DNA from: Micromonospora sp. NBC_01699
GTDB lineage: Bacteria > Actinomycetota > Actinomycetes > Mycobacteriales > Micromonosporaceae
Reading direction: 5' to 3'
Assembly: GCF_036250065.1 (NCBI RefSeq)
Contig: NZ_CP109199.1
Span: 6,014,001-6,078,000 of the forward strand
Length of the DNA: 64,000 bases
Shown here piece by piece: positions 1 to 64,000 of the stretch. Under the pieces are notes generated by a model, which worked only from the letters and a program-made list of their open reading frames with translations, was not told the origin of the DNA and made no database searches. A program made the position numbers and the translations under genes. Within the stretch, counting starts at the first letter, position 1; every line of letters starts with the position of its first letter.

Positions 1-226
1 ACCGCACCGGAGCCGCCGGTTCCAGCTCCGTCGGCGGACGCAGCCGACGCGCCACGAAGGCTCGGAACAACAGCCCGTACGGTCCCCGACGCGGGGTCGC
101 GGCGGTGATGGCGAAGACAACGGCCTGGGCCAGTGCCAGCCAACCGGAGCCGGTCACCAGCACGACGATCAGGACGACGGTGGTGACGGCCGCGGCGAAC
201 CGGGGTCCTCGGGGGTCGAGCAGCAT
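1..226 (-). CDS. DUF4395 family membrane protein (partial, 3' end outside window)
   Basis: Only about 75 N-terminal codons are present; the gene runs off the left edge. The ATG at 224-226 opens with MLLDPRGPRF, followed by a hydrophobic stretch at about residues 10-36 and a PYGLLFR motif near residue 50, the pattern I recognise as DUF4395. Members are small integral membrane proteins of unknown function that often sit beside thioredoxin-like genes in actinobacteria. Here the gene lies 134 bp downstream of the thioredoxin-like gene on the same strand, so a shared transcript is likely. The family call rests on motif recognition only. Confidence 0.7.
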   Translation of the reverse strand, partial: MLLDPRGPRFAAAVTTVVLIVVLVTGSGWLALAQAVVFAITAATPRRGPYGLLFRAFVARRLRPPTELEPAAPVR

Positions 227-360
227 GGTTACCTCTGTCGGAAGGGGCGGCGCGACGACGCCGCCGGGAGCCGGGACGAACGGGATCCGGGCTCAGCGAC
301 AGAGGCTGGTGCAGAGTCGGCCGTGATCGACGATCCGGCGTCGGGTGAGCAGGCGGACGA

Positions 361-1206
361 TCATCGCCCGGCACCTTCGCGGTCCGGCCCGGTATCCGCC
401 CGGCCCGGTTCACGATCCGCCCGGCCCGGTTCACGATCCGCCCGGCCCGGTTCGACCGCGGTGTTGGCGGCGGCGGTGAGCAGGGGCGCCAACGTCGCCA
501 CGACCTGTGGCTTCGCCGGTACGCCGGTGGCCCGCGCGACGATCCGGCCGGCGGAGTCGACCACCAGCACCGTCGGCGTACGCCAGATGTTCAGGGCTCG
601 GACGGCGGCCAGGTGGCTCTCGGCGTCGATCTCGACGTGCCGTACGCCGTCGAGCAGCCCGGTAACCTCGTTGAGCACCCGACGGGTGGCCCGGCAGGGC
701 GCGCAGAACGCGGACGAGAACTGCAACAGCGTCGCGGGCGTGCCGAGCTGCACGCCGAGCGCGGTCAGCAGACCCGGATCCACCGTCACCCCCGGCGCGC
801 CGGGATCCTCGACCGGCCGCTCCCCCGGCCGCCGCTGGTCCTCCCCAGCCCCGGCCGTCACGATCGCAGTCGCCGCGGTCGCAGTCGCCGCGGTCGCAGT
901 CGTCCCGGTCGCGGTCGCGGTCTCGGCCGGGTCGGCCACGGCCTCCAGTAGCGAAGTCGCAGTCGTCGCTGCCGTTTTGTCGGTTCGGTGCGCCACTGCC
1001 AGGTGCCCGGTCGAATGGGCCGTGCCGGGGGCCACGGTTCCGGAGACGTCGGCGGACGGGGCACGGGCGGTGCCGGGGTGACCCGCCGGTTGCGCGAGCA
1101 CCGGCCGCAGCCGGCCGTCGCGGTGACGCCGCCACAACCCGAACGCGGTGGCGGCGACCAGTACGGCCACGACCACCAACGGGCCGGTCAACGCGGTGTC
1201 CTGCAC
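361..1206 (-). CDS. Membrane-anchored thioredoxin-like protein
   Basis: The protein is 281 aa from a GTG at 1206. Residues about 5-22 form one hydrophobic segment and then a basic stretch, suggesting an N-terminal membrane anchor. A low-complexity Ala/Thr linker (about residues 75-125) follows, then a thioredoxin fold at about 145-250 with a CAPC redox motif at 168-171 and a TPTVLVVD strand containing the cis-proline. The tail is made of short GRADREP repeats. Thioredoxin-like CxxC proteins of this kind act in extracytoplasmic thiol-disulfide exchange; the substrate is unknown. A DUF4395 gene follows. The start is uncertain because no strong ribosome site precedes it and the reading frame stays open upstream to 1620. 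Confidence 0.7.
   Translation of the reverse strand: MQDTALTGPLVVVAVLVAATAFGLWRRHRDGRLRPVLAQPAGHPGTARAPSADVSGTVAPGTAHSTGHLAVAHRTDKTAATTATSLLEAVADPAETATATGTTATAATATAATAIVTAGAGEDQRRPGERPVEDPGAPGVTVDPGLLTALGVQLGTPATLLQFSSAFCAPCRATRRVLNEVTGLLDGVRHVEIDAESHLAAVRALNIWRTPTVLVVDSAGRIVARATGVPAKPQVVATLAPLLTAAANTAVEPGRADREPGRADREPGRADTGPDREGAGR
401..453. repeat. 21-bp tandem repeat, about 2.5 copies
   Basis: Two exact 21-bp units (401-421, 422-442) and a partial third (443-453) encode the GRADREP repeats at the C-terminus of the thioredoxin-like protein. A diverged copy lies just before, near 385-400. The unit is a multiple of three, so copy-number change would keep the frame. Confidence 0.85.
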
Positions 1207-1598
1207 GGTCCCCAGAGTGCCACGCACGGACGCGGATGACCACGCCGTCCCACCTCGGGTGGCCCACGTCCCACCGTCGCGGGTCGACGAGTGCCGCCGG
1301 GCAAGACGCCCACCACCCCCGCCCCCGGTACGTCGCGGCCCGGTTCGCTGCCTGTCCGGGTGCGAAGCGGCCCACTCCACCGCACCGTACGGGCGCGTCG
1401 TGGCCCGCTTCGCCGCTCCCGGCGGGCGGGCGGACCCCGTGTCCACGTCGGATCCCGGCCGTGCGATGGTGACTGCCGTCATTGATCCGGGTGACGATCC
1501 GGCACGGTCTGGATAGCTGGGCGGACGACGGGCAGAATAGCCTGGGAAACACCCGCGGGGCAGTATTTCGTGCGTTCTCAGCGTAGGGGCAGGTAGGC
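1207..1598. other. Intergenic region between divergent genes
   Basis: This 392-bp stretch separates the divergent thioredoxin-like and methyltransferase genes and should hold both promoters. A TAGCCT hexamer at 1538-1543 is a possible -10 for the methyltransferase, leaving a leader of about 50 nt with a purine-rich ribosome site just before 1599. I see no convincing small gene or RNA in it. Confidence 0.45.
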
Positions 1599-2408
1599 AT
1601 GCAACGGCCGGACTGGGCACCGCAGAGTATCGACATCGAACGACCCAGTGTGGCCCGAATGTACGACTACTACCTGGGTGGCTCGCACAACTTCGCCGCC
1701 GACCGGCGGGCGGCGCAGGCGATGATCGCGTCCGTTCCGGAGGCGCCGCTGATGGCCCAGGCGAACCGGGCCTTCCTCCGCCGCGCGGTGCAGTACCTGA
1801 TCGACACCGGTATCCGGCAGTTCCTCGACATCGGGTCGGGCATCCCGACGGTCGGCAACGTGCACGAGATCGCCCAGCGGGCGGCCGCCGACACCCGGGT
1901 GGTCTACGTCGACGTGGACCCGGTCGCGGTGGCGCACAGCCGGGAGATCCTCAGTGGCAACGAGCAGGCGACCGCACTCTGGGGTGACCTCCGTCAGCCG
2001 GCCGAGATCCTGAACCACCCGGACGTACGCAAGCTGCTGGACTTCGACCAGCCGGTGGCCGTGATGGTGGTCGCGGTGCTGCACTTCATCCCGGACTCCG
2101 ACGACCCGCGCGGCATCCTGGCCACCATCCGCGACAGCCTCGCCCCCGGCAGTCACCTGGTCCTCTCCCAGGCCAGCGACGACGGCCGGACGGTCGACGA
2201 GCGGGAGGAGGCCGAGCGTGTCTATCAACGTACGGACAACCCGCTGACGGTCCGCAGCCGCGCGGAACTCACCGGGCTCTTCGACGGCTTCGACCTGGTC
2301 GACCCCGGCGTGGTCTGGGTGCCGCAGTGGCGGCCCGACTCGTTCGACAGTCTGGACGACGCCGAGCGGGCCGTGTTCATGGGCGGCGTGGGACGGCACG
2401 GTGGATGA
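1599..2408 (+). CDS. SAM-dependent methyltransferase, DUF574 type
   Basis: The protein is 269 aa. The N-terminus carries the family hallmark SVARMYDYYLGGSHNFAADR (about residues 14-33), followed by a Rossmann SAM-binding strand with DIGSGIPT at about 74-81 and an acidic strand VYVDVDPVAV at about 101-110. This is the actinobacterial S-adenosyl methyltransferase family DUF574 (Methyltransf_19), which is expanded in Streptomyces and Micromonospora and whose substrates are mostly unknown. The ATG is preceded by AGGGGCAGGTAGGC. The 3' end overlaps the start of the GGDEF-EAL gene by 8 bp, so the two are probably co-translated. The role here cannot be inferred beyond methyl transfer. Confidence 0.88.
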   Translation: MQRPDWAPQSIDIERPSVARMYDYYLGGSHNFAADRRAAQAMIASVPEAPLMAQANRAFLRRAVQYLIDTGIRQFLDIGSGIPTVGNVHEIAQRAAADTRVVYVDVDPVAVAHSREILSGNEQATALWGDLRQPAEILNHPDVRKLLDFDQPVAVMVVAVLHFIPDSDDPRGILATIRDSLAPGSHLVLSQASDDGRTVDEREEAERVYQRTDNPLTVRSRAELTGLFDGFDLVDPGVVWVPQWRPDSFDSLDDAERAVFMGGVGRHGG

Positions 2409-4185
2409 CGATTCCGGCAACAGGTCCATGCTGACCGCCGCCCGGCCGGGTCTGCCCACCTTCGCCCGAGCGTGGGCCAAGGCGGTGGCCGGCACCAGCT
2501 ATCTGCCGATGACCCAGAGCCAACTTGAGGAACTCCTGCAACGGCTCACCGGCGACCTGGCCGACGCGTTGCAGTCGGAGCCGTTCGACCTGCGTACCGG
2601 GCATCGGGTGGGGGCCGCGCTGGTCGCCGCGCACGTGGCCTCGGCGGAGGGCCTGGGCCGGACCATCGAGGTGATCCAGTTGCGCCTGCTGCGCGACCTC
2701 GGGCTGTCCCAGGACGACGCGCAGGACCGGATGGCCCGGCTGCTGGCCACCGTCGCCACCGGCTACAGCCGGGCGATGCACGACCGGACGCTCGACGAGC
2801 AGGAGTCGATCCGGCGAGCCGGCATGGTCGCCCGCGAGCAGGCCGAACGGGCCCTGCGGGAGAGCGAGGCACGGTTTCGCCACCAGGCCACCCACGACCC
2901 GCTGACCAACCTGCCCAACCGGGCCCTGTTCACCGAACGGCTCGGCGCGGCCGTACGTCGACCGGGCGCGGGCGGCAAGCGGATCGGGGTCTGCTTCATC
3001 GACCTCGACCGGTTCAAGGTGGTCAACGACACCCTCGGTCATCCGGTCGGCGACCAGTTGCTGATCTCGGTGGCGGAACGGTTACGGGGCCAGGTCGGCG
3101 AGCATCTCGTCGCCCGGCTCGGCGGCGACGAGTTCGTGATCCTGGTCGAGGACACCACCTGCACCGACGACGCGCTCAAGGTCGCGGACGCCGCGCTGGC
3201 CGCGATCGGCGAGCCGGCCGTGGTCGACGGCCACGAGCTCACCATCTCGGCGAGCGTCGGCGTGGTCGAGCGTCCGGTCACCGGCACCAGCCCGGACGAC
3301 GTGATGCGGGCCGCCGACGTGACCCTGCACTGGGCGAAGGCGTCCGGCCGGGGGCGGTGGGCCCTCTTCGACGCCGACCGCAACGAGCGGGAGCTGACCC
3401 GGCACGCCCTGTCGGCGGCGATGCCGGGGGCGCTGGACCGGGGCGAGTTCTACCTCGACTACCAGCCGCTGGTGTCACTGACCTGCGGCGGGGTGCTGGG
3501 GGTGGAGGCGCTGGTGCGGTGGCGCCACCCGAAGCTGGGCGTACTGCACCCGGACAGTTTCATCGGGCTGGCCGAGGAGACCGGTCTGATCGTCCGACTC
3601 GGCGACTGGGTCCTGAACGAGGCCTGCCGGGAGGCCCGACGGTGGTTGACGATCAGCCCGGACGCGCCGTTCGTCAGTGTCAACCTGGCCGTACGCCAGG
3701 TGCACGTCGCCGGCCTGGCCGACGAGGTACGCGCGCTGCTCGACCGGACCGGCCTGCCGCCGAACAAGCTCCAGCTCGAAATCACCGAGAGCGCGTTGAT
3801 GACCACCACCGGCGAACCGGTGCAGGCGCTGCGCTCCCTCGCCGAGTTGGGCGTCAGGATCGCCATCGACGACTTCGGCACCGGCTACTCCAACCTCGCC
3901 TACCTGCGGTCGCTGCCGGTCTGCGAGCTGAAGGTGGCCGGCTCGTTCGTGGCCGGTCTACAGGCGGCCGACGACGACCCGGCGAGCCACACCGACGAAC
4001 GCATCCTGGCCACCCTGGTCTCGCTCGCGCACGCCCTCAACCTGACCGTCACCGCCGAGGGAGTGGAGACCGCCGGGCAGGCCGATCGGCTCCGCGAACT
4101 CGGCTGCGACGCCGCCCAGGGCTGGCACTTCGGCCGCCCCGAGCCGGCCGGCCGAATCCACGACCGACTGGGCCAGCGAAACTAG
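2401..4185 (+). CDS. GGDEF-EAL protein (c-di-GMP synthesis/turnover)
   Basis: The protein is 594 aa from a GTG overlapping the upstream gene by 8 bp. Residues 1-150 are a helical N-terminal region with no membrane segment, so it is predicted cytoplasmic. A GGDEF domain spans about 160-320 with an intact GGDEF at 241-245; no RxxD inhibitory site is seen just upstream. An EAL domain spans about 335-590 with EAL at 369-371, SVNLAVRQ, EITES, DDFGTG at 490-495 and TAEGVET. The usual LKIDRSFV motif reads LKVAGSFV: the lysine (511) is kept but the following Asp is Ala (513), which may weaken phosphodiesterase activity. Diguanylate cyclase activity looks possible; EAL activity is uncertain. Confidence 0.93.
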   Translation: MDDDSGNRSMLTAARPGLPTFARAWAKAVAGTSYLPMTQSQLEELLQRLTGDLADALQSEPFDLRTGHRVGAALVAAHVASAEGLGRTIEVIQLRLLRDLGLSQDDAQDRMARLLATVATGYSRAMHDRTLDEQESIRRAGMVAREQAERALRESEARFRHQATHDPLTNLPNRALFTERLGAAVRRPGAGGKRIGVCFIDLDRFKVVNDTLGHPVGDQLLISVAERLRGQVGEHLVARLGGDEFVILVEDTTCTDDALKVADAALAAIGEPAVVDGHELTISASVGVVERPVTGTSPDDVMRAADVTLHWAKASGRGRWALFDADRNERELTRHALSAAMPGALDRGEFYLDYQPLVSLTCGGVLGVEALVRWRHPKLGVLHPDSFIGLAEETGLIVRLGDWVLNEACREARRWLTISPDAPFVSVNLAVRQVHVAGLADEVRALLDRTGLPPNKLQLEITESALMTTTGEPVQALRSLAELGVRIAIDDFGTGYSNLAYLRSLPVCELKVAGSFVAGLQAADDDPASHTDERILATLVSLAHALNLTVTAEGVETAGQADRLRELGCDAAQGWHFGRPEPAGRIHDRLGQRN

Positions 4186-4200
4186 CCCGCCCGCGAGCCG

Positions 4201-4226
4201 GGCACCGCCGACGACTCGGCGGTGCC
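4201..4226 (+). terminator. Hairpin after the GGDEF-EAL gene
   Basis: Perfect 9-bp stem (4201-4209 with 4218-4226) and an 8-nt loop, 16 nt past the stop codon. There is no T-tract. It lies between convergent genes and could serve both. Confidence 0.6.
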
Positions 4227-4315
4227 GAGCCGGGCTCCACCGAAGGCCAGCCGGAGTCGCGGTCCGGGCCGAGACGGACGGCGCGGTGGCCGCCGAACTG
4301 GACACCGTCGTGTGT

Positions 4316-5464
4316 CTAGGCGGTGCCGGGCCGGAAACCGCCGGGGTACAGCAGGTCCGCCAGCCGGTCTGCCTGTAACTCCCAACGCCACTCCCGCTCC
4401 ACCCAGGCCCGACCGGCGGCACCCATCCGCCGGGCCGATGCCGGGTCTTCGAGCAGGGTCGCGACCCGGTCGGCGAGCTGCGCCAGGTTCCGGCCGTCGA
4501 CCAGGTAGCCGGTCTCGCCGTCGCGTACCGCGTCCGGGGCGCCGCCGGAGTCCCCGACGACAACCGGCAGGCCGGTCGCGGAGGCTTCGAGAAAGACCAT
4601 GCCGAGCCCCTCGACGTCGAGACCACGGTTGCGGGTCCGGCACGGCATCGCGAACACGTCGCCGGCCGCATAGTGCGCCGGCAGGTCCCGCCACTCGACG
4701 TTGCCGGCGAACACCACGTCCGCGGACAGGTTCTGCTCGCGTACGAGTTTCTCCAGCGTCGACCGGTACGGCCCGCCGCCGACGATCAACAGTGCGGCGT
4801 CCGGCACCCGGCGCCTGATCTGCGGCAACGCCCGGATCAGCGTGTCCTGTCCCTTGCGCGGCACCAGCCGGGACACGCAGACCACCACCGGTCGGTCGGT
4901 GAGTCCGTAGCGGGCCCGCAGCCCGGTCGCGTCGATCTCCGGGTGGTGCAGGTCGACGTCGACACCGGGCGCCAGCCGGCGCAGCTCGGTCAGGTCGCGC
5001 AGGGCCCGGTCGAGCCGGATCCGGGTGTACTCGCCGAGGTAGGTGGTCACGTCCAGCCCCCGGGCGATCCGGCGCAGGGTGGCGCGGGCGCCGGGCAGCG
5101 CGGCCCAGCCGATCTCGTGGCCGTGGGTGAGCGCCACCGCCCGCTCGATCCCGGCCCGCCGACGCAGGCCCGGTGCGAGCAGCCCGAGCGGGGCGGCGGC
5201 ACCGAACCAGAGCGTGTCGCAGCCGTACTCGACGGCAAGCCTGGCCGCTCGCCGGGCGACCGCGGGCGTCGGGAGCAGCATCCCGGTTGCCTCGCGGACC
5301 ACCTCGAACGGCTGCTCGGCGTCGAACTTGTCGGCGCCGGGATGGGTGGAGGCGTAGACGACTATCGAGCCGGTCGGCTGGCGTACGGCGAGGTTGTGCA
5401 CGAACGACTGGATCCCGCCGGCCCGGGGCGGGAAGTCGTTCGTGATCACCAGGGTCCGGTTCAC
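4316..5464 (-). CDS. GT4 glycosyltransferase, PimB-like mannosyltransferase
   Basis: The protein is 382 aa. It opens with TLVITNDFPPRAGGIQSFVH, typical of GT-B retaining glycosyltransferases; the C-terminal half has the donor-site signatures VSRLVPRKGQ, GGGPYR and the EGLGMVFLEASATGLPVV loop with the E-x7-E pattern of GT4. It closely resembles PimB, the GDP-mannose-dependent second mannosyltransferase of phosphatidylinositol mannoside synthesis (M. tuberculosis Rv2188c). It would act at the cytoplasmic face of the membrane. The GTG start at 5464 overlaps the TGA of the M48 protease gene in a GTGA, indicating translational coupling. Other PI-glycosylating GT4 enzymes cannot be excluded. Confidence 0.82.
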   Translation of the reverse strand: MNRTLVITNDFPPRAGGIQSFVHNLAVRQPTGSIVVYASTHPGADKFDAEQPFEVVREATGMLLPTPAVARRAARLAVEYGCDTLWFGAAAPLGLLAPGLRRRAGIERAVALTHGHEIGWAALPGARATLRRIARGLDVTTYLGEYTRIRLDRALRDLTELRRLAPGVDVDLHHPEIDATGLRARYGLTDRPVVVCVSRLVPRKGQDTLIRALPQIRRRVPDAALLIVGGGPYRSTLEKLVREQNLSADVVFAGNVEWRDLPAHYAAGDVFAMPCRTRNRGLDVEGLGMVFLEASATGLPVVVGDSGGAPDAVRDGETGYLVDGRNLAQLADRVATLLEDPASARRMGAAGRAWVEREWRWELQADRLADLLYPGGFRPGTA

Positions 5465-6720
5465 CGGCCCTCGTTCCGGGCGTACGCGCGGGCGGCGGCC
5501 ATCCGCTCCACCGTCGACGGGTGGGAGGCGGAGTAGAGGTACTCCCAGCGGGGCGGGTCGGGGTCGGCCAGGTTCACCGTGGCGAGCCGCCGTTGCATCG
5601 CCTCGAAGGTGGTCGGATCCCCGGTCAGGTCGAGTGCGTGCGCGTCGGCCCGTGCCTCGACCCGTCGGGACAGCAGTGCCTGGGCCGGGTTGCTGACCAG
5701 GCCGACCACCGCGACGACGGCGAATAGCAGCGCGAACGCGCGCGGTTGGGCGATCGAGTCGACGCCGGCCGCCCGGAGCAGCCCGCCCCACGAGCCGAGC
5801 AGGTAGAGCGCGGTCACCGCCGCCGCCGCGCCGAGCGCACCGGTGAGCGTGCCGGCGAGCACGTCCTGGTCCTTGGCGTGGCCGAGTTCGTGTGCCACCA
5901 CGCTGGTCACCTCGTCCGGTGTCGCCTCCCGCAGCAGGGTGTCGTAGACGACGATCCGGCGGGTCGGGCCGAACCCGGAGACGTACGCGTTGACAGCGCG
6001 GGTTCGGCGGGACGCGTCGGCGACCAGTACGTCGCGTACCGGCACCCGGTCCCGTTCGGCCAGTGCCATCAGCTCCGTACGCAGGGGTCCCTGCGCCATC
6101 GGGGTGAACCGGTTGAACACCGGCTCGACCAGCACCGGCAGGACGAACGACAGCAGCACCACCAGTACGGCGGCACCGGCCGCGCCGAGCGCCCACCACC
6201 AGCGCGGGGCGTACCGGGTGACGGCGTAGAAGCCGAGCAGCGCGACCGCTCCGATCACGGCGCTGACCGCGTACGACTTGAGCAGGTCCACGCCCCAGCC
6301 GGCCCAGCTCTGGGTGGACAGGCCGTAGCGGGCCACCACGGCGTGCCGCCAGGCCGAGAACGGGAGGGTGACCAGGTCGGCGACGAGCAACACGGCGAAC
6401 CCGCCGAGCACCGCCTGGGCGATCCAGTGGTCCCCGAACGGGCGGCTGACCAGGTCGATCAGTTTGCCGCCGAGCGGGGTCAGGCCGAGCACCAGGGCGA
6501 TCAGCAGGCCGACGAGCAGCGCGCCGTACGAGCCGGGGCGCAGCGCGTCGCGGAAGGCTCGGGCGCGGGTCACCTCGTCCGGGGCCAGTTCACGCAGGGC
6601 GGCCAGTTGGTCGGCGCGGGGTGCCGGTGGCCGGTGCCACGGCACCAGCAGGGCCGAGCTGGCGGCCAGCAGGACCACCAGCGCGACGAGCGTCACGACC
6701 GCCCACCCCCGAGGCGTCAT
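5461..6720 (-). CDS. M48 family zinc metallopeptidase, integral membrane
   Basis: The protein is 419 aa. Several membrane segments are visible (about residues 5-25, 67-85, 103-122, 150-170, 178-200 and two near 290-335). The zinc site HELGH lies near residue 276 within VTSVVAHELGHAKDQD, with a conserved Glu in the following helix-rich region (EARADAHAL). The architecture matches Ste24/HtpX-like M48 proteases, which process or degrade membrane proteins. The start ATG at 6720 gives an immediate signal-anchor-like helix. The gene is the first of a two-gene unit, overlapping the PimB-like gene by 4 bp. No functional link between the two products is established. Confidence 0.9.
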   Translation of the reverse strand: MTPRGWAVVTLVALVVLLAASSALLVPWHRPPAPRADQLAALRELAPDEVTRARAFRDALRPGSYGALLVGLLIALVLGLTPLGGKLIDLVSRPFGDHWIAQAVLGGFAVLLVADLVTLPFSAWRHAVVARYGLSTQSWAGWGVDLLKSYAVSAVIGAVALLGFYAVTRYAPRWWWALGAAGAAVLVVLLSFVLPVLVEPVFNRFTPMAQGPLRTELMALAERDRVPVRDVLVADASRRTRAVNAYVSGFGPTRRIVVYDTLLREATPDEVTSVVAHELGHAKDQDVLAGTLTGALGAAAAVTALYLLGSWGGLLRAAGVDSIAQPRAFALLFAVVAVVGLVSNPAQALLSRRVEARADAHALDLTGDPTTFEAMQRRLATVNLADPDPPRWEYLYSASHPSTVERMAAARAYARNEGR

Positions 6721-6789
6721 CCGTGTCGCTCCTCCCGTTTGCCCGTGCGCGCCGGCCCATCCTAAGCCCCGGTCAGCGCGGGAAACGGG

Positions 6790-7029
6790 TCAGGCGACCC
6801 GGCGGCGCCGACCCCGGCCGGCGCGGGCGTCGCGGACCAGTGGCAGGGCGGCGGGCTCGGGCCCGGACAGCACCGACACCTCGAACCCGGCCCGGGTGAA
6901 GACCTCGATCGCCCGGTGCTCCTCCGCGGTCAGCCCGGCCTCGGCCGCAGGCTGGTCGATCAGGGCGCTGACCAGGCAGTCGGAACAGCCCGCCCCCCGC
7001 ACCATGCAACTGTCGCAGTCGATAAGCAT
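6790..7029 (-). CDS. Small four-cysteine protein, unknown function
   Basis: The protein is 79 aa and begins MLIDCDSCMVRGAGCSDC, giving Cys at 5, 8, 15 and 18 in a CxxC...CxxC arrangement that could bind zinc or an Fe-S cluster. A frame extends upstream to 7092, but GGAGGA with 3-nt spacing directly before the ATG at 7029 decides the start. The rest is short helices with a basic C-terminal RGRRRR tail. It resembles a small conserved actinobacterial protein I cannot name. It stands alone between the M48 protease and the palindrome at 7139, on the same strand as both neighbours. Confidence 0.7.
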   Translation of the reverse strand: MLIDCDSCMVRGAGCSDCLVSALIDQPAAEAGLTAEEHRAIEVFTRAGFEVSVLSGPEPAALPLVRDARAGRGRRRRVA

Positions 7030-7138
7030 CGCTCCTCCTAACGGTACGGCCAGAGCCAGTTGCACCCCAACCACCCTCAGTAACACCGACACTAAGCCCC
7101 AGGTACGACAAACCCACCCCCCTCCCTCCCGACCGCCC

Positions 7139-7196
7139 CTAATACAGAGAATGAGTGGCTATCCAGCGATGAATAACCACTAATTCTCTGTATTAG
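7139..7196. repeat. AT-rich intergenic palindrome (site 1)
   Basis: Arms 7139-7163 and 7172-7196 are inverted repeats with three mismatches (7153/7182, 7159/7176, 7163/7172); the outer 14 bp (CTAATACAGAGAAT) pair perfectly. The loop is 8 nt. The element is far more AT-rich than its surroundings, preceded by a C-rich tract (about 7110-7138) and followed by a G-rich tract (7229-7255). It lies between two genes on the minus strand, so it is not a convergent terminator. Confidence 0.9.
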
Positions 7197-7204
7197 TGCA
7201 CGCG

Positions 7205-7231
7205 GCACCGGCGCGCGGAGCGCGCCGGTGC
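7205..7231 (-). terminator. Hairpin after the NYN gene
   Basis: A 12-bp perfect GC stem (7205-7216 with 7220-7231), 24 nt beyond the NYN gene stop on the minus strand. There is no T-tract, so it is a likely but unproven terminator. Confidence 0.6.
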
Positions 7232-7255
7232 GGGGGGCGGGGGCGGGGGCGGGGG
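7232..7255 (+). other. Potential G-quadruplex
   Basis: Four runs of five or more G separated by single C on the + strand abut the stop codon of the NYN gene. The matching minus-strand transcript would be a C-run. The sequence meets the standard G3+N1-7 pattern with very short loops. Confidence 0.7.
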
Positions 7256-8656
7256 TTAGGAGCGGGAGAGGCGGCGGAGGAGGGAGTCGGCGCCGAGGGG
7301 GTAGGCGCCGTGGCGGCGTACGCCGTCGGCGACCTCGCGGTCGGAGGAGACGACGATCACCGGGCGGCCGGCGGGTTCGGCCCGGACCAGGCGGCGAATC
7401 AGGTCGTCGGCGGTTTCGCCCTTGCGGGAGAAGAGCACCCGTACGCCGCGCGGCGCGGGTGGCAGCCCGTGCATCCGTTCGGCGCCGTCGAAGACCACGG
7501 TGACCTCGGCACCGGTCTGCGCGGCCAGTCCGCCGAGGCCGGTGATCAGGCGTTTGCGCTGCTGCTCCAGCGACATCTCGCCGAAGCCCCGCTTGGTGAC
7601 GTTGTAGCCGTCCGCCACCAGGTGCACCCGGGGCATGGCGAGCAGTTCGTCGAGCCGGGCCGGGTCGTCGGTGTCCAGCGCGCGGGCGGAGGTGGCCGAC
7701 GCCGGGCGGTCGGCGAACGCCTCGGCGACGTAGTCGGCCGGCATCCGGTCGGCCGGGTCGAGCGCCAGTTCCCGGCGCAGCCCGACGGCGGCCTGGCCGA
7801 TCGTCTCCAGCAGCAGCCAGAGCCGGGCGTCGTCGACCGAGCGGGCCTCCTTGGCGGTCTGCCGGGTGGCACCGGCGACCGCCTCGGCCTCGGCCAGCCG
7901 GGCCCGCAGGCGGCGCAGTTCGGCGTCGTGATCGGCGCCGATCCGGGCGGCCCGGCCCTTCTCGGTGGCCAGCATCTCGCTCGCCTTGCGTTCCCTGGCC
8001 TGGGACTCGCGCAGCGTCCGGCCCAGCACCCGGGACTCCTCGCGGAGTTGGCCCAGTTCCTCCCGGACCCGGGCCAGCTCGTCGCGGAGCTTGTCGGCCT
8101 CGACCCGGGCGACGGCGCGGTCGTGTTCGGCCCGGGTGGCCCGCTGTTCGGCCTCCCGGACCAGTTCGGCGACCACCGCGCTGTCCGCCTCGGCCCGGAC
8201 CGCGACCCCGGCCGCCTCGACCAGGCCGCGCCAGCCGCGCGGGCGGACCAGGTACGCGAGCGCGGCGACCTCCACCGGGTCGGCTGCCGCCGGGGCGGTG
8301 CCGGCGAGTACGGCCGCGCCCAGCTCGCCCGCGTCGCCGAGCACCCGTTTGGTGATCCGTTGCCGGAACAGCGGGTCGCCGGCGAGTTGGCCGGCGATCA
8401 TCGGGGCGCCGAGCCGGGCCCGGCGGTTGGGCGCGAACTTGGCCACCCGGCGCAGCGGTACGGGCAGTTCCTCGTTCGGCAGGCCGGACAGGGCGACGGC
8501 GGTCAGCGCGACGATCCGTTGCCGGACCGGTTCGGGCAGTACGGGCTCCGGTTCGAGGTCGAGGACTTCGTCCTGCTCACCATCCCCGTCGACGGCCGGC
8601 ACGGCGGCCACCCCCGGTTCGGGGAGGCGGTCGTCGGTCGGTTCGCTGAGGGGCAT
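7256..8656 (-). CDS. NYN-domain (PIN-like) RNA-binding/nuclease-like protein
   Basis: The protein is 466 aa. The acidic N-terminus (1-40) leads to a helical region, then a long coiled coil rich in Arg/Glu (about 160-275). The C-terminal NYN/YacP-like domain (about 335-460) shows VHLVADGYNVT, VTVVFDGAE, a SRKGETADDLI motif and VIVVSSDREVAD, which supply the conserved acidic residues of the metal site. YacP-type proteins are PIN-fold ribonucleases or RNA-binding factors; the coiled-coil architecture is common in actinobacteria. The divergent neighbour is the exonuclease/GIY-YIG gene 126 bp away. The domain call is firm; the substrate is unknown. Confidence 0.82.
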   Translation of the reverse strand: MPLSEPTDDRLPEPGVAAVPAVDGDGEQDEVLDLEPEPVLPEPVRQRIVALTAVALSGLPNEELPVPLRRVAKFAPNRRARLGAPMIAGQLAGDPLFRQRITKRVLGDAGELGAAVLAGTAPAAADPVEVAALAYLVRPRGWRGLVEAAGVAVRAEADSAVVAELVREAEQRATRAEHDRAVARVEADKLRDELARVREELGQLREESRVLGRTLRESQARERKASEMLATEKGRAARIGADHDAELRRLRARLAEAEAVAGATRQTAKEARSVDDARLWLLLETIGQAAVGLRRELALDPADRMPADYVAEAFADRPASATSARALDTDDPARLDELLAMPRVHLVADGYNVTKRGFGEMSLEQQRKRLITGLGGLAAQTGAEVTVVFDGAERMHGLPPAPRGVRVLFSRKGETADDLIRRLVRAEPAGRPVIVVSSDREVADGVRRHGAYPLGADSLLRRLSRS

Positions 8657-8770
8657 GCGCCAAGTCTCCCACCGCCGACGCCAGGTGCGCCCGATGACTC
8701 AGATGATCTCTTGTGGTAGATCGGCTGTTACCAGCGGTACGGATGGTGCGGATGTGTCGTACCCAGACCC

Positions 8771-8776
8771 TAACCT
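8771..8776 (+). promoter_or_regulatory. -10 of leaderless exonuclease gene
   Basis: TAACCT (TANNNT) ends 6 nt before the ATG at 8783, so transcription should begin at the start codon. No Shine-Dalgarno sequence is present, supporting a leaderless mRNA. Confidence 0.65.
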
Positions 8777-8782
8777 GCCCGA

Positions 8783-10603
8783 ATGGCACAACCCGAGCCC
8801 ATCGCGCCCCGTCCGGGGCCGCCCCGGCCCCGGACCGGGTCGGAGCAGGCCGGCGCCCGCCCCGGTTACGTCCAGGGCACCCTGGACGGCCTACTGGGCG
8901 GCACCGGGACCCCGGACGAGTTGCCGCTGTTCCAGACCACGTTCGTGGTGGTCGACCTGGAGACCACCGGTGGTGCCCCGGACGGCGGCGGCATCACCGA
9001 GATCGGCGCGGTCAAGGTGCGCGGCGGCGCCGAGCTGGGCACGTTGGCCACGCTGGTCAACCCGGACCAGCCGATCCCGCCGTTCATCACCGTGCTGACC
9101 GGGATCACCCAGGCGATGCTGCTGCCGGCGCCCCGGATCGCGCAGGTGCTGCCGAGTTTCCTGGAGTTCCTCCGGGGCGCGGTGCTGGTGGCCCACAACG
9201 CGCCGTACGACGTGGGTTTCCTCAAGGCCGCCTGTGCCCAGCTCGGGCAGGCGTGGCCGAATCCTCGGGTGCTGGACACCGCCGCGCTGGCCCGTCGGGT
9301 GCTGACCCGCGACGAGGTGCCCAACCGCAAGCTGGGCACGCTGGCCGCGTACTTCCGGACGTCCCGGCAGCCGAGTCACCGGGCGCTGGACGACGCGCTG
9401 GCCACGGTCGACGTGCTGCACGGGCTGATCGCCCGGCTGGGCGGGCACGGGGTGCACACGCTCGGCGACGCCATCGAGTTCGCCCGCGCGGTCACCCCTA
9501 CCCAGCGGCGCAAGCGTTATCTCGCCGACGGGCTGCCGAAGGTGCCGGGGGTCTACATCTTCCGGGCCGCCGACGACCGGCCGCTCTACGTGGGCACCTC
9601 GGTCGACATCGCGAGCCGGGTGCGCAGCTACTTCACGGCGGCGGAGAAGCGGGCCCGGATGTCGGAGATGCTGGCCGCGGCGGAGCGGGTGGAGGCGGTC
9701 GAGTGCGCGCACGCGCTGGAGGCCGAGGTCCGCGAGCTGCGGCTGATCGCGGCGCACGCGCCGCCGTACAACCGGCGGTCGAAGTTCCCCGAACGGAAGG
9801 TGTGGCTGAAGCTGACGACGGAGGCGTACCCCCGGTTGTCCGTGGTCCGGCAGCTCGCGCCGGACGACGACGCCTACCTGGGTCCGTTTTCCTCTCGGCG
9901 CGGCGCGGAGCTGGCCGCAGCGGGCCTGCACGACGCGGTGCCGCTGCGCCAGTGCACGCACAAGCTCTCCGCCCGCACGACGACGCCGGCCTGCGCGCTG
10001 GCCGAGCTGGGCCGGTGCGCGGCACCCTGCGAGCACCGGATAACCCCGCAGGAGTACGAGCGTCTCGCGACCATCCCGCTGCGGGTTGCCACCCGGGAGG
10101 ATCCGCAGGTGGTGGTCGACGCGTTGCTGGCCCGGATCGATTCACTGGCCGGCGAGCAGCGCTACGAGGAGGCGGCGACCGTACGGGGCCGGCTGACCGC
10201 GGTGCTCCGGGCCACCCTGCGGATGCAGCGGCTGTCCGGGCTGACCTCGATCGGCGAGCTGGCGGCGGCCCGGCGCACCGACGCGGGCGGCTGGGAGCTG
10301 GTGGTGGTCCGGCACGGGCGGCTGGCCGGGGCGGCCACCGCGGCGCCGGGGGTGCATCCCCGGCCGGTGCTCGACCTGGTCCGGGCGACCGCGGAGACGG
10401 TGGTGCCCGGTCACGGTCCGGTACCGAACGCGTCGGCGGAGGAGACGGAGCGGATACTGGCCTGGTTGGAGCGACCGGAGACCCGGTTGGTCGAGGTTTC
10501 CGCCGGCTGGGCGTCGCCGGTACGCGGCGCGGCACGGTTCCGGGACCTGCTCGCGAAGGCCGAGTCGGCGTCCTCCGCCCAACTCTCGACCGAACGCCTA
10601 TGA
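8783..10603 (+). CDS. DEDDh exonuclease fused to GIY-YIG (UvrC/Cho-like) nuclease
   Basis: The protein is 606 aa. The exonuclease domain (about 50-215) has VDLETTG (D58, E60), the ExoII motif HNAPYDVGF near 140, and SHRALDDA, giving a complete DEDDh set as in DNA polymerase III epsilon. The GIY-YIG domain (about 250-340) has GVYIFRAADDRPLYVGTS; a UvrC-like region follows with four Cys around 390-415 and a UVR-like motif near 455-480. Fused proteins of this kind occur across actinobacteria (M. tuberculosis Rv2191 is my remembered counterpart) and are thought to act in DNA repair. Its lack of the UvrC C-terminal endonuclease/HhH half sets it apart from UvrC. Confidence 0.92.
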   Translation: MAQPEPIAPRPGPPRPRTGSEQAGARPGYVQGTLDGLLGGTGTPDELPLFQTTFVVVDLETTGGAPDGGGITEIGAVKVRGGAELGTLATLVNPDQPIPPFITVLTGITQAMLLPAPRIAQVLPSFLEFLRGAVLVAHNAPYDVGFLKAACAQLGQAWPNPRVLDTAALARRVLTRDEVPNRKLGTLAAYFRTSRQPSHRALDDALATVDVLHGLIARLGGHGVHTLGDAIEFARAVTPTQRRKRYLADGLPKVPGVYIFRAADDRPLYVGTSVDIASRVRSYFTAAEKRARMSEMLAAAERVEAVECAHALEAEVRELRLIAAHAPPYNRRSKFPERKVWLKLTTEAYPRLSVVRQLAPDDDAYLGPFSSRRGAELAAAGLHDAVPLRQCTHKLSARTTTPACALAELGRCAAPCEHRITPQEYERLATIPLRVATREDPQVVVDALLARIDSLAGEQRYEEAATVRGRLTAVLRATLRMQRLSGLTSIGELAAARRTDAGGWELVVVRHGRLAGAATAAPGVHPRPVLDLVRATAETVVPGHGPVPNASAEETERILAWLERPETRLVEVSAGWASPVRGAARFRDLLAKAESASSAQLSTERL

Positions 10604-10734
10604 GCAACTGACCGATCGGACTACGTCCGCCCAACTAGGCTGTTAAGGAAGTGCAGTCCTGCCCGTTTCATTCGGGCTGCTCCCGTACGACCTCGCCGGT
10701 CCGTGTGGGAGCCGGGTTGAGGAGGTGTCTCCGC

Positions 10735-12546
10735 GTGGACGTCGACGCCGGACACGGCGCCGCTCTCGGAGGCGCCCAGACGACCCGGCCGGGTGAGTTA
10801 CCGCTGACCAGACGGTTGCGTTCGCTGCTGTCCTGGGCCCCGGCGGAGGACGACCCGGTGACCCAGTTGGCCCGCAGCCATCGCAGCATTCACCCGAGTG
10901 CCGACACTGTGGTCCTCCGCCGGGGCTACACGATCGCGGAGAACATGCACCGGGGGCAGTTCCGCAAGAGCGGCGAGCCCTACATCACGCATCCGCTGGC
11001 GGTCGCGCAGATCTGCGCCGACCTGGGCATGGACACCACCACCCTGGTCGCGGCGCTGCTGCACGACACAGTGGAGGACACCCGCTACACGCTCCAGGCG
11101 TTGACCGACGAGTTCGGCCCCGAGGTGGCGCACCTGGTCGACGGGGTGACCAAGTTCGACAAGGCGTTCTACGGCAAGGCCGCCGAGGCGGAGACCATCC
11201 GCAAGATGATCATCGCGGCCGGCAAGGACGTCCGGGTGCTGATCATCAAGCTGGCCGACCGACTGCACAACATGCGTACGCTCGGGGTCCGTTCGCCCGC
11301 ATCCAGGGCCCGGATCGCCCGCGGCACCCTGGACGTGCTGGTCCCGCTCTGCGACCGGCTGGGCATCCAGGCGCTCAAGCGCGAGCTCGACGACGTGGTG
11401 CTGATGCACCTGGAACCCGAGCAATACTCTCGGATCGAGGAGCACGTCAACAACCGTCCACGGTGGGCGAGCTACCTCCAGGACGTGGTCGGCCGGGCTC
11501 GGGTGGTGCTGCGCCGCAACCGGCTGGTCAGCATGGTCGAGGCGCGCCCCCGGCACTACTACTCGATCTGGAAGGACACCGTCGCCGGGGAGCACTCGAT
11601 CCCGTTCGACCTGCCCCGGATCGCCATCGTGGTGGACGGTCCGGACACCGACTGTTACGCCGCACTGGGCGCCATCCACGGCCTGTGGCGGCCGGTCGCT
11701 GGCCGGTTCAAGGACTTCATCGCCTCGCCGAAGAACAACCTCTACCGCTCCCTGCACACCACCGTCATCGGCCCGGAGGAACGCACGGTCGAGGTGCTGA
11801 TCCGGACCAAGGCCATGCACCAGTCCGCCGAGTACGGCATCGCCGCCGAGTTCCGGTTCCCGCAGTCCGGCGGCAGCGGCAGCGGCGGTAGCAGTGGTAG
11901 CGGCTCCAACGTCGACCAGCTCGACTGGCTGCGCCGGGTGCTCGACTGGGAGCAGGAAACCTCGGACTCGGCGCAGTTCCTCCAGTCGCTGCGCGGCGAC
12001 CTCGCCGAGAGCCAGATCCAGGTCTTCGCCGAGGGCCGCCAGATCGTGTTGCCGGACGGCTCCACCCCGGTCGACCTGGCCTACGAGCTGAGCATCCACA
12101 AGGGCGACCACTGTCTCGCCGCGAAGATCAACGGGCGGTTGGTGCCGCTGGCCTCCCCGCTCGACGACGGCGACGTGGTCGAGATCTTCACCGAGGCGGA
12201 CGGGCACGGCGACCTCGACGTACCGACCGAGCCGTCCGGGCCGCGCCGGGAGTGGCTGGAGTTCGTCAAGTCCCCGCACGCCCAAATGCAGATCAACCGG
12301 TTCTTCGCCGAACACCAGGAGCCGGGCATCTCGATCGCGGACAAGGTACGCCTCGGCCGCGCGACCATCGGGCTGACCCTGCGAAAGCACGATCGGGGCC
12401 TGGCCAACGACCTGCCGCTGCGCCGGCTCTCCGAGGAGCTCGGCTATCCCGACCTCGAAACCCTGCTGGTCGCCGTGGTCGACCGGGCGATCGAGCCGGA
12501 CCTGGTGGTCGACCGGCTGATCGCCCTGGTCGACCAGCCCGAGTGA
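10735..12546 (+). CDS. RelA/SpoT homologue lacking ACT domain (RshA-like)
   Basis: The protein is 603 aa from a GTG at 10735, chosen because GAGGAGG lies 9 nt upstream; the frame opens at 10651 without such a site. The HD hydrolase domain is complete (HDTVED at 110-115, LADRLHNMR). The synthetase region keeps RFKDFIASPKNNLYRSLH and EVLIRT, but the usual VGIRI after the catalytic Asp reads LPRIAI and the YQSLH motif reads YRSLH. A GGSGSGG linker (about 379-392) precedes a TGS domain (about 428-485); no ACT domain follows. Full Rel proteins are about 750-850 aa. It may be mainly a (p)ppGpp hydrolase; a canonical Rel is expected elsewhere in the genome. Confidence 0.9.
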   Translation: MDVDAGHGAALGGAQTTRPGELPLTRRLRSLLSWAPAEDDPVTQLARSHRSIHPSADTVVLRRGYTIAENMHRGQFRKSGEPYITHPLAVAQICADLGMDTTTLVAALLHDTVEDTRYTLQALTDEFGPEVAHLVDGVTKFDKAFYGKAAEAETIRKMIIAAGKDVRVLIIKLADRLHNMRTLGVRSPASRARIARGTLDVLVPLCDRLGIQALKRELDDVVLMHLEPEQYSRIEEHVNNRPRWASYLQDVVGRARVVLRRNRLVSMVEARPRHYYSIWKDTVAGEHSIPFDLPRIAIVVDGPDTDCYAALGAIHGLWRPVAGRFKDFIASPKNNLYRSLHTTVIGPEERTVEVLIRTKAMHQSAEYGIAAEFRFPQSGGSGSGGSSGSGSNVDQLDWLRRVLDWEQETSDSAQFLQSLRGDLAESQIQVFAEGRQIVLPDGSTPVDLAYELSIHKGDHCLAAKINGRLVPLASPLDDGDVVEIFTEADGHGDLDVPTEPSGPRREWLEFVKSPHAQMQINRFFAEHQEPGISIADKVRLGRATIGLTLRKHDRGLANDLPLRRLSEELGYPDLETLLVAVVDRAIEPDLVVDRLIALVDQPE

Positions 12547-12587
12547 CGCTTCATGCCCCGGTTGCCCACGACCACGCCGCCGACCTC

Positions 12588-12593
12588 TAGCCT
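12588..12593 (+). promoter_or_regulatory. -10 of leaderless NUDIX gene
   Basis: TAGCCT lies 6 nt before the GTG at 12600, with TTGCCC at 12562-12567 as a weak, widely spaced -35 candidate. No ribosome-binding site precedes the start. Confidence 0.6.
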
Positions 12594-12599
12594 GGTTTT

Positions 12600-13196
12600 G
12601 TGATCACCCGTCGAGCGACCCGGGCCCTGTTCTACCGCGCGTTCTACCGGCTGCCCCACCCGGTACGACGGAAACTGGTCCGGCTGGCCGTACCCAAGTA
12701 CATCGTCGGCGCGGTCACCCTGCTCTACGACACGGACGCGCCCGAGCCCGGACGCCTGCTGTTGCTGCGCCAACCGCCCGGTAACGGCTGGAGCCTGCCG
12801 GCCGGGCTGCTCCAGCACCGGGAGGAGCCGATCGTCGGCGCCGCCCGCGAGCTGTACGAGGAGTCCGGCGTACGGCTGGCGCCGGAGCAGTTGCGCCCCG
12901 CCACCCCGAACGCGGTGATCCACCTGAAGGGCTGGGTCGACTGTGTCTTCGAGGCATCGGTGCCGGCCGCCAGCACCCCGCTTCAGGTCGACGGCGGGGA
13001 GGTCTACGAGGCCGCCTGGTTCCCGCTGGACGACCTGCCCCGGCTGACCACGTCAACCGCGCGGCTGCTCGGCCGCTACAACATCGGCCCGCTGGCCGCC
13101 GGGGCGCCGACGGGTGGGGCGACGGCTGCCGGTGCGCCAGCGGGTGGACCGGGCGCGGACGAGCCGGGACGGACCGATTCCGGACCCGCGGCATGA
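12600..13196 (+). CDS. NUDIX hydrolase
   Basis: The protein is 198 aa with a full NUDIX box (G-x5-E-x7-REL-x-EESGV, about residues 69-91), so it should hydrolyse a nucleoside diphosphate linked to some other moiety with Mg2+. An N-terminal basic helix (1-35) precedes the NUDIX fold, and the C-terminal 35 residues are Gly/Ala/Pro-rich and probably disordered. The substrate cannot be read from sequence. The last 4 bp overlap the start of the sugar nucleotidyltransferase gene (ATGA), so the pair is translationally coupled and a role in nucleotide-sugar clean-up is possible. Confidence 0.88.
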   Translation: MITRRATRALFYRAFYRLPHPVRRKLVRLAVPKYIVGAVTLLYDTDAPEPGRLLLLRQPPGNGWSLPAGLLQHREEPIVGAARELYEESGVRLAPEQLRPATPNAVIHLKGWVDCVFEASVPAASTPLQVDGGEVYEAAWFPLDDLPRLTTSTARLLGRYNIGPLAAGAPTGGATAAGAPAGGPGADEPGRTDSGPAA

Positions 13197-14056
13197 GCGG
13201 CGTACCGGCCGACGTCTGCGCGATCATCCTGGCCGCAGGTGAGGGCACCCGGCTGCGGCCGCTGACCGAGCACGTGCCGAAGGCGCTCTGCCCGATCGGC
13301 AACGTACCGCTGCTGGAACGGGCGTTGGACCGGGTGGCCGCGCTCGGCTTCACCGGCCCCGACCGGCTCGCGGTCAACGCCTGCTATCTCGGCGACCAGG
13401 TGGTCCGGCAGGTCGGCGGGCGGGCCCACCTCTCGGTCGAGCCCGGTGCACCGCTCGGCACCGCCGGTGGGGTGGCGAACCTGCGCGACTGGATCGACGG
13501 GCGGGGCGTGCTGGTCGGCAACGCCGACAGCTACCTGGCCGACCCCGATGCCGTACCGGGGCCGGACATCGCCGCGCTGCTCGCCGACTGGGACGGCCGG
13601 ACCGTACGCCTGCTCGGGCAACCACTGAAAAACCCGAGCGACCCGTACGGCTTCGCCGGTCACCGGTTCGCCGGCTTCTCGCTGCTGCCCTGGCACTACG
13701 TACGCGACCTGCCGGTGGTGCCGGCCGAACTGGTCCGGGCGGTGTGGCGGCCGGCCGAGGCTGCCGGTGAGCTGACCGTGGTCCCGTACGCCGGAACGTA
13801 CCTGGACACCGGCACGCCCGGCGACTACCTGGCGGCGAACCTGCACGCCGCCGGTGGCGGCAGCCTGGTCGATCCGACCGCGACGGTGACCGGCGGGCTC
13901 GACCGGGCGGTGATCGGTGCCGGCGCCGAGATACGCGGCACCGTACGCCGGTCGGTGGTCTGGCCCGGCGGCGTGGTGGCGCAGGGCGAGTGCCTGGTGG
14001 ACGCCGTCCGGGTCGGCCACGAGCTGACCGTGACCGTCGGTGACCCTCTAGCATGA
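13193..14056 (+). CDS. NDP-sugar (nucleotidyl) transferase
   Basis: The protein is 287 aa. The N-terminus has the nucleotidyltransferase signature LAAGEGTRLRPLTEHVPKAL (about residues 14-33), followed by NVPLLERALD and a GVLVGNADSYL strand. The C-terminal part has a short left-handed beta-helix-like segment (GGLDRAVIGAGAEIRGTV). This fits the mannose-1-phosphate guanylyltransferase / glucose-1-phosphate thymidylyltransferase superfamily; the exact sugar and nucleotide are not decidable. It starts within the NUDIX stop codon. Confidence 0.85.
   Translation: MSGVPADVCAIILAAGEGTRLRPLTEHVPKALCPIGNVPLLERALDRVAALGFTGPDRLAVNACYLGDQVVRQVGGRAHLSVEPGAPLGTAGGVANLRDWIDGRGVLVGNADSYLADPDAVPGPDIAALLADWDGRTVRLLGQPLKNPSDPYGFAGHRFAGFSLLPWHYVRDLPVVPAELVRAVWRPAEAAGELTVVPYAGTYLDTGTPGDYLAANLHAAGGGSLVDPTATVTGGLDRAVIGAGAEIRGTVRRSVVWPGGVVAQGECLVDAVRVGHELTVTVGDPLA
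14049..14054 (+). promoter_or_regulatory. -10 of the RAM-domain gene
   Basis: TAGCAT overlaps the last codons of the upstream gene and would place transcription start about 24 nt before the GTG at 14085; a GAAAGGAG ribosome site lies in that leader. Confidence 0.5.
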
Positions 14057-14084
14057 GCGGCAGGTCCACGAAAGGAGCCCGACG

Positions 14085-14372
14085 GTGATCACCGCGATCG
14101 TCCTCATCGACTGCGCGACCGACTCGATTCCCGAGGTGGCCGAGGCGCTCGCCGCCCAGCCCGGGGTCAGCGAGGTCTACTCGGTCGCCGGCAACGTCGA
14201 CCTGATCGCCGTGGTGCGGGTACGCGAGTTCGACCAGATCGCCGAGGTGATCGCGGGTCGGATCTCGAAGGTGCCCGGTGTGATGAACACCGAGTCGCAC
14301 ATCGCCTTCCGGGCCTACTCCCAGCACGACCTGGAGGAGGCGTTCGCGATCGGCCTCGCCGACGCGGACTGA
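14085..14372 (+). CDS. Stand-alone Lrp/AsnC ligand-binding (RAM) domain protein
   Basis: The protein is 95 aa and has no helix-turn-helix; it is only the alpha-beta RAM sandwich (VTAIVLIDC-type strand, PGVSEVYSVAGNVDLIAVV, VPGVMNTESHIAF). Such stand-alone RAM proteins bind amino acids or other small effectors and oligomerise; targets are unknown. The GTG start is supported by AAAGGAG with good spacing. It has its own putative promoter at 14049 and a strong terminator at 14393, so it may be monocistronic. Confidence 0.9.
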   Translation: MITAIVLIDCATDSIPEVAEALAAQPGVSEVYSVAGNVDLIAVVRVREFDQIAEVIAGRISKVPGVMNTESHIAFRAYSQHDLEEAFAIGLADAD

Positions 14373-14392
14373 CCCAGCCCGCTGACAACACG

Positions 14393-14422
14393 CCGCCCGC
14401 CAGCAGCTTTGCTGGCGGGCGG
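14393..14422 (+). terminator. Strong hairpin after the RAM gene
   Basis: Perfect 13-bp GC stem (14393-14405 with 14410-14422) closed by a GCTT tetraloop, 20 nt past the stop. There is no T-tract. It sits between convergent genes. Confidence 0.78.
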
Positions 14423-14489
14423 TGTGGTCCGCTCCGGGTGGTGGTCGACGCCACCGAGCGGGGCGCCCCGAGGCGGTGTCAGCCGACGG

Positions 14490-15188
14490 CTAGCTGACCC
14501 CGGGGTTGGGCGAGAGCGTCGATCCGGGACCGGGCTCGTTGCCGGTGCTGGTCGGGCTCGGGCTGGGGCTCGTGCTCGGCGATCCCGACGAGCGACCCGG
14601 GCTGGGTGCGCTCGGGTTCGGGGTCGGGCCGACGGACGGGTTGGCCGGCACCGGTACGCCCAGCTTCCGGGCCAGTTGCAGCAACTCGTCGAAGTGCATC
14701 TGGAGCTTCGGCAGGGCGGCCTGGGCCACCTTCTTGACCGCCGGATCCGAGCCCTGCGCCAGCTCGGTCTGGGTCGCCTGGATGTTCTTCAGGTGCGCGG
14801 TCAGCTCGGCCGAGATCCACTGGGTGTCGAAGGCGGCACCGCTGGTCCCCTGCAACTGGCTCAGGACCGCCTGCTGGTCCGGGGTCGGCGAGTCCGGCAG
14901 GGTCACCCCGGTGGACGAAGCCGTGCTCTGCACCTGTTTATCCAACTGGGCGTGATCCATCACGAATTTCGACCCAAGGTCCTGGACCTGCTTGTTCGTA
15001 CCATTCTGTCGGGCCAGGTTCCCGGTCGCGATCTCGGCCAGATTGGCCTGGTGGATCGCCTGGAGATACTGCGAATCCTGCTGGGACGGCGCCGCCGCGC
15101 GTGCCGGACTGACCGGCGCCACGCTCACCAGCACCAACCCGAGCATCGCCAGACCGGCACCTATCCCCAAGCGTTTGACAGCCAACAT
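14490..15188 (-). CDS. Secreted DUF4142 protein
   Basis: The protein is 232 aa. Residues 1-31 form a typical Sec signal peptide ending in PARAAAP. Residues about 35-170 are a four-helix, ferritin-like DUF4142 domain (YLQAIHQANLAEIATGNLA, VQDLGSKFVMDHAQLDKQ). The final 55 residues are a Pro/Ser/Thr/Gly tail typical of wall-spanning linkers. DUF4142 proteins are exported proteins of unknown function. ATG at 15188 follows GGGGAAG. The gene follows the respiratory operon on the same strand but is separated by a palindrome and a C-rich leader, so it is probably expressed on its own. Confidence 0.85.
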   Translation of the reverse strand: MLAVKRLGIGAGLAMLGLVLVSVAPVSPARAAAPSQQDSQYLQAIHQANLAEIATGNLARQNGTNKQVQDLGSKFVMDHAQLDKQVQSTASSTGVTLPDSPTPDQQAVLSQLQGTSGAAFDTQWISAELTAHLKNIQATQTELAQGSDPAVKKVAQAALPKLQMHFDELLQLARKLGVPVPANPSVGPTPNPSAPSPGRSSGSPSTSPSPSPTSTGNEPGPGSTLSPNPGVS

Positions 15189-15292
15189 GTGCTTCCCCCC
15201 TCGCATCGTTGGACAACCCCCGCGTACCCCGTTCCCCACCCCCCACGCAACCAATTCCCCCACCCACCTCCGCCCCACCCCGCCCCCCGGCT

Positions 15293-15355
15293 CGTTGATC
15301 ATGAAGTTAACAACCTCCGGAGGCCGGATCATGGTCGCTAACTTCATGATCAACG
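15293..15355. repeat. Intergenic palindrome, GTTGATCATGAAGTTA family (site 2)
   Basis: Inverted arms of 23 bp (15293-15315 and 15333-15355) with two mismatches flank a 17-nt loop. The same sequence family and the same 23-17-23 geometry recur at 28244-28306. A C-rich tract (about 15200-15290) precedes it and a G-rich tract (15356-15385) follows. Both mismatches would become G-U pairs in a minus-strand transcript. Confidence 0.95.
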
Positions 15356-15358
15356 CAC

Positions 15359-15380
15359 GGGGTCTGGGGGTGGGGGTGGG
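15359..15380 (+). other. Potential G-quadruplex
   Basis: Four G-runs (4, 5, 5 and 3 G) separated by loops of 3, 1 and 1 nt on the + strand, immediately right of the palindrome at 15293. Only sequence pattern supports it. Confidence 0.6.
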
Positions 15381-15388
15381 AAAGGGGC

Positions 15389-15419
15389 GTGGCGCCCGCC
15401 GGGGTTTGGCGGGCGCCAC
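15389..15419 (-). terminator. Terminator of the qcr operon
   Basis: Perfect 12-bp stem (15389-15400 with 15408-15419) and 7-nt loop, 22 nt after the qcrB stop on the minus strand. Confidence 0.7.
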
Positions 15420-15441
15420 GTTAGAGGTGGGGGTGGGGTGG

Positions 15442-17055
15442 TTAGTGTTTGCTGGTGATTTCTTCGCGGTCGAGGGGTTCTACCGGGGGGTGGCCGGGGG
15501 AGACCGGGGCCTCTACCGGCTTTTCGATCGGGTAGAAGAAGCCCCTGATCGCCGGGCCGAGGGCGCCGAGGCGGTTCATCTTCTTCGGGACCACCCAGCC
15601 GACGTAGTCGAGCTGGCCGTGGCCATGCTCGTCGGTGTCGGCCAGCGGCTGGTGGACCTCCATGAACCGACCGTCCGGCAGCCGCCGGATGATGCCGGTC
15701 TCGACGCCGTGCGCCAGCACCTCGCGGTCGTGCTGCTGGAGACCCAGGCAGAGCCGGTAGGTGACGTAGTACGCAAGCGGCGGCACCAGGAGCAGACCGA
15801 TCCGACCGGCCCACGTCATCGCGTTCAGGCTGATGAAGAACTTGTCGGCGATGACGTCGTTGGCCCCGGACAGCGTCAGCACCAGGTAGAACGAGACCGC
15901 CATCGCACCGAGCGCGGTACGGCTGGGGTTGTCCCGGGGACGCTGCAACAGGTTGTGGATCTTGTTGTCCTTGTTCAACCGCGCTTCGATGAACGGGTAG
16001 AAGATCGGCAACATGGTCAGGATGCCCGGCAGCACCACGGTCGGCCAGAACAGCGGCGGGATGACGTACCCGTCACCGATCGGGATGTTGATCTGCCAGG
16101 CCGGCATCAACCGGGTGGAGCCGTCGAGGAACATGACGTACCAGTCGGGCTGGCTGGCCGAGGAGACCACCCATGCCTCGTACGGGCCGAAGAGCCAGAT
16201 CGGGTTGATCTGGAACAGACCGCCGAGCAGCGCGATCACGCCGAAGACGATCATGAAGAAGCCGCCCTGCTTCAGCGCGTAGCGCGGGAACATCCGCTCC
16301 CCGACCACGTTGCTGTTGGTCCGGCCGGGGCCGGGCCACTGGGTGTGCTTCTGCTTGAAGATCAGACCGAGGTGGGCGCTGATCAGCGCCAGCAGCAGAC
16401 CGGGGATCAGCAGCACGTGGGCGATGTAGAACCGGCTGATGATGATGTCGCCGGGGAACTCGCCGTTGAAGATCGACGAGGTGAGCCAGGAACCGATCAC
16501 CGGGATGGAGAGCATGATCGCCGAGGCGATCCGCAGGCCGGTGCCGGACAGGCCGTCGTCCGGGATGGAGTAGCCGCTGAAGCCGGCCAGGAAGCCGATC
16601 CAGAACAGCAGCGTACCGATGATCCAGTTCAGCTCACGCGGCTTGCGGAACGCGCCGGTGAAGAAGATCCGCAGCATGTGCACGACGATCGACGCCATGA
16701 ACAGCAGCGCGGCCCAGTGGTGCATCTGCCGCATGATCAGACCACCGCGGACATCGAACGAGATGTCCAGGGTGGAGGCGTACGCGGCCGACATGTGCGC
16801 CCCGCGCAGCGGCGCGTAACTGCCGTTGTACGTGACCTCGGTCATCGCCGGCTCGAAGAAGAAGGTGAGGAACACACCGGTCAGCAGCAGTACGACGAAC
16901 GAGAACAGCGCGATCTCGCCCAGCAGGAACGACCAGTGGTCCGGGAACACCTTGTTCAGCAGCGCCCGCAACGGGGTGGCCACCTGTAGCCGGTCGTCGA
17001 CCTCGCCGGCAGCCTTGCCCGGCACCGCTGCTACGTCGAACTTTCGGCGCTTCAC
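15442..17055 (-). CDS. qcrB: Cytochrome bc1 cytochrome b subunit
   Basis: The protein is 537 aa. It has the multi-helix cytochrome b core: heme-ligand His pairs in MRQMHHWAALLFMASIVVHM and RFYIAHVLLIP...ISAH, and the actinobacterial Qo-site motif PDWY. Near 460-475 it continues into the long C-terminal extension typical of actinobacterial QcrB. It oxidises menaquinol in the bcc:aa3 supercomplex of the plasma membrane. The GTG start at 17055 overlaps the qcrA stop by 4 bp with a GGGAG site upstream. It is the last gene of ctaE-qcrCAB. Confidence 0.97.
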   Translation of the reverse strand: MKRRKFDVAAVPGKAAGEVDDRLQVATPLRALLNKVFPDHWSFLLGEIALFSFVVLLLTGVFLTFFFEPAMTEVTYNGSYAPLRGAHMSAAYASTLDISFDVRGGLIMRQMHHWAALLFMASIVVHMLRIFFTGAFRKPRELNWIIGTLLFWIGFLAGFSGYSIPDDGLSGTGLRIASAIMLSIPVIGSWLTSSIFNGEFPGDIIISRFYIAHVLLIPGLLLALISAHLGLIFKQKHTQWPGPGRTNSNVVGERMFPRYALKQGGFFMIVFGVIALLGGLFQINPIWLFGPYEAWVVSSASQPDWYVMFLDGSTRLMPAWQINIPIGDGYVIPPLFWPTVVLPGILTMLPIFYPFIEARLNKDNKIHNLLQRPRDNPSRTALGAMAVSFYLVLTLSGANDVIADKFFISLNAMTWAGRIGLLLVPPLAYYVTYRLCLGLQQHDREVLAHGVETGIIRRLPDGRFMEVHQPLADTDEHGHGQLDYVGWVVPKKMNRLGALGPAIRGFFYPIEKPVEAPVSPGHPPVEPLDREEITSKH

Positions 17056-18140
17056 GGCCGCTCCCAGAAGTCTGGCCCGACGGTCTCGGTGAAGTCGGAC
17101 TTCGCCACGAAGAAGCCTTCCTCGTCCACCTCGATCGGCAGCTGAGGCAGGCGACGGCTGGCGGGCCCGAATACCGGACGGGCGTTGCTGGTGATCAGGA
17201 ACTGCGACTGGTGACACGGGCAGAGCAGCCGGTTGGTCTGCTGCTCGTACAGGCTCGCGGGGCAGCCGGCGTGCGTGCAGATCTTCGAGAACGCGATGTA
17301 GTTGCCCCACATGTAGTTCGCGTGCCCGGTGTCCTCGTTGGCGATCTGGGCCCGGCGGGCGTCGTCCTCGCGCAGGTGGATCAGGAGGGTGGGCGAGTCG
17401 GCGTGCTTGTTGCTGACGCCGTCCTCGATGCCCGGGAAGACGGTGAGCTGGCCACCGGCGCTGACGTCCTCGGGGCGCAGCGGCGTGCCGTCCTCGCGGG
17501 TCAGCCGGATCTTCTTGCCACCGTCGGCCGGAGCCCAGCCGGTGGTGAACATCTGGTTGTTCTTGTGCGGCTGCTGGATCAGACCACCGACCAGCGGCGC
17601 CGCCGCCACCAGACCCACCGGGGCGAGCCCGGCCAGCGCGGCGAAGCCGAGCAGTGGCCGGCGCTTGAAGCCGAGTTCCTCGGCCATGTAGACGATCGTG
17701 CTACCGGCGATCTTCCGGTCGGTCGGGTCCGAGCCGCCGTCGTGCCGACCCTGGATCGACACCTCCTTCGGCAGCAGCTTCTTGCCCCAGGCGAGGATGC
17801 CGAAGCCGACACCGAGCAGCGCGAGGCCGAGGGTCAGGCCGAGCAGCGGGGTGAAGATCTTGTCGTCGCCGGAGCCCGGCTTGTACTCCCACGGCCACCA
17901 GATGTAGATCGCCAGGAAGGCGGTCGCGAACAGGCCGGTGAGCAGGAAGAACAACGAAATCGTACGGGTCAGCCGACGCTCGGCCTTGGTGCCGAGGATC
18001 GGGAACGGCGGCTCGTAGTGGACGATCTCGATGCCGTCCCGACGCGCGCCCTCCTTCATGACCTCGAAGTTCGACAGCCGGGGGTCGTGCAGGTCGAGCT
18101 CGTCCTGCTCGGCCGCCCCGTGCGCGGTGCCGGTGCTCAT
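17052..18140 (-). CDS. qcrA: Rieske iron-sulfur subunit of cytochrome bc1
   Basis: The protein is 362 aa. Unlike short proteobacterial Rieske proteins it has a long N-terminus with three predicted membrane segments (about 62-83, 98-118 and 165-190), the actinobacterial form. The C-terminal 2Fe-2S domain carries CTHAGC and CPCHQSQF, with two Cys and two His ligands. It passes electrons from menaquinol to QcrC. It overlaps qcrC (ATGA) and qcrB (GTGA) by 4 bp each, indicating tightly coupled translation. Confidence 0.97.
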   Translation of the reverse strand: MSTGTAHGAAEQDELDLHDPRLSNFEVMKEGARRDGIEIVHYEPPFPILGTKAERRLTRTISLFFLLTGLFATAFLAIYIWWPWEYKPGSGDDKIFTPLLGLTLGLALLGVGFGILAWGKKLLPKEVSIQGRHDGGSDPTDRKIAGSTIVYMAEELGFKRRPLLGFAALAGLAPVGLVAAAPLVGGLIQQPHKNNQMFTTGWAPADGGKKIRLTREDGTPLRPEDVSAGGQLTVFPGIEDGVSNKHADSPTLLIHLREDDARRAQIANEDTGHANYMWGNYIAFSKICTHAGCPASLYEQQTNRLLCPCHQSQFLITSNARPVFGPASRRLPQLPIEVDEEGFFVAKSDFTETVGPDFWERP

Positions 18141-19045
18141 GACTTCCCCGCAATCCAGAGACTGGTGAAGACCAGCGCGACGATGCCGACCAGGAAGATG
18201 GCCAGACCCTCGGTGGACGGCCCGAACCGGCCGAGGTTGAAGAAGCCACCCGGGTCCTGCTCGTGCTTCAGCGTCTCCTGCACGAACGCGATGATGTCCG
18301 CCTTCTCCTCCGGGCGGATCTGGTTGTCACCGAAGACCGGCATGTTCTGCGGTCCGGTGAGCATCGCGGCGTACAGCTGCCGGTCGGTGGCCGGCTTCAG
18401 GTTCGGCGCGAACTTGCCCGAGGACAGCGCACCACCGCCGCCGCCGAAGCCGTGGCACGCGGCACAGTTGATCCGGTAGAGCTCGCCACCCTCGGCGACG
18501 TCGCCACCGGCCCGCAGGTCCTCGCGCTCGGGCACCTGCGGCCCACCGCCGAGTTCCTGGACGTACTGGCCGAGCTGGGTGGTCTGGTCCTCGTTGAAGA
18601 CCGGGGGCTTGCGCTCGGCCTGGGCCTCCTGGCGGCCCAGCGGCATCCGGCCGGAACCCACCTGGAACTCGACCGAGGCGGAACCGACGCCGACCAGGCT
18701 CGGCCCGCGGCCCTCGATGCCCTGTGCGTTGCGGCCGTGGCAGGAGACGCAGCTGACGTCGAACAGCGCCTTGCCCTCCTGGGCCGCGCTGGAAAGCTGA
18801 GGGGTGTCCTGCGCCTGCAAACCCGGCGCGAACACGGTGTAGGCACCGCCGGCCAGGATCAGGGCGGCCACCAGGCGCACCGCGGCGCCCAGCCGCCGGC
18901 GGCCCCGGCTGCGCGGCGCGGACCGGCCGCTGCGCAGGCGCGCGAAGATGCCGCGTTGGCGATCGCCCCGGCTGGCCCGCGTCCCGGGGCCGCCCGCGTC
19001 GGGGCTGGCCGCGCCGGATCGCGCGCTGGGGGTGTCAGAAGTCAT
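18137..19045 (-). CDS. qcrC: Diheme cytochrome c subunit of cytochrome bc1
   Basis: The protein is 302 aa. Two CxxCH heme-attachment motifs (CVSCH near 103 and CAACH near 200) define two fused cytochrome c domains. An N-terminal Arg/Ser-rich stretch (1-50) precedes a membrane anchor (about 52-70), and a second membrane segment lies at the C-terminus (about 280-298). QcrC bridges bc1 to the aa3 oxidase without a soluble cytochrome c in actinobacteria. The ATG at 19045 follows AAGGAC. The basic leader is longer than I would expect, so a start further in is possible. Confidence 0.96.
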   Translation of the reverse strand: MTSDTPSARSGAASPDAGGPGTRASRGDRQRGIFARLRSGRSAPRSRGRRRLGAAVRLVAALILAGGAYTVFAPGLQAQDTPQLSSAAQEGKALFDVSCVSCHGRNAQGIEGRGPSLVGVGSASVEFQVGSGRMPLGRQEAQAERKPPVFNEDQTTQLGQYVQELGGGPQVPEREDLRAGGDVAEGGELYRINCAACHGFGGGGGALSSGKFAPNLKPATDRQLYAAMLTGPQNMPVFGDNQIRPEEKADIIAFVQETLKHEQDPGGFFNLGRFGPSTEGLAIFLVGIVALVFTSLWIAGKS

Positions 19046-19119
19046 GGCCTGTGTCCTTAACGGTGTCTCGACCTTTTCTCAGGGACGGGGCGTCGGCGCG
19101 CAAGGTGACGGCGCCATGA

Positions 19120-19719
19120 TCACTGAAGCCAGTAGATCATGCCGTACAGCGCAATCCACACGACGTCGACGAAGTGCCAGTAGTAGGACACGACGATCGC
19201 CGAGGTGGCCTGAGCCGGGGTGAACCGACCCATGGTGGTGCGCATCATGAAGATGATGAACGCGATCAAACCACCGGTGACGTGTAGGCCGTGGAAGCCG
19301 GTGGTCAGATAGAACATCGACCCGTAGCCGTCCGCGTTGATCTTGACGCCCTCGTGTACCAGGCTGCGGTACTCGTTGAGCTGACCAAGCACGAAGATCA
19401 GGCCCATCACGAAGGTGAGCGTGAACCAGCGCCGCAGCGCGTGCACGTCACCCCGCTCCGCGGCGAACACGCCGAGCTGGCAGGTGACCGAGGACAACAC
19501 CAGGATCACCGTGAACGTCGTCGCGTACGGGACCTTGAGCACCTCGGTGTGCTTCTCCCACTGCTCCGGGGCAGCCGCACGGATGGAGAAGTACATCGCG
19601 AAGAGCGCCGCGAAGAACATCAGTTCGCTGGAGAGCCACACGATCGTCCCGACGCTGACCATGTTGGGACGCGTCAGAGAGTGGATCCGGCTCTTGTCAA
19701 TGGCTGGGGCCGCTGTCAC
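19120..19719 (-). CDS. ctaE: Cytochrome c oxidase subunit III
   Basis: The protein is 199 aa with five membrane segments, as usual for actinobacterial CtaE, and the subunit III motifs [20 protein letters not shown] and [11 protein letters not shown]. The start is a GTG at 19719; an AATAAT hexamer 6 nt upstream and the absence of a ribosome site suggest a leaderless mRNA. It opens the ctaE-qcrC-qcrA-qcrB operon with a 74-nt gap to qcrC. It is divergent from the CtaG-like gene. Confidence 0.95.
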
Positions 19720-19815
19720 GCGGTCATTATTGCCCCCGATCAGCACCCGCGATCCTCGGGGTGGCAAAACCGGCACGAGTTCCGGGGTAGCTGACCCTGC
19801 CCGGTTCGACTGGCC

Positions 19816-19821
19816 TAGCCT
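19816..19821 (+). promoter_or_regulatory. -10 of leaderless CtaG-like gene
   Basis: TAGCCT ends 7 nt before the GTG at 19829; CTGACC at 19791-19796 is a possible -35 with a 19-nt spacer. Confidence 0.6.
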
Positions 19822-19828
19822 GAAAAAC

Positions 19829-20875
19829 GTGCTGCGCGTCGATCCGATCCACACCCTCACCTCGACCTTGACGCCGACCCTGGCCTCGGGCGAGGGCTCC
19901 GGTCCGCCCCCGTTCACCGTCTCCGCGATCTTCAGCCAGACCAGGCTGGACAGCTGGCTCGCGGTCGGGCTGGTGCTCGCCACCGGCCTCTACCTGTACG
20001 GCGTTCACCGACTACGGGTACGCGGCGACCACTGGCCGGTCTCCCGAACCGTGCTGTTCATCGGCCCCGGACTCGGCTCGATAGCGGCGGTCACGGTCAG
20101 CGGGCTGCACGCGTACGACACGTCGCTGCTGTCCGTACACATGGTCCAGCACATGGTGTTGTCCATGATCGCGCCGATCTTCCTGGCGCTCGGCGCCCCG
20201 ATGACCCTCGCTCTGCGTACGCTCACCGGTGCGCCGCGTCGCCGACTGCTCGCCGTGGTGCACAGCCGGGTGGCCCGGGTGCTCGCCTTCCCGCTGTTCG
20301 CCTTCGGCCTGTTCGTGGTGAACCCGTTCGTGCTCTATTTCACGGACCTCTACCGCTTCACCCTCGAACACGCCTGGGCCCACGAGCTGATCCACGCCCA
20401 TTTCATCCTCACCGGCTGCCTGTTCTTCTGGCCACTGGTCGGGCTGGACCCGCTGCCGGGACGCTGGCCGTACCCGGCGCGGGCGCTGCTGATGCTGCTC
20501 TCGGTGCCGTTCCACACCGTGCTGGGGCTCACCGTGATGCAGAGCACCACCCTCTTCGGCGGCGACTGGTACCCCTCGCTCGCCCTCGACTGGTCCGACC
20601 CGTGGGCCGACCAGAAGGTCGCCGGCGGCATCCTCTGGGCTGGTGGCGAGTTCGTCAGCGTGACAATGATCGCGGTTCTGGTACTCCAGTGGATGCGCCA
20701 GTCCGAGCGCGAGGCCCGCCGGGTCGACCGGGAACTCGACCGCCAGGAGGCCCGAGAACGCGCCTCCGCCTCCGCCGCCACCGATCCCGGCGGACCCGGC
20801 GAGGTCGACCCGCCCGCCCCGGTCCCGTCCGGTGGTGCCCCCGCCCCGACCACGTCGAGCAGCGCATCGGGCTGA
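19829..20875 (+). CDS. CtaG-like cytochrome c oxidase assembly membrane protein
   Basis: The protein is 348 aa with about seven membrane segments and the CtaG (caa3-type) motifs [41 protein letters not shown] and GDWY. The family helps assemble the copper centres of cytochrome c oxidase; the conserved His residues in the membrane segments are candidate copper ligands. The last 50 residues are charged, then Pro/Ala/Ser-rich. The frame is open upstream, but the -10 at 19816 makes GTG 19829 the best start. It is divergent from ctaE, consistent with joint use in oxidase biogenesis. Confidence 0.88.
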
Positions 20876-20992
20876 CCCACCCGCACCCGCACCCGACTGA
20901 TCACGGGCCCGGCGGACGGCCGCCCGGTCCCGTCATCCGGGCGGTGGCGGCCCCGGTCCACGGGTGGAACCGGCCCGCCCGGCGGCGACCGG

Positions 20993-20998
20993 TACGAT
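20993..20998 (+). promoter_or_regulatory. -10 of receiver-like gene
   Basis: TACGAT would give a leader of about 30 nt that contains a CTGGGA ribosome site before the ATG at 21034. Confidence 0.5.
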
Positions 20999-21033
20999 CA
21001 GCGGGCAGCTACGACCTGGGAGCCCTGGGACCG

Positions 21034-21444
21034 ATGACCGAACGCCTTTACACCGTCCTGCTGTACAGCGACGACCTACAGGTCCGGGACCGGATGCGCT
21101 CCGCCGTGGGCACCCGTCCGGCCAGCGACCTCCTGGTCGAGTTCGTCGACGCGTCCAGCTACGCCGAGTGCGTCCGGCTGGTCGACACCTACGAGATCGA
21201 CCTGATGGTGCTCGACGGCGAGGCGACCCCGGCCGGTGGCATCGGCATCGCCCGGCAGATCAAGGACGACCGCGAGGACTCCCCGCCGACCTGCGTCGTG
21301 ATCGCCCGTGCGGCGGACCGCTGGCTGGCCGCGTACGCCCAGGTCGATGCGACCCTCGTGCACCCGCTCGACCCGGTGACCACCGGCCGGACCGTCGCCG
21401 ACCTGCTGCGCGTACGCGCGAGCGGGGCGAGCACCGCGGCCTGA
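21034..21444 (+). CDS. Receiver-like (response-regulator fold) protein
   Basis: The protein is 136 aa, a single domain. It starts [13 protein letters not shown], has a VLDGEA strand where the phospho-acceptor Asp would sit (about residue 57), and a C-terminal VHPLDP segment resembling the conserved Lys loop but with His-Pro. I read it as a CheY-like pseudo-receiver: the fold is recognisable, but the acidic pocket and Lys are only partly conserved. No histidine kinase is nearby. It sits 92 bp before trpD on the same strand; a functional link to trpD is not evident. Confidence 0.7.
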
Positions 21445-21536
21445 CGCTGGACCGGCCCGACCGCCCCGCCGCGGTCGGACCCACCGGGGACGCTCCGCCA
21501 CAGCCCGTATCCCAACCCCCGCTCGGGAGGCCCACC

Positions 21537-22604
21537 GTGGGCGAACGGACCTGGTCGAACCTTCTCGCCGCGCTGCTGCGTGCGGAGGAACTGTCCACCG
21601 CCGACACGGCCTGGGCGATGGGCGAGATCATGTCCGGGTCGGCCACCCCGGTCCAGATCGCCGGGTTCGCGATGGCGCTGCGCGCCAAGGGCGAGACCTC
21701 CGCCGAGCTGGGCGGCCTGGTCGAGGCGATGCTCTCCAACGCGGTGCTGGTCGACCTGCCGGACGAGATCCGGGCCGGCTCGGTCGACGTGGTCGGCACC
21801 GGCGGCGACCGGGCGCACACGGTCAACATCTCCACCATGACCGCGATGGTGGTGGCCGGGGCCGGCGTACGGGTGGTCAAGCACGGCAACCGGGCCGCCT
21901 CCTCCTCGTGCGGTGCCGCCGACCTGCTCGAATTCCTCGGCATCCCGCTCGACCTCAGCCCGGCCGGGGTCGCCCGGTGTGTCACCGAGGTCGGCATCGG
22001 CTTCTGTTTCGCCGCCCGGTTCCACCCCGGCATGCGACACGCCTCGGTCCCGCGCCGGGAGCTCGGCGTGCCGACCGCCTTCAACTTCCTCGGCCCGCTG
22101 ACCAACCCGGGCCGCCCACGGGCCGCCGCCGTCGGCTGCTTCGACCAGCGGATGGCGCCGGTGATGGCCGGCGTGTTCGCCGCCCGTGGCGACTCGGTGC
22201 TGGTGCTGCGCGGCGAGGACGGGCTGGACGAGTTCAGCACCGCCGCGCCGACCCGGGTGTGGATCGCCAGCAACGGCCGGGTGACCGAGACCGTGCTCGA
22301 CTCGGTCGACCTCGGCCTGCCCCGCTCCGCCCCGGGCGACCTGCGCGGCGGCGACGCGACCTTCAACGCCGACGCGGCCCGCCGGCTGCTCGCCGGGGAA
22401 CGCGGACCGGTACGGGACGCGGTGCTGGTCAACACGGCCGCCGCGCTGGCCGCCGCAGGGGGCCGCCTGGACGGCGATCTGACCGCCTCGTTGCGCGAGG
22501 GCCTGCGGGTCGCCGAGGAGTCGATCGACTCCGGCGCCGCAGCCAGGACCCTCGACCGTTGGATCGAGGTCGCCACGACCGCCAAGGCGTCCGAAGAGGG
22601 CTGA
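21537..22604 (+). CDS. trpD: Anthranilate phosphoribosyltransferase
   Basis: The protein is 355 aa, the usual family length. It has the PRPP-binding GTGGD loop in [17 protein letters not shown] (about residues 82-98), the [18 protein letters not shown] motif, and [10 protein letters not shown]. It transfers phosphoribose to anthranilate in tryptophan synthesis. The GTG at 21537 is preceded by GGGAGG with 6-nt spacing. No other trp gene is nearby; an isolated trpD next to the cta/qcr genes is also the arrangement I recall for M. tuberculosis. Confidence 0.96.
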
Positions 22605-22736
22605 CCCCGCCCCCATCACCCCTCGGCAGCCCGTTTCGCGGCCCTACCAGCTCTTTTGCGGGGCTGCGCGCGGTCGCTGTGCGCCCCGGCAGGCGTCAGG
22701 CTGCGCGCCTACCGGCCGCCCCGACGACGAAGCCGA

Positions 22737-22812
22737 AAGCCGTCGACCGGGGATCCGGCGGTGGTCGACCAAGGAGGTCGAACCACCGGGACGGGTCCCC
22801 GGTCGACGGCTT
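22737..22812. terminator. Large two-stem bidirectional hairpin
   Basis: Outer arms 22737-22753 and 22796-22812 pair perfectly over 17 bp. Inside, 22760-22770 pairs with 22776-22787 (11 bp plus one bulged T) around a 5-nt loop. It lies between the converging trpD and ctaF genes and probably ends both transcripts. Confidence 0.78.
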
Positions 22813-22844
22813 CAGCGCGTACGTCGGGTGTTACCGGGGCCGGC

Positions 22845-23270
22845 TCAGTGCTCGGCGGTGCGCCGGGTGCCGGAGTAGTACTCGAAGAGCAGGCCGCAGG
22901 TGGAGAAGATGATCGCGAGCCCACCGACCCCGATCAGCCACCACTGCCAGAACACCAGGCCGAGGCCGACGATGCTGGCTGACACGGCCAGACCGAACGG
23001 CCAGTAGCTGCCGGGGCTGAAGAAGCCGATCTCCCCCGCGCCCTCGGCGATCTCCGCGTCCGGCCGGTCCTCCGGGCGCGGGTCGATCCGCCGGGAGACG
23101 AACCAGAAGAAACCACCGCACATCAACAGGAGCAGGGTGGACAGCGCCAGCGCGGTGCTGCCGACCCAGTCGACGTGGCCCATCTGGCCATCGGTCCAAC
23201 CCGCGTAGACGAAGGTCGCGATGAACAGAAAGACCGCGAGGATGCCGAAGAGGCGCCACTCAGACTTCAT
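22845..23270 (-). CDS. ctaF: Cytochrome c oxidase subunit IV
   Basis: The protein is 141 aa with four membrane segments (about 5-25, 35-58, 92-112 and 113-130) and the actinobacterial CtaF features SEWRLFGILAVFL, GFFSPGSYWPFGLA and EYYSG. It is a structural subunit of the aa3 oxidase. It follows ctaC by 8 bp and is the last gene of that operon. Confidence 0.93.
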   Translation of the reverse strand: MKSEWRLFGILAVFLFIATFVYAGWTDGQMGHVDWVGSTALALSTLLLLMCGGFFWFVSRRIDPRPEDRPDAEIAEGAGEIGFFSPGSYWPFGLAVSASIVGLGLVFWQWWLIGVGGLAIIFSTCGLLFEYYSGTRRTAEH

Positions 23271-23278
23271 GCCCGTCC

Positions 23279-24223
23279 TCAGCTTCCCACGCCGGTAGCG
23301 CTGGTCTTGTTGAAGTTGTTCTCGTCACGCCGGGTCTTGAACGGCTCGGTCGTGGTGGCCAGCGGGTCCTCACCGATCGCGGTCAACGCGTCCTGCGTCG
23401 ACTGACCGGCCTTCTTCGCCGCCAGGAACTGGTCGTACTCCTCCGGCGAGACGACCCGCAGCTCGAAGTTCATCATCGAGTGGTAGGTGCCGCACAGTTC
23501 GGCGCAACGGCCGACGTACGCGCCCTCGGTGGTGAGCCGGTCGACCTCGAAGACGTTGCGTACGTTGCCCGGGAAGACGTCCCGCTTGAAGAGCAGCTCG
23601 GGCACCCAGAACGAGTGGATGACGTCCTTGCTGGTCTCCTCGAACCGGATGCTGCGACCGGTCGGCAGCACCAGGACCGGGATCACCTCGGTGGTACCGA
23701 GGGTCGACGCGACCGTGTTCGCGTCCGCGCCGATGCCGTCGCGGTAATTGAACTGCCAGTTCCACTTGAACGCGACGACCTCGACGGTCACGTCCGGGTT
23801 CTTCGACGTCCGGTCGACATCGGTCTGGATGATCGCGGTGTAGTAGAAGAGCACCGCCACGATGAGAACCGGCGCGATGGTGTAAAGGAACTCCATCGGC
23901 ATGTTGAACCGGGTCTGCACGGGCAGCGAGTCACCGCGCTTGCGGTAACGGATGATGCACCAGAAGATCAGGCCCCAGACGAATACACCGACCGCGAGCG
24001 CGGCGATCGCCGACGCGATCCAGAGGTCGTACATCCGGTGCGACTGCGGCGTGATTCCGCCCTGCGGCCAACCGAAGCCGTCAACTGCCTTGCCGACGTC
24101 ACAGCCGGTGAGCAGGGTCAGCAGCGCCGCGCCACCGACACCGAGCCCGGCGAACCGGACGGCATTACGCCGTTGGCTGCGCCTTCCGGCCGTGGGCCGT
24201 ACATCTGAACCCCTTGCGACCAC
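23279..24223 (-). CDS. ctaC: Cytochrome c oxidase subunit II
   Basis: The protein is 314 aa from a GTG at 24223, supported by GGGAGG upstream. A lipoprotein-like signal ends in LLTGC (about residue 41), followed by two membrane helices (about 62-84 and 106-127) and a periplasmic-side cupredoxin domain. The CuA ligands are present in CAELCGTYHSMM, with the aromatic electron-entry segment FKWNWQF upstream. Subunit I (ctaD) is not in the window. The promoter lies in the 166-bp gap to the divergent cysteine desulfurase. Confidence 0.96.
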   Translation of the reverse strand: MVARGSDVRPTAGRRSQRRNAVRFAGLGVGGAALLTLLTGCDVGKAVDGFGWPQGGITPQSHRMYDLWIASAIAALAVGVFVWGLIFWCIIRYRKRGDSLPVQTRFNMPMEFLYTIAPVLIVAVLFYYTAIIQTDVDRTSKNPDVTVEVVAFKWNWQFNYRDGIGADANTVASTLGTTEVIPVLVLPTGRSIRFEETSKDVIHSFWVPELLFKRDVFPGNVRNVFEVDRLTTEGAYVGRCAELCGTYHSMMNFELRVVSPEEYDQFLAAKKAGQSTQDALTAIGEDPLATTTEPFKTRRDENNFNKTSATGVGS

Positions 24224-24377
24224 CTGGTCCTGCCTCCCTAGCGCGCCGCTGGTGTCTGTTTTCCGTACCAACAGCAAAGGCGTCACCGACGGTCGCAGAT
24301 TACTCGACCATGCCGGGCTGGACGGCTCTGGGGTCACTCTGTCCCCCAATGGGGATCTTGCTCGATCCGTCGCGGGT

Positions 24378-24383
24378 TAACGT
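24378..24383 (+). promoter_or_regulatory. -10 of leaderless cysteine desulfurase gene
   Basis: TAACGT ends 6 nt before the GTG at 24390 and no Shine-Dalgarno sequence is present. Confidence 0.6.
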
Positions 24384-24389
24384 ACGAGT

Positions 24390-25562
24390 GTGAACCCCGT
24401 ACCGCCACCGGAGAGCGCGACGCCGGTCTACTTCGACACCGCCACCGCCGCGCCACTGCACCCGGTGGCCCGCCAGGCCCTGCTCGCCGCCCTCACCGAC
24501 GGCTGGGCCGACCCGGCCAAGCTCTACACCCAGGCCCGCCGGGCACGCCAGCTACTCGACGCGGCGCGGGCCGCGACCGCCGACATCCTGCGGGTACGCC
24601 CCGACGAGCTGTCCTTCACCGCCAGCGGTACGACCGCGGCGCACGCCGCCGTGCTCGGCGGGTTGGCCGGTCGCCGCCGCGCGGGGAGCACGCTGGTGCA
24701 CTCGGCGATCGAACACTCCGCGGTGCTGCATGCCGCGCAGCGGCACGTGGCCGCCGGCGGCTCGGCGGTGTCCGTACCGGTGGACCGGCTCGGTCGGATC
24801 GACCCGGCGGCCTGGTCGGCGGCGGTGAGCGCGCCCGGTGTGGCGTACGCCGCACTGATCAGCGCCAGTCACGAGGTCGGCACGGTCCAGCCGGTGACGG
24901 CGGCGGCGCGGGCGTGCGCGGACGTCGGGGTGCCGCTCTACGTCGACGCGGCCCAGTCGCTCGGCCGGGTGCCGGTGCCGGAGGGCTGGTCGGTGCTGTC
25001 GGCCAGCGCACACAAGTGGGGCGGTCCGCCGGGGGTGGGGCTGCTGGTCGTACGCAAGGGCACCCGCTGGCTGTCGCCGTATCCGGAGGACGAGCGGGAG
25101 GCCGGGCGTACGCCGGGGGTGTTGAATCTGCCGGCGATCGTGGCGGCGGCGGCCGCGCTGCGGGCGGTGAGCGCCGACGCGGTCGCGGAGGCGGCCCGGC
25201 TCTCGACCCTGGTCGACCGGATCCGGGCGACCGTCGCCGCGACGGTCCCGGACGTCGAGGTGGTCGGCGACCCGATCGACCGACTGCCGCACCTGGTCAC
25301 CTTCTCCTGCCTGTACGTCGACGGCGAGGCGCTGCTGCACGCGCTGGACCGGCGCGGGTTCGCGGTCTCGTCCGGCTCGTCCTGCACCTCTTCGACGTTG
25401 GAACCGTCGCATGTGCTGGCAGCGATGGGAGTGTTGTCACACGGCAACGTACGAATCTCGCTGCACCGGGAGAGCACCGCCGCCGAGGTGGACCGTTTCC
25501 TGGCCGAATTGCCGACGGTCGTCGCCGACCTGCGGGCCGAGGCCGGCGTGGTGGGCCTGTGA
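24390..25562 (+). CDS. Cysteine desulfurase (NifS/IscS class V aminotransferase)
   Basis: The protein is 390 aa. Key elements are EHSAVLHAA, the cofactor Asp in VDAAQSLG, the PLP Schiff-base Lys in SASAHKWGGPPGVG (about residue 210) and the active-site Cys in SSGSSCTSSTLEPSHVL. It removes sulfur from cysteine as a persulfide. The GTGA overlap with a downstream TusA-like gene suggests that the sulfur is passed on to TusA rather than, or in addition to, Fe-S assembly. No IscU/SufU gene is nearby, though an ErpA-like gene lies 4.5 kb away. Confidence 0.92.
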   Translation: MNPVPPPESATPVYFDTATAAPLHPVARQALLAALTDGWADPAKLYTQARRARQLLDAARAATADILRVRPDELSFTASGTTAAHAAVLGGLAGRRRAGSTLVHSAIEHSAVLHAAQRHVAAGGSAVSVPVDRLGRIDPAAWSAAVSAPGVAYAALISASHEVGTVQPVTAAARACADVGVPLYVDAAQSLGRVPVPEGWSVLSASAHKWGGPPGVGLLVVRKGTRWLSPYPEDEREAGRTPGVLNLPAIVAAAAALRAVSADAVAEAARLSTLVDRIRATVAATVPDVEVVGDPIDRLPHLVTFSCLYVDGEALLHALDRRGFAVSSGSSCTSSTLEPSHVLAAMGVLSHGNVRISLHRESTAAEVDRFLAELPTVVADLRAEAGVVGL

Positions 25563-25807
25563 CCACCTCCGCCTCCTCCGATCCGGTCGAGGTGCTGGAC
25601 TGCCTCGGCCAGCGCTGCCCACTACCGGTGATCGCCGCCGCCCGCCGCCTACCCGAGCTGCCCATCGGCGCGGTCCTCCGAGTACTCGCCGACGACCCCG
25701 CCGCCGCGATCGACTTCCCCGCCTGGTGCCGCATGCGCGGCCAGGAGTTCGTCGCCGCGCTCTCCGTCGACAACTCCCCCGCCTACGACCTGCGCCGCCT
25801 CCAGTGA
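25559..25807 (+). CDS. TusA-family sulfurtransferase
   Basis: The protein is 82 aa. The family signature CLGQRCPLPV near residue 15 contains the catalytic Cys of the CPxP motif. TusA proteins accept persulfide sulfur from a cysteine desulfurase for tRNA thiolation or molybdenum cofactor synthesis. The start GTG lies inside the stop codon of the desulfurase gene, so stoichiometric co-expression is expected. The 3' end overlaps the convergent gene at 25783 by 25 bp. Confidence 0.9.
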   Translation: MTTSASSDPVEVLDCLGQRCPLPVIAAARRLPELPIGAVLRVLADDPAAAIDFPAWCRMRGQEFVAALSVDNSPAYDLRRLQ

Positions 25808-26151
25808 CCCTCGTTGCGCGGCGGCGGCACACATTCATCGGTCACGTACGCGGCTGACGGCTGGTCGATCCAGATCAGGCGCAACTGGCGGCCGGTACGC
25901 CGGAGAACCCCCATCGCGATCTCCGCGTTCGCGAAGCTTCCGGTGAGGGTTCTGTCGTCCGCACTGAGCCAGACGCGCTCCTCGAACGCGACGCCCCAGG
26001 CGTAGACCCGCCCGTCGACGCGGTCGCCGTACTCCTCGCAGACGGCGAAGCGCCGGGGTGCGTAGTCGGTGGCCAGTTCGACCATGAGCTGGTGGAACTC
26101 CTCGGGCGTGCCGAGCGGGGTGTCGACCGGTACGGGCATCACGTCGTCCAT
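25783..26151 (-). CDS. Hypothetical protein, unknown function
   Basis: The protein is 122 aa. AGGAGG lies 5 nt before the ATG at 26151, a strong start. The sequence is mixed alpha/beta with no membrane segment: an N-terminal PEEFHQLMVELATDY helix, a central strand pair (VYAWGVAFEERVWL) and a Trp/Arg-rich C-terminus. I do not recognise the family. It is divergent from the XRE/DUF5753 regulator, with a perfect 12-bp palindrome in between, so that regulator may control it. Its 3' end overlaps tusA antisense by 25 bp. Confidence 0.72.
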   Translation of the reverse strand: MDDVMPVPVDTPLGTPEEFHQLMVELATDYAPRRFAVCEEYGDRVDGRVYAWGVAFEERVWLSADDRTLTGSFANAEIAMGVLRRTGRQLRLIWIDQPSAAYVTDECVPPPRNEGHWRRRRS

Positions 26152-26177
26152 CTCAACCTCCTACGCATCACCTGTTG

Positions 26178-26189
26178 CTATACGTATAG
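26178..26189. promoter_or_regulatory. Palindromic operator/promoter site
   Basis: Perfect palindrome CTATACGTATAG, an AT-rich island in the 111-bp divergent region. It lies 27 bp upstream of the hypothetical gene start and 73 bp upstream of the XRE regulator start, positioned to act as an operator for the adjacent HTH protein. Confidence 0.5.
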
Positions 26190-26262
26190 TCGACTCCCTT
26201 GCGTAACGGAAGGGCTACCGGGATGATGCTTTGTATCGATTCCCGTTGGAGGTGCCGTACCC

Positions 26263-27111
26263 GTGACGACCCGTACCGACCCTTCCGCGCTGCGCTGGCT
26301 GATCGGCGCCGAGCTGAGCCGCTACCGACGTGACGTACCGATGTCGCTGAGCGAACTCGCCACCGCGACCGGGATCGGCAAGCCGAAGCTCGGCCACATG
26401 GAGAGCGGTCGCTACCAGCAGTTTCCCGACGACATCGCGACCGTGCTGCGGGCCTGCGGCGCCGACCAGCCGGCGATCGAACGGCTCACCTCGCTGGCCA
26501 CCCGGTCCGACGCCAAGACCTGGTGGGCACCCTGGGCAAACGTGATGCCGGACTGGTTCAAGACCTACGTCGGGCTCGAAGGGCTGGCCGAGGGTGCCTT
26601 CGTCTTCGAGTCCATGGTGATCCCCGGACTGTTGCAGACCGAGGAGTACGCCCAGGCGCTGACCATCGGCACCGGCTTCGTCCGACCCGACCACGCCGAG
26701 CGGTTCGTGTCGTTCCGCCAGACCCGCGCCCGGCGGTTGACCGAGGACGAGCCGCTGACCCTGCACGCGGTGATCGGCGAGGCGGCCCTACGCCTACGCG
26801 TCAACGGCGACGAGACCCGCCGCGCCCAGCTCGCCCACCTGGTGAAAATGTCCGAGCTGCCGAACATCACGGTCCAGATCATCCGCCCCGAGGACGGCCC
26901 GCACGCGGCCGGCGCTATCGGCAGTTTCTGCGTTTTGGAGTTCGGTCGCGTCCGGCCGATCGCCTACACCGAACTGCTCGACGGGGCGATGTACGTGCAG
27001 GATCCGGACACCGTACGGACTTATAACATGGTGGCAGACAACCTGCGCCAGGTCGCCCTCTCCCCCGCCGATTCACGCGCGATGATCCGGGAGCTGGCCG
27101 GTCTGGCCTAG
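26263..27111 (+). CDS. XRE-family regulator with DUF5753 domain
   Basis: The protein is 282 aa. A helix-turn-helix of the Cro/CI type occupies about residues 10-70 (MSLSELATATGIGKPKLGHMESG). The rest is the DUF5753 effector domain, with the diagnostic ESMVIPGLLQTEEYAQAL and later IRPEDGPHAAGAIGSFCVLEF. These are common in Streptomyces and Micromonospora, usually paired with DUF397 proteins as here (17 bp downstream) and linked to development or antibiotic regulation in some cases. GTG start with GGAGG 9 nt upstream. Confidence 0.93.
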   Translation: MTTRTDPSALRWLIGAELSRYRRDVPMSLSELATATGIGKPKLGHMESGRYQQFPDDIATVLRACGADQPAIERLTSLATRSDAKTWWAPWANVMPDWFKTYVGLEGLAEGAFVFESMVIPGLLQTEEYAQALTIGTGFVRPDHAERFVSFRQTRARRLTEDEPLTLHAVIGEAALRLRVNGDETRRAQLAHLVKMSELPNITVQIIRPEDGPHAAGAIGSFCVLEFGRVRPIAYTELLDGAMYVQDPDTVRTYNMVADNLRQVALSPADSRAMIRELAGLA

Positions 27112-27128
27112 CCGCCCCGGAGGCCCCC

Positions 27129-27317
27129 GTGTCCACCCCCGACCTGAGCCGCGCCCGCTGGGTCAAGAGCAGCCGCAGCACCAACAACGGAGCGTGCGTC
27201 GAGTGCGCGTTCCAACCCACCACGATTGCCGTACGCGACAGCAAGGACCCGTCCGGGCCCGTGCTGGTCTTCGACCGCTCCGCCTGGTCAGCGTTTCTCT
27301 TTCACGCTGGACGATGA
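27129..27317 (+). CDS. DUF397 small protein
   Basis: The protein is 62 aa with the DUF397 signature ARWVKSSRSTNNGACVECAF near the N-terminus, then IAVRDSKDPSGPVLVFDRSAW. DUF397 proteins (including those in WhiJ/BldB-type systems) are encoded with XRE/DUF5753 regulators and probably modulate them. GGAGG precedes the GTG. The gene directly follows its partner regulator and should be in the same mRNA. Confidence 0.93.
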   Translation: MSTPDLSRARWVKSSRSTNNGACVECAFQPTTIAVRDSKDPSGPVLVFDRSAWSAFLFHAGR

Positions 27318-27383
27318 GTTTGAGGGTCGGCGGGGGTTGTACGTCCTGACGGATGTCATCAAGCCGGAGGGATTGGCCTACCC

Positions 27384-28226
27384 ATGTCGACCAACGAAGA
27401 GCAGATTCGGGCGCTGATCGGGCGCTGGGCCGAGGCGGTGCACGGCGGGGACCTGGACGGGGTGCTCGCCGACCACGCCAAAGATGTGGTGATGTTCGAC
27501 GTTCCGCCGCCGTACGAGGGGGTGCGCGGGCTCGACGCCTACCGGGAGACGTGGCCGCCCTTCTTCGAGTGGCAGCGCACGGGCGCCTCGTTCGAGATCG
27601 AGTCGCTGGAGGTGACCGCCGGCGACGACGTCGCGTTCGCGTACGCCCTGGCGCGCTGCGGGACCGAGCAGGATCTCGCCGCCAACCCGGCCAGTCGCCT
27701 GCGACTGACCTTCGGCCTGCGCAGGGAGAACGGCTGCTGGCTGATCGCCCACGAACACCACTCGTTCCCGCTGGCCGACCCGGAAGACAACAATCCCGAC
27801 GCCGAGCGGGAGGTGCGGGAGCTGCACGAGCGGTGGTTCGCCGACACCGCCGCGAACGACCTGGACAGCATGATGGCCGTCATCGCCGACGACGTCGTCT
27901 CGTACGAGCACGAGGAGCCGCTGCGCTACGTCGGCGTCGACGCCGTACGCGAACTCTGTCAGCGCAACCTCGACGCCGCTCCCGGTGAGACGGCCGTGAG
28001 CTGGACGGTGCCCGACCTGAAGATCCTGGTACGCGGTGACCTGGCCGTCGCCTGGGGCCTCAACCACGTACGCATCGAGCCGCCCGACGCCCCGGCCATC
28101 GACAGTTGGTCCCGTGGCACCCGGGTCTTCGAACGCCGCAACGGCACCTGGCTGCTAACCCACCAACACCTGTCCGTCCCCTACTCCCCCACCACCGGCG
28201 CGGCCCGAACCGACCTCCAGCCCTGA
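27384..28226 (+). CDS. Tandem SnoaL/NTF2-like protein
   Basis: The protein is 280 aa and made of two similar halves: about 1-135 (EEQIRALIGRWAEAVHGGDLDGV ... HEHHSFPLA) and about 136-270 (EVRELHERWFADTAANDLDSMMAVIADDVV ... THQHLSVPY). Each half reads as a SnoaL/DUF4440-type NTF2-like cone domain with a buried pocket, used by ketosteroid isomerase-like enzymes and ligand-binding proteins. A fused pair is less usual than single-domain members. No catalytic function can be named. It lies 66 bp after the DUF397 gene and could share its transcript. Confidence 0.82.
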   Translation: MSTNEEQIRALIGRWAEAVHGGDLDGVLADHAKDVVMFDVPPPYEGVRGLDAYRETWPPFFEWQRTGASFEIESLEVTAGDDVAFAYALARCGTEQDLAANPASRLRLTFGLRRENGCWLIAHEHHSFPLADPEDNNPDAEREVRELHERWFADTAANDLDSMMAVIADDVVSYEHEEPLRYVGVDAVRELCQRNLDAAPGETAVSWTVPDLKILVRGDLAVAWGLNHVRIEPPDAPAIDSWSRGTRVFERRNGTWLLTHQHLSVPYSPTTGAARTDLQP

Positions 28227-28243
28227 CCCGAGCCGTCAAGAGC

Positions 28244-28306
28244 CGTTGATCATGAAGTTAGCGACGGATTTTCCGAGTTCAGGCGTCGCTAACTTCATGA
28301 TCAACG
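28244..28306. repeat. Intergenic palindrome, GTTGATCATGAAGTTA family (site 3)
   Basis: Arms 28244-28266 and 28284-28306 pair perfectly over 23 bp around a 17-nt loop. This is the same sequence family and geometry as 15293-15355. It lies between converging genes, 17 bp after the NTF2-like gene, and could terminate both here. Confidence 0.95.
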
Positions 28307-28339
28307 AAGGCAGGCGACCGGTGGGAGGCCGACCGGGGG

Positions 28340-28837
28340 TTACTGGAGGTAGGTGAGGATGGCGGGGAGGGGGTCGCCGGGGATGGAGGTGTCGACGACC
28401 AGGCGGGGGCCGATGTAGGGCTCGTACTCGGCGCGGCGGACCAGGGTCTGTTCCCAGGTGGGGACCAGGGGGGCGGCAACCCGCTCTTCCACCCGGCGGC
28501 GGTGTTCGGCCTCGTCGGCGCACCAGACCTCGATCACCCGCAGCGGCACCCCGGCCCGCTCGGCCAGATCGTGCCAGAGGCCACGGGCCGAGGCGACCGG
28601 GTTGACCGCGTCGACGATCACCGGCAGGCCGAGGCCGAGCTGCACCTCGGCCAGCGCGGCGACGCTGCCGTACGAGATCAGGCCGGCCTGGTCGTTGAAG
28701 ACGCCGTGCTCGGCGAGCACTCGTTCGATCGGGTCGACCGGCAGCACCGGGGCGTTCAGGGCCGCCCCGAGCCGGGCCGCCAGGGTGCTCTTACCCACCC
28801 CGGGCAGCCCGGCGAACGCGACGAGGTGTCCGCTCAC
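28340..28837 (-). CDS. AAA/P-loop kinase
   Basis: The protein is 165 aa. A Walker A motif GLPGVGKST (about residues 10-18) is followed by VIVDAVNP as a Walker B/DxxN-like strand and an Arg-rich lid (RRRVEERV). This fits small zeta-toxin/shikimate-kinase-like P-loop phosphotransferases in the AAA_33 family; the substrate is unknown. The GTG at 28837 overlaps the stop codon of the PfkB kinase gene by 4 bp. It ends 33 bp from the palindrome at 28244. Confidence 0.8.
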   Translation of the reverse strand: MSGHLVAFAGLPGVGKSTLAARLGAALNAPVLPVDPIERVLAEHGVFNDQAGLISYGSVAALAEVQLGLGLPVIVDAVNPVASARGLWHDLAERAGVPLRVIEVWCADEAEHRRRVEERVAAPLVPTWEQTLVRRAEYEPYIGPRLVVDTSIPGDPLPAILTYLQ

Positions 28838-29811
28838 GCGTTCAGGTACGGCCGGATGTCCTCGGCGGCCTCGCCCCCGTACGACTCGGCCATCCGCTTG
28901 ATGAACAGGTCGCTGCGGACCTCGTACTCCTGCGGGCCGACGGTTTCCAGCACATGGGTGGCGATCAGCGAGCCGACCTGGGCGGCCCGTTCCAGGCCCA
29001 GTCCCCAGGAGATCGCGGCGAGGAAACCGGCCCGGAAGCCGTCGCCGACGCCGGTCGGGTCGGTCGCCTCGATCTCGCGGGCGATCGGGACCCGGAACGT
29101 CGCGAAGTCGCGGCCGGCGATCTCCACCCCGTCCTTGCCGAGCGTGGTGACCCTGACCTTGACCCGCTCCAGGAGCTGGGCGTCGGTCAGCCCGGCCTTG
29201 CTCTGCAACAGCGACTTCTCGTACTCGTTGGTCATCAGGTATTCGGCGCCGTCGATCAGGGCGTTGACGTCGCTGCCCTCCATCCGGGCGAGCTGCTGCG
29301 ACGGGTCGGCGGCGAAGGCGTAACCGCGCTCCCGGCACTCGGCGGAGTGGCGGAGCATCGCGGCCGGGTCGTTCGCGCTGACCAGGACCAGGTCGAGGCC
29401 GCCGACCCGGTCGGCGACCGGGGCCAGCTCGATGTTGCGGGCCTCGCTCATCGCCCCGGCGTAGAAGGAGGCGATCTGGCACATGTCGAGGTCGGTGGTG
29501 CAGACGAAGCGGGCGGTGTGTGCAACCTCGCTTACGTGCACCGAGTCGCAGTCGACGCCGTGGCGCTCCAACCAGGACCGGTAGTCGGCGAAGTCGGCAC
29601 CGACGGCGCCGAGCAGGATCGGCCGCAGTCCGAGCTGCGCCATCCCGAAGGCGATGTTGGCCGCCACCCCACCACGGCGGAGCACGAGGTCGTCGACGAG
29701 GAAGGAGAGGGACACCTTGTCGAGCTGGTCGGCGAGGAGCTGGTCGGCGAACCTGCCCGGGAAGTGCATCAGGTGGTCAGTGGCGATCGAGCCAGTAACG
29801 GCGATCTTCAT
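28834..29811 (-). CDS. PfkB-family kinase, adenosine-kinase-like
   Basis: The protein is 325 aa. It opens MKIAVTGSIATDHLM, has the first ribokinase signature in LRRGGVAANIAFGMAQLG, and the second, DPTGVGDGFRAGF (about 258-270), with the catalytic Asp in GVGD. The neighbourhood (ErpA-like, glycerate kinase, DUF3043, ctaC) matches that of AdoK (Rv2202c) in M. tuberculosis, an adenosine kinase of ribokinase type, so adenosine is the most likely substrate. Sugar substrates remain possible. It is translationally coupled to the downstream P-loop kinase. Confidence 0.85.
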   Translation of the reverse strand: MKIAVTGSIATDHLMHFPGRFADQLLADQLDKVSLSFLVDDLVLRRGGVAANIAFGMAQLGLRPILLGAVGADFADYRSWLERHGVDCDSVHVSEVAHTARFVCTTDLDMCQIASFYAGAMSEARNIELAPVADRVGGLDLVLVSANDPAAMLRHSAECRERGYAFAADPSQQLARMEGSDVNALIDGAEYLMTNEYEKSLLQSKAGLTDAQLLERVKVRVTTLGKDGVEIAGRDFATFRVPIAREIEATDPTGVGDGFRAGFLAAISWGLGLERAAQVGSLIATHVLETVGPQEYEVRSDLFIKRMAESYGGEAAEDIRPYLNA

Positions 29812-29945
29812 GTCGGCCCTCGGGTCGGTGTCGGTTGTACAGCCGAGTAAGCCTACCGGCCCGGCCACCGTGTCGTCGCCGGTCCGTCGGTCAGCGTCCA
29901 CCGCCGGGCCACGAAGCGCAAGGACGAAGAAATCCCCGGTACGGC

Positions 29946-29965
29946 AAAAAAGCGGGACCTCCCGC
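29946..29965 (-). terminator. Intrinsic terminator of the ErpA-like gene
   Basis: On the minus strand a GCGGG/CCCGC stem with a 4-nt loop is followed by six T. It is one of the few sites here with a real T-tract, lying 116 nt beyond the ErpA-like gene stop. Confidence 0.72.
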
Positions 29966-30081
29966 CAACTCCCCTGTCCAGCCGACGGGTCAGTACGTCG
30001 GGCAGGCAGCGGAGGTGGCACGGAGGCCCCGCCGGTGGTTCTGGTGGGACACGCCGGGGGCGCGTCGCCGAGCGGTCGGCT

Positions 30082-30459
30082 CTAGTGGAACGAGTCGCCG
30101 CAGGCGCAGGAGTTCTGCGCGTTCGGGTTGTCGATGGTGAAGCCCTGGGCGTCGATCCGGTCGGCGAAGTCGATGGTCGCGCCGGTGAGGTACGGAACGC
30201 TCATCCGGTCGACGACAACCTCTACGCCGCCGAAGTCGTTGACGACGTCGCCGTCGAGCGAACGCTCGTCGAAGAAGAGCTGGTACCGCAGGCCGGAGCA
30301 GCCACCCGGCTGGACGGCGACCCGCAGCCGCAGGTCGTCGCGGCCTTCCTGCTCGATCAGGGCCTTGACCTTCTGCGCCGCGATGTCGGTGAGGGCAATG
30401 CTGCTTGGGGCCTTTGCCTCGGTCGACTCAGTCGACTCGGTCTGCACTGGCGTGGTCAC
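30082..30459 (-). CDS. A-type Fe-S carrier, ErpA/IscA/HesB-like
   Basis: The protein is 125 aa. The three cluster-binding Cys are present: one in QPGGCSGLRYQLFF (about residue 54) and CAC in NSCACGDSF at the C-terminus. A 20-residue Thr/Ser/Glu-rich N-terminal extension precedes the fold. A-type carriers pass Fe-S clusters to target apoproteins; the nearby nadA and Rieske genes encode such targets. GTG at 30459 has GGGGAG upstream. Confidence 0.92.
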   Translation of the reverse strand: MTTPVQTESTESTEAKAPSSIALTDIAAQKVKALIEQEGRDDLRLRVAVQPGGCSGLRYQLFFDERSLDGDVVNDFGGVEVVVDRMSVPYLTGATIDFADRIDAQGFTIDNPNAQNSCACGDSFH

Positions 30460-30571
30460 GTGAAAGTCTCCCCTGCGACGGTGTCTTTGGGTCCGTACTG
30501 GCCAACGCTAGCCCTCTGACCGGCCATTCCCAATGTGGTTCGGATCTAATTGTAGGTCGATGAGGTGCGGG

Positions 30572-30967
30572 TCACCCGGCTGCCGGCGCGCTCGCCGGTC
30601 CGAGGCTCGCTTCCAGGACCGCCCGCTGGGTGGGCCGGGCCTCTTCCTGCCGCTGCCGACCCGTGTCGGTGAGCGTGACGAACACGCCGCGACGGTCCTG
30701 CTCGCAGAGCGCCCGACAGACCAACCCGTCGCGTTCCAGCCGGGCAACCGCCCGGCTCAGCGCGCTCTGACTCAGGTGTACCAGTTCGGCCAGCTCCTGC
30801 ATGCGAAGTTTGGCCGCCTCTGCACTGGCGAGTCGGTCGATGACCTCGAATTCGCTCATTCCGAGGCCGTGCCGATCGTGCAGCTCGCGTTCGAGCGCGC
30901 ACGAAGCCGCGGCGTACCTGCTGGCGAGGTGACGCCATTCGGTTACCAGCCGGTCGTCTTCGGACAC
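30572..30967 (-). CDS. MarR-family transcriptional regulator
   Basis: The protein is 131 aa with the MarR winged helix: MSEFEVIDRLASAEAAKLRM, AELVHLSQSALSRAVARLER as the recognition helix region, and DRRGVFVTLTDTGR as the wing. MarR proteins repress divergent genes and release DNA on binding small phenolic or drug-like ligands. It is divergent from an MFS exporter with a palindrome at 30991-31018 between them. A -10 sits 6 nt before the GTG, so its mRNA is probably leaderless and autoregulated. Confidence 0.92.
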   Translation of the reverse strand: MSEDDRLVTEWRHLASRYAAASCALERELHDRHGLGMSEFEVIDRLASAEAAKLRMQELAELVHLSQSALSRAVARLERDGLVCRALCEQDRRGVFVTLTDTGRQRQEEARPTQRAVLEASLGPASAPAAG

Positions 30968-30973
30968 GCCGCG

Positions 30974-30979
30974 ATCCTA
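30974..30979 (-). promoter_or_regulatory. -10 of leaderless marR-type gene
   Basis: TAGGAT on the minus strand ends 6 nt before the GTG at 30967. The operator-like palindrome overlaps where its -35 should be. Confidence 0.6.
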
Positions 30980-30990
30980 CCAGATGCTCA

Positions 30991-31018
30991 AGCAAAATGT
31001 GTTCATGCACTTATTGCT
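30991..31018. promoter_or_regulatory. MarR-type operator palindrome
   Basis: An imperfect 28-bp palindrome, AGCAA-x-A-x-GTG at the left mirrored by CAC-x-T-x-TTGCT at the right. It lies in the AT-rich divergent region and would block both the marR promoter and a TTCATG/TTAGAT promoter for the exporter. Confidence 0.7.
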
Positions 31019-31054
31019 TGTGCATTAGATGCAGGCGCAAGTAAGTTCCCTGAC

Positions 31055-32605
31055 ATGGCGCTTTCCACAACTCCGACCAAATCCGACAGCGAGCCACCAT
31101 CCGGGCACACTGCCCCGGAGCCCACCACCGCCGGCGGGCCGCACATGACCGCCCGCCTGTACGGCACCCTGCTCGTACTCTGTGGCGCGCTGTTCCTCGA
31201 CGGTCTCGACATCTCGATGGTCGGCGTGGCACTGCCCTCGATCCAGAGCGACCTCGGCCTGTCCAACTCGGCCCTCCAGTGGATCGTCAGCGGATACGTG
31301 CTCGGCTACGGCGGCCTGCTGCTGCTCGGTGGCCGGGCCGCCGACCTGCTCGGCCGGCGCCGGGTCTTCCTCTGGGCGATCGGCGTGTTCGCCGTCGCGT
31401 CCCTGCTCGGCGGCCTGGTCGACGACCCGAACCTGCTGATCGGCACCCGCTTCGTCAAGGGCGTCGCCGCCGCGTTCACCGCGCCGGCCGGCCTGTCGAT
31501 CATCACCACCACGTTCCACGAGGGCCCGGCCCGCAACAGGGCGCTGAGCTTCTACACCGCCTGCGGGGCCAGCGGCTTCTCCATGGGTCTCATCCTCGGC
31601 GGGCTGCTGACCGAGGCCGGCTGGCGCCTGACCTTCCTGCTGCCGGCACCGATCGCCCTGGTCATCCTGATCGCCGGCATCCGGCTCATCCCGCGTCACC
31701 GCACCGAGCGTCCGACCGGTGCCGGCTACGACCTCGGCGGCGCGGCCACCTCCACCGCGGCGCTACTGCTCCTGGTGTACGCCGTGGTCGAAGCGCCGAA
31801 CGCCGGCTGGCTTTCGGCCCGTACGCTCGGGTCCTTCGCCCTGGTGGCGGCGCTGGTCGTGGCGTTCGTGGCGATCGAACGCCGGGTCGCCCACCCGCTG
31901 GTACGCCTGGGCATCCTGCGTAACCGGACCCTGGTCCGGGCCAACCTGGGCGCGCTCGCGGTGACCGGTTCCTACATCGGGTTCCAGTTCATCGGCACGC
32001 TGTACGTGCAGGTGGTGCTCGGCTGGTCGCCGCTGTCGATGGCGCTGGCGTTCCTGCCGGCCGGGCTCATCGTCGCCTTCGGCGGGCCACGGGTCGGCGG
32101 GCTGGTCAACCGGTTCGGCACCGCCCCGGTGGTGGCCGGCGGCTTCGTCGCCTTCCTGGCCGCGTACCTGTTGTTCCTGCGGATCGACGGGCAGGCACAC
32201 TACGTCGGGGTGATCCTGCCCACGATGCTGCTGCTCGGCGCCGGGTTCGCACTGGCCTTCCCGACCCTGAACATCCAGGGCACCTCCGGGGTGGCCGACG
32301 AGGAGCAGGGGCTCGCCTCCGGGCTGGTCCAGACCTCGTTCCAGATCGGCGGGGCGATCGCCCTGGCCGGGGTCACCGCGATCCTGGCCAGCGACGCTCC
32401 GGCACCCGGACACGTACCGGACTCGTTCTACCCGGCGATCGGGCTGGTCAGCGGGATCGCCGTGTTCGGGCTGCTGGTCGCCGTGGTCGGCGTACTCGAC
32501 CGGCGCGGCCGCCACCGTGGTACGCCGGCCGACCGCAGTGGGCTGGACCACGTGCCGGCGGACTACAGCCGTACCGAACTGGAGCGGATCGGCCGGGCCG
32601 CCTGA
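31055..32605 (+). CDS. MFS drug exporter, DHA2 (EmrB/QacA) type
   Basis: The protein is 516 aa from ATG 31055; an internal ATG at 31145 would drop a 30-residue Ser/Thr/Pro-rich leader. It has about 14 membrane segments, MFS motif A as GGRAADLLGRRR, and the family motif LDGLDISMVGVALPSIQ in the first helix, where acidic residues drive proton-coupled export. A short charged tail follows. The divergent MarR gene and operator indicate inducible expression; substrates would be hydrophobic compounds. Confidence 0.92.
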   Translation: MALSTTPTKSDSEPPSGHTAPEPTTAGGPHMTARLYGTLLVLCGALFLDGLDISMVGVALPSIQSDLGLSNSALQWIVSGYVLGYGGLLLLGGRAADLLGRRRVFLWAIGVFAVASLLGGLVDDPNLLIGTRFVKGVAAAFTAPAGLSIITTTFHEGPARNRALSFYTACGASGFSMGLILGGLLTEAGWRLTFLLPAPIALVILIAGIRLIPRHRTERPTGAGYDLGGAATSTAALLLLVYAVVEAPNAGWLSARTLGSFALVAALVVAFVAIERRVAHPLVRLGILRNRTLVRANLGALAVTGSYIGFQFIGTLYVQVVLGWSPLSMALAFLPAGLIVAFGGPRVGGLVNRFGTAPVVAGGFVAFLAAYLLFLRIDGQAHYVGVILPTMLLLGAGFALAFPTLNIQGTSGVADEEQGLASGLVQTSFQIGGAIALAGVTAILASDAPAPGHVPDSFYPAIGLVSGIAVFGLLVAVVGVLDRRGRHRGTPADRSGLDHVPADYSRTELERIGRAA

Positions 32606-32612
32606 GGTGTGC

Positions 32613-32643
32613 AGGAAGGGCCCCGGTGACCGGGGCCCTTCCT
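32613..32643. terminator. Strong bidirectional terminator
   Basis: Perfect 14-bp stem (32613-32626 with 32630-32643) and 3-nt loop, 7 nt after the MFS stop. It is also 26 nt past the glycerate kinase stop, so it can serve both converging genes. Confidence 0.85.
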
Positions 32644-32669
32644 TACTTACTACGTGACTTACTACGTGG

Positions 32670-33824
32670 TCAGCGGCTCCACTGGCCGGCGAGGCGGGCG
32701 CTGACCGCACGCAGGCCCTCGGCCGGGCGGGTCATCGCCCGCTCGACCCCGCCGTGTTCCTCGCCACCGAAGTAGTCCACCAGGCTGTACGACTCGGTCA
32801 CCCCGGCCGCCGCCGCCTCCCGCCGCCCGGCGCTGACCCGACCGGCCAGCACCACGCAGGGCAGGCCCCGGTCGCGGGCCGCACCGGCGATCCCGGCGAC
32901 CACCTTGCCGCGCAGCGACTGGTGGTCGAACGAGCCCTCGCCGGTAATCACCAGATCGGCCTCGTCCAGCGCGGCGGCCAACCCGATCTTGTCGCTGACC
33001 AGGGCGATGCCCGACTCGCAGCGCCCGCCCAGGGCGAGGATCGCCGCGCCGAGCCCACCGGCCGCACCCGCACCGGGCAGGGTGGCCAGGCCCGGCGGGC
33101 AGGTCGGCAGCTCCCGCTCCAGTACGCCGGCGAACACCTCCAGCGCCGAGTCGAGCAGGAACACGTCCTCGCGTGAGGCACCCTTCTGCGGCCCGTACAC
33201 GTTCGAGGCGCCGTGCAGGCCGGTCAGCGGGTTGTCCACGTCCGTCGCCGCGACCAGTTCCACCTCCCGCAGTCGGGGTGCGCCGGCCAGCGCCGAGGCG
33301 GTGCTCAGCGCGGCGCCCCCGTACGGCAGGGCGTGGCCGATCTCGTCGATCGGGGCGGCGCCGAGCGCGGCGAGCATGCCCGCACCGGCGTCGTTGGTGG
33401 CCGAGCCACCGAGCCCGATCACCACCCGTCGGGCCCCCGCCTCGACCGCGGCGGCCACCAGCAGCCCCAGCCCGTACGAGGTGGTGGTCAACGGGTCGCG
33501 CTCGTCCGGGGCGAGCAGGTGCAGGCCGCAGGCCATCGCACTCTCGACGTACGCGATGGGTCCGCCACCGGCGCCGTCCGGGTCGGTGACGAGGATCTCG
33601 CCCTGCGCGGGGCGGCCGAGCGGATCGACGGTCGGCACCGTCAGCCGACGCCCGGCGACCGCCTCGGCGAGCACCTCGACGAAGCCCGGACCGCCGTCGG
33701 CCAGCGGTCGGGCGATGGCCTGGTCCCCGGGCGCGGTGTCGTGCCAGCCGGCGATCACCGCGGCGGCCACCTCGGGGGCGGAGAGAGTACCGGCGAATTT
33801 GTCTGGACAGATCAGAACCCGCAT
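32670..33824 (-). CDS. Glycerate kinase, GlxK type
   Basis: The protein is 384 aa. Motifs typical of class II glycerate kinases are visible: CPDKFAGTLSAPEVAAAV at the start, IGLGGSATNDAGAGMLAALG (about 140-160) and ITGEGSFDHQSLRGK (about 295-310). It phosphorylates glycerate with ATP. The ATG at 33824 has the natural N-terminal strand; the longer upstream frame lacks family similarity. M. tuberculosis Rv2205c is the counterpart I recall next to the ErpA-like gene. It is divergent from nadA with only 67 bp between. Confidence 0.93.
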   Translation of the reverse strand: MRVLICPDKFAGTLSAPEVAAAVIAGWHDTAPGDQAIARPLADGGPGFVEVLAEAVAGRRLTVPTVDPLGRPAQGEILVTDPDGAGGGPIAYVESAMACGLHLLAPDERDPLTTTSYGLGLLVAAAVEAGARRVVIGLGGSATNDAGAGMLAALGAAPIDEIGHALPYGGAALSTASALAGAPRLREVELVAATDVDNPLTGLHGASNVYGPQKGASREDVFLLDSALEVFAGVLERELPTCPPGLATLPGAGAAGGLGAAILALGGRCESGIALVSDKIGLAAALDEADLVITGEGSFDHQSLRGKVVAGIAGAARDRGLPCVVLAGRVSAGRREAAAAGVTESYSLVDYFGGEEHGGVERAMTRPAEGLRAVSARLAGQWSR

Positions 33825-33891
33825 CCCGGCAGTGTGGCAGCCCACATCGGCAGCCGCTGCGGGCGGGCCGCGCTGTGGGAGCATGGGGGGC

Positions 33892-35061
33892 GTGACTTCG
33901 ACCTGGGTAGAGCCGTCAAACACCGCTACCGCCCTGCTCCTGCTGGGTCGCGGGACCGACCCGGACAGCGAGCGTGGCGTGGACTGTCCGGGGGAGCTGC
34001 CCCCGGCGAGCGACCCGAACCTGGTCGCTCGGGCGACCGCGGCGAAGGCCAAACTCGGCCAGCGGGTGTTCGTGCTCGGCCACCACTACCAGCGCGACGA
34101 GGTGATCCAGTTCGCCGATGTGACCGGCGACTCGTTCAAGCTGGCCCGCGAGGCCGCCGCCCGGCCGGACGCGGAGTACATCCTCTTCTGCGGCGTGCAC
34201 TTCATGGCCGAGAGCGCCGACATCCTCACCACCGACCGGCAGAAGGTCATCCTGCCCGACCTGGCCGCCGGCTGCTCGATGGCGGACATGGCCGCGCTGC
34301 CGCAGGTCGAGACGGCCTGGGAGGTGCTGGAGGAGCTGGGCGTCGCGGGTTCGACAGTGCCGGTGACGTACATGAACTCGTCCGCCGACATCAAGGGCTT
34401 CGTCGGTCGCAACGGCGGTGTGGTCTGCACCTCGTCCAACGCGCAACGGGCGCTGCGCTGGGCGTTCGAGCGCGGCCAGCGGGTGCTGTTCCTGCCCGAC
34501 CAGCACCTGGGCCGCAACACCGCCGTGCTGGAGCTGGGGTTGGACGCGGACGACTGTGTGCTCTACGACCCGCACAAGCCGGGCGGTGGGCTCACCCCGC
34601 AGCAGTTGCGCGAGGCCAAGATGATCCTCTGGCGCGGGCACTGCTCGGTGCACGGCCGGTTCACCCTCAGCAGTGTGAACGAGGTTCGGATGCGGGTGCC
34701 CGGGGTAAACGTGCTGGTGCACCCCGAATGCCGCTACGACGTGGTGACGGCCGCCGACTATGTCGGTTCCACCGAATACATCATCAAAATGATCGAGGCC
34801 GCGCCGGCCGGCTCGGCCTGGGCGGTCGGCACCGAACTCAACCTGGTACGCCGGCTCGCCAACGCCCACCCGGACAAGCAGATCATGTTCCTCGACCGGG
34901 CGGTCTGCTACTGCTCGACGATGAACCGGATCGACCTGCCGCACCTGGTCTGGGCCCTCGAAGAGCTGGTCGCCGGCCGCGTGGTCAACCAGATCACGGT
35001 GGACCCGGACACCGCCCACCACGCCAAGCGGGCGCTGGACCAGATGCTCGCCCTACCGTGA
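33892..35061 (+). CDS. nadA: Quinolinate synthase
   Basis: The protein is 389 aa. It shows the NadA folds and the three 4Fe-4S ligand Cys in FCGVHFMAES, VVCTSSNA and CYCSTMN, plus GHHYQRDEV near residue 62 and HPEC. It condenses iminoaspartate with dihydroxyacetone phosphate in NAD synthesis; nadB and nadC are not in the window. The start is taken as GTG 33892; an in-frame ATG at 33883 would add three residues. Its cluster makes it a possible client of the ErpA-like carrier. Confidence 0.96.
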   Translation: MTSTWVEPSNTATALLLLGRGTDPDSERGVDCPGELPPASDPNLVARATAAKAKLGQRVFVLGHHYQRDEVIQFADVTGDSFKLAREAAARPDAEYILFCGVHFMAESADILTTDRQKVILPDLAAGCSMADMAALPQVETAWEVLEELGVAGSTVPVTYMNSSADIKGFVGRNGGVVCTSSNAQRALRWAFERGQRVLFLPDQHLGRNTAVLELGLDADDCVLYDPHKPGGGLTPQQLREAKMILWRGHCSVHGRFTLSSVNEVRMRVPGVNVLVHPECRYDVVTAADYVGSTEYIIKMIEAAPAGSAWAVGTELNLVRRLANAHPDKQIMFLDRAVCYCSTMNRIDLPHLVWALEELVAGRVVNQITVDPDTAHHAKRALDQMLALP

Positions 35062-35296
35062 GCAGACACAATTACGTGCAGTAATGGCCGCCGTACCGAT
35101 AAGCAGTGACGTCCCGATTTCGTGCCATCTAGGTCGGGGTGACCAACGCCATTTCGGTCACGGAGCGCTATGCTGCCCAGGCGACACAGAGCCAGCCGTA
35201 TCCCCGCGGCTGCGCCCCGCGGGCTACGGCCGTGAGTGACGCTCAGCCGCCCCGCACCCCTTATTACCCGGCAGCACCTATCCGCTGGAGGTTGCG

Positions 35297-36652
35297 TTGA
35301 CCGACGACGTTCTGGTCGTGCACGGAGGTACCCCGTTGTCGGGGAAGATCCGGGTCCGCGGCGCCAAGAATCTTGTTTCGAAGGCGATGGTCGCCGCCCT
35401 GCTCGGCGACACTCCGAGCCGCCTGTTCGACGTGCCGCGCATCCGCGACGTCGAGATCGTCAAGGGTCTGCTCGAACTGCACGGGGTCCGGGTCTCGGAC
35501 GGCGCCGAGAACGGCGAGCTCGTCTTCGACCCGGCGAACGTGGAGAGCGCCACCACGGACGAGATCAACGTGCACGCCGGGTCGAGCCGGATCCCGATCC
35601 TGTTCTGCGGGCCCCTGCTGCACCGGCTCGGGCACGCGTTCATCCCCGACCTCGGCGGCTGCCACATCGGTCCCCGACCGATCGACTTCCACATCCAGGC
35701 GCTGCGGCAGTTCGGCGCGGTCGTGGACAAGACGCCGGAGGGCATGCACCTCACCGCGCCGAGCGGCCTGCACGGCACCAAGTTCGAGCTGCCGTACCCG
35801 AGTGTCGGTGCGACCGAGCAGGTGCTGCTCACCGCCGTGATGGCCGAGGGCGTCACCGAGCTGCGCAACGCGGCGGTGGAGCCGGAGATCATCGACCTGA
35901 TCGCGATCCTCCAGAAGATGGGCGCGATCATCAAGGTGCACACCGACCGGGTGATCGAGATCCAGGGGGTGTCGCGCCTGACGGGCTACACCCACCGGCC
36001 GATCCCGGACCGGATCGAGGCGGCGAGCTGGGCGGCGGCGGCGCTGGCCACCGGCGGTGACGTCGAGGTGCTCGGGGCCGAGCAGGTCGACATGATGACC
36101 TTCCTGAACGTGTTCCGCTCGGTCGGCGGCGCGTACGAGGTGACCGACGCCCGCCCGCCGCGACTCGGCTCGGAGGGCCAGGAGGGCGGCATCCGGTTCT
36201 GGCACCCGGGCGGCGAGTTGCAGGCGGTGGCCCTGGAGACCGACGTCCACCCCGGCTTCATGACCGACTGGCAGCAGCCCCTGGTGGTCGCGCTGACCCA
36301 GGCCCGGGGCCTGTCGATCGTGCACGAGACCGTGTACGAGCAGCGGCTGGGCTACACCGAGGCGCTGAACAAGATGGGCGCCACCATCCAGGTCTACCGC
36401 GACTGCCTCGGCGGCACCCCGTGCCGGTTCGGCCGGCGCAACTTCAAGCACTCCGCGGTGATCGCCGGCCCGAGCAAGCTGCACGCCGCCGACCTGGTCA
36501 TCCCGGACCTGCGGGCCGGGTTCAGCCACCTGATCGCCGCACTGGCCGCCGAGGGCACCTCCCGGGTGTACGGCGTCGACCTGATCAACCGCGGGTACGA
36601 GGACTTCGAGGCGAAGCTCTCCGCCCTCGGCGCCCACGCGGAACGACCGTAA
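35297..36652 (+). CDS. murA: UDP-GlcNAc 1-carboxyvinyltransferase
   Basis: The protein is 451 aa from a TTG start with TGGAGG upstream. It has the catalytic RGAKN (Lys24-Asn25), the flexible-loop Cys in GGCHIGPRPID (Cys122), and a substrate-binding DLRAG near the C-terminus. It performs the first committed step of peptidoglycan synthesis. Cys rather than Asp at the loop position predicts a fosfomycin-sensitive form, unlike mycobacterial MurA. Many actinobacteria carry another murA near the ATP synthase genes, so this may be a second copy. It ends before a hairpin at 36671. Confidence 0.95.
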   Translation: MTDDVLVVHGGTPLSGKIRVRGAKNLVSKAMVAALLGDTPSRLFDVPRIRDVEIVKGLLELHGVRVSDGAENGELVFDPANVESATTDEINVHAGSSRIPILFCGPLLHRLGHAFIPDLGGCHIGPRPIDFHIQALRQFGAVVDKTPEGMHLTAPSGLHGTKFELPYPSVGATEQVLLTAVMAEGVTELRNAAVEPEIIDLIAILQKMGAIIKVHTDRVIEIQGVSRLTGYTHRPIPDRIEAASWAAAALATGGDVEVLGAEQVDMMTFLNVFRSVGGAYEVTDARPPRLGSEGQEGGIRFWHPGGELQAVALETDVHPGFMTDWQQPLVVALTQARGLSIVHETVYEQRLGYTEALNKMGATIQVYRDCLGGTPCRFGRRNFKHSAVIAGPSKLHAADLVIPDLRAGFSHLIAALAAEGTSRVYGVDLINRGYEDFEAKLSALGAHAERP

Positions 36653-36670
36653 CGTCCGTATCGCGTCGTG

Positions 36671-36712
36671 GCTGACGCCCTCCGCACACCGTGATGTGTG
36701 GAAGGCGTCAGC
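36671..36712 (+). terminator. Hairpin after murA
   Basis: Arms 36671-36679 and 36704-36712 pair perfectly over 9 bp and continue imperfectly inward (TCC/GGA, CACAC/GTGTG-type pairs). It starts 19 nt after the murA stop. Confidence 0.65.
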
Positions 36713-36719
36713 CGCCCGC

Positions 36720-36725
36720 TACCCT
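36720..36725 (+). promoter_or_regulatory. -10 of leaderless DUF3043 gene
   Basis: TACCCT ends 6 nt before the GTG at 36732, immediately after the murA terminator. Confidence 0.55.
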
Positions 36726-36731
36726 TCATCC

Positions 36732-37346
36732 GTGCCGTCGTTGTTTCGCCGTAAGTCCACCGACCTTGTCGAGGAGAACGTCACCGCGGTGACGTCCGAC
36801 GAGGCGACCGATGCCGCCCGCCCCCGGGGTTACACACCCAGCAAGAAGGAACTCGGCGTGCAGACGCCGAAGCGCCCGACCGCGGGGCGTCGACCGGGTG
36901 CGGTGGAAACCCGCCCACCGGCGAACAAGCAGGAGGCGCGCGAGCGTCGCCGGGTCGCCCGCGCCGAGGCGGCGGCCGAGTTCCGGCGCGAGGGCGGACC
37001 CCGCGACCGGGGGCCGGAGCGGATGCTGGCCCGGGACGTGGTCGACTCCCGTCGTACGGTCGGCACCTGGTTCTTCGGTGGCGCCCTGATCGTGCTGATC
37101 GGTTCGTCGGGCGCGATGCCGCCGGTCGTACGGCTGGTCTCGAACCTGCTCTGGGGCGCGCTCGCCATCGGTCTGGTGATCGACTCGATCCTGATCTCCG
37201 GGAAGATCCGGCGGCTGGTCCGCGAGCGGTTCCCCAAGACCCAGTTGCGGATGGGCTCGCTCTACCTCTACGCGATCATGCGCTCGATCACCTTCCGCCG
37301 GATGCGAGCGCCGATCCCCCGGGTCAACATCGGCGACAAGATCTAG
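36732..37346 (+). CDS. DUF3043 membrane protein
   Basis: The protein is 204 aa. A hydrophilic basic N-terminal half (about 1-110, many Arg/Lys/Pro) is followed by two membrane segments (about 117-133 and 140-158) and a short basic C-terminus ending PRVNIGDKI. This is the actinobacterial DUF3043 family (Rv2206 in M. tuberculosis by neighbourhood and look), of unknown function. The GTG at 36732 is the first codon after a close -10. Confidence 0.88.
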   Translation: MPSLFRRKSTDLVEENVTAVTSDEATDAARPRGYTPSKKELGVQTPKRPTAGRRPGAVETRPPANKQEARERRRVARAEAAAEFRREGGPRDRGPERMLARDVVDSRRTVGTWFFGGALIVLIGSSGAMPPVVRLVSNLLWGALAIGLVIDSILISGKIRRLVRERFPKTQLRMGSLYLYAIMRSITFRRMRAPIPRVNIGDKI

Positions 37347-37357
37347 CCTCGCTTCCC

Positions 37358-37408
37358 GGCTCACGCGAGCAGGCGGCTCACGCGAGCAGGCGGCTCACGC
37401 GAGCAGGC
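37358..37408. repeat. 17-bp tandem repeat, three copies
   Basis: Three exact copies of GGCTCACGCGAGCAGGC occupy the gap between the converging DUF3043 and azlD genes, and a diverged fourth begins at 37409, reaching the azlD stop codon. The unit is not a multiple of three, consistent with its non-coding position. Confidence 0.9.
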
Positions 37409-37411
37409 GGC

Positions 37412-37720
37412 TCAGGCGACGCCGAGCAGGCGGAGCGCCGCCGTGGTGCCGGCGGCGGCGACCACCACCAGCACGAACGGCGCCCGCCGGACGGCCAGGA
37501 CCAGCCCGACCAGTACGCCGGCCGGGCGGGCCACCCCGGCGAAGGCACCGCCCTCGGTGAGCGCCGCCGTGGCGGCCAGTGCGGCGAGCATGGTGGCGGC
37601 GGCGATCGGCAGCAGCCGGGCCAGCCAGTCCGGCAGGTCAACCCGTTCCCGCAGCACCACACCGGCCAGCCGGAAGGCGTACGTGCCGACGGCCAGGGCC
37701 AGGATCACCGCGATCAGCAC
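37412..37720 (-). CDS. azlD: AzlD-type branched-chain amino acid exporter subunit
   Basis: The protein is 102 aa with four short membrane helices and the AzlD features TYAFRLAGVVL and LLPIAAATMLAALA. AzlD is the small partner of AzlC in export of branched-chain amino acids or analogues. The GTG at 37720 overlaps the azlC stop by 7 bp, so the pair is co-translated. Confidence 0.9.
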   Translation of the reverse strand: MLIAVILALAVGTYAFRLAGVVLRERVDLPDWLARLLPIAAATMLAALAATAALTEGGAFAGVARPAGVLVGLVLAVRRAPFVLVVVAAAGTTAALRLLGVA

Positions 37721-38400
37721 GGCCGTACCGGCTTGTTCCGGGGCAGCGCGAGTACGCCGAGCCCGCCGAGTGCCAGCAGCACCGGCAGACCGGCCGGCAG
37801 GACCGGGGTCAGTGCCACGGCGGCGAGTGCGCCGACCACCGCGACCCGGCGGGTGTCCGGGTCCCGCAGGACGGGCAGCAGCAGGGCGAGCAGACCGGCC
37901 GGGAAGGCCGCGTCCAGACCGAGCCGGTTCGGGTCACCGGCGAACCCGCCGAGCAGTACGCCGAGCACGGTGCCGGCGTTCCAGGCCAGGAAGAGCAGCA
38001 CCCCGGCCAGCCAGTACGCGCGCCGCCGGGCGGCACCCTCGGGCTGGCCGAGCGCGAAGGCGGTGGTCTCGTCGGTCATCAGGTGGGCGCCGAGGAGTCG
38101 GGCCCGCCAACCGGTGCCGAGGGTGTCGCCGAGGGTGAGCCCGAACGGCAGGTGCCGGGCGTTGAGCAGCAGCCCGGCGAGCACCGCGGCGAGCGGGTTG
38201 CCGGCGGCGACCAGCCCGACGGCCATGAACTGCGCCCCGCCCGCGTAGAGCACGGCGGACATCGCGACGACCGCCCAGATCGGCAGCCCGGCGGCGACCG
38301 CGATGGCGCCGAAGGAGGCGCCGACCGCGATGATCGCCACGCTGAGCGCGCCGATGTCGCGCAGCAGGGCTCGGTCGGTTGTTCGGTCTACCGTACGCAT
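37714..38400 (-). CDS. azlC: AzlC-type branched-chain amino acid exporter subunit
   Basis: The protein is 228 aa with six or seven membrane segments and the AzlC motifs ASFGAIAVAAGLPIWAVVAMSA, LNARHLPFGLTLG and HLMTDETTAFAL. It forms the main channel of the AzlCD exporter. The gene is divergent from an XRE-cupin regulator that likely controls it through GAAC/GTTC repeats in the 66-bp gap. Confidence 0.92.
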   Translation of the reverse strand: MRTVDRTTDRALLRDIGALSVAIIAVGASFGAIAVAAGLPIWAVVAMSAVLYAGGAQFMAVGLVAAGNPLAAVLAGLLLNARHLPFGLTLGDTLGTGWRARLLGAHLMTDETTAFALGQPEGAARRRAYWLAGVLLFLAWNAGTVLGVLLGGFAGDPNRLGLDAAFPAGLLALLLPVLRDPDTRRVAVVGALAAVALTPVLPAGLPVLLALGGLGVLALPRNKPVRPC

Positions 38401-38401
38401 G

Positions 38402-38445
38402 GTTCAGAATAATGAACGCCGTGAACCGCGTTCGTCAAACCGAAC
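38402..38445. promoter_or_regulatory. Array of GTTC/GAAC half-sites
   Basis: Three overlapping inverted repeats are present: GTTCA-N6-TGAAC (38402-38417), GAAC-N3-GTTC (38423-38433) and GTTCG-N6-CGAAC (38430-38445). They fill the gap between azlC and the XRE-cupin gene, a fitting place for cooperative operator binding. Confidence 0.65.
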
Positions 38446-38466
38446 AGACAGTCCGATGGAGTGAAC

Positions 38467-39033
38467 ATGTCGTCACCGTCACCGCCCGGCTCGCCCGTGG
38501 CCACCATCGCCGCCGCCCTGCGCAGGGAACGCGAACGGGCCGGCATCTCGCTCACCGAACTGGCCCGCCGGGCCGGCATCGCCAAGTCGACCCTCTCCCA
38601 GCTCGAAGCCGGCACCGGCAACCCCAGCGTGGAAACCGTCTGGGCGCTCGGCGTGGCGTTGGGGGTGCCGTTCAGCCGGCTGGTCGAGGAACCCGCCCCG
38701 GCGGTACGGGTCATCCGCGCCGGCCACGGCAGCGCGCTCCGCTCCGACCAGGCCGACCTCACCGCCGCCCTGCTCGCCGCGGGCGCGCCGCACAGCCGCC
38801 GCGACATCTACCTGCTCGCCCTCGAACCCGGTGCGGTACGCGACGCCACCGCACACATCCCCGGCAGCATCGAGCACCTGGTCGTCGGCGCCGGGCGGCT
38901 GCGTACGGGACCGGCGTCGGCACCGGTGGAACTCGAACCGGGCGACTATGCCGCCTTTCCCGGCGACGTACCGCACCGCTACGAGGCGCTCGCCCCGGGC
39001 ACCTTCGCCGTGCTGGTCATGGAGCACCCGTGA
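38467..39033 (+). CDS. XRE-cupin transcriptional regulator
   Basis: The protein is 188 aa from the ATG at 38467, with GGAG 5 nt upstream; a GTG at 38461 is less well placed. The HTH is at about 12-70 (ISLTELARRAGIAKSTLSQLEAG), and a cupin domain follows at about 105-185 (HLVVGAGRLRTG, LEPGDYAAFPGDVPHRYEAL). Such proteins sense a small molecule in the cupin barrel. The divergent azlCD genes suggest control by an amino acid or related metabolite. The 3' end overlaps the ABC ATPase gene by 17 bp in antisense. Confidence 0.93.
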   Translation: MSSPSPPGSPVATIAAALRRERERAGISLTELARRAGIAKSTLSQLEAGTGNPSVETVWALGVALGVPFSRLVEEPAPAVRVIRAGHGSALRSDQADLTAALLAAGAPHSRRDIYLLALEPGAVRDATAHIPGSIEHLVVGAGRLRTGPASAPVELEPGDYAAFPGDVPHRYEALAPGTFAVLVMEHP

Positions 39034-40036
39034 GATCGACACGCGGCGCCGACTGCGGCGGGACGACACCGGCCGGCGCCGGGGTCTGGTAGAGGCGGCG
39101 GACGACATCCTCGATGTCCGGCTCGACGATCGCCAGGTCGCGCAGGGTCGCCAACCCGGCCAGCCGGGCCACCACCTCGGCCGCGGTGGCCGACTCCAGT
39201 TCGAAGACCAGACGCCGGCCGTCCGCCTCGATCCGCCGCACCGGCGCGCCCGGCAGCACTGGCGGATCGGCCAGCGGTTCGTCCAGGTCGACCACGACCA
39301 GGCGGCGGGAACCGTACCGGGCGTGCAGCGCGTCGATGCCGCCGTCGTGCACCACCCGACCGTGATCGATCACCACCAGCCGCCGGCAGAGCCGTTCGAT
39401 GTCGGCCAGGTCGTGCGTGGTCAGCAGCAGGGTGGTGTCGCCGGCCCGACCCAACTCGCCCAGGAACTCCCGGACCGCCTGCTTGCTCACCAGGTCCAGC
39501 CCGATCGTCGGCTCGTCCAGGAACAGCACCTCCGGCCCGTGCAGCAGCGCGGCGGTCAGCTCACCGCGCATCCGCTGGCCGAGGGAGAGCTGGCGGACCG
39601 GGGTGTCCAGGAACTCGTCCAGGTCGAGCAGGGTCCGGCAGCGGCGCAGCCGGGCGGCGTGCTCGGCGGCCGGCACCCGGTAGATGTGCCGCAGCAGGTC
39701 GAACGACTCCCGCAGCGGCAGGTCCCACCAGAGCTGGGAGCGCTGGCCGAACACCACGCCGATCCGCAGCGCCAACCGGGTCCGCTGGGTCACCGGGGTC
39801 AGCCCGCAGACGCGTACCTCGCCGCCGGAGGGCATCAGCACACCGGTGAGCATCTTCAGGGTGGTGGACTTGCCGGCGCCGTTCGGTCCGATGTAGCCGA
39901 CCATCTCGCCCCGGGCCACCGCCAGGTCCACCCCGTCGACCGCGGTGACGACCTTCTTCGTCCGGCGCAACCGGCCGGCCTTCACCCGTACGGTGAACTC
40001 CTTGCGCAGTCCGCGCGCTTCGATGACGTCGCTCAT
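39017..40036 (-). CDS. ABC transporter ATP-binding protein
   Basis: The protein is 339 aa with Walker A GPNGAGKST (about 50-58), the signature LSLGQ and Walker B VLFLDEPTIGLD, and a H-loop (LLTTHD). The C-terminal 90 residues form the accessory domain common to the DUF4162-like group. It energises an exporter with the two downstream-numbered permease genes; the three overlap by 4 and 8 bp and form one operon transcribed leftward. The operon is read last here, so the ATPase is its 3'-most gene. The substrate is unknown; the family includes peptide and drug exporters. Confidence 0.95.
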   Translation of the reverse strand: MSDVIEARGLRKEFTVRVKAGRLRRTKKVVTAVDGVDLAVARGEMVGYIGPNGAGKSTTLKMLTGVLMPSGGEVRVCGLTPVTQRTRLALRIGVVFGQRSQLWWDLPLRESFDLLRHIYRVPAAEHAARLRRCRTLLDLDEFLDTPVRQLSLGQRMRGELTAALLHGPEVLFLDEPTIGLDLVSKQAVREFLGELGRAGDTTLLLTTHDLADIERLCRRLVVIDHGRVVHDGGIDALHARYGSRRLVVVDLDEPLADPPVLPGAPVRRIEADGRRLVFELESATAAEVVARLAGLATLRDLAIVEPDIEDVVRRLYQTPAPAGVVPPQSAPRVDLTGAP

Positions 40037-40854
40037 GACCCCGTACTCCGGTAGTGTCTGATGCCGGTCCGCCAAGCGGCGGCGGCGCCGACGGCGGCCA
40101 GCCCCGCGACGCCCGGCGCGGCCCACCCGACCCAGCCCGGCAGGCCGAGCGGGTCGGCTCGGCCGAGCAGCGCCAGCGCCGGGTGATAGGCCACGAAGGC
40201 AAACCCCAGGCCGTACGCGAAAATCGCGCGGAACCATCCACCGTAGACGGTTATCGGGTACGCGGTGAAGTCCCGACCACCGTAGGTGAACGCGTTGCCG
40301 ACCTCGCCCGAGTCGATCCAATAGAACGCGAGCGTGGCCGAGGCGACGAAGATCGAGCCGAAGAAGACCGCCCCGGCCAGCGGGGCGACGACCACCAGCA
40401 GCACCCGTGCCGGGGTCCAGTCGACATCGGCCGCGACCAGCGCCACGACCAGCACGGCGAGCCCGAACACCGCCCGGGACACCTTGCGCAGCGGCAGATC
40501 CATCAGCAACAGTTGCGGCAGCGCGCCGAGCGGGCGGACCAGCACGGCGTCCATCAGCCCGGTCCGGACGTAGGTCCGGACCCGTTCGATGTTGCCGACG
40601 GCCAGGTCGGCGGTAGCGAAGGAGCAGGCGGACAGGCCCACCATCACCATCGCCTCGCGTACGTCGAAGCCGCCGAGGGTACGGGTCACCTGGAACAGCA
40701 CCAGCACCGTGGCCACGTCGAAGACGGTGGCGCCGACGTTGCCGACCAGGTCGACGACGAACGAAGTCCGGTACGACGCCTGCGACCGCGCCTGCCCGCG
40801 CAGCAGCGCCAGGTAGCCGACCCCCGGCCCAGCCTGCTCCTGCCGCTCAGCCAC
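40033..40854 (-). CDS. ABC-2 type permease (DUF990 group)
   Basis: The protein is 273 aa with six membrane segments and motifs of the ABC2_membrane_6 (DUF990) group, such as GLMDAVLVRPLGALPQLL and DFTAYPITVYGGWFRAIF. It pairs with the second permease (40847-41701) to form a heterodimeric channel. Its ATG overlaps the stop of the other permease by 8 bp and its stop overlaps the ATPase start by 4 bp. Confidence 0.9.
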   Translation of the reverse strand: MAERQEQAGPGVGYLALLRGQARSQASYRTSFVVDLVGNVGATVFDVATVLVLFQVTRTLGGFDVREAMVMVGLSACSFATADLAVGNIERVRTYVRTGLMDAVLVRPLGALPQLLLMDLPLRKVSRAVFGLAVLVVALVAADVDWTPARVLLVVVAPLAGAVFFGSIFVASATLAFYWIDSGEVGNAFTYGGRDFTAYPITVYGGWFRAIFAYGLGFAFVAYHPALALLGRADPLGLPGWVGWAAPGVAGLAAVGAAAAWRTGIRHYRSTGS

Positions 40855-41701
40855 CCTGCACCACCAGCCGCCGCTCGGCCCGCCGCTGCACCAGGTGGCA
40901 GGCGAACAGGAGCAGCACCGCCCAGACCACCTGTACGCCGACCAGCCCGGCCTGCACCGGCAGCCGGTCGCGTTCCACCACCACGTCGAGCGGGGTCTGC
41001 ATCAGACTCGGGAACGGGGTGGCCAGCCAGAGCGACACGCTGGCCCAGTCCGGCAGAAAGCGCAGCGGGAAGTAGAGCCCGGCGAGGACGCCGGAGTAGA
41101 GGGTCCAGAGCAGCAGCGGCCCGCGCGCGTCCGCCAGCCAGTACGTCGTGGCGTTGACCAGGTAACGGCAGCCGAACGAGGCGACCACGGCGAGGACCGC
41201 CGAGGCCAGGAAGAGCGGGGCGGTCTGCCACCGGGTCGGCAGGTAGACGTCGAAGAAGATCGGACCGGTGAGTACCGGCGGGACGAAGCGGGTCAGCATC
41301 GCGTACGCCGCCCGCCCGAGGTCGGTGGCGAGGTAGCCGACCACCGGGTGCACCGGTCGGAGCAGGTCGGTGGCGATGTCCCCGGTCCGGATCCGATCAG
41401 CCAGATCGGTCCAGCCCCAGAGGCCGACCACGGCCAGCAGTCCCTGCCCGACCCAGACGAAGGTGGCCAGTTGCGCCGGGTCGTAGCCGGCCGCCCGGCC
41501 ACCCGCTCCGGTCGCCACGGCGAGCAGGATGTAGCACTTGAGAAAGCCGAAGACCGTGTTGGTGAAGGCCCCGGCAAGAGTCGCCTGTCGGTACGTCGAA
41601 TAGCGACGGTACCCTGATCCTGTTATCGCAGTAAATGTCCGGAACAAGGACACGATGTTTCTACTGATCGGCGGTGCCGCAGTGGCGGTGACCGAGCCCA
41701 C
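40847..41701 (-). CDS. ABC-2 type permease, first gene of exporter operon
   Basis: The protein is 284 aa with six membrane segments. It shares with its partner the layout TGDIATDLLRPVHPVVGYLATD, the cytoplasmic loop of this permease group. A GTG at 41701 is preceded by GGAGGG at 6-nt spacing, fixing the start. It is divergent from the very large TPR/WG-repeat gene with 163 bp between. Confidence 0.9.
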   Translation of the reverse strand: MGSVTATAAPPISRNIVSLFRTFTAITGSGYRRYSTYRQATLAGAFTNTVFGFLKCYILLAVATGAGGRAAGYDPAQLATFVWVGQGLLAVVGLWGWTDLADRIRTGDIATDLLRPVHPVVGYLATDLGRAAYAMLTRFVPPVLTGPIFFDVYLPTRWQTAPLFLASAVLAVVASFGCRYLVNATTYWLADARGPLLLWTLYSGVLAGLYFPLRFLPDWASVSLWLATPFPSLMQTPLDVVVERDRLPVQAGLVGVQVVWAVLLLFACHLVQRRAERRLVVQGG

Positions 41702-41864
41702 GCCGTTACCCTCCTTCCGCGACCACGCTGTAGCGGGCCGGGCGACCTTACCGGCGCCCCCGGCTGCCCAGTGAGAATTTCCGACGAGGTGACACCGCCG
41801 TGAGTGAGCGACGCGAGCCGTTCCACCGGCCGCGCCGCGCCCCCCGCCGGAACGGGGTCACCTC

Positions 41865-44800
41865 ATGACGGATCGCTACCGGGACCGCTGGGGAGAGCCG
41901 GCCGATCCCGCCTGGATGAACGAACCGACCACCGAGTGGCAGGCCGCCTTTCCCGGCCAGCGCTACCCCGGCGATCCCGGGCCGAGGCGCCCCCCGCGCC
42001 CGGCGGGCCGCGCGTCGGTCGTATCCGGCCGGGCCGGCGTCCCCCCGCACGACGGCCCATCCTCGCACCCCGATGACTCGAACCCGACCCAGTTTTCCGG
42101 TCGCGGTTCGAGTCCGGGGCACGGCCAACCGTCGGGCCAGGGTCACCGCCCGACCTACCCATCCGGTCCGCCGCCGGACCAGGCCCCACCTTCCCGGTAC
42201 GCCCAACAGCCCGACCACGGTCCACCGTCACGGCACGGCCAACAGCAACCGGACCATGACTCGTCCTCGTGGCGCGGCCAGCAACCAGACGACGACTCGT
42301 CCTCGTGGCGTGGCCAGCAACCGGAACGCGACTCGTCCTCACGACACGGTCGGCGACCGGACGACAGCTCGTCGTCGTGGCGCGGACAGCAACCGAACGA
42401 CAGCTCATCATCGTGGCGCGGACAGCAACCGGACGACGACTCGTCCTCGTGGCGCGGACAACGACCGGACGACAGCTCGTCCTCGTGGCGCGGACAGCAA
42501 TCGGAGCGCGGCTCGTCCTCCCGGCACGGTCAGCAGCCGATCCATGGTGCCGCTCGTGAGATGGGTCAGCCCTCCGGCTACGGAAATCCGAGTGAGTGGG
42601 GCCAGCAACCGAGCATCGACAGCCGGCGTCCGGCACAGGACGGCCGGGCCACACCGGTCACACCCGACCGGGCCGAACACTGGGGCGGACCGCTCCCGCC
42701 CGCACGCCCGGTCGGCCCGGCAGGTCCGGCGCACCCCGTCGGCCCCGCGCACCCGGTCGGTTCGGCGCGTCCGGTCAGCCCCGCACATCCGGTCAGCCCG
42801 GCGCATCCGGTGAGTCCGGCGCACCCGGTGAGTCCGGCGCATCCGGTCAGTCCGGCGCACCCGGTGAGTCCGGCACATCCGGTCAGTCCGGCACATCCGG
42901 TCAGTCCGGCACATCCGGTCAGTCCGGCACATCCCGGCGGCGGTCCGGGTCGTGGTGTGCCCGCTGGCGCCGGGCACGGCGGACCAAACGCTTCGGGGCC
43001 CGGCGAGTACCGGTCGACCGAACTGCCGGAGCAGCGGTACCAGCAGGAACGGGGCCGCCCCGGCGGCTACGAGCCCGCCGCATACGAACAAGACTGGGAG
43101 GCGCGGGAGCGGCGGCCATACGGGCAGGACGCGGAAACGCCGCGCGACGGCGCAGGCCCGATGGCGCCGTACGACCGGACCGGCCCCTGGCGGACGGACG
43201 CCGCACCCGAGGAGACCCAGGCGCTGCCGGGCCGCCGGCCGTCGTCTGCCGACCGCCGCTTCACCGGCTCCGACGGATCCGACCGCGCCCAGACGCACCG
43301 GCCCGGCCGGTCCGCGCCGGACGCCCAGGTCCCGATCGGACCCGGTGGCATTCCCCGTCCCGGAGACATCCCCCGTCCCGGCCGGGGCGACGGCCCGGCT
43401 GAGCGGCCGGGGCGGAGTGAGCCGGGGTACCAGCCCGGTGCCGAGTCACCCCGTCGCCAACCGCCGAACACCGGACGCTCCGAGCATGAACCCGTGCCAC
43501 CATACGACCGGCGGACCGGACCGGGATCGGACGGCGGATGGTCCCCCGACCGCGGTCCCGCCGTACACCGGGACCTGCCGCCGCCCCGCGATGGTTACCG
43601 CTCGCCCGAGCCCGGCACCCAGCGACCGCCGATGGTCGATCCCGGCCCGGCAGCCGGCCGCCCCGCGCCGCCGATCCGGCCCGACCGTTCCGTGGAACAG
43701 GCTCGGCCGGGGCACGACCGGCCCGCCGAGCAGATCCGCCCGAGCCACGACCGGCCCGCCGAACACCTGCGGCCCGGCCAGGACCGATTTACCGAACAGC
43801 CTCGGCCCGGCCAGGATCGGGTTGCCGGCCAGGACCGGCCCGGCCAGGATCGGGTTGCCGGCCAGGACCGGCCCGGCCAGGATCGGGTTGCCGGCCAGGA
43901 CCGGCCGGGCCAGGTGCCGCCCGGGGCGGGCTGGCCGCTCGACGCCGCGCCGACGCCGTACCGGGCGCCGGATGCGGCGACCACGCCCACCTCCGGTGCG
44001 CCGGTGACGAACGATCCGCTGCCGAGCGGCGCCGATCTGTTCACGCCGAAGCGCGAACGGCGGCCCCAGGCGGCCGAGCCCGTTCCGGCGCCCACCGAAC
44101 GACCGGTGCCGTCCCAGCGCGCTGGCGAACCGGTCGAGGGCCGCGACCCCACCTCGGGCTGGCTGCTCCCGCCGACCGACGACGAGGCGACCAGCCGTAC
44201 CGCCCAGCCCACCGGGCCGAAGGAACACGGCGAGCCCCCGCGTACGCCGGTCTCCGCTCCTCCGGCGGCCGGCCTGCGACTGGAGTTCCTCACCGCGCCC
44301 CCACCACCGACCCCGCCCCACGCCACGCCCGCCGAACCCACGCCGATCGAGCCCACGCCCGCCGAACCCGCGGCGGTCGAACCCTCGTCGTTCCAGCCCA
44401 CGACGTTCGAGCCCACGCCCGCCGAGGCCACAGCGGTCGAGCCCGTGACACCGGTGGTCCGGCTCGAACCCGCGCCAGCGCTGCCTGCCGGACCAGCTTC
44501 GACTGCGCCCGTTCCGGCAGGCGGCTCCACATCGCCCGTCGACAGCACATCAACCGTCGAGTCGGCGTCGCCCGGCGCGCCGTCGGGGTCGCGATCGCCG
44601 TCGCTGGGTTCGGGTTCGGGTTCGGGTTCGGGTTCGGGTTCGGGTTCGGCGGAGCTTGTGCCACCGGGTTCGGTACTGCCGAGGGGCATCGGTGCCACAG
44701 CGGGCCACGAGGCCGAACTCCTCGCGACGGCACCCGCCGGGCCGGGCGTTGGGTCGGGCGGGACATTGGCAGCGGAGCCCGCCAGCGCTTCCGGCGCTGC

Positions 44801-47123
44801 GGCGCCCGCCGATTCGGACCGGACCTCGGCTCCCGCCACGGAGCCGGTCCCCACGGCCGTCTCTACCTCCGGGCCCGTCCCGGCTCCGGCTCCCGCTCCC
44901 TGGCCGCCCGCCGCACCGCGCCCGACCGACGGCGCCACCGTCGGAGCGGCGGCATCCGCCCCCACCGGTAGCCCCACCGAGACCGTCCCGACCAGCGGTA
45001 CCGCACCTGAAGTAGCGATGACCAGCGGCACCACTCCTGAAGCGGCATCGACCAGCGTTAGCGTGGGAGCGACGGGGACCAGCGGCAGCGCCGTGGAAGC
45101 GGCACAGTCAACCGGGACGGGGACGGGGACGGGGACGGGGACGGGGACGACGGCCGACAGTGGACCGGCGACGGATGTCGACGCCTCCGGCGGATCGGCG
45201 ACGGTGATCGGCATGCCGGCAGGTCCGGTGGCCGGTGTCGGCATCGGCGCCGGGTCGGTTGCGGTCGACCCGGCGGTGGCGACAGCGGGCGCCGCCCCGC
45301 TCGGCGTACCGGCCGAACCGGTTGCCGAGGCGGGGGTGACGGCGTCGGGGAGCCCGGTCGGCACCACCTCGGGGGGACGGGAATTTGCGGCGACGGACGA
45401 CCCGGCCACCGCTGCGGGCGCTCCGGGCGCTCCGGGCGCTCCGGGGAACGGGGAGCCGGCGGCCGAGGCGTGGACCGGGGCGGCACCGGGCGTCCCCTCG
45501 GCAGAGCCGGCAGACGGCGGTGGGACGACACTGTCGCGCCCGCTCGACGTGGAACACCTCGCCGACGACGAGTACCCGGCCGAGGGCACACTGCCGGAGG
45601 ATCCGCTGCCGGTGTCGGGGCCGCCGCTGGCCACCTCTCCACCGGGCTCACCGGTCGCCGAGGCCAGCCCGGACACCGTGCTGCCCGCGCCGGAGGGCCC
45701 GGCAGCCGGCGCCGCCACGGCACTGCGAGCACCGACCATGCTCACCCCGATCATCACGCCGGACGAGCCGACCGTGCCGGAGGCACCGCCGCCGGACGAA
45801 GCACCCGAATCGCCGCCGCCGGACCCGGAGCAGGTGCTCTCGGCGTACCGGTGGAGGTTTCACCACGAGACGCTGCGGGAGTTGGTCGAGGATCCGGACG
45901 AGCTGCGGGCGATCCGGGATCGGCTGACCGAAAAGGTGGATCTGGCCCAGGACAACCGCACCCGGGCTCGGCTGCTCAGTCTGCGCGCGGTGGTCTCCCG
46001 GATCCTCGGCGAGCTGGGCAAGGCGCTCGCCGACGGCAAGCTCGCCCTGGGGCACGCGGAGGCCACCGGGGAACTGCGGCGGATCGCCATCGCCCAGGCC
46101 CGGCTGGCACACGTGCTCCAGTGGCGTGGCGACTTCGCCGAGGCCGACCGGCTGTTCGAGGAGGCGAACTCGTCCGAGTTGCCGGACCGGCTGCGCGCCA
46201 CGATGCACGAGCACGCCGGTCGTTCCTGCTACGACCAGGGCCGCTACATCGAGGCGTGCAACCACTTCGAGAAGGCGCTCGAACTGCGCAAGGTCGAGGA
46301 CCCGGACCTGATCGCCCGTACCGAACTCGCCCTGGACGCGGTGTTCAGCAAGGTCGCGCAGCAGGGCTGGGGACCGTACCCCCGGGACCGGGACGTCATC
46401 CTCCAGGTGCACCGGCCGCCGGTGCCGGCGTTCAGCGAACGGATGCAACGCTGGGGCTACACCACGCCGGACGGCGAGTCGGCGATCCTGCCGAGCTACG
46501 CCGACGCCCAGCCGTTCCACGACCGGGTGGCCTGGGTACGCCGGCCGGAAGCCCGTACCTGGGAACTGATCGACGAGTCCGGTGAGCTGCTGATCGGGGC
46601 GGACGCCGGTTACCTCGGCGTCGGCTCGTTCGCCGACGGACTGGCCTGGGTCTCCCGGGACGGTACCGGGGGTTGGATCGCCGTCGACCGGAACAACCGG
46701 GTCGTGATCGGGCAGGGCTGCGACGACGTACGGCCGTTCCGCCGGGGTGTCGCCGCGATCCGGCGCGGCGGTTGGGGTGCGGTCGACAAGACCGGCCGGG
46801 AGGTGCTGCCAACCCGGTACGCCGCGTTCGCCACCGCCCTGACCGACGGTCGCTACGTCGAGGGCTTCACCGACGAGGGACTCGCCATCGTCGACCTCGG
46901 CGGACGCAAGGGAGTGGTCGACCGGACCGGCCGGGTGATCGTGTCTCCGGCGTACCCGGCGATGGTGATCCACCCGGTGGCGTTCCTGATCGCCACCCCG
47001 GACGGCCAGTGGGGCGCGCTCGACCGGCGCGGCGAGTTGCTGATCGACCCGGTCCACCCGAGCCGCAACGACGTGATGGACGAGATCGACCGACTGCTGG
47101 CGGACACCAAGCCGGTACTCTGA
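41865..47123 (+). CDS. Giant repeat-rich protein with TPR and WG repeats
   Basis: The protein is 1752 aa with no signal peptide or membrane segment. Residues 1-1310 are disordered, rich in Pro, Ser, Thr, Gly and Ala, and include several tandem repeats: [11 protein letters not shown]-like (about 126-226), HPVSPA (about 300-357), a QDRPGQ-type 11-residue repeat (about 647-680), GS (about 914-928) and TG (about 1083-1095). Residues about 1329-1489 form TPR-like helices ([48 protein letters not shown]). Residues about 1510-1729 form WG repeats ([40 protein letters not shown]). The C-terminal modules suggest protein binding; no enzyme activity is visible. Confidence 0.88.
42240..42540. repeat. Degenerate tandem repeat in giant gene, SSSSWRGQQ
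   Basis: About eight to nine imperfect units of roughly 33-36 bp encode [10 protein letters not shown]-type peptides. Substitutions such as DD/ER are shared between non-adjacent units, suggesting repeated duplication. Confidence 0.8.
42767..42930. repeat. 18-bp tandem repeat encoding HPVSPA
   Basis: About nine near-identical 18-bp units encode HPVSPA. The differences between units are mainly silent or single-base, implying recent expansion. Confidence 0.85.
43803..43901. repeat. 33-bp tandem repeat, three copies
   Basis: Three exact 33-bp copies (43803-43835, 43836-43868, 43869-43901) and a partial fourth encode an 11-residue [11 protein letters not shown]-type unit. Confidence 0.88.
44606..44647. 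repeat. Hexanucleotide repeats encoding Gly-Ser
   Basis: Seven tandem GGGTTC units encode GSGSGS. A second hexamer run, GGGACG, six units, encodes TGTG at 45114-45149. Both are classic slippage-prone microsatellites that keep the frame. Confidence 0.9.
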
Positions 47124-47239
47124 GCGACCACCAAGCCTGATGGCTGGGCCGGGGTTTCGATCGGACGTCGGACCATCGGATCGGACGGCAGCCGGGTCGG
47201 CGGCTCGAAACGGTAGATTCCGGCCCGGCTAGTCGATCA

Positions 47240-47267
47240 TTGAAACGATATCGGCAAAGGTTATGGT
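47240..47267 (+). promoter_or_regulatory. Promoter of aldo/keto reductase gene
   Basis: TTGAAA at 47240-47245 and TATGGT at 47262-47267 are separated by 16 bp. The -10 ends 7 nt before the ATG at 47275, implying a leaderless mRNA. Confidence 0.68.
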
Positions 47268-47274
47268 CTGGAGC

Positions 47275-48270
47275 ATGGACTTCCGACACCTTGGCCGTTC
47301 CGGTCTCCAGGTCAGTGAGATCTCGTACGGCAACTGGATCACCCACGGCTCGCAGATCGAGGAGGACGCCGCCCTGGCCTGCGTCCAAGCCGCACTGGAC
47401 CACGGCATCACCACGTTCGACACCGCCGACGTCTACGCCGGCACCCGCGCCGAGGCCGTACTCGGTCGAGCCCTACAGGGGCAGCGCCGGGAGGGGCTGG
47501 AGATCTTCACCAAGGTCTACTGGCCGACCGGTCCCGGACCGAACGACCGGGGGCTCTCCCGCAAGCACATCATGGAGTCGATCAACGGCTCGCTGCGCCG
47601 GTTGCAGACCGACTACGTCGACCTGTACCAGGCCCACCGGTACGACTACACCACGCCGCTCGAAGAGACGATGGAGGCTTTCGCCGACGTCGTACGCTCC
47701 GGCAAGGCGCTCTACATCGGGGTGTCCGAGTGGCGCGCGGACGAGATCCGCGAGGCGTACGAACTGGCCCGCCAGTTGAAGATCCACCTGGTCTCCAACC
47801 AGCCGCAGTACTCGATGCTGTGGCGGGTGATCGAGGCCGAGGTCGTACCGGCCAGCGAGGAACTGGGGATCGGTCAGATCGTCTTCTCACCGATGGCGCA
47901 GGGCGTGCTGTCCGGCAAGTACCTGCCCGGCCAGCCGCCGCCGGCCGGCTCCCGGGCCACCGACGAGAAGTCCGGGGCGTCGTTCATCGCCCGGTTCATG
48001 ACCGACGAGGTGCTGACCACCGTGCAGCGGCTCAAGCCGCTGGCCGACCAGGCCGGGCTGAGCATGCCCCAGCTCGCGGTCGCCTGGGTGCTCCAGAACC
48101 CGAACGTGTCGTCGGCGATCGTCGGCGCGACCCGCCCCGAGCAGGTCGCGGACAACGTCAAGGCGGCCGGGGTCAAGCTCGACGCCGACCTGCTCAAGGC
48201 GATCGACGAGATCGTCTCACCGATCACCGAGCGGGACCCGGCCAAGACGCAGAGCCCGGCCCGCCCGTAG
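47275..48270 (+). CDS. Aldo/keto reductase
   Basis: The protein is 331 aa. The AKR catalytic tetrad is present: Asp and Tyr in FDTADVYAG (about 48-56), Lys in IFTKVYWP and His in LYQAHRYD. NADPH-binding motifs near the C-terminus include IVGATRPEQVADNV. The form resembles the potassium-channel beta subunit/YghZ group. It reduces carbonyl substrates, not identifiable here. The ATG at 47263 in frame upstream lies within the -10, so 47275 is preferred. Confidence 0.93.
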   Translation: MDFRHLGRSGLQVSEISYGNWITHGSQIEEDAALACVQAALDHGITTFDTADVYAGTRAEAVLGRALQGQRREGLEIFTKVYWPTGPGPNDRGLSRKHIMESINGSLRRLQTDYVDLYQAHRYDYTTPLEETMEAFADVVRSGKALYIGVSEWRADEIREAYELARQLKIHLVSNQPQYSMLWRVIEAEVVPASEELGIGQIVFSPMAQGVLSGKYLPGQPPPAGSRATDEKSGASFIARFMTDEVLTTVQRLKPLADQAGLSMPQLAVAWVLQNPNVSSAIVGATRPEQVADNVKAAGVKLDADLLKAIDEIVSPITERDPAKTQSPARP

Positions 48271-48278
48271 TCGTACCG

Positions 48279-48311
48279 GCCCGGCACCCGCTCCTCGCGC
48301 GGGTGCCGGGC
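48279..48311 (+). terminator. Terminator after aldo/keto reductase
   Basis: Perfect 13-bp stem (48279-48291 with 48299-48311) with a 7-nt loop, 8 nt past the stop codon. Confidence 0.8.
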
Positions 48312-48312
48312 G

Positions 48313-48417
48313 GCCGTCACGTTTGGGCCAACCGCCGTCACGTTCGGGCGAACGGCCGTCACGTTTGGGCCAACCGCCGTCACGTTCGGGCGAACGGCCG
48401 TCACGTTCGGGCGAACG
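48313..48417. repeat. 21-bp tandem repeat, five copies, intergenic
   Basis: Five 21-bp units (48313, 48334, 48355, 48376, 48397) each begin GCCGTCACGTT. Units 1 and 3 continue TGGGCCAACC; units 2, 4 and 5 continue CGGGCGAACG. In each unit GTT and AAC form a small inverted repeat (GTTCG/CGAAC or TTGG/CCAA). The array fills the whole gap between the reductase terminator and the stop of the M50 protease gene. Confidence 0.95.
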
Positions 48418-48420
48418 CCG

Positions 48421-49233
48421 TCACAGCCAGTCCTGCCAGAATCGGATCAGGTCGTAGCCGGCGGCGTAGAGCGGGCTGGGCAGGCCGAGCCAGTCGCCGA
48501 CGGTGAACACGGCGGAGAAGAACCAGTTGCTGATCCGCGGGTTCCAGAGCAGCGCGAACAGCAGCAGGAAGCCGTACGGGGCCATCAGGTCGTAGCCGCG
48601 CCGCCACTGCGGTGACAGCCACGGATAGAGCATGTTGCCGCCGTCCAGGCCCGGCACCGGCAGCAGGTTGAGCACGCTCGCGGTGAGCTGGAGGAAACCG
48701 AGCAGCGCGACGCCGGCCCAGAACTCCGGGTGCGCGCCGATGTCCAGGGTGAACGCGAACGGCAGCACCAACACCAGGGCGAAGAGCACATTGGTCGCCG
48801 GCCCGGCGAGGCTGACCAGGGTGTGGCGCAGCCGACCGGGGATCTGGTGGTGGTCGACCCAGACCGCGCCGCCGGGTAGGCCGATGCCACCGAGCAGCAC
48901 GATCACGACCGGGAAGACGATCGACAGCAGCGGGTGGCTGTACTTCAGCGGGTTGAGGGTGAGGTAGCCCCGGTGGGCCACTCCCCGGTCCCCGGCCCGG
49001 AACGCCACGATCGCGTGGGCGTACTCGTGCAGGCAGAGCGAGACCAGCCAGCCGCTGACGACAAACAGGAAGACGTCGAACCGTACGTTGCCGAACTTGT
49101 TCCAGCTCAGTACGCCGCTGGTCACGAAGAGCGCGACCAGGGCCAGGAAGATGGGGCTCGGCCGGAACGCTTCCCGTGGCACCCCGAGCACCAGCCGGTC
49201 GCGGCCCGAGTGTTCGAAGCCCATCAGGCTCAC
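48421..49233 (-). CDS. Site-2 protease (M50) family membrane protein
   Basis: The protein is 270 aa with about six membrane segments. The zinc motif HEYAH (about residue 69) and the second motif NLLPVPGLDGG (about residue 187) are complete, as in intramembrane-cleaving M50 proteases of the SpoIVFB/Rip type. No PDZ or CBS domain is present, so it is the minimal form. The GTG at 49233 overlaps the stop of the small upstream gene by 4 bp. Likely roles are regulated cleavage of membrane-bound regulators; the target is unknown. Confidence 0.9.
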   Translation of the reverse strand: MSLMGFEHSGRDRLVLGVPREAFRPSPIFLALVALFVTSGVLSWNKFGNVRFDVFLFVVSGWLVSLCLHEYAHAIVAFRAGDRGVAHRGYLTLNPLKYSHPLLSIVFPVVIVLLGGIGLPGGAVWVDHHQIPGRLRHTLVSLAGPATNVLFALVLVLPFAFTLDIGAHPEFWAGVALLGFLQLTASVLNLLPVPGLDGGNMLYPWLSPQWRRGYDLMAPYGFLLLFALLWNPRISNWFFSAVFTVGDWLGLPSPLYAAGYDLIRFWQDWL

Positions 49234-49430
49234 TCGGCGACCGGTTGCAGGCTCATCCGGTACTCGACCCGATCGTCCTCCAGCAGGATCACGGTGGCGA
49301 CTCCGGCCGCTGAGAGCTCACGCCAGGCCTGGCCGATCCAGGACTCGGCGTCGGCTTGGCTGCCGAACGTCTCGTCCGGCCCGCTCACCGCCTGGCCGTC
49401 CGTGCCCTCGTACCGCCAGCTCCACGGCAT
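49230..49430 (-). CDS. Small conserved hypothetical protein
   Basis: The protein is 66 aa, beginning MPWSWRYEGTDG, with DAESWIGQAWRELSAAG and VEYRMSL later: an alpha/beta sequence with no membrane segment or Cys. GGGAG with 7-nt spacing before the ATG at 49430 supports translation. It is coupled by a GTGA overlap to the M50 protease gene, so it could be an accessory to it. I recall similar small proteins in Streptomyces but no function. Confidence 0.78.
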   Translation of the reverse strand: MPWSWRYEGTDGQAVSGPDETFGSQADAESWIGQAWRELSAAGVATVILLEDDRVEYRMSLQPVAE

Positions 49431-49582
49431 CTCGCGTCTCCCCTCACCGATGTCCCCGACGGACCCCGCCAGCCTAGCCGTCCGACAGCACCCCTCGATC
49501 CCCCGCGCACCCCGACCCCCCACCCCACCCACCCCCACCCCCAAACCCCACCCCCCCACGCCCCCCACGCCCCACATCGCCC

Positions 49583-49644
49583 CGCGATCTAGGGCATATG
49601 GTGGTGATTGGAGATCATCAAGCACGTATTTGCCCTAGATCGCG
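49583..49644. repeat. Intergenic palindrome (site 4)
   Basis: Arms 49583-49596 and 49631-49644 (CGCGATCTAGGGCA and its complement) pair perfectly over 14 bp, and the pairing continues imperfectly inward. The loop of 34 nt is AT-rich. Sequence differs from sites 1-3, but it has the same C-tract/palindrome/G-tract setting, here between divergent genes. Confidence 0.9.
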
Positions 49645-49745
49645 AGCGTGGGGCGAGCGTGGGGCGGGCGTGAGGCGGGCGTGGGGAGGGGGTGGGGAGG
49701 GGGTGGGGAGGGGCACCTCGCGGGTCGATAGGTGGGTGGGCGATC

Positions 49746-49751
49746 TAAGGT
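49746..49751 (+). promoter_or_regulatory. -10 of leaderless cobU-cobT gene
   Basis: TAAGGT ends 6 nt before the ATG at 49758; no ribosome site is present. Confidence 0.65.
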
Positions 49752-49757
49752 ACGAGC

Positions 49758-51947
49758 ATGTCCGTAGAGGGTTGGAACACGGTTCTCGTGCTCGGCGGGA
49801 TCCGCTCGGGCAAATCCGAGTTCGCCGAGTCGCTGGTGCGCGACACAAGCGCTGTCCGTTATGTCGCGACGGCACGCCGCGCGGAACCGGACGACCCGGA
49901 GTGGGCGGCCCGGATCGAGGCCCACCAACTGCGCCGGCCGGAAGGCTGGACGACCGAGGAGACGGCCGGCGACCCGTCCCGGCTGGCCGAGCTGATCGCC
50001 GGCTCGGGGCCGGACGACACGCTGCTCGTCGACGACCTCGGCGGCTGGGTGACCGTGCTGCTCGACCCGGTCCACCAGCCCGCCGACGACCGCGCGACGA
50101 TCGCCGAACTCGTCGCCGCGATCCGCGACTGCACCGCCCGGCTGGTGCTGGTCAGCCCGGAGGTCGGACTCTCCCTGGTGCCGACGTCGACCCTCGGGCG
50201 GGCGTTCACCGACGCGCTCGGCACCACGAACCAGGCGGTCGCCGAGGTCTGTGACGGCGTGGTCCTGGTGGTGGCCGGGCAACCCGCCTGGCTCAAGCCC
50301 GGCCCGGCGCAACCGAACGTGGTCGTACCCAGCCAGGCCGGCCCGACCCGGACCGCGCCGGCCACCCCCGCCGCGGTGGAACAGCCGGTGGCCGAGCCGT
50401 ACGTGGCGAGCAGGGTCGCCTCGCCGGACGTACTCACGCCGCACCTGCCGGAGCCGGAGCCGCCCGCACCGGTCGACGGCTCACCGTGGACCGCGCCGAC
50501 CATGATGCTGCCGATGGTCGCCACCGGACTGGTCATCCAGACCGGCATGGACCTGCCGATGCCCGACGAGTACGCCGGCCCGCAGGCGATCGACCGGCTC
50601 GCCACGCTCGACCTGCCCGGTGCCGGGCTCGGCAACCTCGAACGGGTGGTCGGTTTCGCCGCCGGCACCCAGGGCACCGCGACCCCGCGCCCGTGGCGGG
50701 CGGTACGCGTACTGCTGCTGCACGGCGACCACGACGGCGGCGCCGCCGCCGGGACCGTACCCGGCGAGTCCGGTCGACGGGCCGACCAGGCGCGCGCCGG
50801 CCGGGGGCCGCTGGCCCGGCTGGCCGCCGAGGTCGGCGCGAGCCTCCAGGTGGTGGACGCGCCGACCGCCGCCCCGATCGAGGACGGGCCGGCGCTGACC
50901 GCCGAGGCCGTCGAGTCGGCCCTGCGTTACGGCTGGCGGCTGGCCGAGGAGGCGGTGGACGACGGGGTCGAGGTGATCGTGATCGCCGCCTGCGGCGCCG
51001 GCACCGAGGCCGCCACCGCGGCCGTACTGGCCGCCACCGCGGGTGCCGAGCCGGCGGCCGTGCTGGGTCGGGTGATCAGCCCCGGCGGCCAGGTGGACGA
51101 CGCCGCCTGGATGATCCGCTGCGGAACCGTACGCGACGCACTGCACCGCAGCCGGCGCAGCCCTCGCGGACCAAAGGACATCCTGGCCGAACTCGGCGGG
51201 GGCGACATGGCGATCGCGGCCGGCATCCTGCTCGGCGCGACCGCCCGGCGTACCCCGGTGTTGCTCGACGGTCCGGTCGGGGTGGCGGCCGGGATGGTCA
51301 CCCGCGATCTCGCCGGCCAGTCCCGGCACTGGTGCCTGCTGCCCGACCACGGTGGGCACCCGGCGGTCCGGCTCGCCGCCGACGTGCTCGGCCTGACCCC
51401 GCTGCTGGACCTGAAGCTCGACCTGGGCGAGGGGGCGACCGCGCTGGCCACCCTGCCGTTGCTGCGTACCGCGCTGACCCTGGCCGGGTCGGTGGGCGGG
51501 CACCCGTCGCTGGCGCCCGGCGGCTGGGCGGAGGCGGAGCAGGACGAGTCGCCGGCCGCCACCGAGCAGCCGGGGCGGGACGACCAGTGGGGTGCCGACC
51601 AATGGGGTGGCAACCCCGGGACGGGCGGGGACGAGCCCGCTCGGTACGGCACCGGCGACGGCGGCGAGTTCGACGAGCCGGAACCGGCGGGCCCCGGCCC
51701 GACCCGGCCCGACTGGTTCCCCTCCGGCACGCCGGAGGAACAATCCACACCGGCCGACGAGACCGATCCGGCCGACGGGACCGCAGACCGGTCCCCCCGA
51801 CCCGACGGGCGAGGTGACGGGTACGACGGGCGAGGTGACGGGTACGACGGGCGAGGTGACGGGTACGACGGGCGAGGTGACGGGTACGACGGGCGAGGTG
51901 ACGGGTACGACGCGCGGGCCGGTGACGGCGCCTCGCGTGGTGTCTGA
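49758..51947 (+). CDS. CobU-CobT fusion (cobalamin lower-ligand assembly)
   Basis: The protein is 729 aa. The CobU domain (about 1-175) has the P-loop GGIRSGKS, RIEAHQLRRPEGW with the His nucleotide acceptor and LLVDDLGGW; it phosphorylates and guanylylates adenosylcobinamide. A Pro-rich linker (about 180-265) leads to a CobT-like domain (about 270-610: LGGGDMAIAAGILLGA, LLDLKLDLGEG). By eye the GEMGIGNTT loop reads ACGAGTEAAT and the catalytic Glu position holds His534 (DHGGH), so its dimethylbenzimidazole phosphoribosyltransferase activity is uncertain. The tail (about 610-729) is disordered and ends in five GRGDGYD repeats. It overlaps cobS by 26 bp. Confidence 0.88.
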   Translation: MSVEGWNTVLVLGGIRSGKSEFAESLVRDTSAVRYVATARRAEPDDPEWAARIEAHQLRRPEGWTTEETAGDPSRLAELIAGSGPDDTLLVDDLGGWVTVLLDPVHQPADDRATIAELVAAIRDCTARLVLVSPEVGLSLVPTSTLGRAFTDALGTTNQAVAEVCDGVVLVVAGQPAWLKPGPAQPNVVVPSQAGPTRTAPATPAAVEQPVAEPYVASRVASPDVLTPHLPEPEPPAPVDGSPWTAPTMMLPMVATGLVIQTGMDLPMPDEYAGPQAIDRLATLDLPGAGLGNLERVVGFAAGTQGTATPRPWRAVRVLLLHGDHDGGAAAGTVPGESGRRADQARAGRGPLARLAAEVGASLQVVDAPTAAPIEDGPALTAEAVESALRYGWRLAEEAVDDGVEVIVIAACGAGTEAATAAVLAATAGAEPAAVLGRVISPGGQVDDAAWMIRCGTVRDALHRSRRSPRGPKDILAELGGGDMAIAAGILLGATARRTPVLLDGPVGVAAGMVTRDLAGQSRHWCLLPDHGGHPAVRLAADVLGLTPLLDLKLDLGEGATALATLPLLRTALTLAGSVGGHPSLAPGGWAEAEQDESPAATEQPGRDDQWGADQWGGNPGTGGDEPARYGTGDGGEFDEPEPAGPGPTRPDWFPSGTPEEQSTPADETDPADGTADRSPRPDGRGDGYDGRGDGYDGRGDGYDGRGDGYDGRGDGYDARAGDGASRGV
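51807..51911. repeat. 21-bp tandem repeat, five copies, in cobU-cobT 3' end
   Basis: Five exact 21-bp units (51807, 51828, 51849, 51870, 51891) encode GRGDGYD. The array ends 10 bp before the likely cobS start. Same unit length and copy number as the unrelated array at 48313. Confidence 0.95.
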
Positions 51948-52713
51948 GCACCGGATTCCGGCCGGCGCCCGGCTGGCGCTGACCACGTTCACCACCCTGC
52001 CGCTGCGTACGGGCAGGGTGGACCGGGAGTCGGCGGCGGTCGCGATGGCGCTCGCCCCCGCCACCGGTGTGCTGCTCGGTGCGGTGCTCGCCGCGATCCT
52101 GCTCGGCGCGACCGGTGCCGGTGCCCCGGTCCTGGTCGCGGGTGCGGTGACCGTCGCCGCCGGTGCGCTGTTCACCCGGGGACTGCACCTGGACGGGCTC
52201 GCCGACACGGTCGACGCGCTCGGCTCGTACCGGTCGGGGCCGGCGGCGCTGGAGATCATGAAGAAGCCCGACGTGGGGCCGTTCGGGGTGGCGGCGCTCG
52301 TACTCGTACTCCTGATCCAGGTCGGCGCGCTCGCGGCGCTGCCGGACCGCGACTGGCCGGCGCTGCTGACGGCCGTGGTCACCGCGAGCGCGGCCGGGCG
52401 GCTGGCGGTGAGCTGGGCCTGCCGGCGCGGTGTGCCGGCGGCCCGGCCGGACGGGCTGGGCGCGCTGGTCGCCGGGACCGTCGGGTGGGTGCCGCTGGTG
52501 GTGGCCACGGCCGCCGTCGCGGGCGTGGCGGTGGCGGCCGTGCCGGGCCGCCCGTGGCAGGGACCGGTCGTGGTCGGCCTCGCCCTGGTCGCCGGGCTGG
52601 TGCTGCTGCGACACACGGTACGGCGGTTCGGCGGGATCACCGGGGACGTGCTCGGTGCCCAGGTCGAGGTGGTCACCACGCTCGTCTACCTCGGTCTGGT
52701 GCTGACCGGCTGA
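51922..52713 (+). CDS. cobS: Adenosylcobinamide-GDP ribazoletransferase (cobalamin synthase)
   Basis: The protein is 263 aa from GTG 51922 (MTAPRV...); GTGs at 51937 and 51940 are alternatives. It has about six membrane segments and CobS motifs LHLDGLADTVDALGS and MKKPDVGPFG, the Mg-binding acidic site. It joins adenosylcobinamide-GDP to alpha-ribazole at the membrane, the final assembly step that follows CobU. The gene starts inside the 3' end of cobU-cobT in another frame, so expression depends on the upstream gene. Confidence 0.93.
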   Translation: MTAPRVVSEHRIPAGARLALTTFTTLPLRTGRVDRESAAVAMALAPATGVLLGAVLAAILLGATGAGAPVLVAGAVTVAAGALFTRGLHLDGLADTVDALGSYRSGPAALEIMKKPDVGPFGVAALVLVLLIQVGALAALPDRDWPALLTAVVTASAAGRLAVSWACRRGVPAARPDGLGALVAGTVGWVPLVVATAAVAGVAVAAVPGRPWQGPVVVGLALVAGLVLLRHTVRRFGGITGDVLGAQVEVVTTLVYLGLVLTG

Positions 52714-52779
52714 TCCGGCCGGTCATCTTCGGTAGCGTTCGCGAAAGAGAATCACTACTTCCGTCGAGCGGGGCCCGTC

Positions 52780-54063
52780 ATGATCATCACGGACGATTTC
52801 CTGCCCTTGCCGGTGCCGGAGTCGCTCACCGCGACCTACCTGGTGCCGGTCTCGACCCCGCCCGAGCTGACCCCGGCGCAGGCCATGGCGGCGCTCGGCG
52901 ACCGGGTCACCGAACTGGTCCACGACCTCACCCGGCAGATGCTGGACAGCCCGCTGATGACGGTCGACCTGCGGCCGGTGTCGGAGTTCCCGCAGCTGCC
53001 GCCGGACCTGCTCACCGCGTTCGGCGCCTCCGACGAACAACTCACCCGGCTGGCCGACGCGAACAGCCTGGTGGTGGTCCAGGCGAGCTACCGGCCGGGC
53101 TGGCCGCCGGCACACGAGTGGGCAGCGCGGGCGGTCGGCGCGGCGATGGCCGACGCGGTCGGCGGCGACCTGGTCGACGTGTTCGGGTTGCAGTTCCTCG
53201 ACCCGGCCACCGCCCTGCGGTCACTGCCGGACGCCGAGGGGCGGGTCCGGCTGGTCGACTGGGTGCTGGTGCCGTACTCGACCGCCGAGGGCGGGCTCTG
53301 GTTCACCACCAAGGGGCTGCGCCGGTTCGGCCTGCTCGAACTCCAGGCCCAGGAGGTGCCGGGACACCTGACCCGGGGCTGGGGCGCGGTGATGACCGGG
53401 GTGGCCCGCCGACTGCTGCGTACCTGGACCGACGGGCTGTCCGGGGTCGAGGTGCCGGCGTTCGTGCAACTGCCGGTGGTCACCACGGTCACCGACCACG
53501 ACATCGCGGTCGCGTACGGCTATCCGCGTCAGTCCGACGCCGCCGGCCCGGCCGCCCTGCGGCTGGAACTCGACCCGGCCACCGACCCCGAGGCCGACTC
53601 GTTCCTGACCCTGCTGCCGCCGATCGGCCACCCGGGCACCGCCAGCCGCTACTTCGCCGGGGTCTGCACCACCCTGTTCGGCGCCCCGCGCTCCGACCTG
53701 CGCTACGACCGCAGCGACGACGCGATGGCGCGGGCCGTCGCCACCGCCCGCGCCGGCCTGTCCGGCGTCCGGGAGCGGTACGTCGGCGGCCTGCTGGCCG
53801 GGGACCTGCAACTGCTGATCAAGTACGGCCTGGTCACCGCCGAGGGCCCCGAGTACGTCTGGGCCGGCGTGGACTCCTGGCACCGGCCGGAGCAGATTTA
53901 CGGCACCAGTGCCTGTGACGCGGTCGCCGACCCGGCGGTACGGATCGGCGCCCCGGTCGTGATAGCGATCGCCGACGTAGTCGACTGGGCGCTACTGGAC
54001 CGGGGCACGGTGGTCGAGGGCGGCTGGACGCAGGCCGTACTCGACTCCGGCCGACGCAGCTGA
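52780..54063 (+). CDS. Hypothetical protein, unknown function
   Basis: The protein is 427 aa, soluble, no signal peptide. The N-terminal part (about 1-130) is acidic; a central region (about 150-330) includes LVDWVLVPYSTAEGGLWFTT and HLTRGWGAVMTG; and a C-terminal part (about 345-425) has EYVWAGVDSW, VRIGAPVVIAIADVVDWALL, which faintly resembles DUF2314. I cannot name a family with confidence. It lies 66 bp after cobS on the same strand, but no cobalamin motif is seen. It takes the position held by other genes in the related M. tuberculosis neighbourhood, so it is probably lineage-specific. Confidence 0.75.
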   Translation: MIITDDFLPLPVPESLTATYLVPVSTPPELTPAQAMAALGDRVTELVHDLTRQMLDSPLMTVDLRPVSEFPQLPPDLLTAFGASDEQLTRLADANSLVVVQASYRPGWPPAHEWAARAVGAAMADAVGGDLVDVFGLQFLDPATALRSLPDAEGRVRLVDWVLVPYSTAEGGLWFTTKGLRRFGLLELQAQEVPGHLTRGWGAVMTGVARRLLRTWTDGLSGVEVPAFVQLPVVTTVTDHDIAVAYGYPRQSDAAGPAALRLELDPATDPEADSFLTLLPPIGHPGTASRYFAGVCTTLFGAPRSDLRYDRSDDAMARAVATARAGLSGVRERYVGGLLAGDLQLLIKYGLVTAEGPEYVWAGVDSWHRPEQIYGTSACDAVADPAVRIGAPVVIAIADVVDWALLDRGTVVEGGWTQAVLDSGRRS

Positions 54064-54121
54064 GCGGGTAGGGACGGACGTCGGCGCGGCGGAGCCGGAC
54101 CGACGGCGGCGACCGGACGGG

Positions 54122-55264
54122 TCAGCGGACCGACGGTTGCACGAACGGGGGGCGGACCACCCTCATCACCGAGCGGCGACCGCGTACGTCGACCTGCACG
54201 GTCGCGCCCTCGGTCAGCCCGGCGGCGGTGTCCAGCAGGGCGAGCCCGATGCCGGTCTTGTTGGTCGGCGAGAAGGTACCGCTGGTGACCGTGCCGACGC
54301 CGGTGTCGCCGTCGAGGACCCGCATCCCCGGGCGCGGGATGCCCCGGTCCTGCGCGGCCAGTCCCCAGAGCAGCCGGCTCGGGCCGGCCGCCTTCTCGGC
54401 GAGCAGTGCCTCCCGCCCCCAGAACGCCGGCTTGTTCCAACCGACCGCCCAGCCGGACCGGGCCTGCACCGGAGTGATCTCCAAGGAGAGGTCCTGCCCG
54501 TGCAGCGGGTAGCCCATCTCCGTACGCAGCGTGTCCCGTGCGGCCAGGCCGCAGGCCCGCAGCCCGTACGGTTCACCGGCGGCGAAGAGCGCGTCCCAGA
54601 CCGCGGTCGCCCCGGCGGCCGGTACGACCAGCTCGTACCCCTGCTCGCCGGTGTAACCGGTCCGGCAGACCACCAGTTCGACCGGCTCACCATCGCCAAC
54701 GGCGAGCGGGGCGGTGGAGAAGCTCATGTAGTCGTGCGCGGTCGGCAGGCCGAGTGCGGTGAGCAGGTCGGCCGAGCGCGGCCCCTGCACCGCCAGGACC
54801 GCGTACGCCCGGTGTTCGTCGGTGACGGTGACGCCGGCCGGCGCGGCGGCCCGCAGCCGGCGCACCACCTCGGCGGTGTTGGCCGCGTTCGGGATGAGGA
54901 AGACGTGCTCGTCGCCGTGCAGGTAGGCGATGATGTCGTCGACCACGCCACCGGTGGCCTCGTCGCAGCAGAGCGTGTACTGGGCCCGGCCGGGGCCGAT
55001 CCGGCCCAGGTCGTTGCTCAGGCAGGAGTTGACGAAGTCGGCCGCGCCGGGGCCGGTCACCCGAGCTTTGCCCAGGTGGGAGACGTCGAACACGCCGACC
55101 GCCGCACGGACCGCGGTGTGTTCCCTGAGCACCCCGCCGCCGGCATACTCCAGCGGCATGGACCAGCCGCCGAAGGCGGCGAACTTGGCGCCCAGCGCGG
55201 CGTGCCGCTCGTGCAGGGGCGAGCGGAGCAGCGCGTCGGCGGCGGGCGTGGTCGGGTCGGTCAT
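54122..55264 (-). CDS. gcvT: Glycine cleavage system T protein (aminomethyltransferase)
   Basis: The protein is 380 aa, normal for GcvT. It has [27 protein letters not shown], the folate-binding [12 protein letters not shown] and [14 protein letters not shown]. It transfers the aminomethyl group to tetrahydrofolate, releasing ammonia. No gcvP or gcvH is near. The ATG at 55264 has TAAGTT 7 nt upstream and no ribosome site, indicating a leaderless start; a TTG at 55273 is disfavoured. It converges with the hypothetical gene at 52780. Confidence 0.95.
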
Positions 55265-55271
55265 GGTTGGC

Positions 55272-55277
55272 AACTTA
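55272..55277 (-). promoter_or_regulatory. -10 of leaderless gcvT
   Basis: TAAGTT on the minus strand ends 7 nt before the ATG at 55264. Confidence 0.6.
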
Positions 55278-55449
55278 CCGGGGGTCGCCCTCCTGGCTCA
55301 CCCGGGCTCGACCTGGTGATTAACATCGACGGAATCCCTTCGGCGACAGTCGCTGGGACAGCCGCCCTCTCCGACGGGTAGGTTCGCCGGAGACCTTCGT
55401 CGCCGGACCGCGCACAACGCGGCCGGCCAAGCCCGTCCGGAGACGCCGA

Positions 55450-57030
55450 GTGACATCGCCCAGCACCACCCTCAGCCTGGTCGACACCGACCCCGCGGAG
55501 CTTGCCGTCGACGCTCTCGTGATCGGCGTGCACAGCCAGACCGGGTCCGCGGACACCGGAGGTGAGGGGCCCGGCGGGTACGCCGGCACGCTGCTGCTGG
55601 CGACCGGGGCGGAGAGCATCGCCGCCGCCTTCGACGGACGGCTGACCGAGACCCTGGCCCTGCTCGGCGCGACCGGCGCCCAGGGCGAGGTGATCAAGCT
55701 CGCCACCCTCGGTACGGTCACCGCCCCGCTGGTCGTGGCCGTCGGCCTGGGTGCCGAACCGACCGGTGCCGCCCCGGCACCGGAGACGCTGCGTCGGGCC
55801 GCCGGGTCCGCGATCCGGGCCCTGGCCGGCGCCGACCGGGTGGCGCTCAGCCTGCCGGTGCCGGACGACGAGGACGCCCCGGCCGCATTGCGCGCGGTGG
55901 CCGAGGGTGCGCTGATCGGCGGCTACCGGTTCGCCGGCTACAAGACCCGCCCGCAGCCGACCCGCCGTACGCCGGTGGTGGAGATCTCGGTGCACGTGCC
56001 GGACGCCGCCGACGCGGCCGCCCGCGCCGAGATCGCCCGCGCGACCGTGGTCGCCTCGGCGGTCGCCCGGACCCGCGACTGGGTCAACACCGCCCCGAAC
56101 GAGTTGCGCCCGCCGTCGTTCGCCGACTCGGTGGTGGCCGCCGCCGAGGCGGCCGGACTGACCGTCGAGGTGCTGGACGAGAAGGCGCTGGCGGCCGGCG
56201 GCTACGGCGGCATCGTCGCGGTCGGGCAGGGCTCGGACGCGCCGCCCCGGCTGGTGAAGCTGAGCTACCAGCCGCCGGCCGGGAACGGGAAGCGGATCGC
56301 GCTGGTCGGCAAGGGCATCACCTTCGACACCGGCGGCGTCTCGATCAAGCCGGCGCAGGGCATGTGGGAGATGAAGTCCGACATGGCCGGCGCGGCGGCG
56401 GTCGCCGCGACCATGCTCGCCATCGCTGAGCTGAAGCCGGCCGTGTCGGTGCAGGCGTACCTGCCGATGGCGGAGAACATGCCGTCGGCGACCGCCTACC
56501 GCCCCGGTGACGTGGTCACCATGTTCAACGGCAAGCGGGTCGAGGTGCTCAACACCGACGCCGAGGGCCGGATGATCCTGGGCGACGCGATCGCCCGAGC
56601 CTGCGCGGACGGCTGCGACTACCTGCTGGAGACCTCCACCCTGACCGGCGGCCAGGTGGTCGCGCTGGGCAAGCGGGTCGCCGGGGTGATGGGTACGCCG
56701 GAGCTCTGCGACCGGGTACGCACCGCCGGTAACGCGGTCGGCGAGCCGGCCTGGCCGATGCCGATGCCGGAGGACGTACGCACCGGCATGGATTCCGACG
56801 TCGCCGACATCTCCCAGGTCAACGCGGGCATGGACCGGGCGGGGCACATGCTCCAGGGTGGTGTCTTCCTGCGCGAGTTCGTCACCGACGGGGTCGACTG
56901 GGCGCACATCGACATCGCCGGGCCGAGTTACCACTCGGGCGAGCCGACCGGTTACTGGACCAAGGGCGGGACGGCGGTGCCGGTCCGGACCCTGCTGCAC
57001 CTGGTCGAGGAGATCGCCGCCGACAACTGA
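55450..57030 (+). CDS. pepA: Leucyl aminopeptidase (M17)
   Basis: The protein is 526 aa. The M17 signature NTDAEGR (about residue 372) and the metal-binding VGKGITFDTGGVSIKP (about 284-299) with MKSDMAGAA are intact. It is a dinuclear zinc/manganese exopeptidase. The GTG at 55450 follows GGAGA. The counterpart in M. tuberculosis (Rv2213) lies in the same neighbourhood. It ends at a hairpin at 57046. Confidence 0.95.
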   Translation: MTSPSTTLSLVDTDPAELAVDALVIGVHSQTGSADTGGEGPGGYAGTLLLATGAESIAAAFDGRLTETLALLGATGAQGEVIKLATLGTVTAPLVVAVGLGAEPTGAAPAPETLRRAAGSAIRALAGADRVALSLPVPDDEDAPAALRAVAEGALIGGYRFAGYKTRPQPTRRTPVVEISVHVPDAADAAARAEIARATVVASAVARTRDWVNTAPNELRPPSFADSVVAAAEAAGLTVEVLDEKALAAGGYGGIVAVGQGSDAPPRLVKLSYQPPAGNGKRIALVGKGITFDTGGVSIKPAQGMWEMKSDMAGAAAVAATMLAIAELKPAVSVQAYLPMAENMPSATAYRPGDVVTMFNGKRVEVLNTDAEGRMILGDAIARACADGCDYLLETSTLTGGQVVALGKRVAGVMGTPELCDRVRTAGNAVGEPAWPMPMPEDVRTGMDSDVADISQVNAGMDRAGHMLQGGVFLREFVTDGVDWAHIDIAGPSYHSGEPTGYWTKGGTAVPVRTLLHLVEEIAADN

Positions 57031-57045
57031 GCCACCGGCGTCAAC

Positions 57046-57074
57046 CGACCCCCGACCACGCTGGTCGGGGGTCG
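57046..57074. terminator. Bidirectional terminator after pepA
   Basis: Perfect 12-bp stem (57046-57057 with 57063-57074) and 5-nt loop, 15 nt past the pepA stop and 13 nt beyond the stop of the convergent gene at 57088. Confidence 0.8.
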
Positions 57075-57087
57075 ATCCGCTTGGTGC

Positions 57088-57414
57088 TCAGGCACCCGCA
57101 CCCCGCTTGCGGCGTTCGTTGAAGTCACGCATCCGCTGCGGGTAGCCGACCAGCCGGACGTCGTAGATCGGGATCGCCATCTTGTGCGCGAACCGCCGGG
57201 CGCCCTCGGGGCTGTCGATCCGGCGCCGGGTCCACTCCCCGTCGTACGCGATCAACATCACTGTCGTCTCGGTCACCGTCGTACGCGGCTCGATAAACGC
57301 CTCGACGCCCCGCCTCGACCTGACGAACTGCTCCAGGTGCTCCAGATCCCCGCGATTCGCCACACGGTCACCTGCCGCGCTACTGCCCTGTTTGCGGCGC
57401 CGAAACCAGGCCAC
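57088..57414 (-). CDS. Small basic hypothetical protein
   Basis: The protein is 108 aa from a GTG at 57414, chosen because GGAGGAG lies about 10 nt upstream; the frame is open much further. It starts VAWFRRRKQG, is rich in Arg, has EHLEQFVRSRRGVEAFIEPRT and YDGEWTRRRIDSPEGARRFA, and ends in a basic FNERRKRG tail. No membrane segment is present. The pattern suggests a small conserved actinobacterial protein, possibly nucleic-acid or partner binding; I do not recognise a named family. It is divergent from lpdA. Confidence 0.72.
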   Translation of the reverse strand: MAWFRRRKQGSSAAGDRVANRGDLEHLEQFVRSRRGVEAFIEPRTTVTETTVMLIAYDGEWTRRRIDSPEGARRFAHKMAIPIYDVRLVGYPQRMRDFNERRKRGAGA

Positions 57415-57640
57415 CCGCTCGTCTCCTCCCGCCCGCCCGTGCCGGCCGTGCCCGGCGATTGGGCAAAGCGTACGTGGAACGGACGTGTCCTTGGGCACCT
57501 CAGTTACGCGGCGCGGGACTGCAAGTGACAAGATGGCCCAGGTAGAAGGTATCCGGCCGGAATGCAACGGCCGGTGAGGACGAAATGCCCGTTTCCATTG
57601 GCATGGCCCTCGTGGCAGCGACGCGACCTGGGAGTTAACT

Positions 57641-59029
57641 GTGAGCGAGCCGAACGGCGAAACCTTCGATGTCGTCATTCTCGGCGGTGGCAGCGGGGGG
57701 TACGCGGCGGCGCTGCGCGCCGCGCAGCTGGACCTGTCGGTCGCGCTGATCGAAAAGGGCAAGCTCGGTGGGACCTGCCTGCACAACGGCTGCATCCCGA
57801 CGAAGGCGCTGCTGCACGCTGCGGAGATCGCCGACCAGACCCGTGAGTCCGAGCAGTTCGGCATCAAGGCCGAGCTGATCGGGATCGACATGTCCGGGGT
57901 GAACTCCTACAAGGACGGGGTCATCTCCCGCCTCTACAAGGGCCTCCAGGGCCTGATCAAGAGCGCGAAGATCACCGTCGTGGAGGGGCACGGCAAGCTG
58001 GTCGGCCCGGACACCGTCGAGGTCGACGGCCGCCGCTACACCGGCCGCAACATCATCCTGGCCAGCGGCTCGTACGCCCGCAGCCTGCCCGGCCTGGAGA
58101 TCGACGGCGAGCGGGTGATCACCAGCGACCACGCCCTCGTGCTCGACCGGGTCCCCGCCTCGGCGATCGTGCTGGGCGGCGGCGTGATCGGCGTCGAGTT
58201 CGCCAGCGTGTGGCGCTCGTTCGGGGTGGACGTGACGATCATCGAGGCGCTGCCCCGACTGGTCGCCGCCGAGGACGAGGAGTCCTCGAAGGCCCTGGAG
58301 CGCGCCTTCCGCAAGCGTGGCATCAACTTCAAGACCGGCAAGCGGTTCGAGAAGGTCGAGCGGACCGAGACCGGGGTCAAGGCGACCATCGAGGGCGGCG
58401 AGACCTTCGAGGCCGAGCTGCTGCTGGTCGCCGTCGGCCGGGGCCCGACCACCGCCAACCTCGGTTACGAGGAGCAGGGCGTCAAGGTCGACCGGGGCTT
58501 CGTACTGACCGACGAGCGGCTGCGTACGGGCGTGGCGAACATCTTCGCCGTGGGTGACATCGTGCCCGGTCTGCAACTCGCCCACCGGGGTTTCCAGCAG
58601 GGCATCTTCGTCGCGGAGGAGATCGCCGGGCTGAACCCCGCCGTGATCGACGAGAACGGCATCCCGAGGGTCACCTACTCCGACCCCGAGCTTGCCTCCG
58701 TCGGGCTCACCGAGGCGAAGGCCAAGGAGAAGTACGGCGCCGACAAGGTGTCGACGTACAACTACAACCTCGGCGGCAACGGCAAGAGCCAGATCCTCAA
58801 GACGGCCGGCTTCGTCAAGCTGGTCCGGGTCTCCGACGGTCCGGTGGTCGGCATCCACATGGTCGGCGCCCGGGTCGGCGAACTGGTCGGCGAGGCTCAG
58901 TTGATCTTCAACTGGGAGGCCTACCCGGCCGAGGTGGCGCAGCTCGTACACGCCCACCCGACCCAGACCGAGGCCCTCGGCGAGGCGTTCCTCGCCCTGG
59001 CCGGCAAGCCGTTGCACGCGCACGCCTGA
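57641..59029 (+). CDS. lpdA: Dihydrolipoamide dehydrogenase (E3)
   Basis: The protein is 462 aa. It has the FAD GGGSGGYAAALRAAQL motif, the redox pair in GGTCLHNGCIPTK (about 43-55), an NAD-binding GGGVIGVEFASVW and the C-terminal HPTQTE His-Glu active-site pair. It reoxidises lipoyl groups of 2-oxoacid dehydrogenase complexes. The gene is 71 bp before the E2 gene. GTG 57641 has GGGAG upstream. Confidence 0.97.
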   Translation: MSEPNGETFDVVILGGGSGGYAAALRAAQLDLSVALIEKGKLGGTCLHNGCIPTKALLHAAEIADQTRESEQFGIKAELIGIDMSGVNSYKDGVISRLYKGLQGLIKSAKITVVEGHGKLVGPDTVEVDGRRYTGRNIILASGSYARSLPGLEIDGERVITSDHALVLDRVPASAIVLGGGVIGVEFASVWRSFGVDVTIIEALPRLVAAEDEESSKALERAFRKRGINFKTGKRFEKVERTETGVKATIEGGETFEAELLLVAVGRGPTTANLGYEEQGVKVDRGFVLTDERLRTGVANIFAVGDIVPGLQLAHRGFQQGIFVAEEIAGLNPAVIDENGIPRVTYSDPELASVGLTEAKAKEKYGADKVSTYNYNLGGNGKSQILKTAGFVKLVRVSDGPVVGIHMVGARVGELVGEAQLIFNWEAYPAEVAQLVHAHPTQTEALGEAFLALAGKPLHAHA

Positions 59030-59100
59030 CAGCACAGTTCTTCCGCGACACCCGGCGGCAACCGGGTGACCATCGCAAGGCCACGAAGGAGTCTTGAGAG

Positions 59101-60897
59101 ATGCCGGTATCGGTCACCATGCCCCGGCTCGGCGAGAGCGTCACCGAGGGCACCGTCACGCGCTGGCTGAAGCAGGAGGGCGACCGGGTCGAGGTCGACG
59201 AGCCGCTGCTCGAAGTGTCGACCGACAAGGTCGACACCGAGATCCCCTCCCCGGCGGCCGGCGTGTTGACCCGGATCGTGGTGAGCGAGGACGAGACCGC
59301 CGAGGTCGGTAGCGAACTCGCCGTCATCTCCGGTGAGGGCGAGTCGGCCGGCGACAGCGGCCCGACCACCCAGGCCGCCCCGCCCGCGCAGCAGGCACCC
59401 GCCGAGGAGGAGGAGCCGGCCGCGCAGCAGCAGGCGGCCGCTCCGGCACCGGAACCGGCCGCGGCGGAGCCCGCACCGGCACCGACCGCCCCGGCTACCG
59501 GCGGCGGCACCGTACTCAAGATGCCCGCCCTCGGCGAGAGCGTCACCGAGGGCACCGTCACCCGCTGGCTGAAGGCGGTCGGCGACACCGTCGAGGCCGA
59601 CGAGCCGCTGCTTGAGGTCTCCACCGACAAGGTCGACACCGAGATCCCCTCCCCCGCGGCGGGCACGCTGCTGGAGATCAAGGTCGCCGAGGACGAGACC
59701 GCCCCGGTCGGCGCCGACCTCGCCGTGATCGGTACGGCCGGTGCGGCACCCGCAGCGACCCCGGAGCCCGAGCCGACCCCGGAGCCCGCCAAGGCCGAAC
59801 CGGCCCCGGCGGCCGAGCCCGAGCCGGTCTCCGGTGCGTCGTACGCCGCGCCGGCGGCCGAGACCGAGCAGTCCACCAAGCCGGTGCAGACCGAGCGGGC
59901 GGCCCAGCCGGCCCCGGCGCAGCAGGCCCCGGCGGCGACCCCGCCGACCAACGGCGAGGACGTGGCGAGCTACGTCACCCCGCTGGTCCGTCGCCTCGCC
60001 ACCGACCAGGGCGTCGACCTGTCGACGATCACCGGCACCGGTGTCGGCGGCAGGATCCGCAAGCAGGACGTGCTGGAGGCGGCGGAGAAGGCCCGTGCCG
60101 CAGCGGCCCGTCCGGCACCGGCCGCTGCCGCTCCGGCAGCCGCGAAGCCGGCCCCGGCGAAGGCCGAGCCGAGCCCGCTGCGCGGCCGGACCGAGAAGCT
60201 CACCCGGACCCGGATCACCATCGCCCGGCGGATGTTCGAGTCGCTGCAAAGTTCGGCGCAGCTCACCACCGTGGTCGAGGTGGACGTCACCAAGATCGCC
60301 CGGTTGCGCCAGCAGGCCAAGAACGACTTCGTGGCCAAGCACGGCGTCAAGCTCTCCTTCCTGCCCTTCTTCGCGCTCGCCGCGGTGGAGGCGCTGAAGA
60401 CGTACCCGGTGGTGAACGCGTCGATCGACCTGGACGCGGGCACCATCACGTACCCGGCGAGCGAGAACCTGGGCATCGCGGTCGACACCGAAAAGGGCCT
60501 GCTCGTACCGGTGATCAAGGACGCCGGTGACCTCAACCTCGCCGGCCTGGCCCGGCGGATCGCGGACGTCGCCGAGCGGACCCGGGGCAACAAGATCGGC
60601 CCGGACGAACTCTCGGGCGGCACCTTCACGGTGACCAACACCGGCAGCCGGGGGGCCCTGTTCGACACCCCGATCGTGCCGGCACCGCAGGCGGCCATCC
60701 TGGGCACCGGTGCGGTGGTCAAGCGGGCGGTCGTGCTGAACGACCCGGAGCTGGGCGAGGTGATCGCGCCCCGGTCGATGGTCTACCTGGCGCTCTCCTA
60801 CGACCACCGACTGGTCGACGGCGCCGACGCCGCCCGCTTCCTCAGCGCGGTGAAGGAGCGGCTGGAGGCCGGCAACTTCGAGGCCGAACTGGCCTGA
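59101..60897 (+). CDS. sucB: 2-oxoacid dehydrogenase E2 (dihydrolipoamide acyltransferase)
   Basis: The protein is 598 aa. Two lipoyl domains (about 1-80 and 138-215), each with a lipoylated Lys in [12 protein letters not shown], are separated by Ala/Pro linkers. An E3-binding domain (about 290-325: [20 protein letters not shown]) and a catalytic core with [15 protein letters not shown] (His and Asp active site) follow. It matches actinobacterial SucB/DlaT, and whether it serves 2-oxoglutarate or pyruvate dehydrogenase cannot be told here. It follows lpdA, its E3 partner. The two lipoyl-coding segments are nearly identical in DNA. AAGGAG precedes the ATG. Confidence 0.95.
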
Positions 60898-61037
60898 CCC
60901 GGCCGCACACGACACGGTCCCCGACCCCTCTGTGGCACCCGCCGGGAGCACGGAGCCGCACCGTCGAGCCGGCGGGTGTCCGGGTTTCCGGGGGCTGCCC
61001 GCCGTACCGGCATCGGGGGCTCTGCCAGGATGGACGC

Positions 61038-61940
61038 ATGCGGATCCTTGCCGCCGGCGCGTCCGGCTTCCTCGGCAGTCGGCTGATCGAACGACTCCGG
61101 GCCGGCGGCCACGAGGTGGTCCAACTCGTACGCCATCCGGCCCGCAACCCCGGCCAGGTCCACTGGCATCCGGCCGCCGGACAGCTCGACCCGACGGCGG
61201 TCGCCGGCACCGACGCGGTGGTGAACCTGGCCGGCGCCGGAGTCGGCGACCAGCGCTGGACCGAGCGCTACCGCGAACTGCTGCGGACCAGCCGGGTAGA
61301 CACCACCCGCACGCTGGCCGAGACGATCGCCGCCCTACCCTCGGCCGACCGGCCGGCGGTGCTGCTGAACGCCTCCGCCATCGGCTGGTACGGCGACACC
61401 GGCGACCGGCCGGTCTCCGAGGACGCGCCGGCCGGTGACGGCTTCCTCGCCAACATGTGCCGGGTCTGGGAGGCGGCGACCGGTCCGGCGGAGAACGCCG
61501 GCGTACGCGTGGTCCGGCTGCGTACCGGCTATGCGCTGCACCGGGAGGCCGGTTTCCTCAAGCCGCAACTGCTGCCGTTCCGGCTCGGCATCGGCGGCCC
61601 GCTGGCCGGTGGCCGGCAGTGGATGCCGTGGATCTCACTGGCCGACTGGCTGGCCGCGGTGGAGTTCCTGTTGGGCCGCGAGGACATTGCCGGACCGGTC
61701 AACGTGGTGGGTCCGGCCCCGGTCACCAACACCGAGTTCACCCGCGAGCTCGGCGCCGCGCTGCACCGCCCGGCGGTCATGCCGGTTCCCGGCTTCGCCC
61801 TGAAGATCCTGCTGGGCGGGCTCGCGACCGAGGCGCTGAGCAGCGCCCGGGTGCTGCCCGGGGTGCTGCCCCGGGCCGGGTTCACGTACCGGCATCCGGA
61901 TCTGGCGTCCGCGCTGCGGGCCGCGCTGCACGACGACTGA
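61038..61940 (+). CDS. TIGR01777-family SDR epimerase-like protein
   Basis: The protein is 300 aa. It begins MRILAAGASGFLGSRLIERL with the Rossmann GxxGxxG, and carries the family motifs NLAGAGVGDQRWTERY, LLNASAIGWYGDTGDRP and WMPWISLADWLAAV. It belongs to the extended SDR group TIGR01777 (YfcH, human SDR39U1), NAD(P)-binding, substrate unknown. It follows the E2 gene by 140 bp, as Rv2216 follows the E2 gene in M. tuberculosis. A CAGGAT sits 6 nt before the ATG, so it may be leaderless. Confidence 0.92.
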   Translation: MRILAAGASGFLGSRLIERLRAGGHEVVQLVRHPARNPGQVHWHPAAGQLDPTAVAGTDAVVNLAGAGVGDQRWTERYRELLRTSRVDTTRTLAETIAALPSADRPAVLLNASAIGWYGDTGDRPVSEDAPAGDGFLANMCRVWEAATGPAENAGVRVVRLRTGYALHREAGFLKPQLLPFRLGIGGPLAGGRQWMPWISLADWLAAVEFLLGREDIAGPVNVVGPAPVTNTEFTRELGAALHRPAVMPVPGFALKILLGGLATEALSSARVLPGVLPRAGFTYRHPDLASALRAALHDD

Positions 61941-61991
61941 CCCGCCACCGGCTCGGGTTCCGGTAACGGGTCGGTCGTCGGTGTGCCGGGT

Positions 61992-63449
61992 TCAGCAGCC
62001 GATCACCCAGTAGTTCGGGCCGGTCTGCTTCAGCGCCGAGGTGTAGAAGGTGTTGTAGAGGCCCATCCGCTGGGCCGAGCCGTTCGCGTACGCGTACCCG
62101 CCGGACTGGTAGGCGCGGCCGGCCTGCACGTGCGCGTAGTTGGTGGCGGTGACGCAGACCGGGGGCGTGGTGCCACCGGTGGTGGTCGCGGAGACCGGGG
62201 CGGAACGGGCGCTCTCGGTGCCGGCGGAGTTCACCGCGCTGACCGCGTACGAGTAGGTTGTCCCGGCGGTGAGGCCGGAGTCGGTGTAGCCGGTGCCGCC
62301 CAGCGCGGTCGTGGTGACCCGGCTGCCGTTGCGGTAGACGTGGTAGCCGCTCGCCCCGCTCGCCGCGCCCCAGCTCAGCGAGGCCGCGCTGGCCGTGGTG
62401 CCGGTGACGGCGAGGCCGGCGGGGGTGGCCGGCGCGCCCGGCTCACCGGGGTTGCCCGGACCGGAGGAGCCGCCGTCGAGGCCGAAGAAGAGCGCGTCCC
62501 GGTACGCCGAGCAGATCGTGTCCAGGAAGTACGCGGCGGCGGTGCCGCACTGGTCGGCTCCGGTGCCCGGGTCGACCGGGGTGCCGTGGCCCATGTTCGC
62601 GACCTGGTAGAGCCGGACGGCGTCGTTGCCGTACACCTCCATCGTGGTGCCGGCCGGCAGTGACGAGGTGCTGGTCGGGGTCTGCGAGACGCCGGCCACG
62701 TTGGTGAACTGGTCGCGTAGTTCGGTGCCGTTGGCCGGTACGACGACCGCGTCGGAGCGACCGTGCCAGATCGACACCCGGGGGCGGGGGCCGGTGTAGC
62801 CGGAGTAGCCGGCGCGGACCAGGTCGCCCCACTGCTGCGGGGTCTTGCTGACCGGGCCGTACATGCAGGTGTACGCGTTGACCTGCGAGGTGGCGCAGCG
62901 GTACGGCAGCCCGGCGGCGATCGAGCCGGCGGCGAACACGTCGGGGTAGGTGGCGAGCATCGCCGCGCTCATCGCGCCGCCGGCGGACAGGCCGGTGACG
63001 AAGACGCGGGCCGGGTTGGTGCCGTAGTTGGCCACCGAGTAGTCGATCATCTGCTTGATCGAGGCCGGCTCGCCCTGGCCCCGCGCGGTGTCGCCGGTGA
63101 GGAACCAGTTGAAGCAGGCGTTGGCGGCGTTGGCGGCGCTGGTCTGCGGGAAGACGACGGCGAACTTCCACTGGTCGGCGAACTTCTTCCAACCGGAGTT
63201 GGTGTAGTAGCCGTTCGCGTCCTGGGTGCAGCCGTGCAGCGCCACCACCAGGGGCGCGTTCGACGGCAGACCGTCCGGGCGGTAGGCGTACATGGTGAGG
63301 TTGCCGGGGTTGTTGCCGAAGCCGGTGACCTGGGTGAGGCTGGCGGCCTGGGCGGGTGCGGCTGCGGTGAGGACCGCCGCGGCGACGAGCACGGGTACGG
63401 CTGCGGCGCGGACGATCCGGGTGAGTAGCGCTGTTGGGCGGCGGCGCAC
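61992..63449 (-). CDS. Secreted PHB-depolymerase-type esterase with FnIII domain
   Basis: The protein is 485 aa. A Sec signal (about 1-36, ending AAPAQA) precedes an alpha/beta-hydrolase of the PHB depolymerase/CE1 family with nucleophile motif GLSAGG, the Asp in HGRSDAVV and the His in NMGHGTPVD. An FnIII-like domain (about 340-430) and a C-terminal Cys-containing module (about 435-485, TNYAHVQAGRAYQSGG) suggest polymer attachment. It probably hydrolyses poly-hydroxyalkanoate or a plant/fungal ester polymer outside the cell. GTG 63449 has AGGAG 8 nt upstream. Confidence 0.88.
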   Translation of the reverse strand: MRRRPTALLTRIVRAAAVPVLVAAAVLTAAAPAQAASLTQVTGFGNNPGNLTMYAYRPDGLPSNAPLVVALHGCTQDANGYYTNSGWKKFADQWKFAVVFPQTSAANAANACFNWFLTGDTARGQGEPASIKQMIDYSVANYGTNPARVFVTGLSAGGAMSAAMLATYPDVFAAGSIAAGLPYRCATSQVNAYTCMYGPVSKTPQQWGDLVRAGYSGYTGPRPRVSIWHGRSDAVVVPANGTELRDQFTNVAGVSQTPTSTSSLPAGTTMEVYGNDAVRLYQVANMGHGTPVDPGTGADQCGTAAAYFLDTICSAYRDALFFGLDGGSSGPGNPGEPGAPATPAGLAVTGTTASAASLSWGAASGASGYHVYRNGSRVTTTALGGTGYTDSGLTAGTTYSYAVSAVNSAGTESARSAPVSATTTGGTTPPVCVTATNYAHVQAGRAYQSGGYAYANGSAQRMGLYNTFYTSALKQTGPNYWVIGC

Positions 63450-63590
63450 GGGCGGTCTCCTGACGATGAATTGTGAACTGAGTCACCCCCGAGTTGCCGA
63501 GACGTTACGTCCGCATGACGGCGCCATGACATGGTTGGCAGTCACATATTCACCTATGCCGGCATGTGCCCCTCCCGCCGCCCATCGACC

Positions 63591-63627
63591 GGAAGGGCCC
63601 CCGGCAGCACCGGCCGGGAGCCCTTCC
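63591..63627 (-). terminator. Terminator of the SCO5389-type gene
   Basis: A 14-bp stem (63591-63604 with 63614-63627) with one mismatch, 8 nt past the stop of the gene to its right on the minus strand. Confidence 0.7.
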
Positions 63628-63635
63628 GTCCATCG

Positions 63636-64000
63636 TCAGCAGTCGCGCAGTTCCGGCGACTGGTTGCGTACCTGGGCCAGCGGCGAGATGAACCGCCGGT
63701 AGGTGTCGCCGCCGACCGCGCCGAGCTTGAACGCGGCCACCCGGTGGCAGTTCTGGAACGCGAGCTTCACTCCGAAGTGGCGCTCCAGCCCACCCCGGAT
63801 GGCGTCGCTGGCCAGGGCGCGCAGCAGTTGACCGCGCTCGGCCTCGCTCGGCGGCGGCACCGCGTGGTCGGCGAACTCGACCGTCGGGTCCGCCGACCGG
63901 GCGGCCACATCCGAGACCACGGTCCAGGCGTACGGCAGCGAGGTACGGACACAGTCGACGAACTCGGCGTCGTCGACCTGACCGGCCTCGGCCCGCTCCA
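63636..64000 (-). CDS. SCO5389-family protein (partial, 5' end outside window)
   Basis: The gene continues past the right edge; about 121 C-terminal residues are present. They read ERAEAGQVDDAEFVDCVRTS at the left of the visible part and later GQLLRALASDAIRGGLERHF and NQSPELRDC at the end, the pattern I recognise as the Streptomyces SCO5389 family. These are conserved actinobacterial cytoplasmic proteins of unknown function. Probably only a dozen or so N-terminal residues are missing. Confidence 0.8.
   Translation of the reverse strand, partial: ERAEAGQVDDAEFVDCVRTSLPYAWTVVSDVAARSADPTVEFADHAVPPPSEAERGQLLRALASDAIRGGLERHFGVKLAFQNCHRVAAFKLGAVGGDTYRRFISPLAQVRNQSPELRDC

What the first reader, a model, noticed from the sequence alone, without database searches (positions are those of the whole stretch)
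49480..49745. C-tract / palindrome / G-tract units at four intergenic sites
At 7139, 15293, 28244 and 49583 an AT-richer palindrome sits where the + strand changes from C-rich to G-rich; the site at 49.6 kb is the clearest, with about 100 nt of near pure C/A/T on the left and about 90 nt of G-rich on the right. The flanks could pair and extend the stem. Neighbouring gene orientations differ at each (same-strand, same-strand, convergent, divergent), so simple termination does not explain all of them. The weakest flank bias is at 28.2 kb. Whether this class has been described before is unknown to me.
Basis: partly seen in the sequence, partly recalled or inferred. Interest (0 to 1): 0.72.

Follow-up and report, generated by a model that had tools for sequence, protein, structure and literature searches.

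The report
Palindromes that skew their flanking DNA
In this actinobacterium small scattered DNA palindromes are bordered by a C-rich stretch on one side and a G-rich stretch on the other, and comparison with sister species indicates that the bias arises where a palindrome sits, even inside neighbouring genes, which points to an undescribed local bias in how DNA changes.

Summary
The four sites are the only places in the window with a strong C-left/G-right switch; none has the opposite polarity. They belong to dispersed palindrome families of Micromonosporaceae: A (15293, 28244), B (49583), C (7139); a fourth, D, lies elsewhere. In 1.6 Mb of this genome 49 of 52 family palindromes have both flanks skewed (>0.2), against 4 of 94 other intergenic inverted repeats.

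A syntenic sister genome (about 90% identity) gives the key result. Orthologous sites without the palindrome have little or no skew. Where it is present, the strand running toward it has fewer G (C or A instead) within about 200 nt on both sides, at all codon positions. Gene ends without elements are symmetric. The bias is seen beside gene 3' and 5' ends.

Best explanation: a mobile REP-like palindrome at which a DNA-level process, perhaps recurrent breakage and biased resynthesis, drives strand-asymmetric substitution; the enzyme is unknown. Main rival: selection for two-way Rho-dependent terminators. No Y1/RAYT transposase (PF01797) was found, and the searches made showed no earlier description.

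The parts
49583..49644 (.). Family B palindrome (core GATC...GATC of 56 nt, 49586-49641) between two divergently transcribed genes
   Evidence: 71 places match the family B pattern in this genome; core length 56 in 18 of 18 copies examined in 1.6 Mb
49483..49582 (+). C-rich left flank of the 49.6 kb unit
   Evidence: C skew 0.82 (80 nt)
49645..49738 (+). G-rich right flank of the 49.6 kb unit
   Evidence: mirrored skew 0.64 (80 nt)
7139..7196 (.). Family C palindrome (CTAATACAGAGAATGAGTGGCTATCC...)
7059..7138 (+). C-rich left flank
   Evidence: 0.61
7197..7277 (+). G-rich right flank, running into the 3' end of the minus-strand gene 7256-8656
   Evidence: 0.43
15293..15355 (.). Family A palindrome (CGTTGATCATGAAGTTA...)
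15213..15292 (+). C-rich left flank
   Evidence: 0.73
15356..15436 (+). G-rich right flank
   Evidence: 0.51
28244..28306 (.). Family A palindrome between convergent genes
28164..28243 (+). C-rich left flank, mostly inside the 3' coding end of the gene 27384-28226
   Evidence: 0.44
28307..28386 (+). G-rich right flank, running into the 3' coding end of the minus-strand gene whose end is at 28340
   Evidence: 0.55

Best explanation
The units are copies of several small dispersed (probably mobile, REP-like) palindrome families. SHOWN: the palindrome is the constant part; the C-rich and G-rich flanks are weak or missing at orthologous sites that lack it; compared with the genome that lacks it, the genome that has it shows C or A in place of G, and some C in place of T, on the strand running 5'->3' toward the palindrome, on both sides, over about 200 nt and at all codon positions. 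INFERRED: that these are changes made after the palindrome arrived (supported by composition and by an outgroup at two sites), and that the palindrome is the recurrent focus of a DNA-level process acting outward in both directions with mirror symmetry. Sequence-specific recognition or cruciform extrusion would lead to a break or gap, and short-range processing plus error-prone resynthesis would misread G on the strand that ends 3' at the palindrome. Repeated over time this turns the flanks into C tracts on one side and G tracts on the other. The enzyme, and whether the lesion is on the toward strand or is cytosine damage on the other strand (for example in outward R-loops), is not known. By-product, inferred: each unit becomes C-rich, G-poor RNA followed by a hairpin in both directions, which may serve as a two-way Rho-type terminator.
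For: Specificity: 49 of 52 family palindromes v 4 of 94 other intergenic inverted repeats with both flanks >0.2. A dispersed GGGCCC palindrome family of G001 (6 copies in 120 kb, arms up to 27 bp) has no copy with both flanks >0.2. Empty orthologs in G002: median split score 0.13, 1 of 15 at >=0.29; shared orthologs 17 of 17 at >=0.29. Differences at 0-150 nt from G000 elements absent from G002: G>C 108 v C>G 19, G>A 85 v A>G 17, T>C 40 v C>T 8, fading by 300 nt; the three G002-only elements repeat it independently, G>C 32 v 4, G>A 26 v 2. By site: more G loss than gain in 16 of 17 sites with >=60 aligned columns, 355 v 66; 294 control intergenic points 2844 v 2934. Codon positions 1+2 as well as 3: divergence 0.115 v 0.063 and 0.295 v 0.175, so the excess has passed about the same filter as ordinary mutations. 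Controls: 568 gene 3' ends without element, symmetric, 0.168 at position 3. Third codon positions on the 3' side: G 0.15, C 0.74 within 75 nt against G 0.42, C 0.52 far away; mirrored on the 5' side (G 0.57, C 0.33 at 75-150 nt, n=413 positions, 28 genes). Polarised with G001 at the two of three sites where G001 is also empty: G000 lineage G>A 30, G>C 26, against C>G 1, A>G 1.
Against: C on the toward strand is changed less often than background near new elements (at 50-100 nt C>G 0.014 v about 0.05, C>T 0.007 v about 0.03). This is expected if selection or repeated rewriting favours C and is harder to get from a one-way mutation process alone. At shared (older) sites third-position divergence is near normal (0.195 v 0.168), so no strong ongoing rate increase is visible there. 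One of the 17 testable sites goes the other way (1 v 6, a family D element). In the sister-genome comparison the only three genes that start within 120 nt of a shared element show no mirror bias (C 0.46, G 0.37, 97 positions), unlike the pooled set. No neighbour-base signature was found and no enzyme was identified. The polarity on the top strand (G lost left, C lost right) is the reverse of that seen for cytosine deamination at bidirectional resection in yeast (PMC6786661, section 8), so plain deamination of resection overhangs does not fit. The same families have weak flank skew in some other genera: 2 of 8 D loci outside this genus (not counting G010) and 0 of 3 B loci have both flanks >0.2, and one G001 family A copy has 0.10/0.39, so the palindrome alone is not sufficient. 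Polarisation by G001 is disturbed by convergence: at the same two sites the G002 lineage shows an apparent opposite excess (C>G 10, A>G 11 v G>C 1, G>A 2).
Confidence: 0.5

Rival explanations
1. Selection for two-way Rho-dependent terminators: the flanks are C-rich, G-poor Rho-loading sites on RNA arriving from either side, and the palindrome is the pause or 3'-end-protecting hairpin.
For: Anatomy matches the published Rho motif closely: about 78 nt with C>G, then a hairpin (PMC6407284, passages read). Elements favour convergent gene ends: 100 convergent, 54 tandem, 9 divergent of 163. C on the toward strand looks protected. The skew persists in shared, older copies.
Against: The skew is nearly as strong on gene-5' sides (mean 0.54, n=70) as on gene-3' sides (0.61, n=152), mirrored inside 5' coding sequence in the pooled set, and present in 4 of 4 divergent regions. 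It lies inside translated sequence, where a Rho site should not work, and includes changes at codon positions 1+2. Other inverted repeats at gene ends mostly lack such flanks. It would need very many fixations per site within about one species-divergence time.
Confidence: 0.25
2. The unit moves as a whole (C tract + palindrome + G tract), so the skew is inserted, not acquired.
For: In the six clean G000-only cases the extra stretch is 77-254 nt against a palindrome of 56-70 nt. C runs of 3-5 are in excess while runs >=7 are rare, as if built of units.
Against: Aligned, retained coding sequence outside the insertion itself differs, C/A in place of G, at synonymous and other positions. Flank sequences are not visibly shared between copies (by eye).
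Confidence: 0.1
3. Selection for a DNA structure: G-quadruplex/i-motif-forming tracts or an extended cruciform around the palindrome.
For: 71 of 104 flanks carry a four-run C3+ motif, against 57.2 (sd 3.9) in shuffles; C runs of 3-5 are in excess; own flanks pair better than foreign flanks.
Against: No in-register pairing. The bias reaches about 200 nt into coding sequence as scattered single changes. Runs of 6 or more are depleted.
Confidence: 0.1
4. The palindromes insert preferentially where a C-to-G switch already exists.
For: None beyond the association itself.
Against: Empty orthologs lack the switch: median 0.13, 1 of 15 at >=0.29 in G002 (0.32) and two at 0.27; 0 of 3 in G000.
Confidence: 0.02

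Closest known systems
REP/REPIN elements with RAYT transposases
   Same: Short, dispersed, mostly extragenic palindromes in many copies, in distinct families, with lineage differences in copy number (B pattern: 71, 12 and 9 in G000, G002, G001).
   Different: No Y1-transposase (PF01797) match in this genome. No GT(A/G)G head at the hairpin foot (by eye). Arms around an asymmetric, partly conserved core, with nearly fixed length. Strand-biased flanks, not mentioned in the passages read of PMC3116915 and PMC2817692.
Rho-dependent terminators (RUT site followed by hairpin)
   Same: C-rich, G-poor stretch of about 80 nt leading into a hairpin (PMC6407284, passages).
   Different: Mirror-symmetric on both sides, far stronger than the mean C/G of 1.6 reported there, reaches into translated sequence and, in the pooled set, into 5' coding ends.
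Strand-switching mutation clusters at double-strand breaks (yeast, APOBEC3A; PMC6786661)
   Same: Mutations change strand at one centre, symmetric about a break.
   Different: Opposite polarity for cytosine damage; no neighbour-base context found; bacterial, evolutionary time scale; centred on a repeat.
Short inverted repeats with local mutability in human tumours (PMC5737083; search listing and start of abstract only)
   Same: Inverted repeats raise mutation locally.
   Different: Here other inverted repeats mostly show no such flanks; certain families do, and the effect is strand-asymmetric over about 200 nt.

Membership tests
REP/REPIN-RAYT | dispersed extragenic palindromes in many copies | tested here: met
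   copies; intergenic
REP/REPIN-RAYT | a cognate RAYT (Y1 transposase) in the genome | tested here: not met
   PF01797: 0 matches in G000 at E <= 0.001, found in 5 of 14 control genomes
REP/REPIN-RAYT | GT(A/G)G head at the palindrome foot | tested here: not met
   by eye in the 52 elements printed; definition from PMC2817692 passages. A GTGG lies inside the D arms, not at the foot
MITE | target-site duplication and a parent transposon | tested here: inconclusive
   insertion junctions lie in rewritten DNA (by eye); no parent element searched for beyond PF01797
Intrinsic terminator | G+C-rich hairpin followed by a T run | tested here: not met
   the strand leaving the palindrome is G-rich; T on it is 0.13-0.14 in the first 40 nt on average (complement); arms are AT-richer
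Rho-dependent terminator | 70-80 nt C-rich G-poor RNA before a hairpin or pause site | tested here: met
   sequence level only; definition
Rho-dependent terminator | site is ribosome-free RNA downstream of translation | tested here: not met
   skew also within coding 3' and 5' ends; the non-coding part of each flank would qualify
Rho-dependent terminator | Rho-dependent transcript 3' ends at the site | not testable with these tools
   no RNA data
Break-centred mutation cluster by cytosine deamination on resected ends | 5'C-3'G mutated-base order on the top strand | tested here: not met
   order here is G lost on the left, C lost on the right v
Known structured RNA | match to an Rfam family | tested here: not met
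   none at gathering threshold in the window

The most novel reading that the evidence does not exclude
A bacterial mobile palindrome system with a trans-acting factor that recognises these palindromes and directs sustained, strand-asymmetric mutagenesis of the DNA on both sides, reprogramming codon choice and protein ends of neighbouring genes over about 200 nt: a bacterial analogue of a targeted hypermutation locus.
Probability: 0.3. Interest if true: 0.93.

Novelty: categorically new. Interest (0 to 1): 0.8.

Why it matters
If the changes are mutational, a 56-70 nt repeat creates a local, directional mutation field at more than a hundred places in a genome (B and D patterns alone match 71 and 49 places). 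That would break the usual assumption that synonymous sites near gene ends evolve under one mutation bias, and would give a natural reporter for a DNA-repair or R-loop process. If they are selected, this is the strongest compositional signature of two-way termination that I know of (recalled, not searched) and would bear on how gene ends are punctuated in high-G+C bacteria without T runs. The two readings can be told apart by direct experiment.

Tried and rejected
Pre-existing skew as insertion target: rejected by empty orthologs. Palindromicity alone: rejected by other inverted repeats, 82 G+C-richer and 12 AT-richer ones, of which 4 of 94 have both flanks >0.2, and by the GGGCCC family of G001. 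Transcription or replication direction as the cause: rejected because the bias is mirror-symmetric at tandem, convergent and divergent sites. In-register stem extension by the flanks: not supported. A deaminase-like neighbour motif: none seen. RAYT: no PF01797 match. Rfam: nothing in the window. Ku is present in the genome, which does not discriminate. Literature: (arm sequences) gave one unrelated hit; searches gave no description of these repeats or of such flanks in the titles and abstract starts listed (capped lists; the full texts of those hits were not read, apart from passages of PMC8269248). Searches were for comparison families.

Weak points of my own counts: genes were called by a simple codon-score finder. 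Inverted repeats are those with score >=14, mostly intergenic, with a gene on each side. Of 36 G000 elements in the aligned block 2 could not be mapped and 2 had long gaps; of 27 G002 elements 4 and 1. Of the 15 'empty' sites only 6 have a short orthologous gap (<120 nt); the others lie in longer, partly rearranged DNA. One of the 18 empty sites had no aligned columns within 200 nt and dropped out. G001 polarity was tried at 3 sites only; at one of them (6399684) G001 itself carries the palindrome, so G002 may have lost it. One search pooled 173 elements, 163 of them with a gene on each side. In one search the genome of loci L316, L317 and L323 was not printed; I infer G055/G074 from the tally, and a script to print the labels returned ids only. 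One search stopped with a script error and was repeated. One search aligned one locus in the wrong orientation and is not used.

Full report
WHERE IT IS. The window is bases 6014001-6078000 of an 8.28 Mb chromosome in a genus with three held genomes, G000 (own), G001 and G002. A 19-base arm of family A matches 97 stretches; of the 80 listed, nearly all are named Micromonospora or other Micromonosporaceae (Verrucosispora, Allorhizocola, strain KJ-029) and one is an Aeromicrobium MAG. So the window belongs to or near that family.

CHECK OF THE OBSERVATION. A scan of the window for opposite skew on 80-nt flanks finds four places at >=0.35, exactly these; the reverse polarity finds none. Gene orientations are as stated.

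WHAT THE PALINDROMES ARE. They are dispersed repeats: 83 exact matches to a 15-base arm of A (both arms counted), 57 to an 11-base arm of B, 14 to a 14-base arm of C with up to one mismatch. Two-arm patterns give 71 B in G000, 12 in G002, 9 in G001, and 49, 50 and 0 D. D also occurs in 38-61 copies in the three g24 genomes G025, G055 and G074, 51 in G064 (g44) and 8 in G010 (g9). In all, 7 of 81 family genomes have D and 6 of 81 have B at this stringency. In the 1.6 Mb read here A copies are 60-61 nt (10 of 10), B 56 nt (18 of 18) and D 68-70 nt (20 of 20) between the arm ends, with conserved arms and an asymmetric, more variable core. At one orthologous site G000 has B and G002 has D (position 6241296).

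SPECIFICITY OF THE SKEW. Among intergenic inverted repeats found de novo in 1.6 Mb, both 80-nt flanks exceed 0.2 in 49 of 52 family members (A 9/9, B 17/18, C 8/9, D 15/16) and in 4 of 94 others. Average composition of the strand running toward the palindrome at 20-40 nt is C 0.64, G 0.12, A 0.14, T 0.10; the skew fades to about zero by 250 nt. Intergenic regions with a family motif pass a split test (>0.3) in 37 of 44 cases, those without in 9 of 479. In a scan of all 1.6 Mb, coding included, 51 of 53 strong switches carry an exact family motif and the two others look like diverged C and D; the reverse polarity occurs once. In the stretches, 68 of 86 distinct family A copies have both flanks >0.2 and 4 have a flank below zero.

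COMPARISON WITH THE SISTER GENOME. 800 kb of G000 and 800 kb of G002 were aligned (about 607 kb in the chain, 89% mean identity). Of 36 G000 elements, 17 are shared, 15 are absent from G002 and 4 could not be placed; of 27 G002 elements, 19 are shared, 3 are absent from G000 and 5 could not be placed. Shared sites: the G002 side keeps the polarity in 17 of 17 (>=0.29; median 0.39), although flank sequence and length differ freely. Empty sites: median 0.13; 1 of 15 reaches 0.29 (0.32) and two stand at 0.27; in the other direction 0 of 3. So the switch is not a pre-existing target.

BASE CHANGES. Written other>filled on the toward strand, 0-150 nt from G000-only elements: G>C 108 v C>G 19; G>A 85 v A>G 17; T>C 40 v C>T 8; G>T, A>T and C>A about even; by 300-600 nt the classes are roughly balanced. 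G002-only elements give the same independently (G>C 32 v 4, G>A 26 v 2). At shared sites G>C is near even (99 v 77), with a G>A (91 v 45) and A>C (87 v 46) excess in G000. The third codon position shows the effect most clearly (G>C 89 v 13, G>A 47 v 2), but positions 1+2 do too (30 v 10, 42 v 14), with total divergence raised about 1.7-1.8 fold at both. Gene 3' ends without an element: 568 genes, symmetric, 0.168 at position 3 and 0.062 at 1+2. Site by site, 16 of 17 sites with enough columns show the excess, 355 v 66, against 2844 v 2934 at 294 control points; one control reaches the element median. With G001 as outgroup at three sites, two are empty in G001 and show G>A 15 and 15, G>C 6 and 20 in the G000 lineage within 220 nt, against C>G 1 and 0; the G002 lineage there shows C>G 10 and A>G 11 in sum, which I read as convergence of G000 and G001. 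The third site carries the palindrome in G001, with weak skew there (0.10/0.39); its G000 lineage still shows G>C 11 v 4 and G>A 10 v 1.

BOTH SIDES, BOTH GENE DIRECTIONS. Over 163 elements with a gene on each side, from several genomes (100 convergent, 54 tandem, 9 divergent), third codon positions of genes ending toward the palindrome go from G 0.42/C 0.52 far away to G 0.15/C 0.74 within 75 nt, with A rising from 0.03 to 0.09. Genes starting next to it show the mirror image, G 0.57/C 0.33 at 75-150 nt (n=413), and approach background beyond 150-225 nt. Intergenic flanks: mean 0.61 next to 3' ends (140 of 152 >0.2), 0.54 next to 5' ends (64 of 70). Against this, three genes starting near shared elements in the sister-genome set show no mirror bias.

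MECHANISM. A cause tied to transcription or replication direction cannot be mirror-symmetric at tandem sites, so the process is centred on the palindrome. It acts on DNA, or on RNA from both sides. In favour of mutation: it overrides codon choice and protein sequence, lies inside translated regions, hits codon positions in about the usual proportions, appears within about one species-divergence time, and is slightly weaker in G000-only copies than in shared ones (own split median 0.46 v 0.53; third-position G 0.22 v 0.17). In favour of selection or repeated rewriting: C on the toward strand is changed less than background, and divergence at shared sites is nearly normal. The lack of skew at most other hairpins, and weak skew of the same families in some other genera, suggest a trans-acting partner. 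I commit to biased resynthesis or lesion processing at the palindrome (0.5), with two-way Rho termination as the main rival (0.25). The flank-plus-hairpin anatomy fits the published Rho motif, so it may work like a terminator even if it did not arise as one.

WHAT IT IS NOT. Not a REPIN with its RAYT (no PF01797 in G000), not an intrinsic terminator (no T run), not in Rfam (window), and not a cytosine-deamination cluster on resected ends (wrong polarity). No earlier description was seen in the searches, judged from listings; the library lacks most subscription journals. Papers: PMC6786661 abstract, outline and section 8; PMC6407284, PMC3116915, PMC2817692 and PMC8269248 passages only; all others search listing only.

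Noticed in passing
G000 6241296 (outside the window) and its G002 ortholog: The same intergenic position holds a family B palindrome in G000 and a family D palindrome in G002, joined to matching outer bases: the palindrome seems to have been exchanged in place.
   Followed up: partly
G001 1997490-2036542 (loci L307-L309); window 32613-32643 is similar: Another dispersed palindrome family with AGGAAGGGCCCC arms (6 copies in 120 kb, up to 27 bp arms with a 3 nt loop) and no copy with both flanks >0.2: a natural negative control, perhaps terminators.
   Followed up: partly
flanks of the 52 elements in G000: C runs of 3-5 are in excess but runs of 7 or more are rare (18 observed, 90 in shuffles), so the tracts are not simple homopolymers.
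   Followed up: no
G000 3.62-5.78 Mb: No exact family A arm lies in this 2.1 Mb stretch although 83 occur in the genome; B, C and D do occur at 4.0-4.4 Mb.
   Followed up: no
loci L311, L315-L318, L322, L323, L325: Family D palindromes in other genera (G064, G025 and, inferred, G055/G074) have weak flank skew, which hints at a host factor.
   Followed up: partly
window 22737-22812: Imperfect G+C-rich inverted repeat with 21 nt arms and a 34 nt loop between convergent genes, without skew.
   Followed up: no
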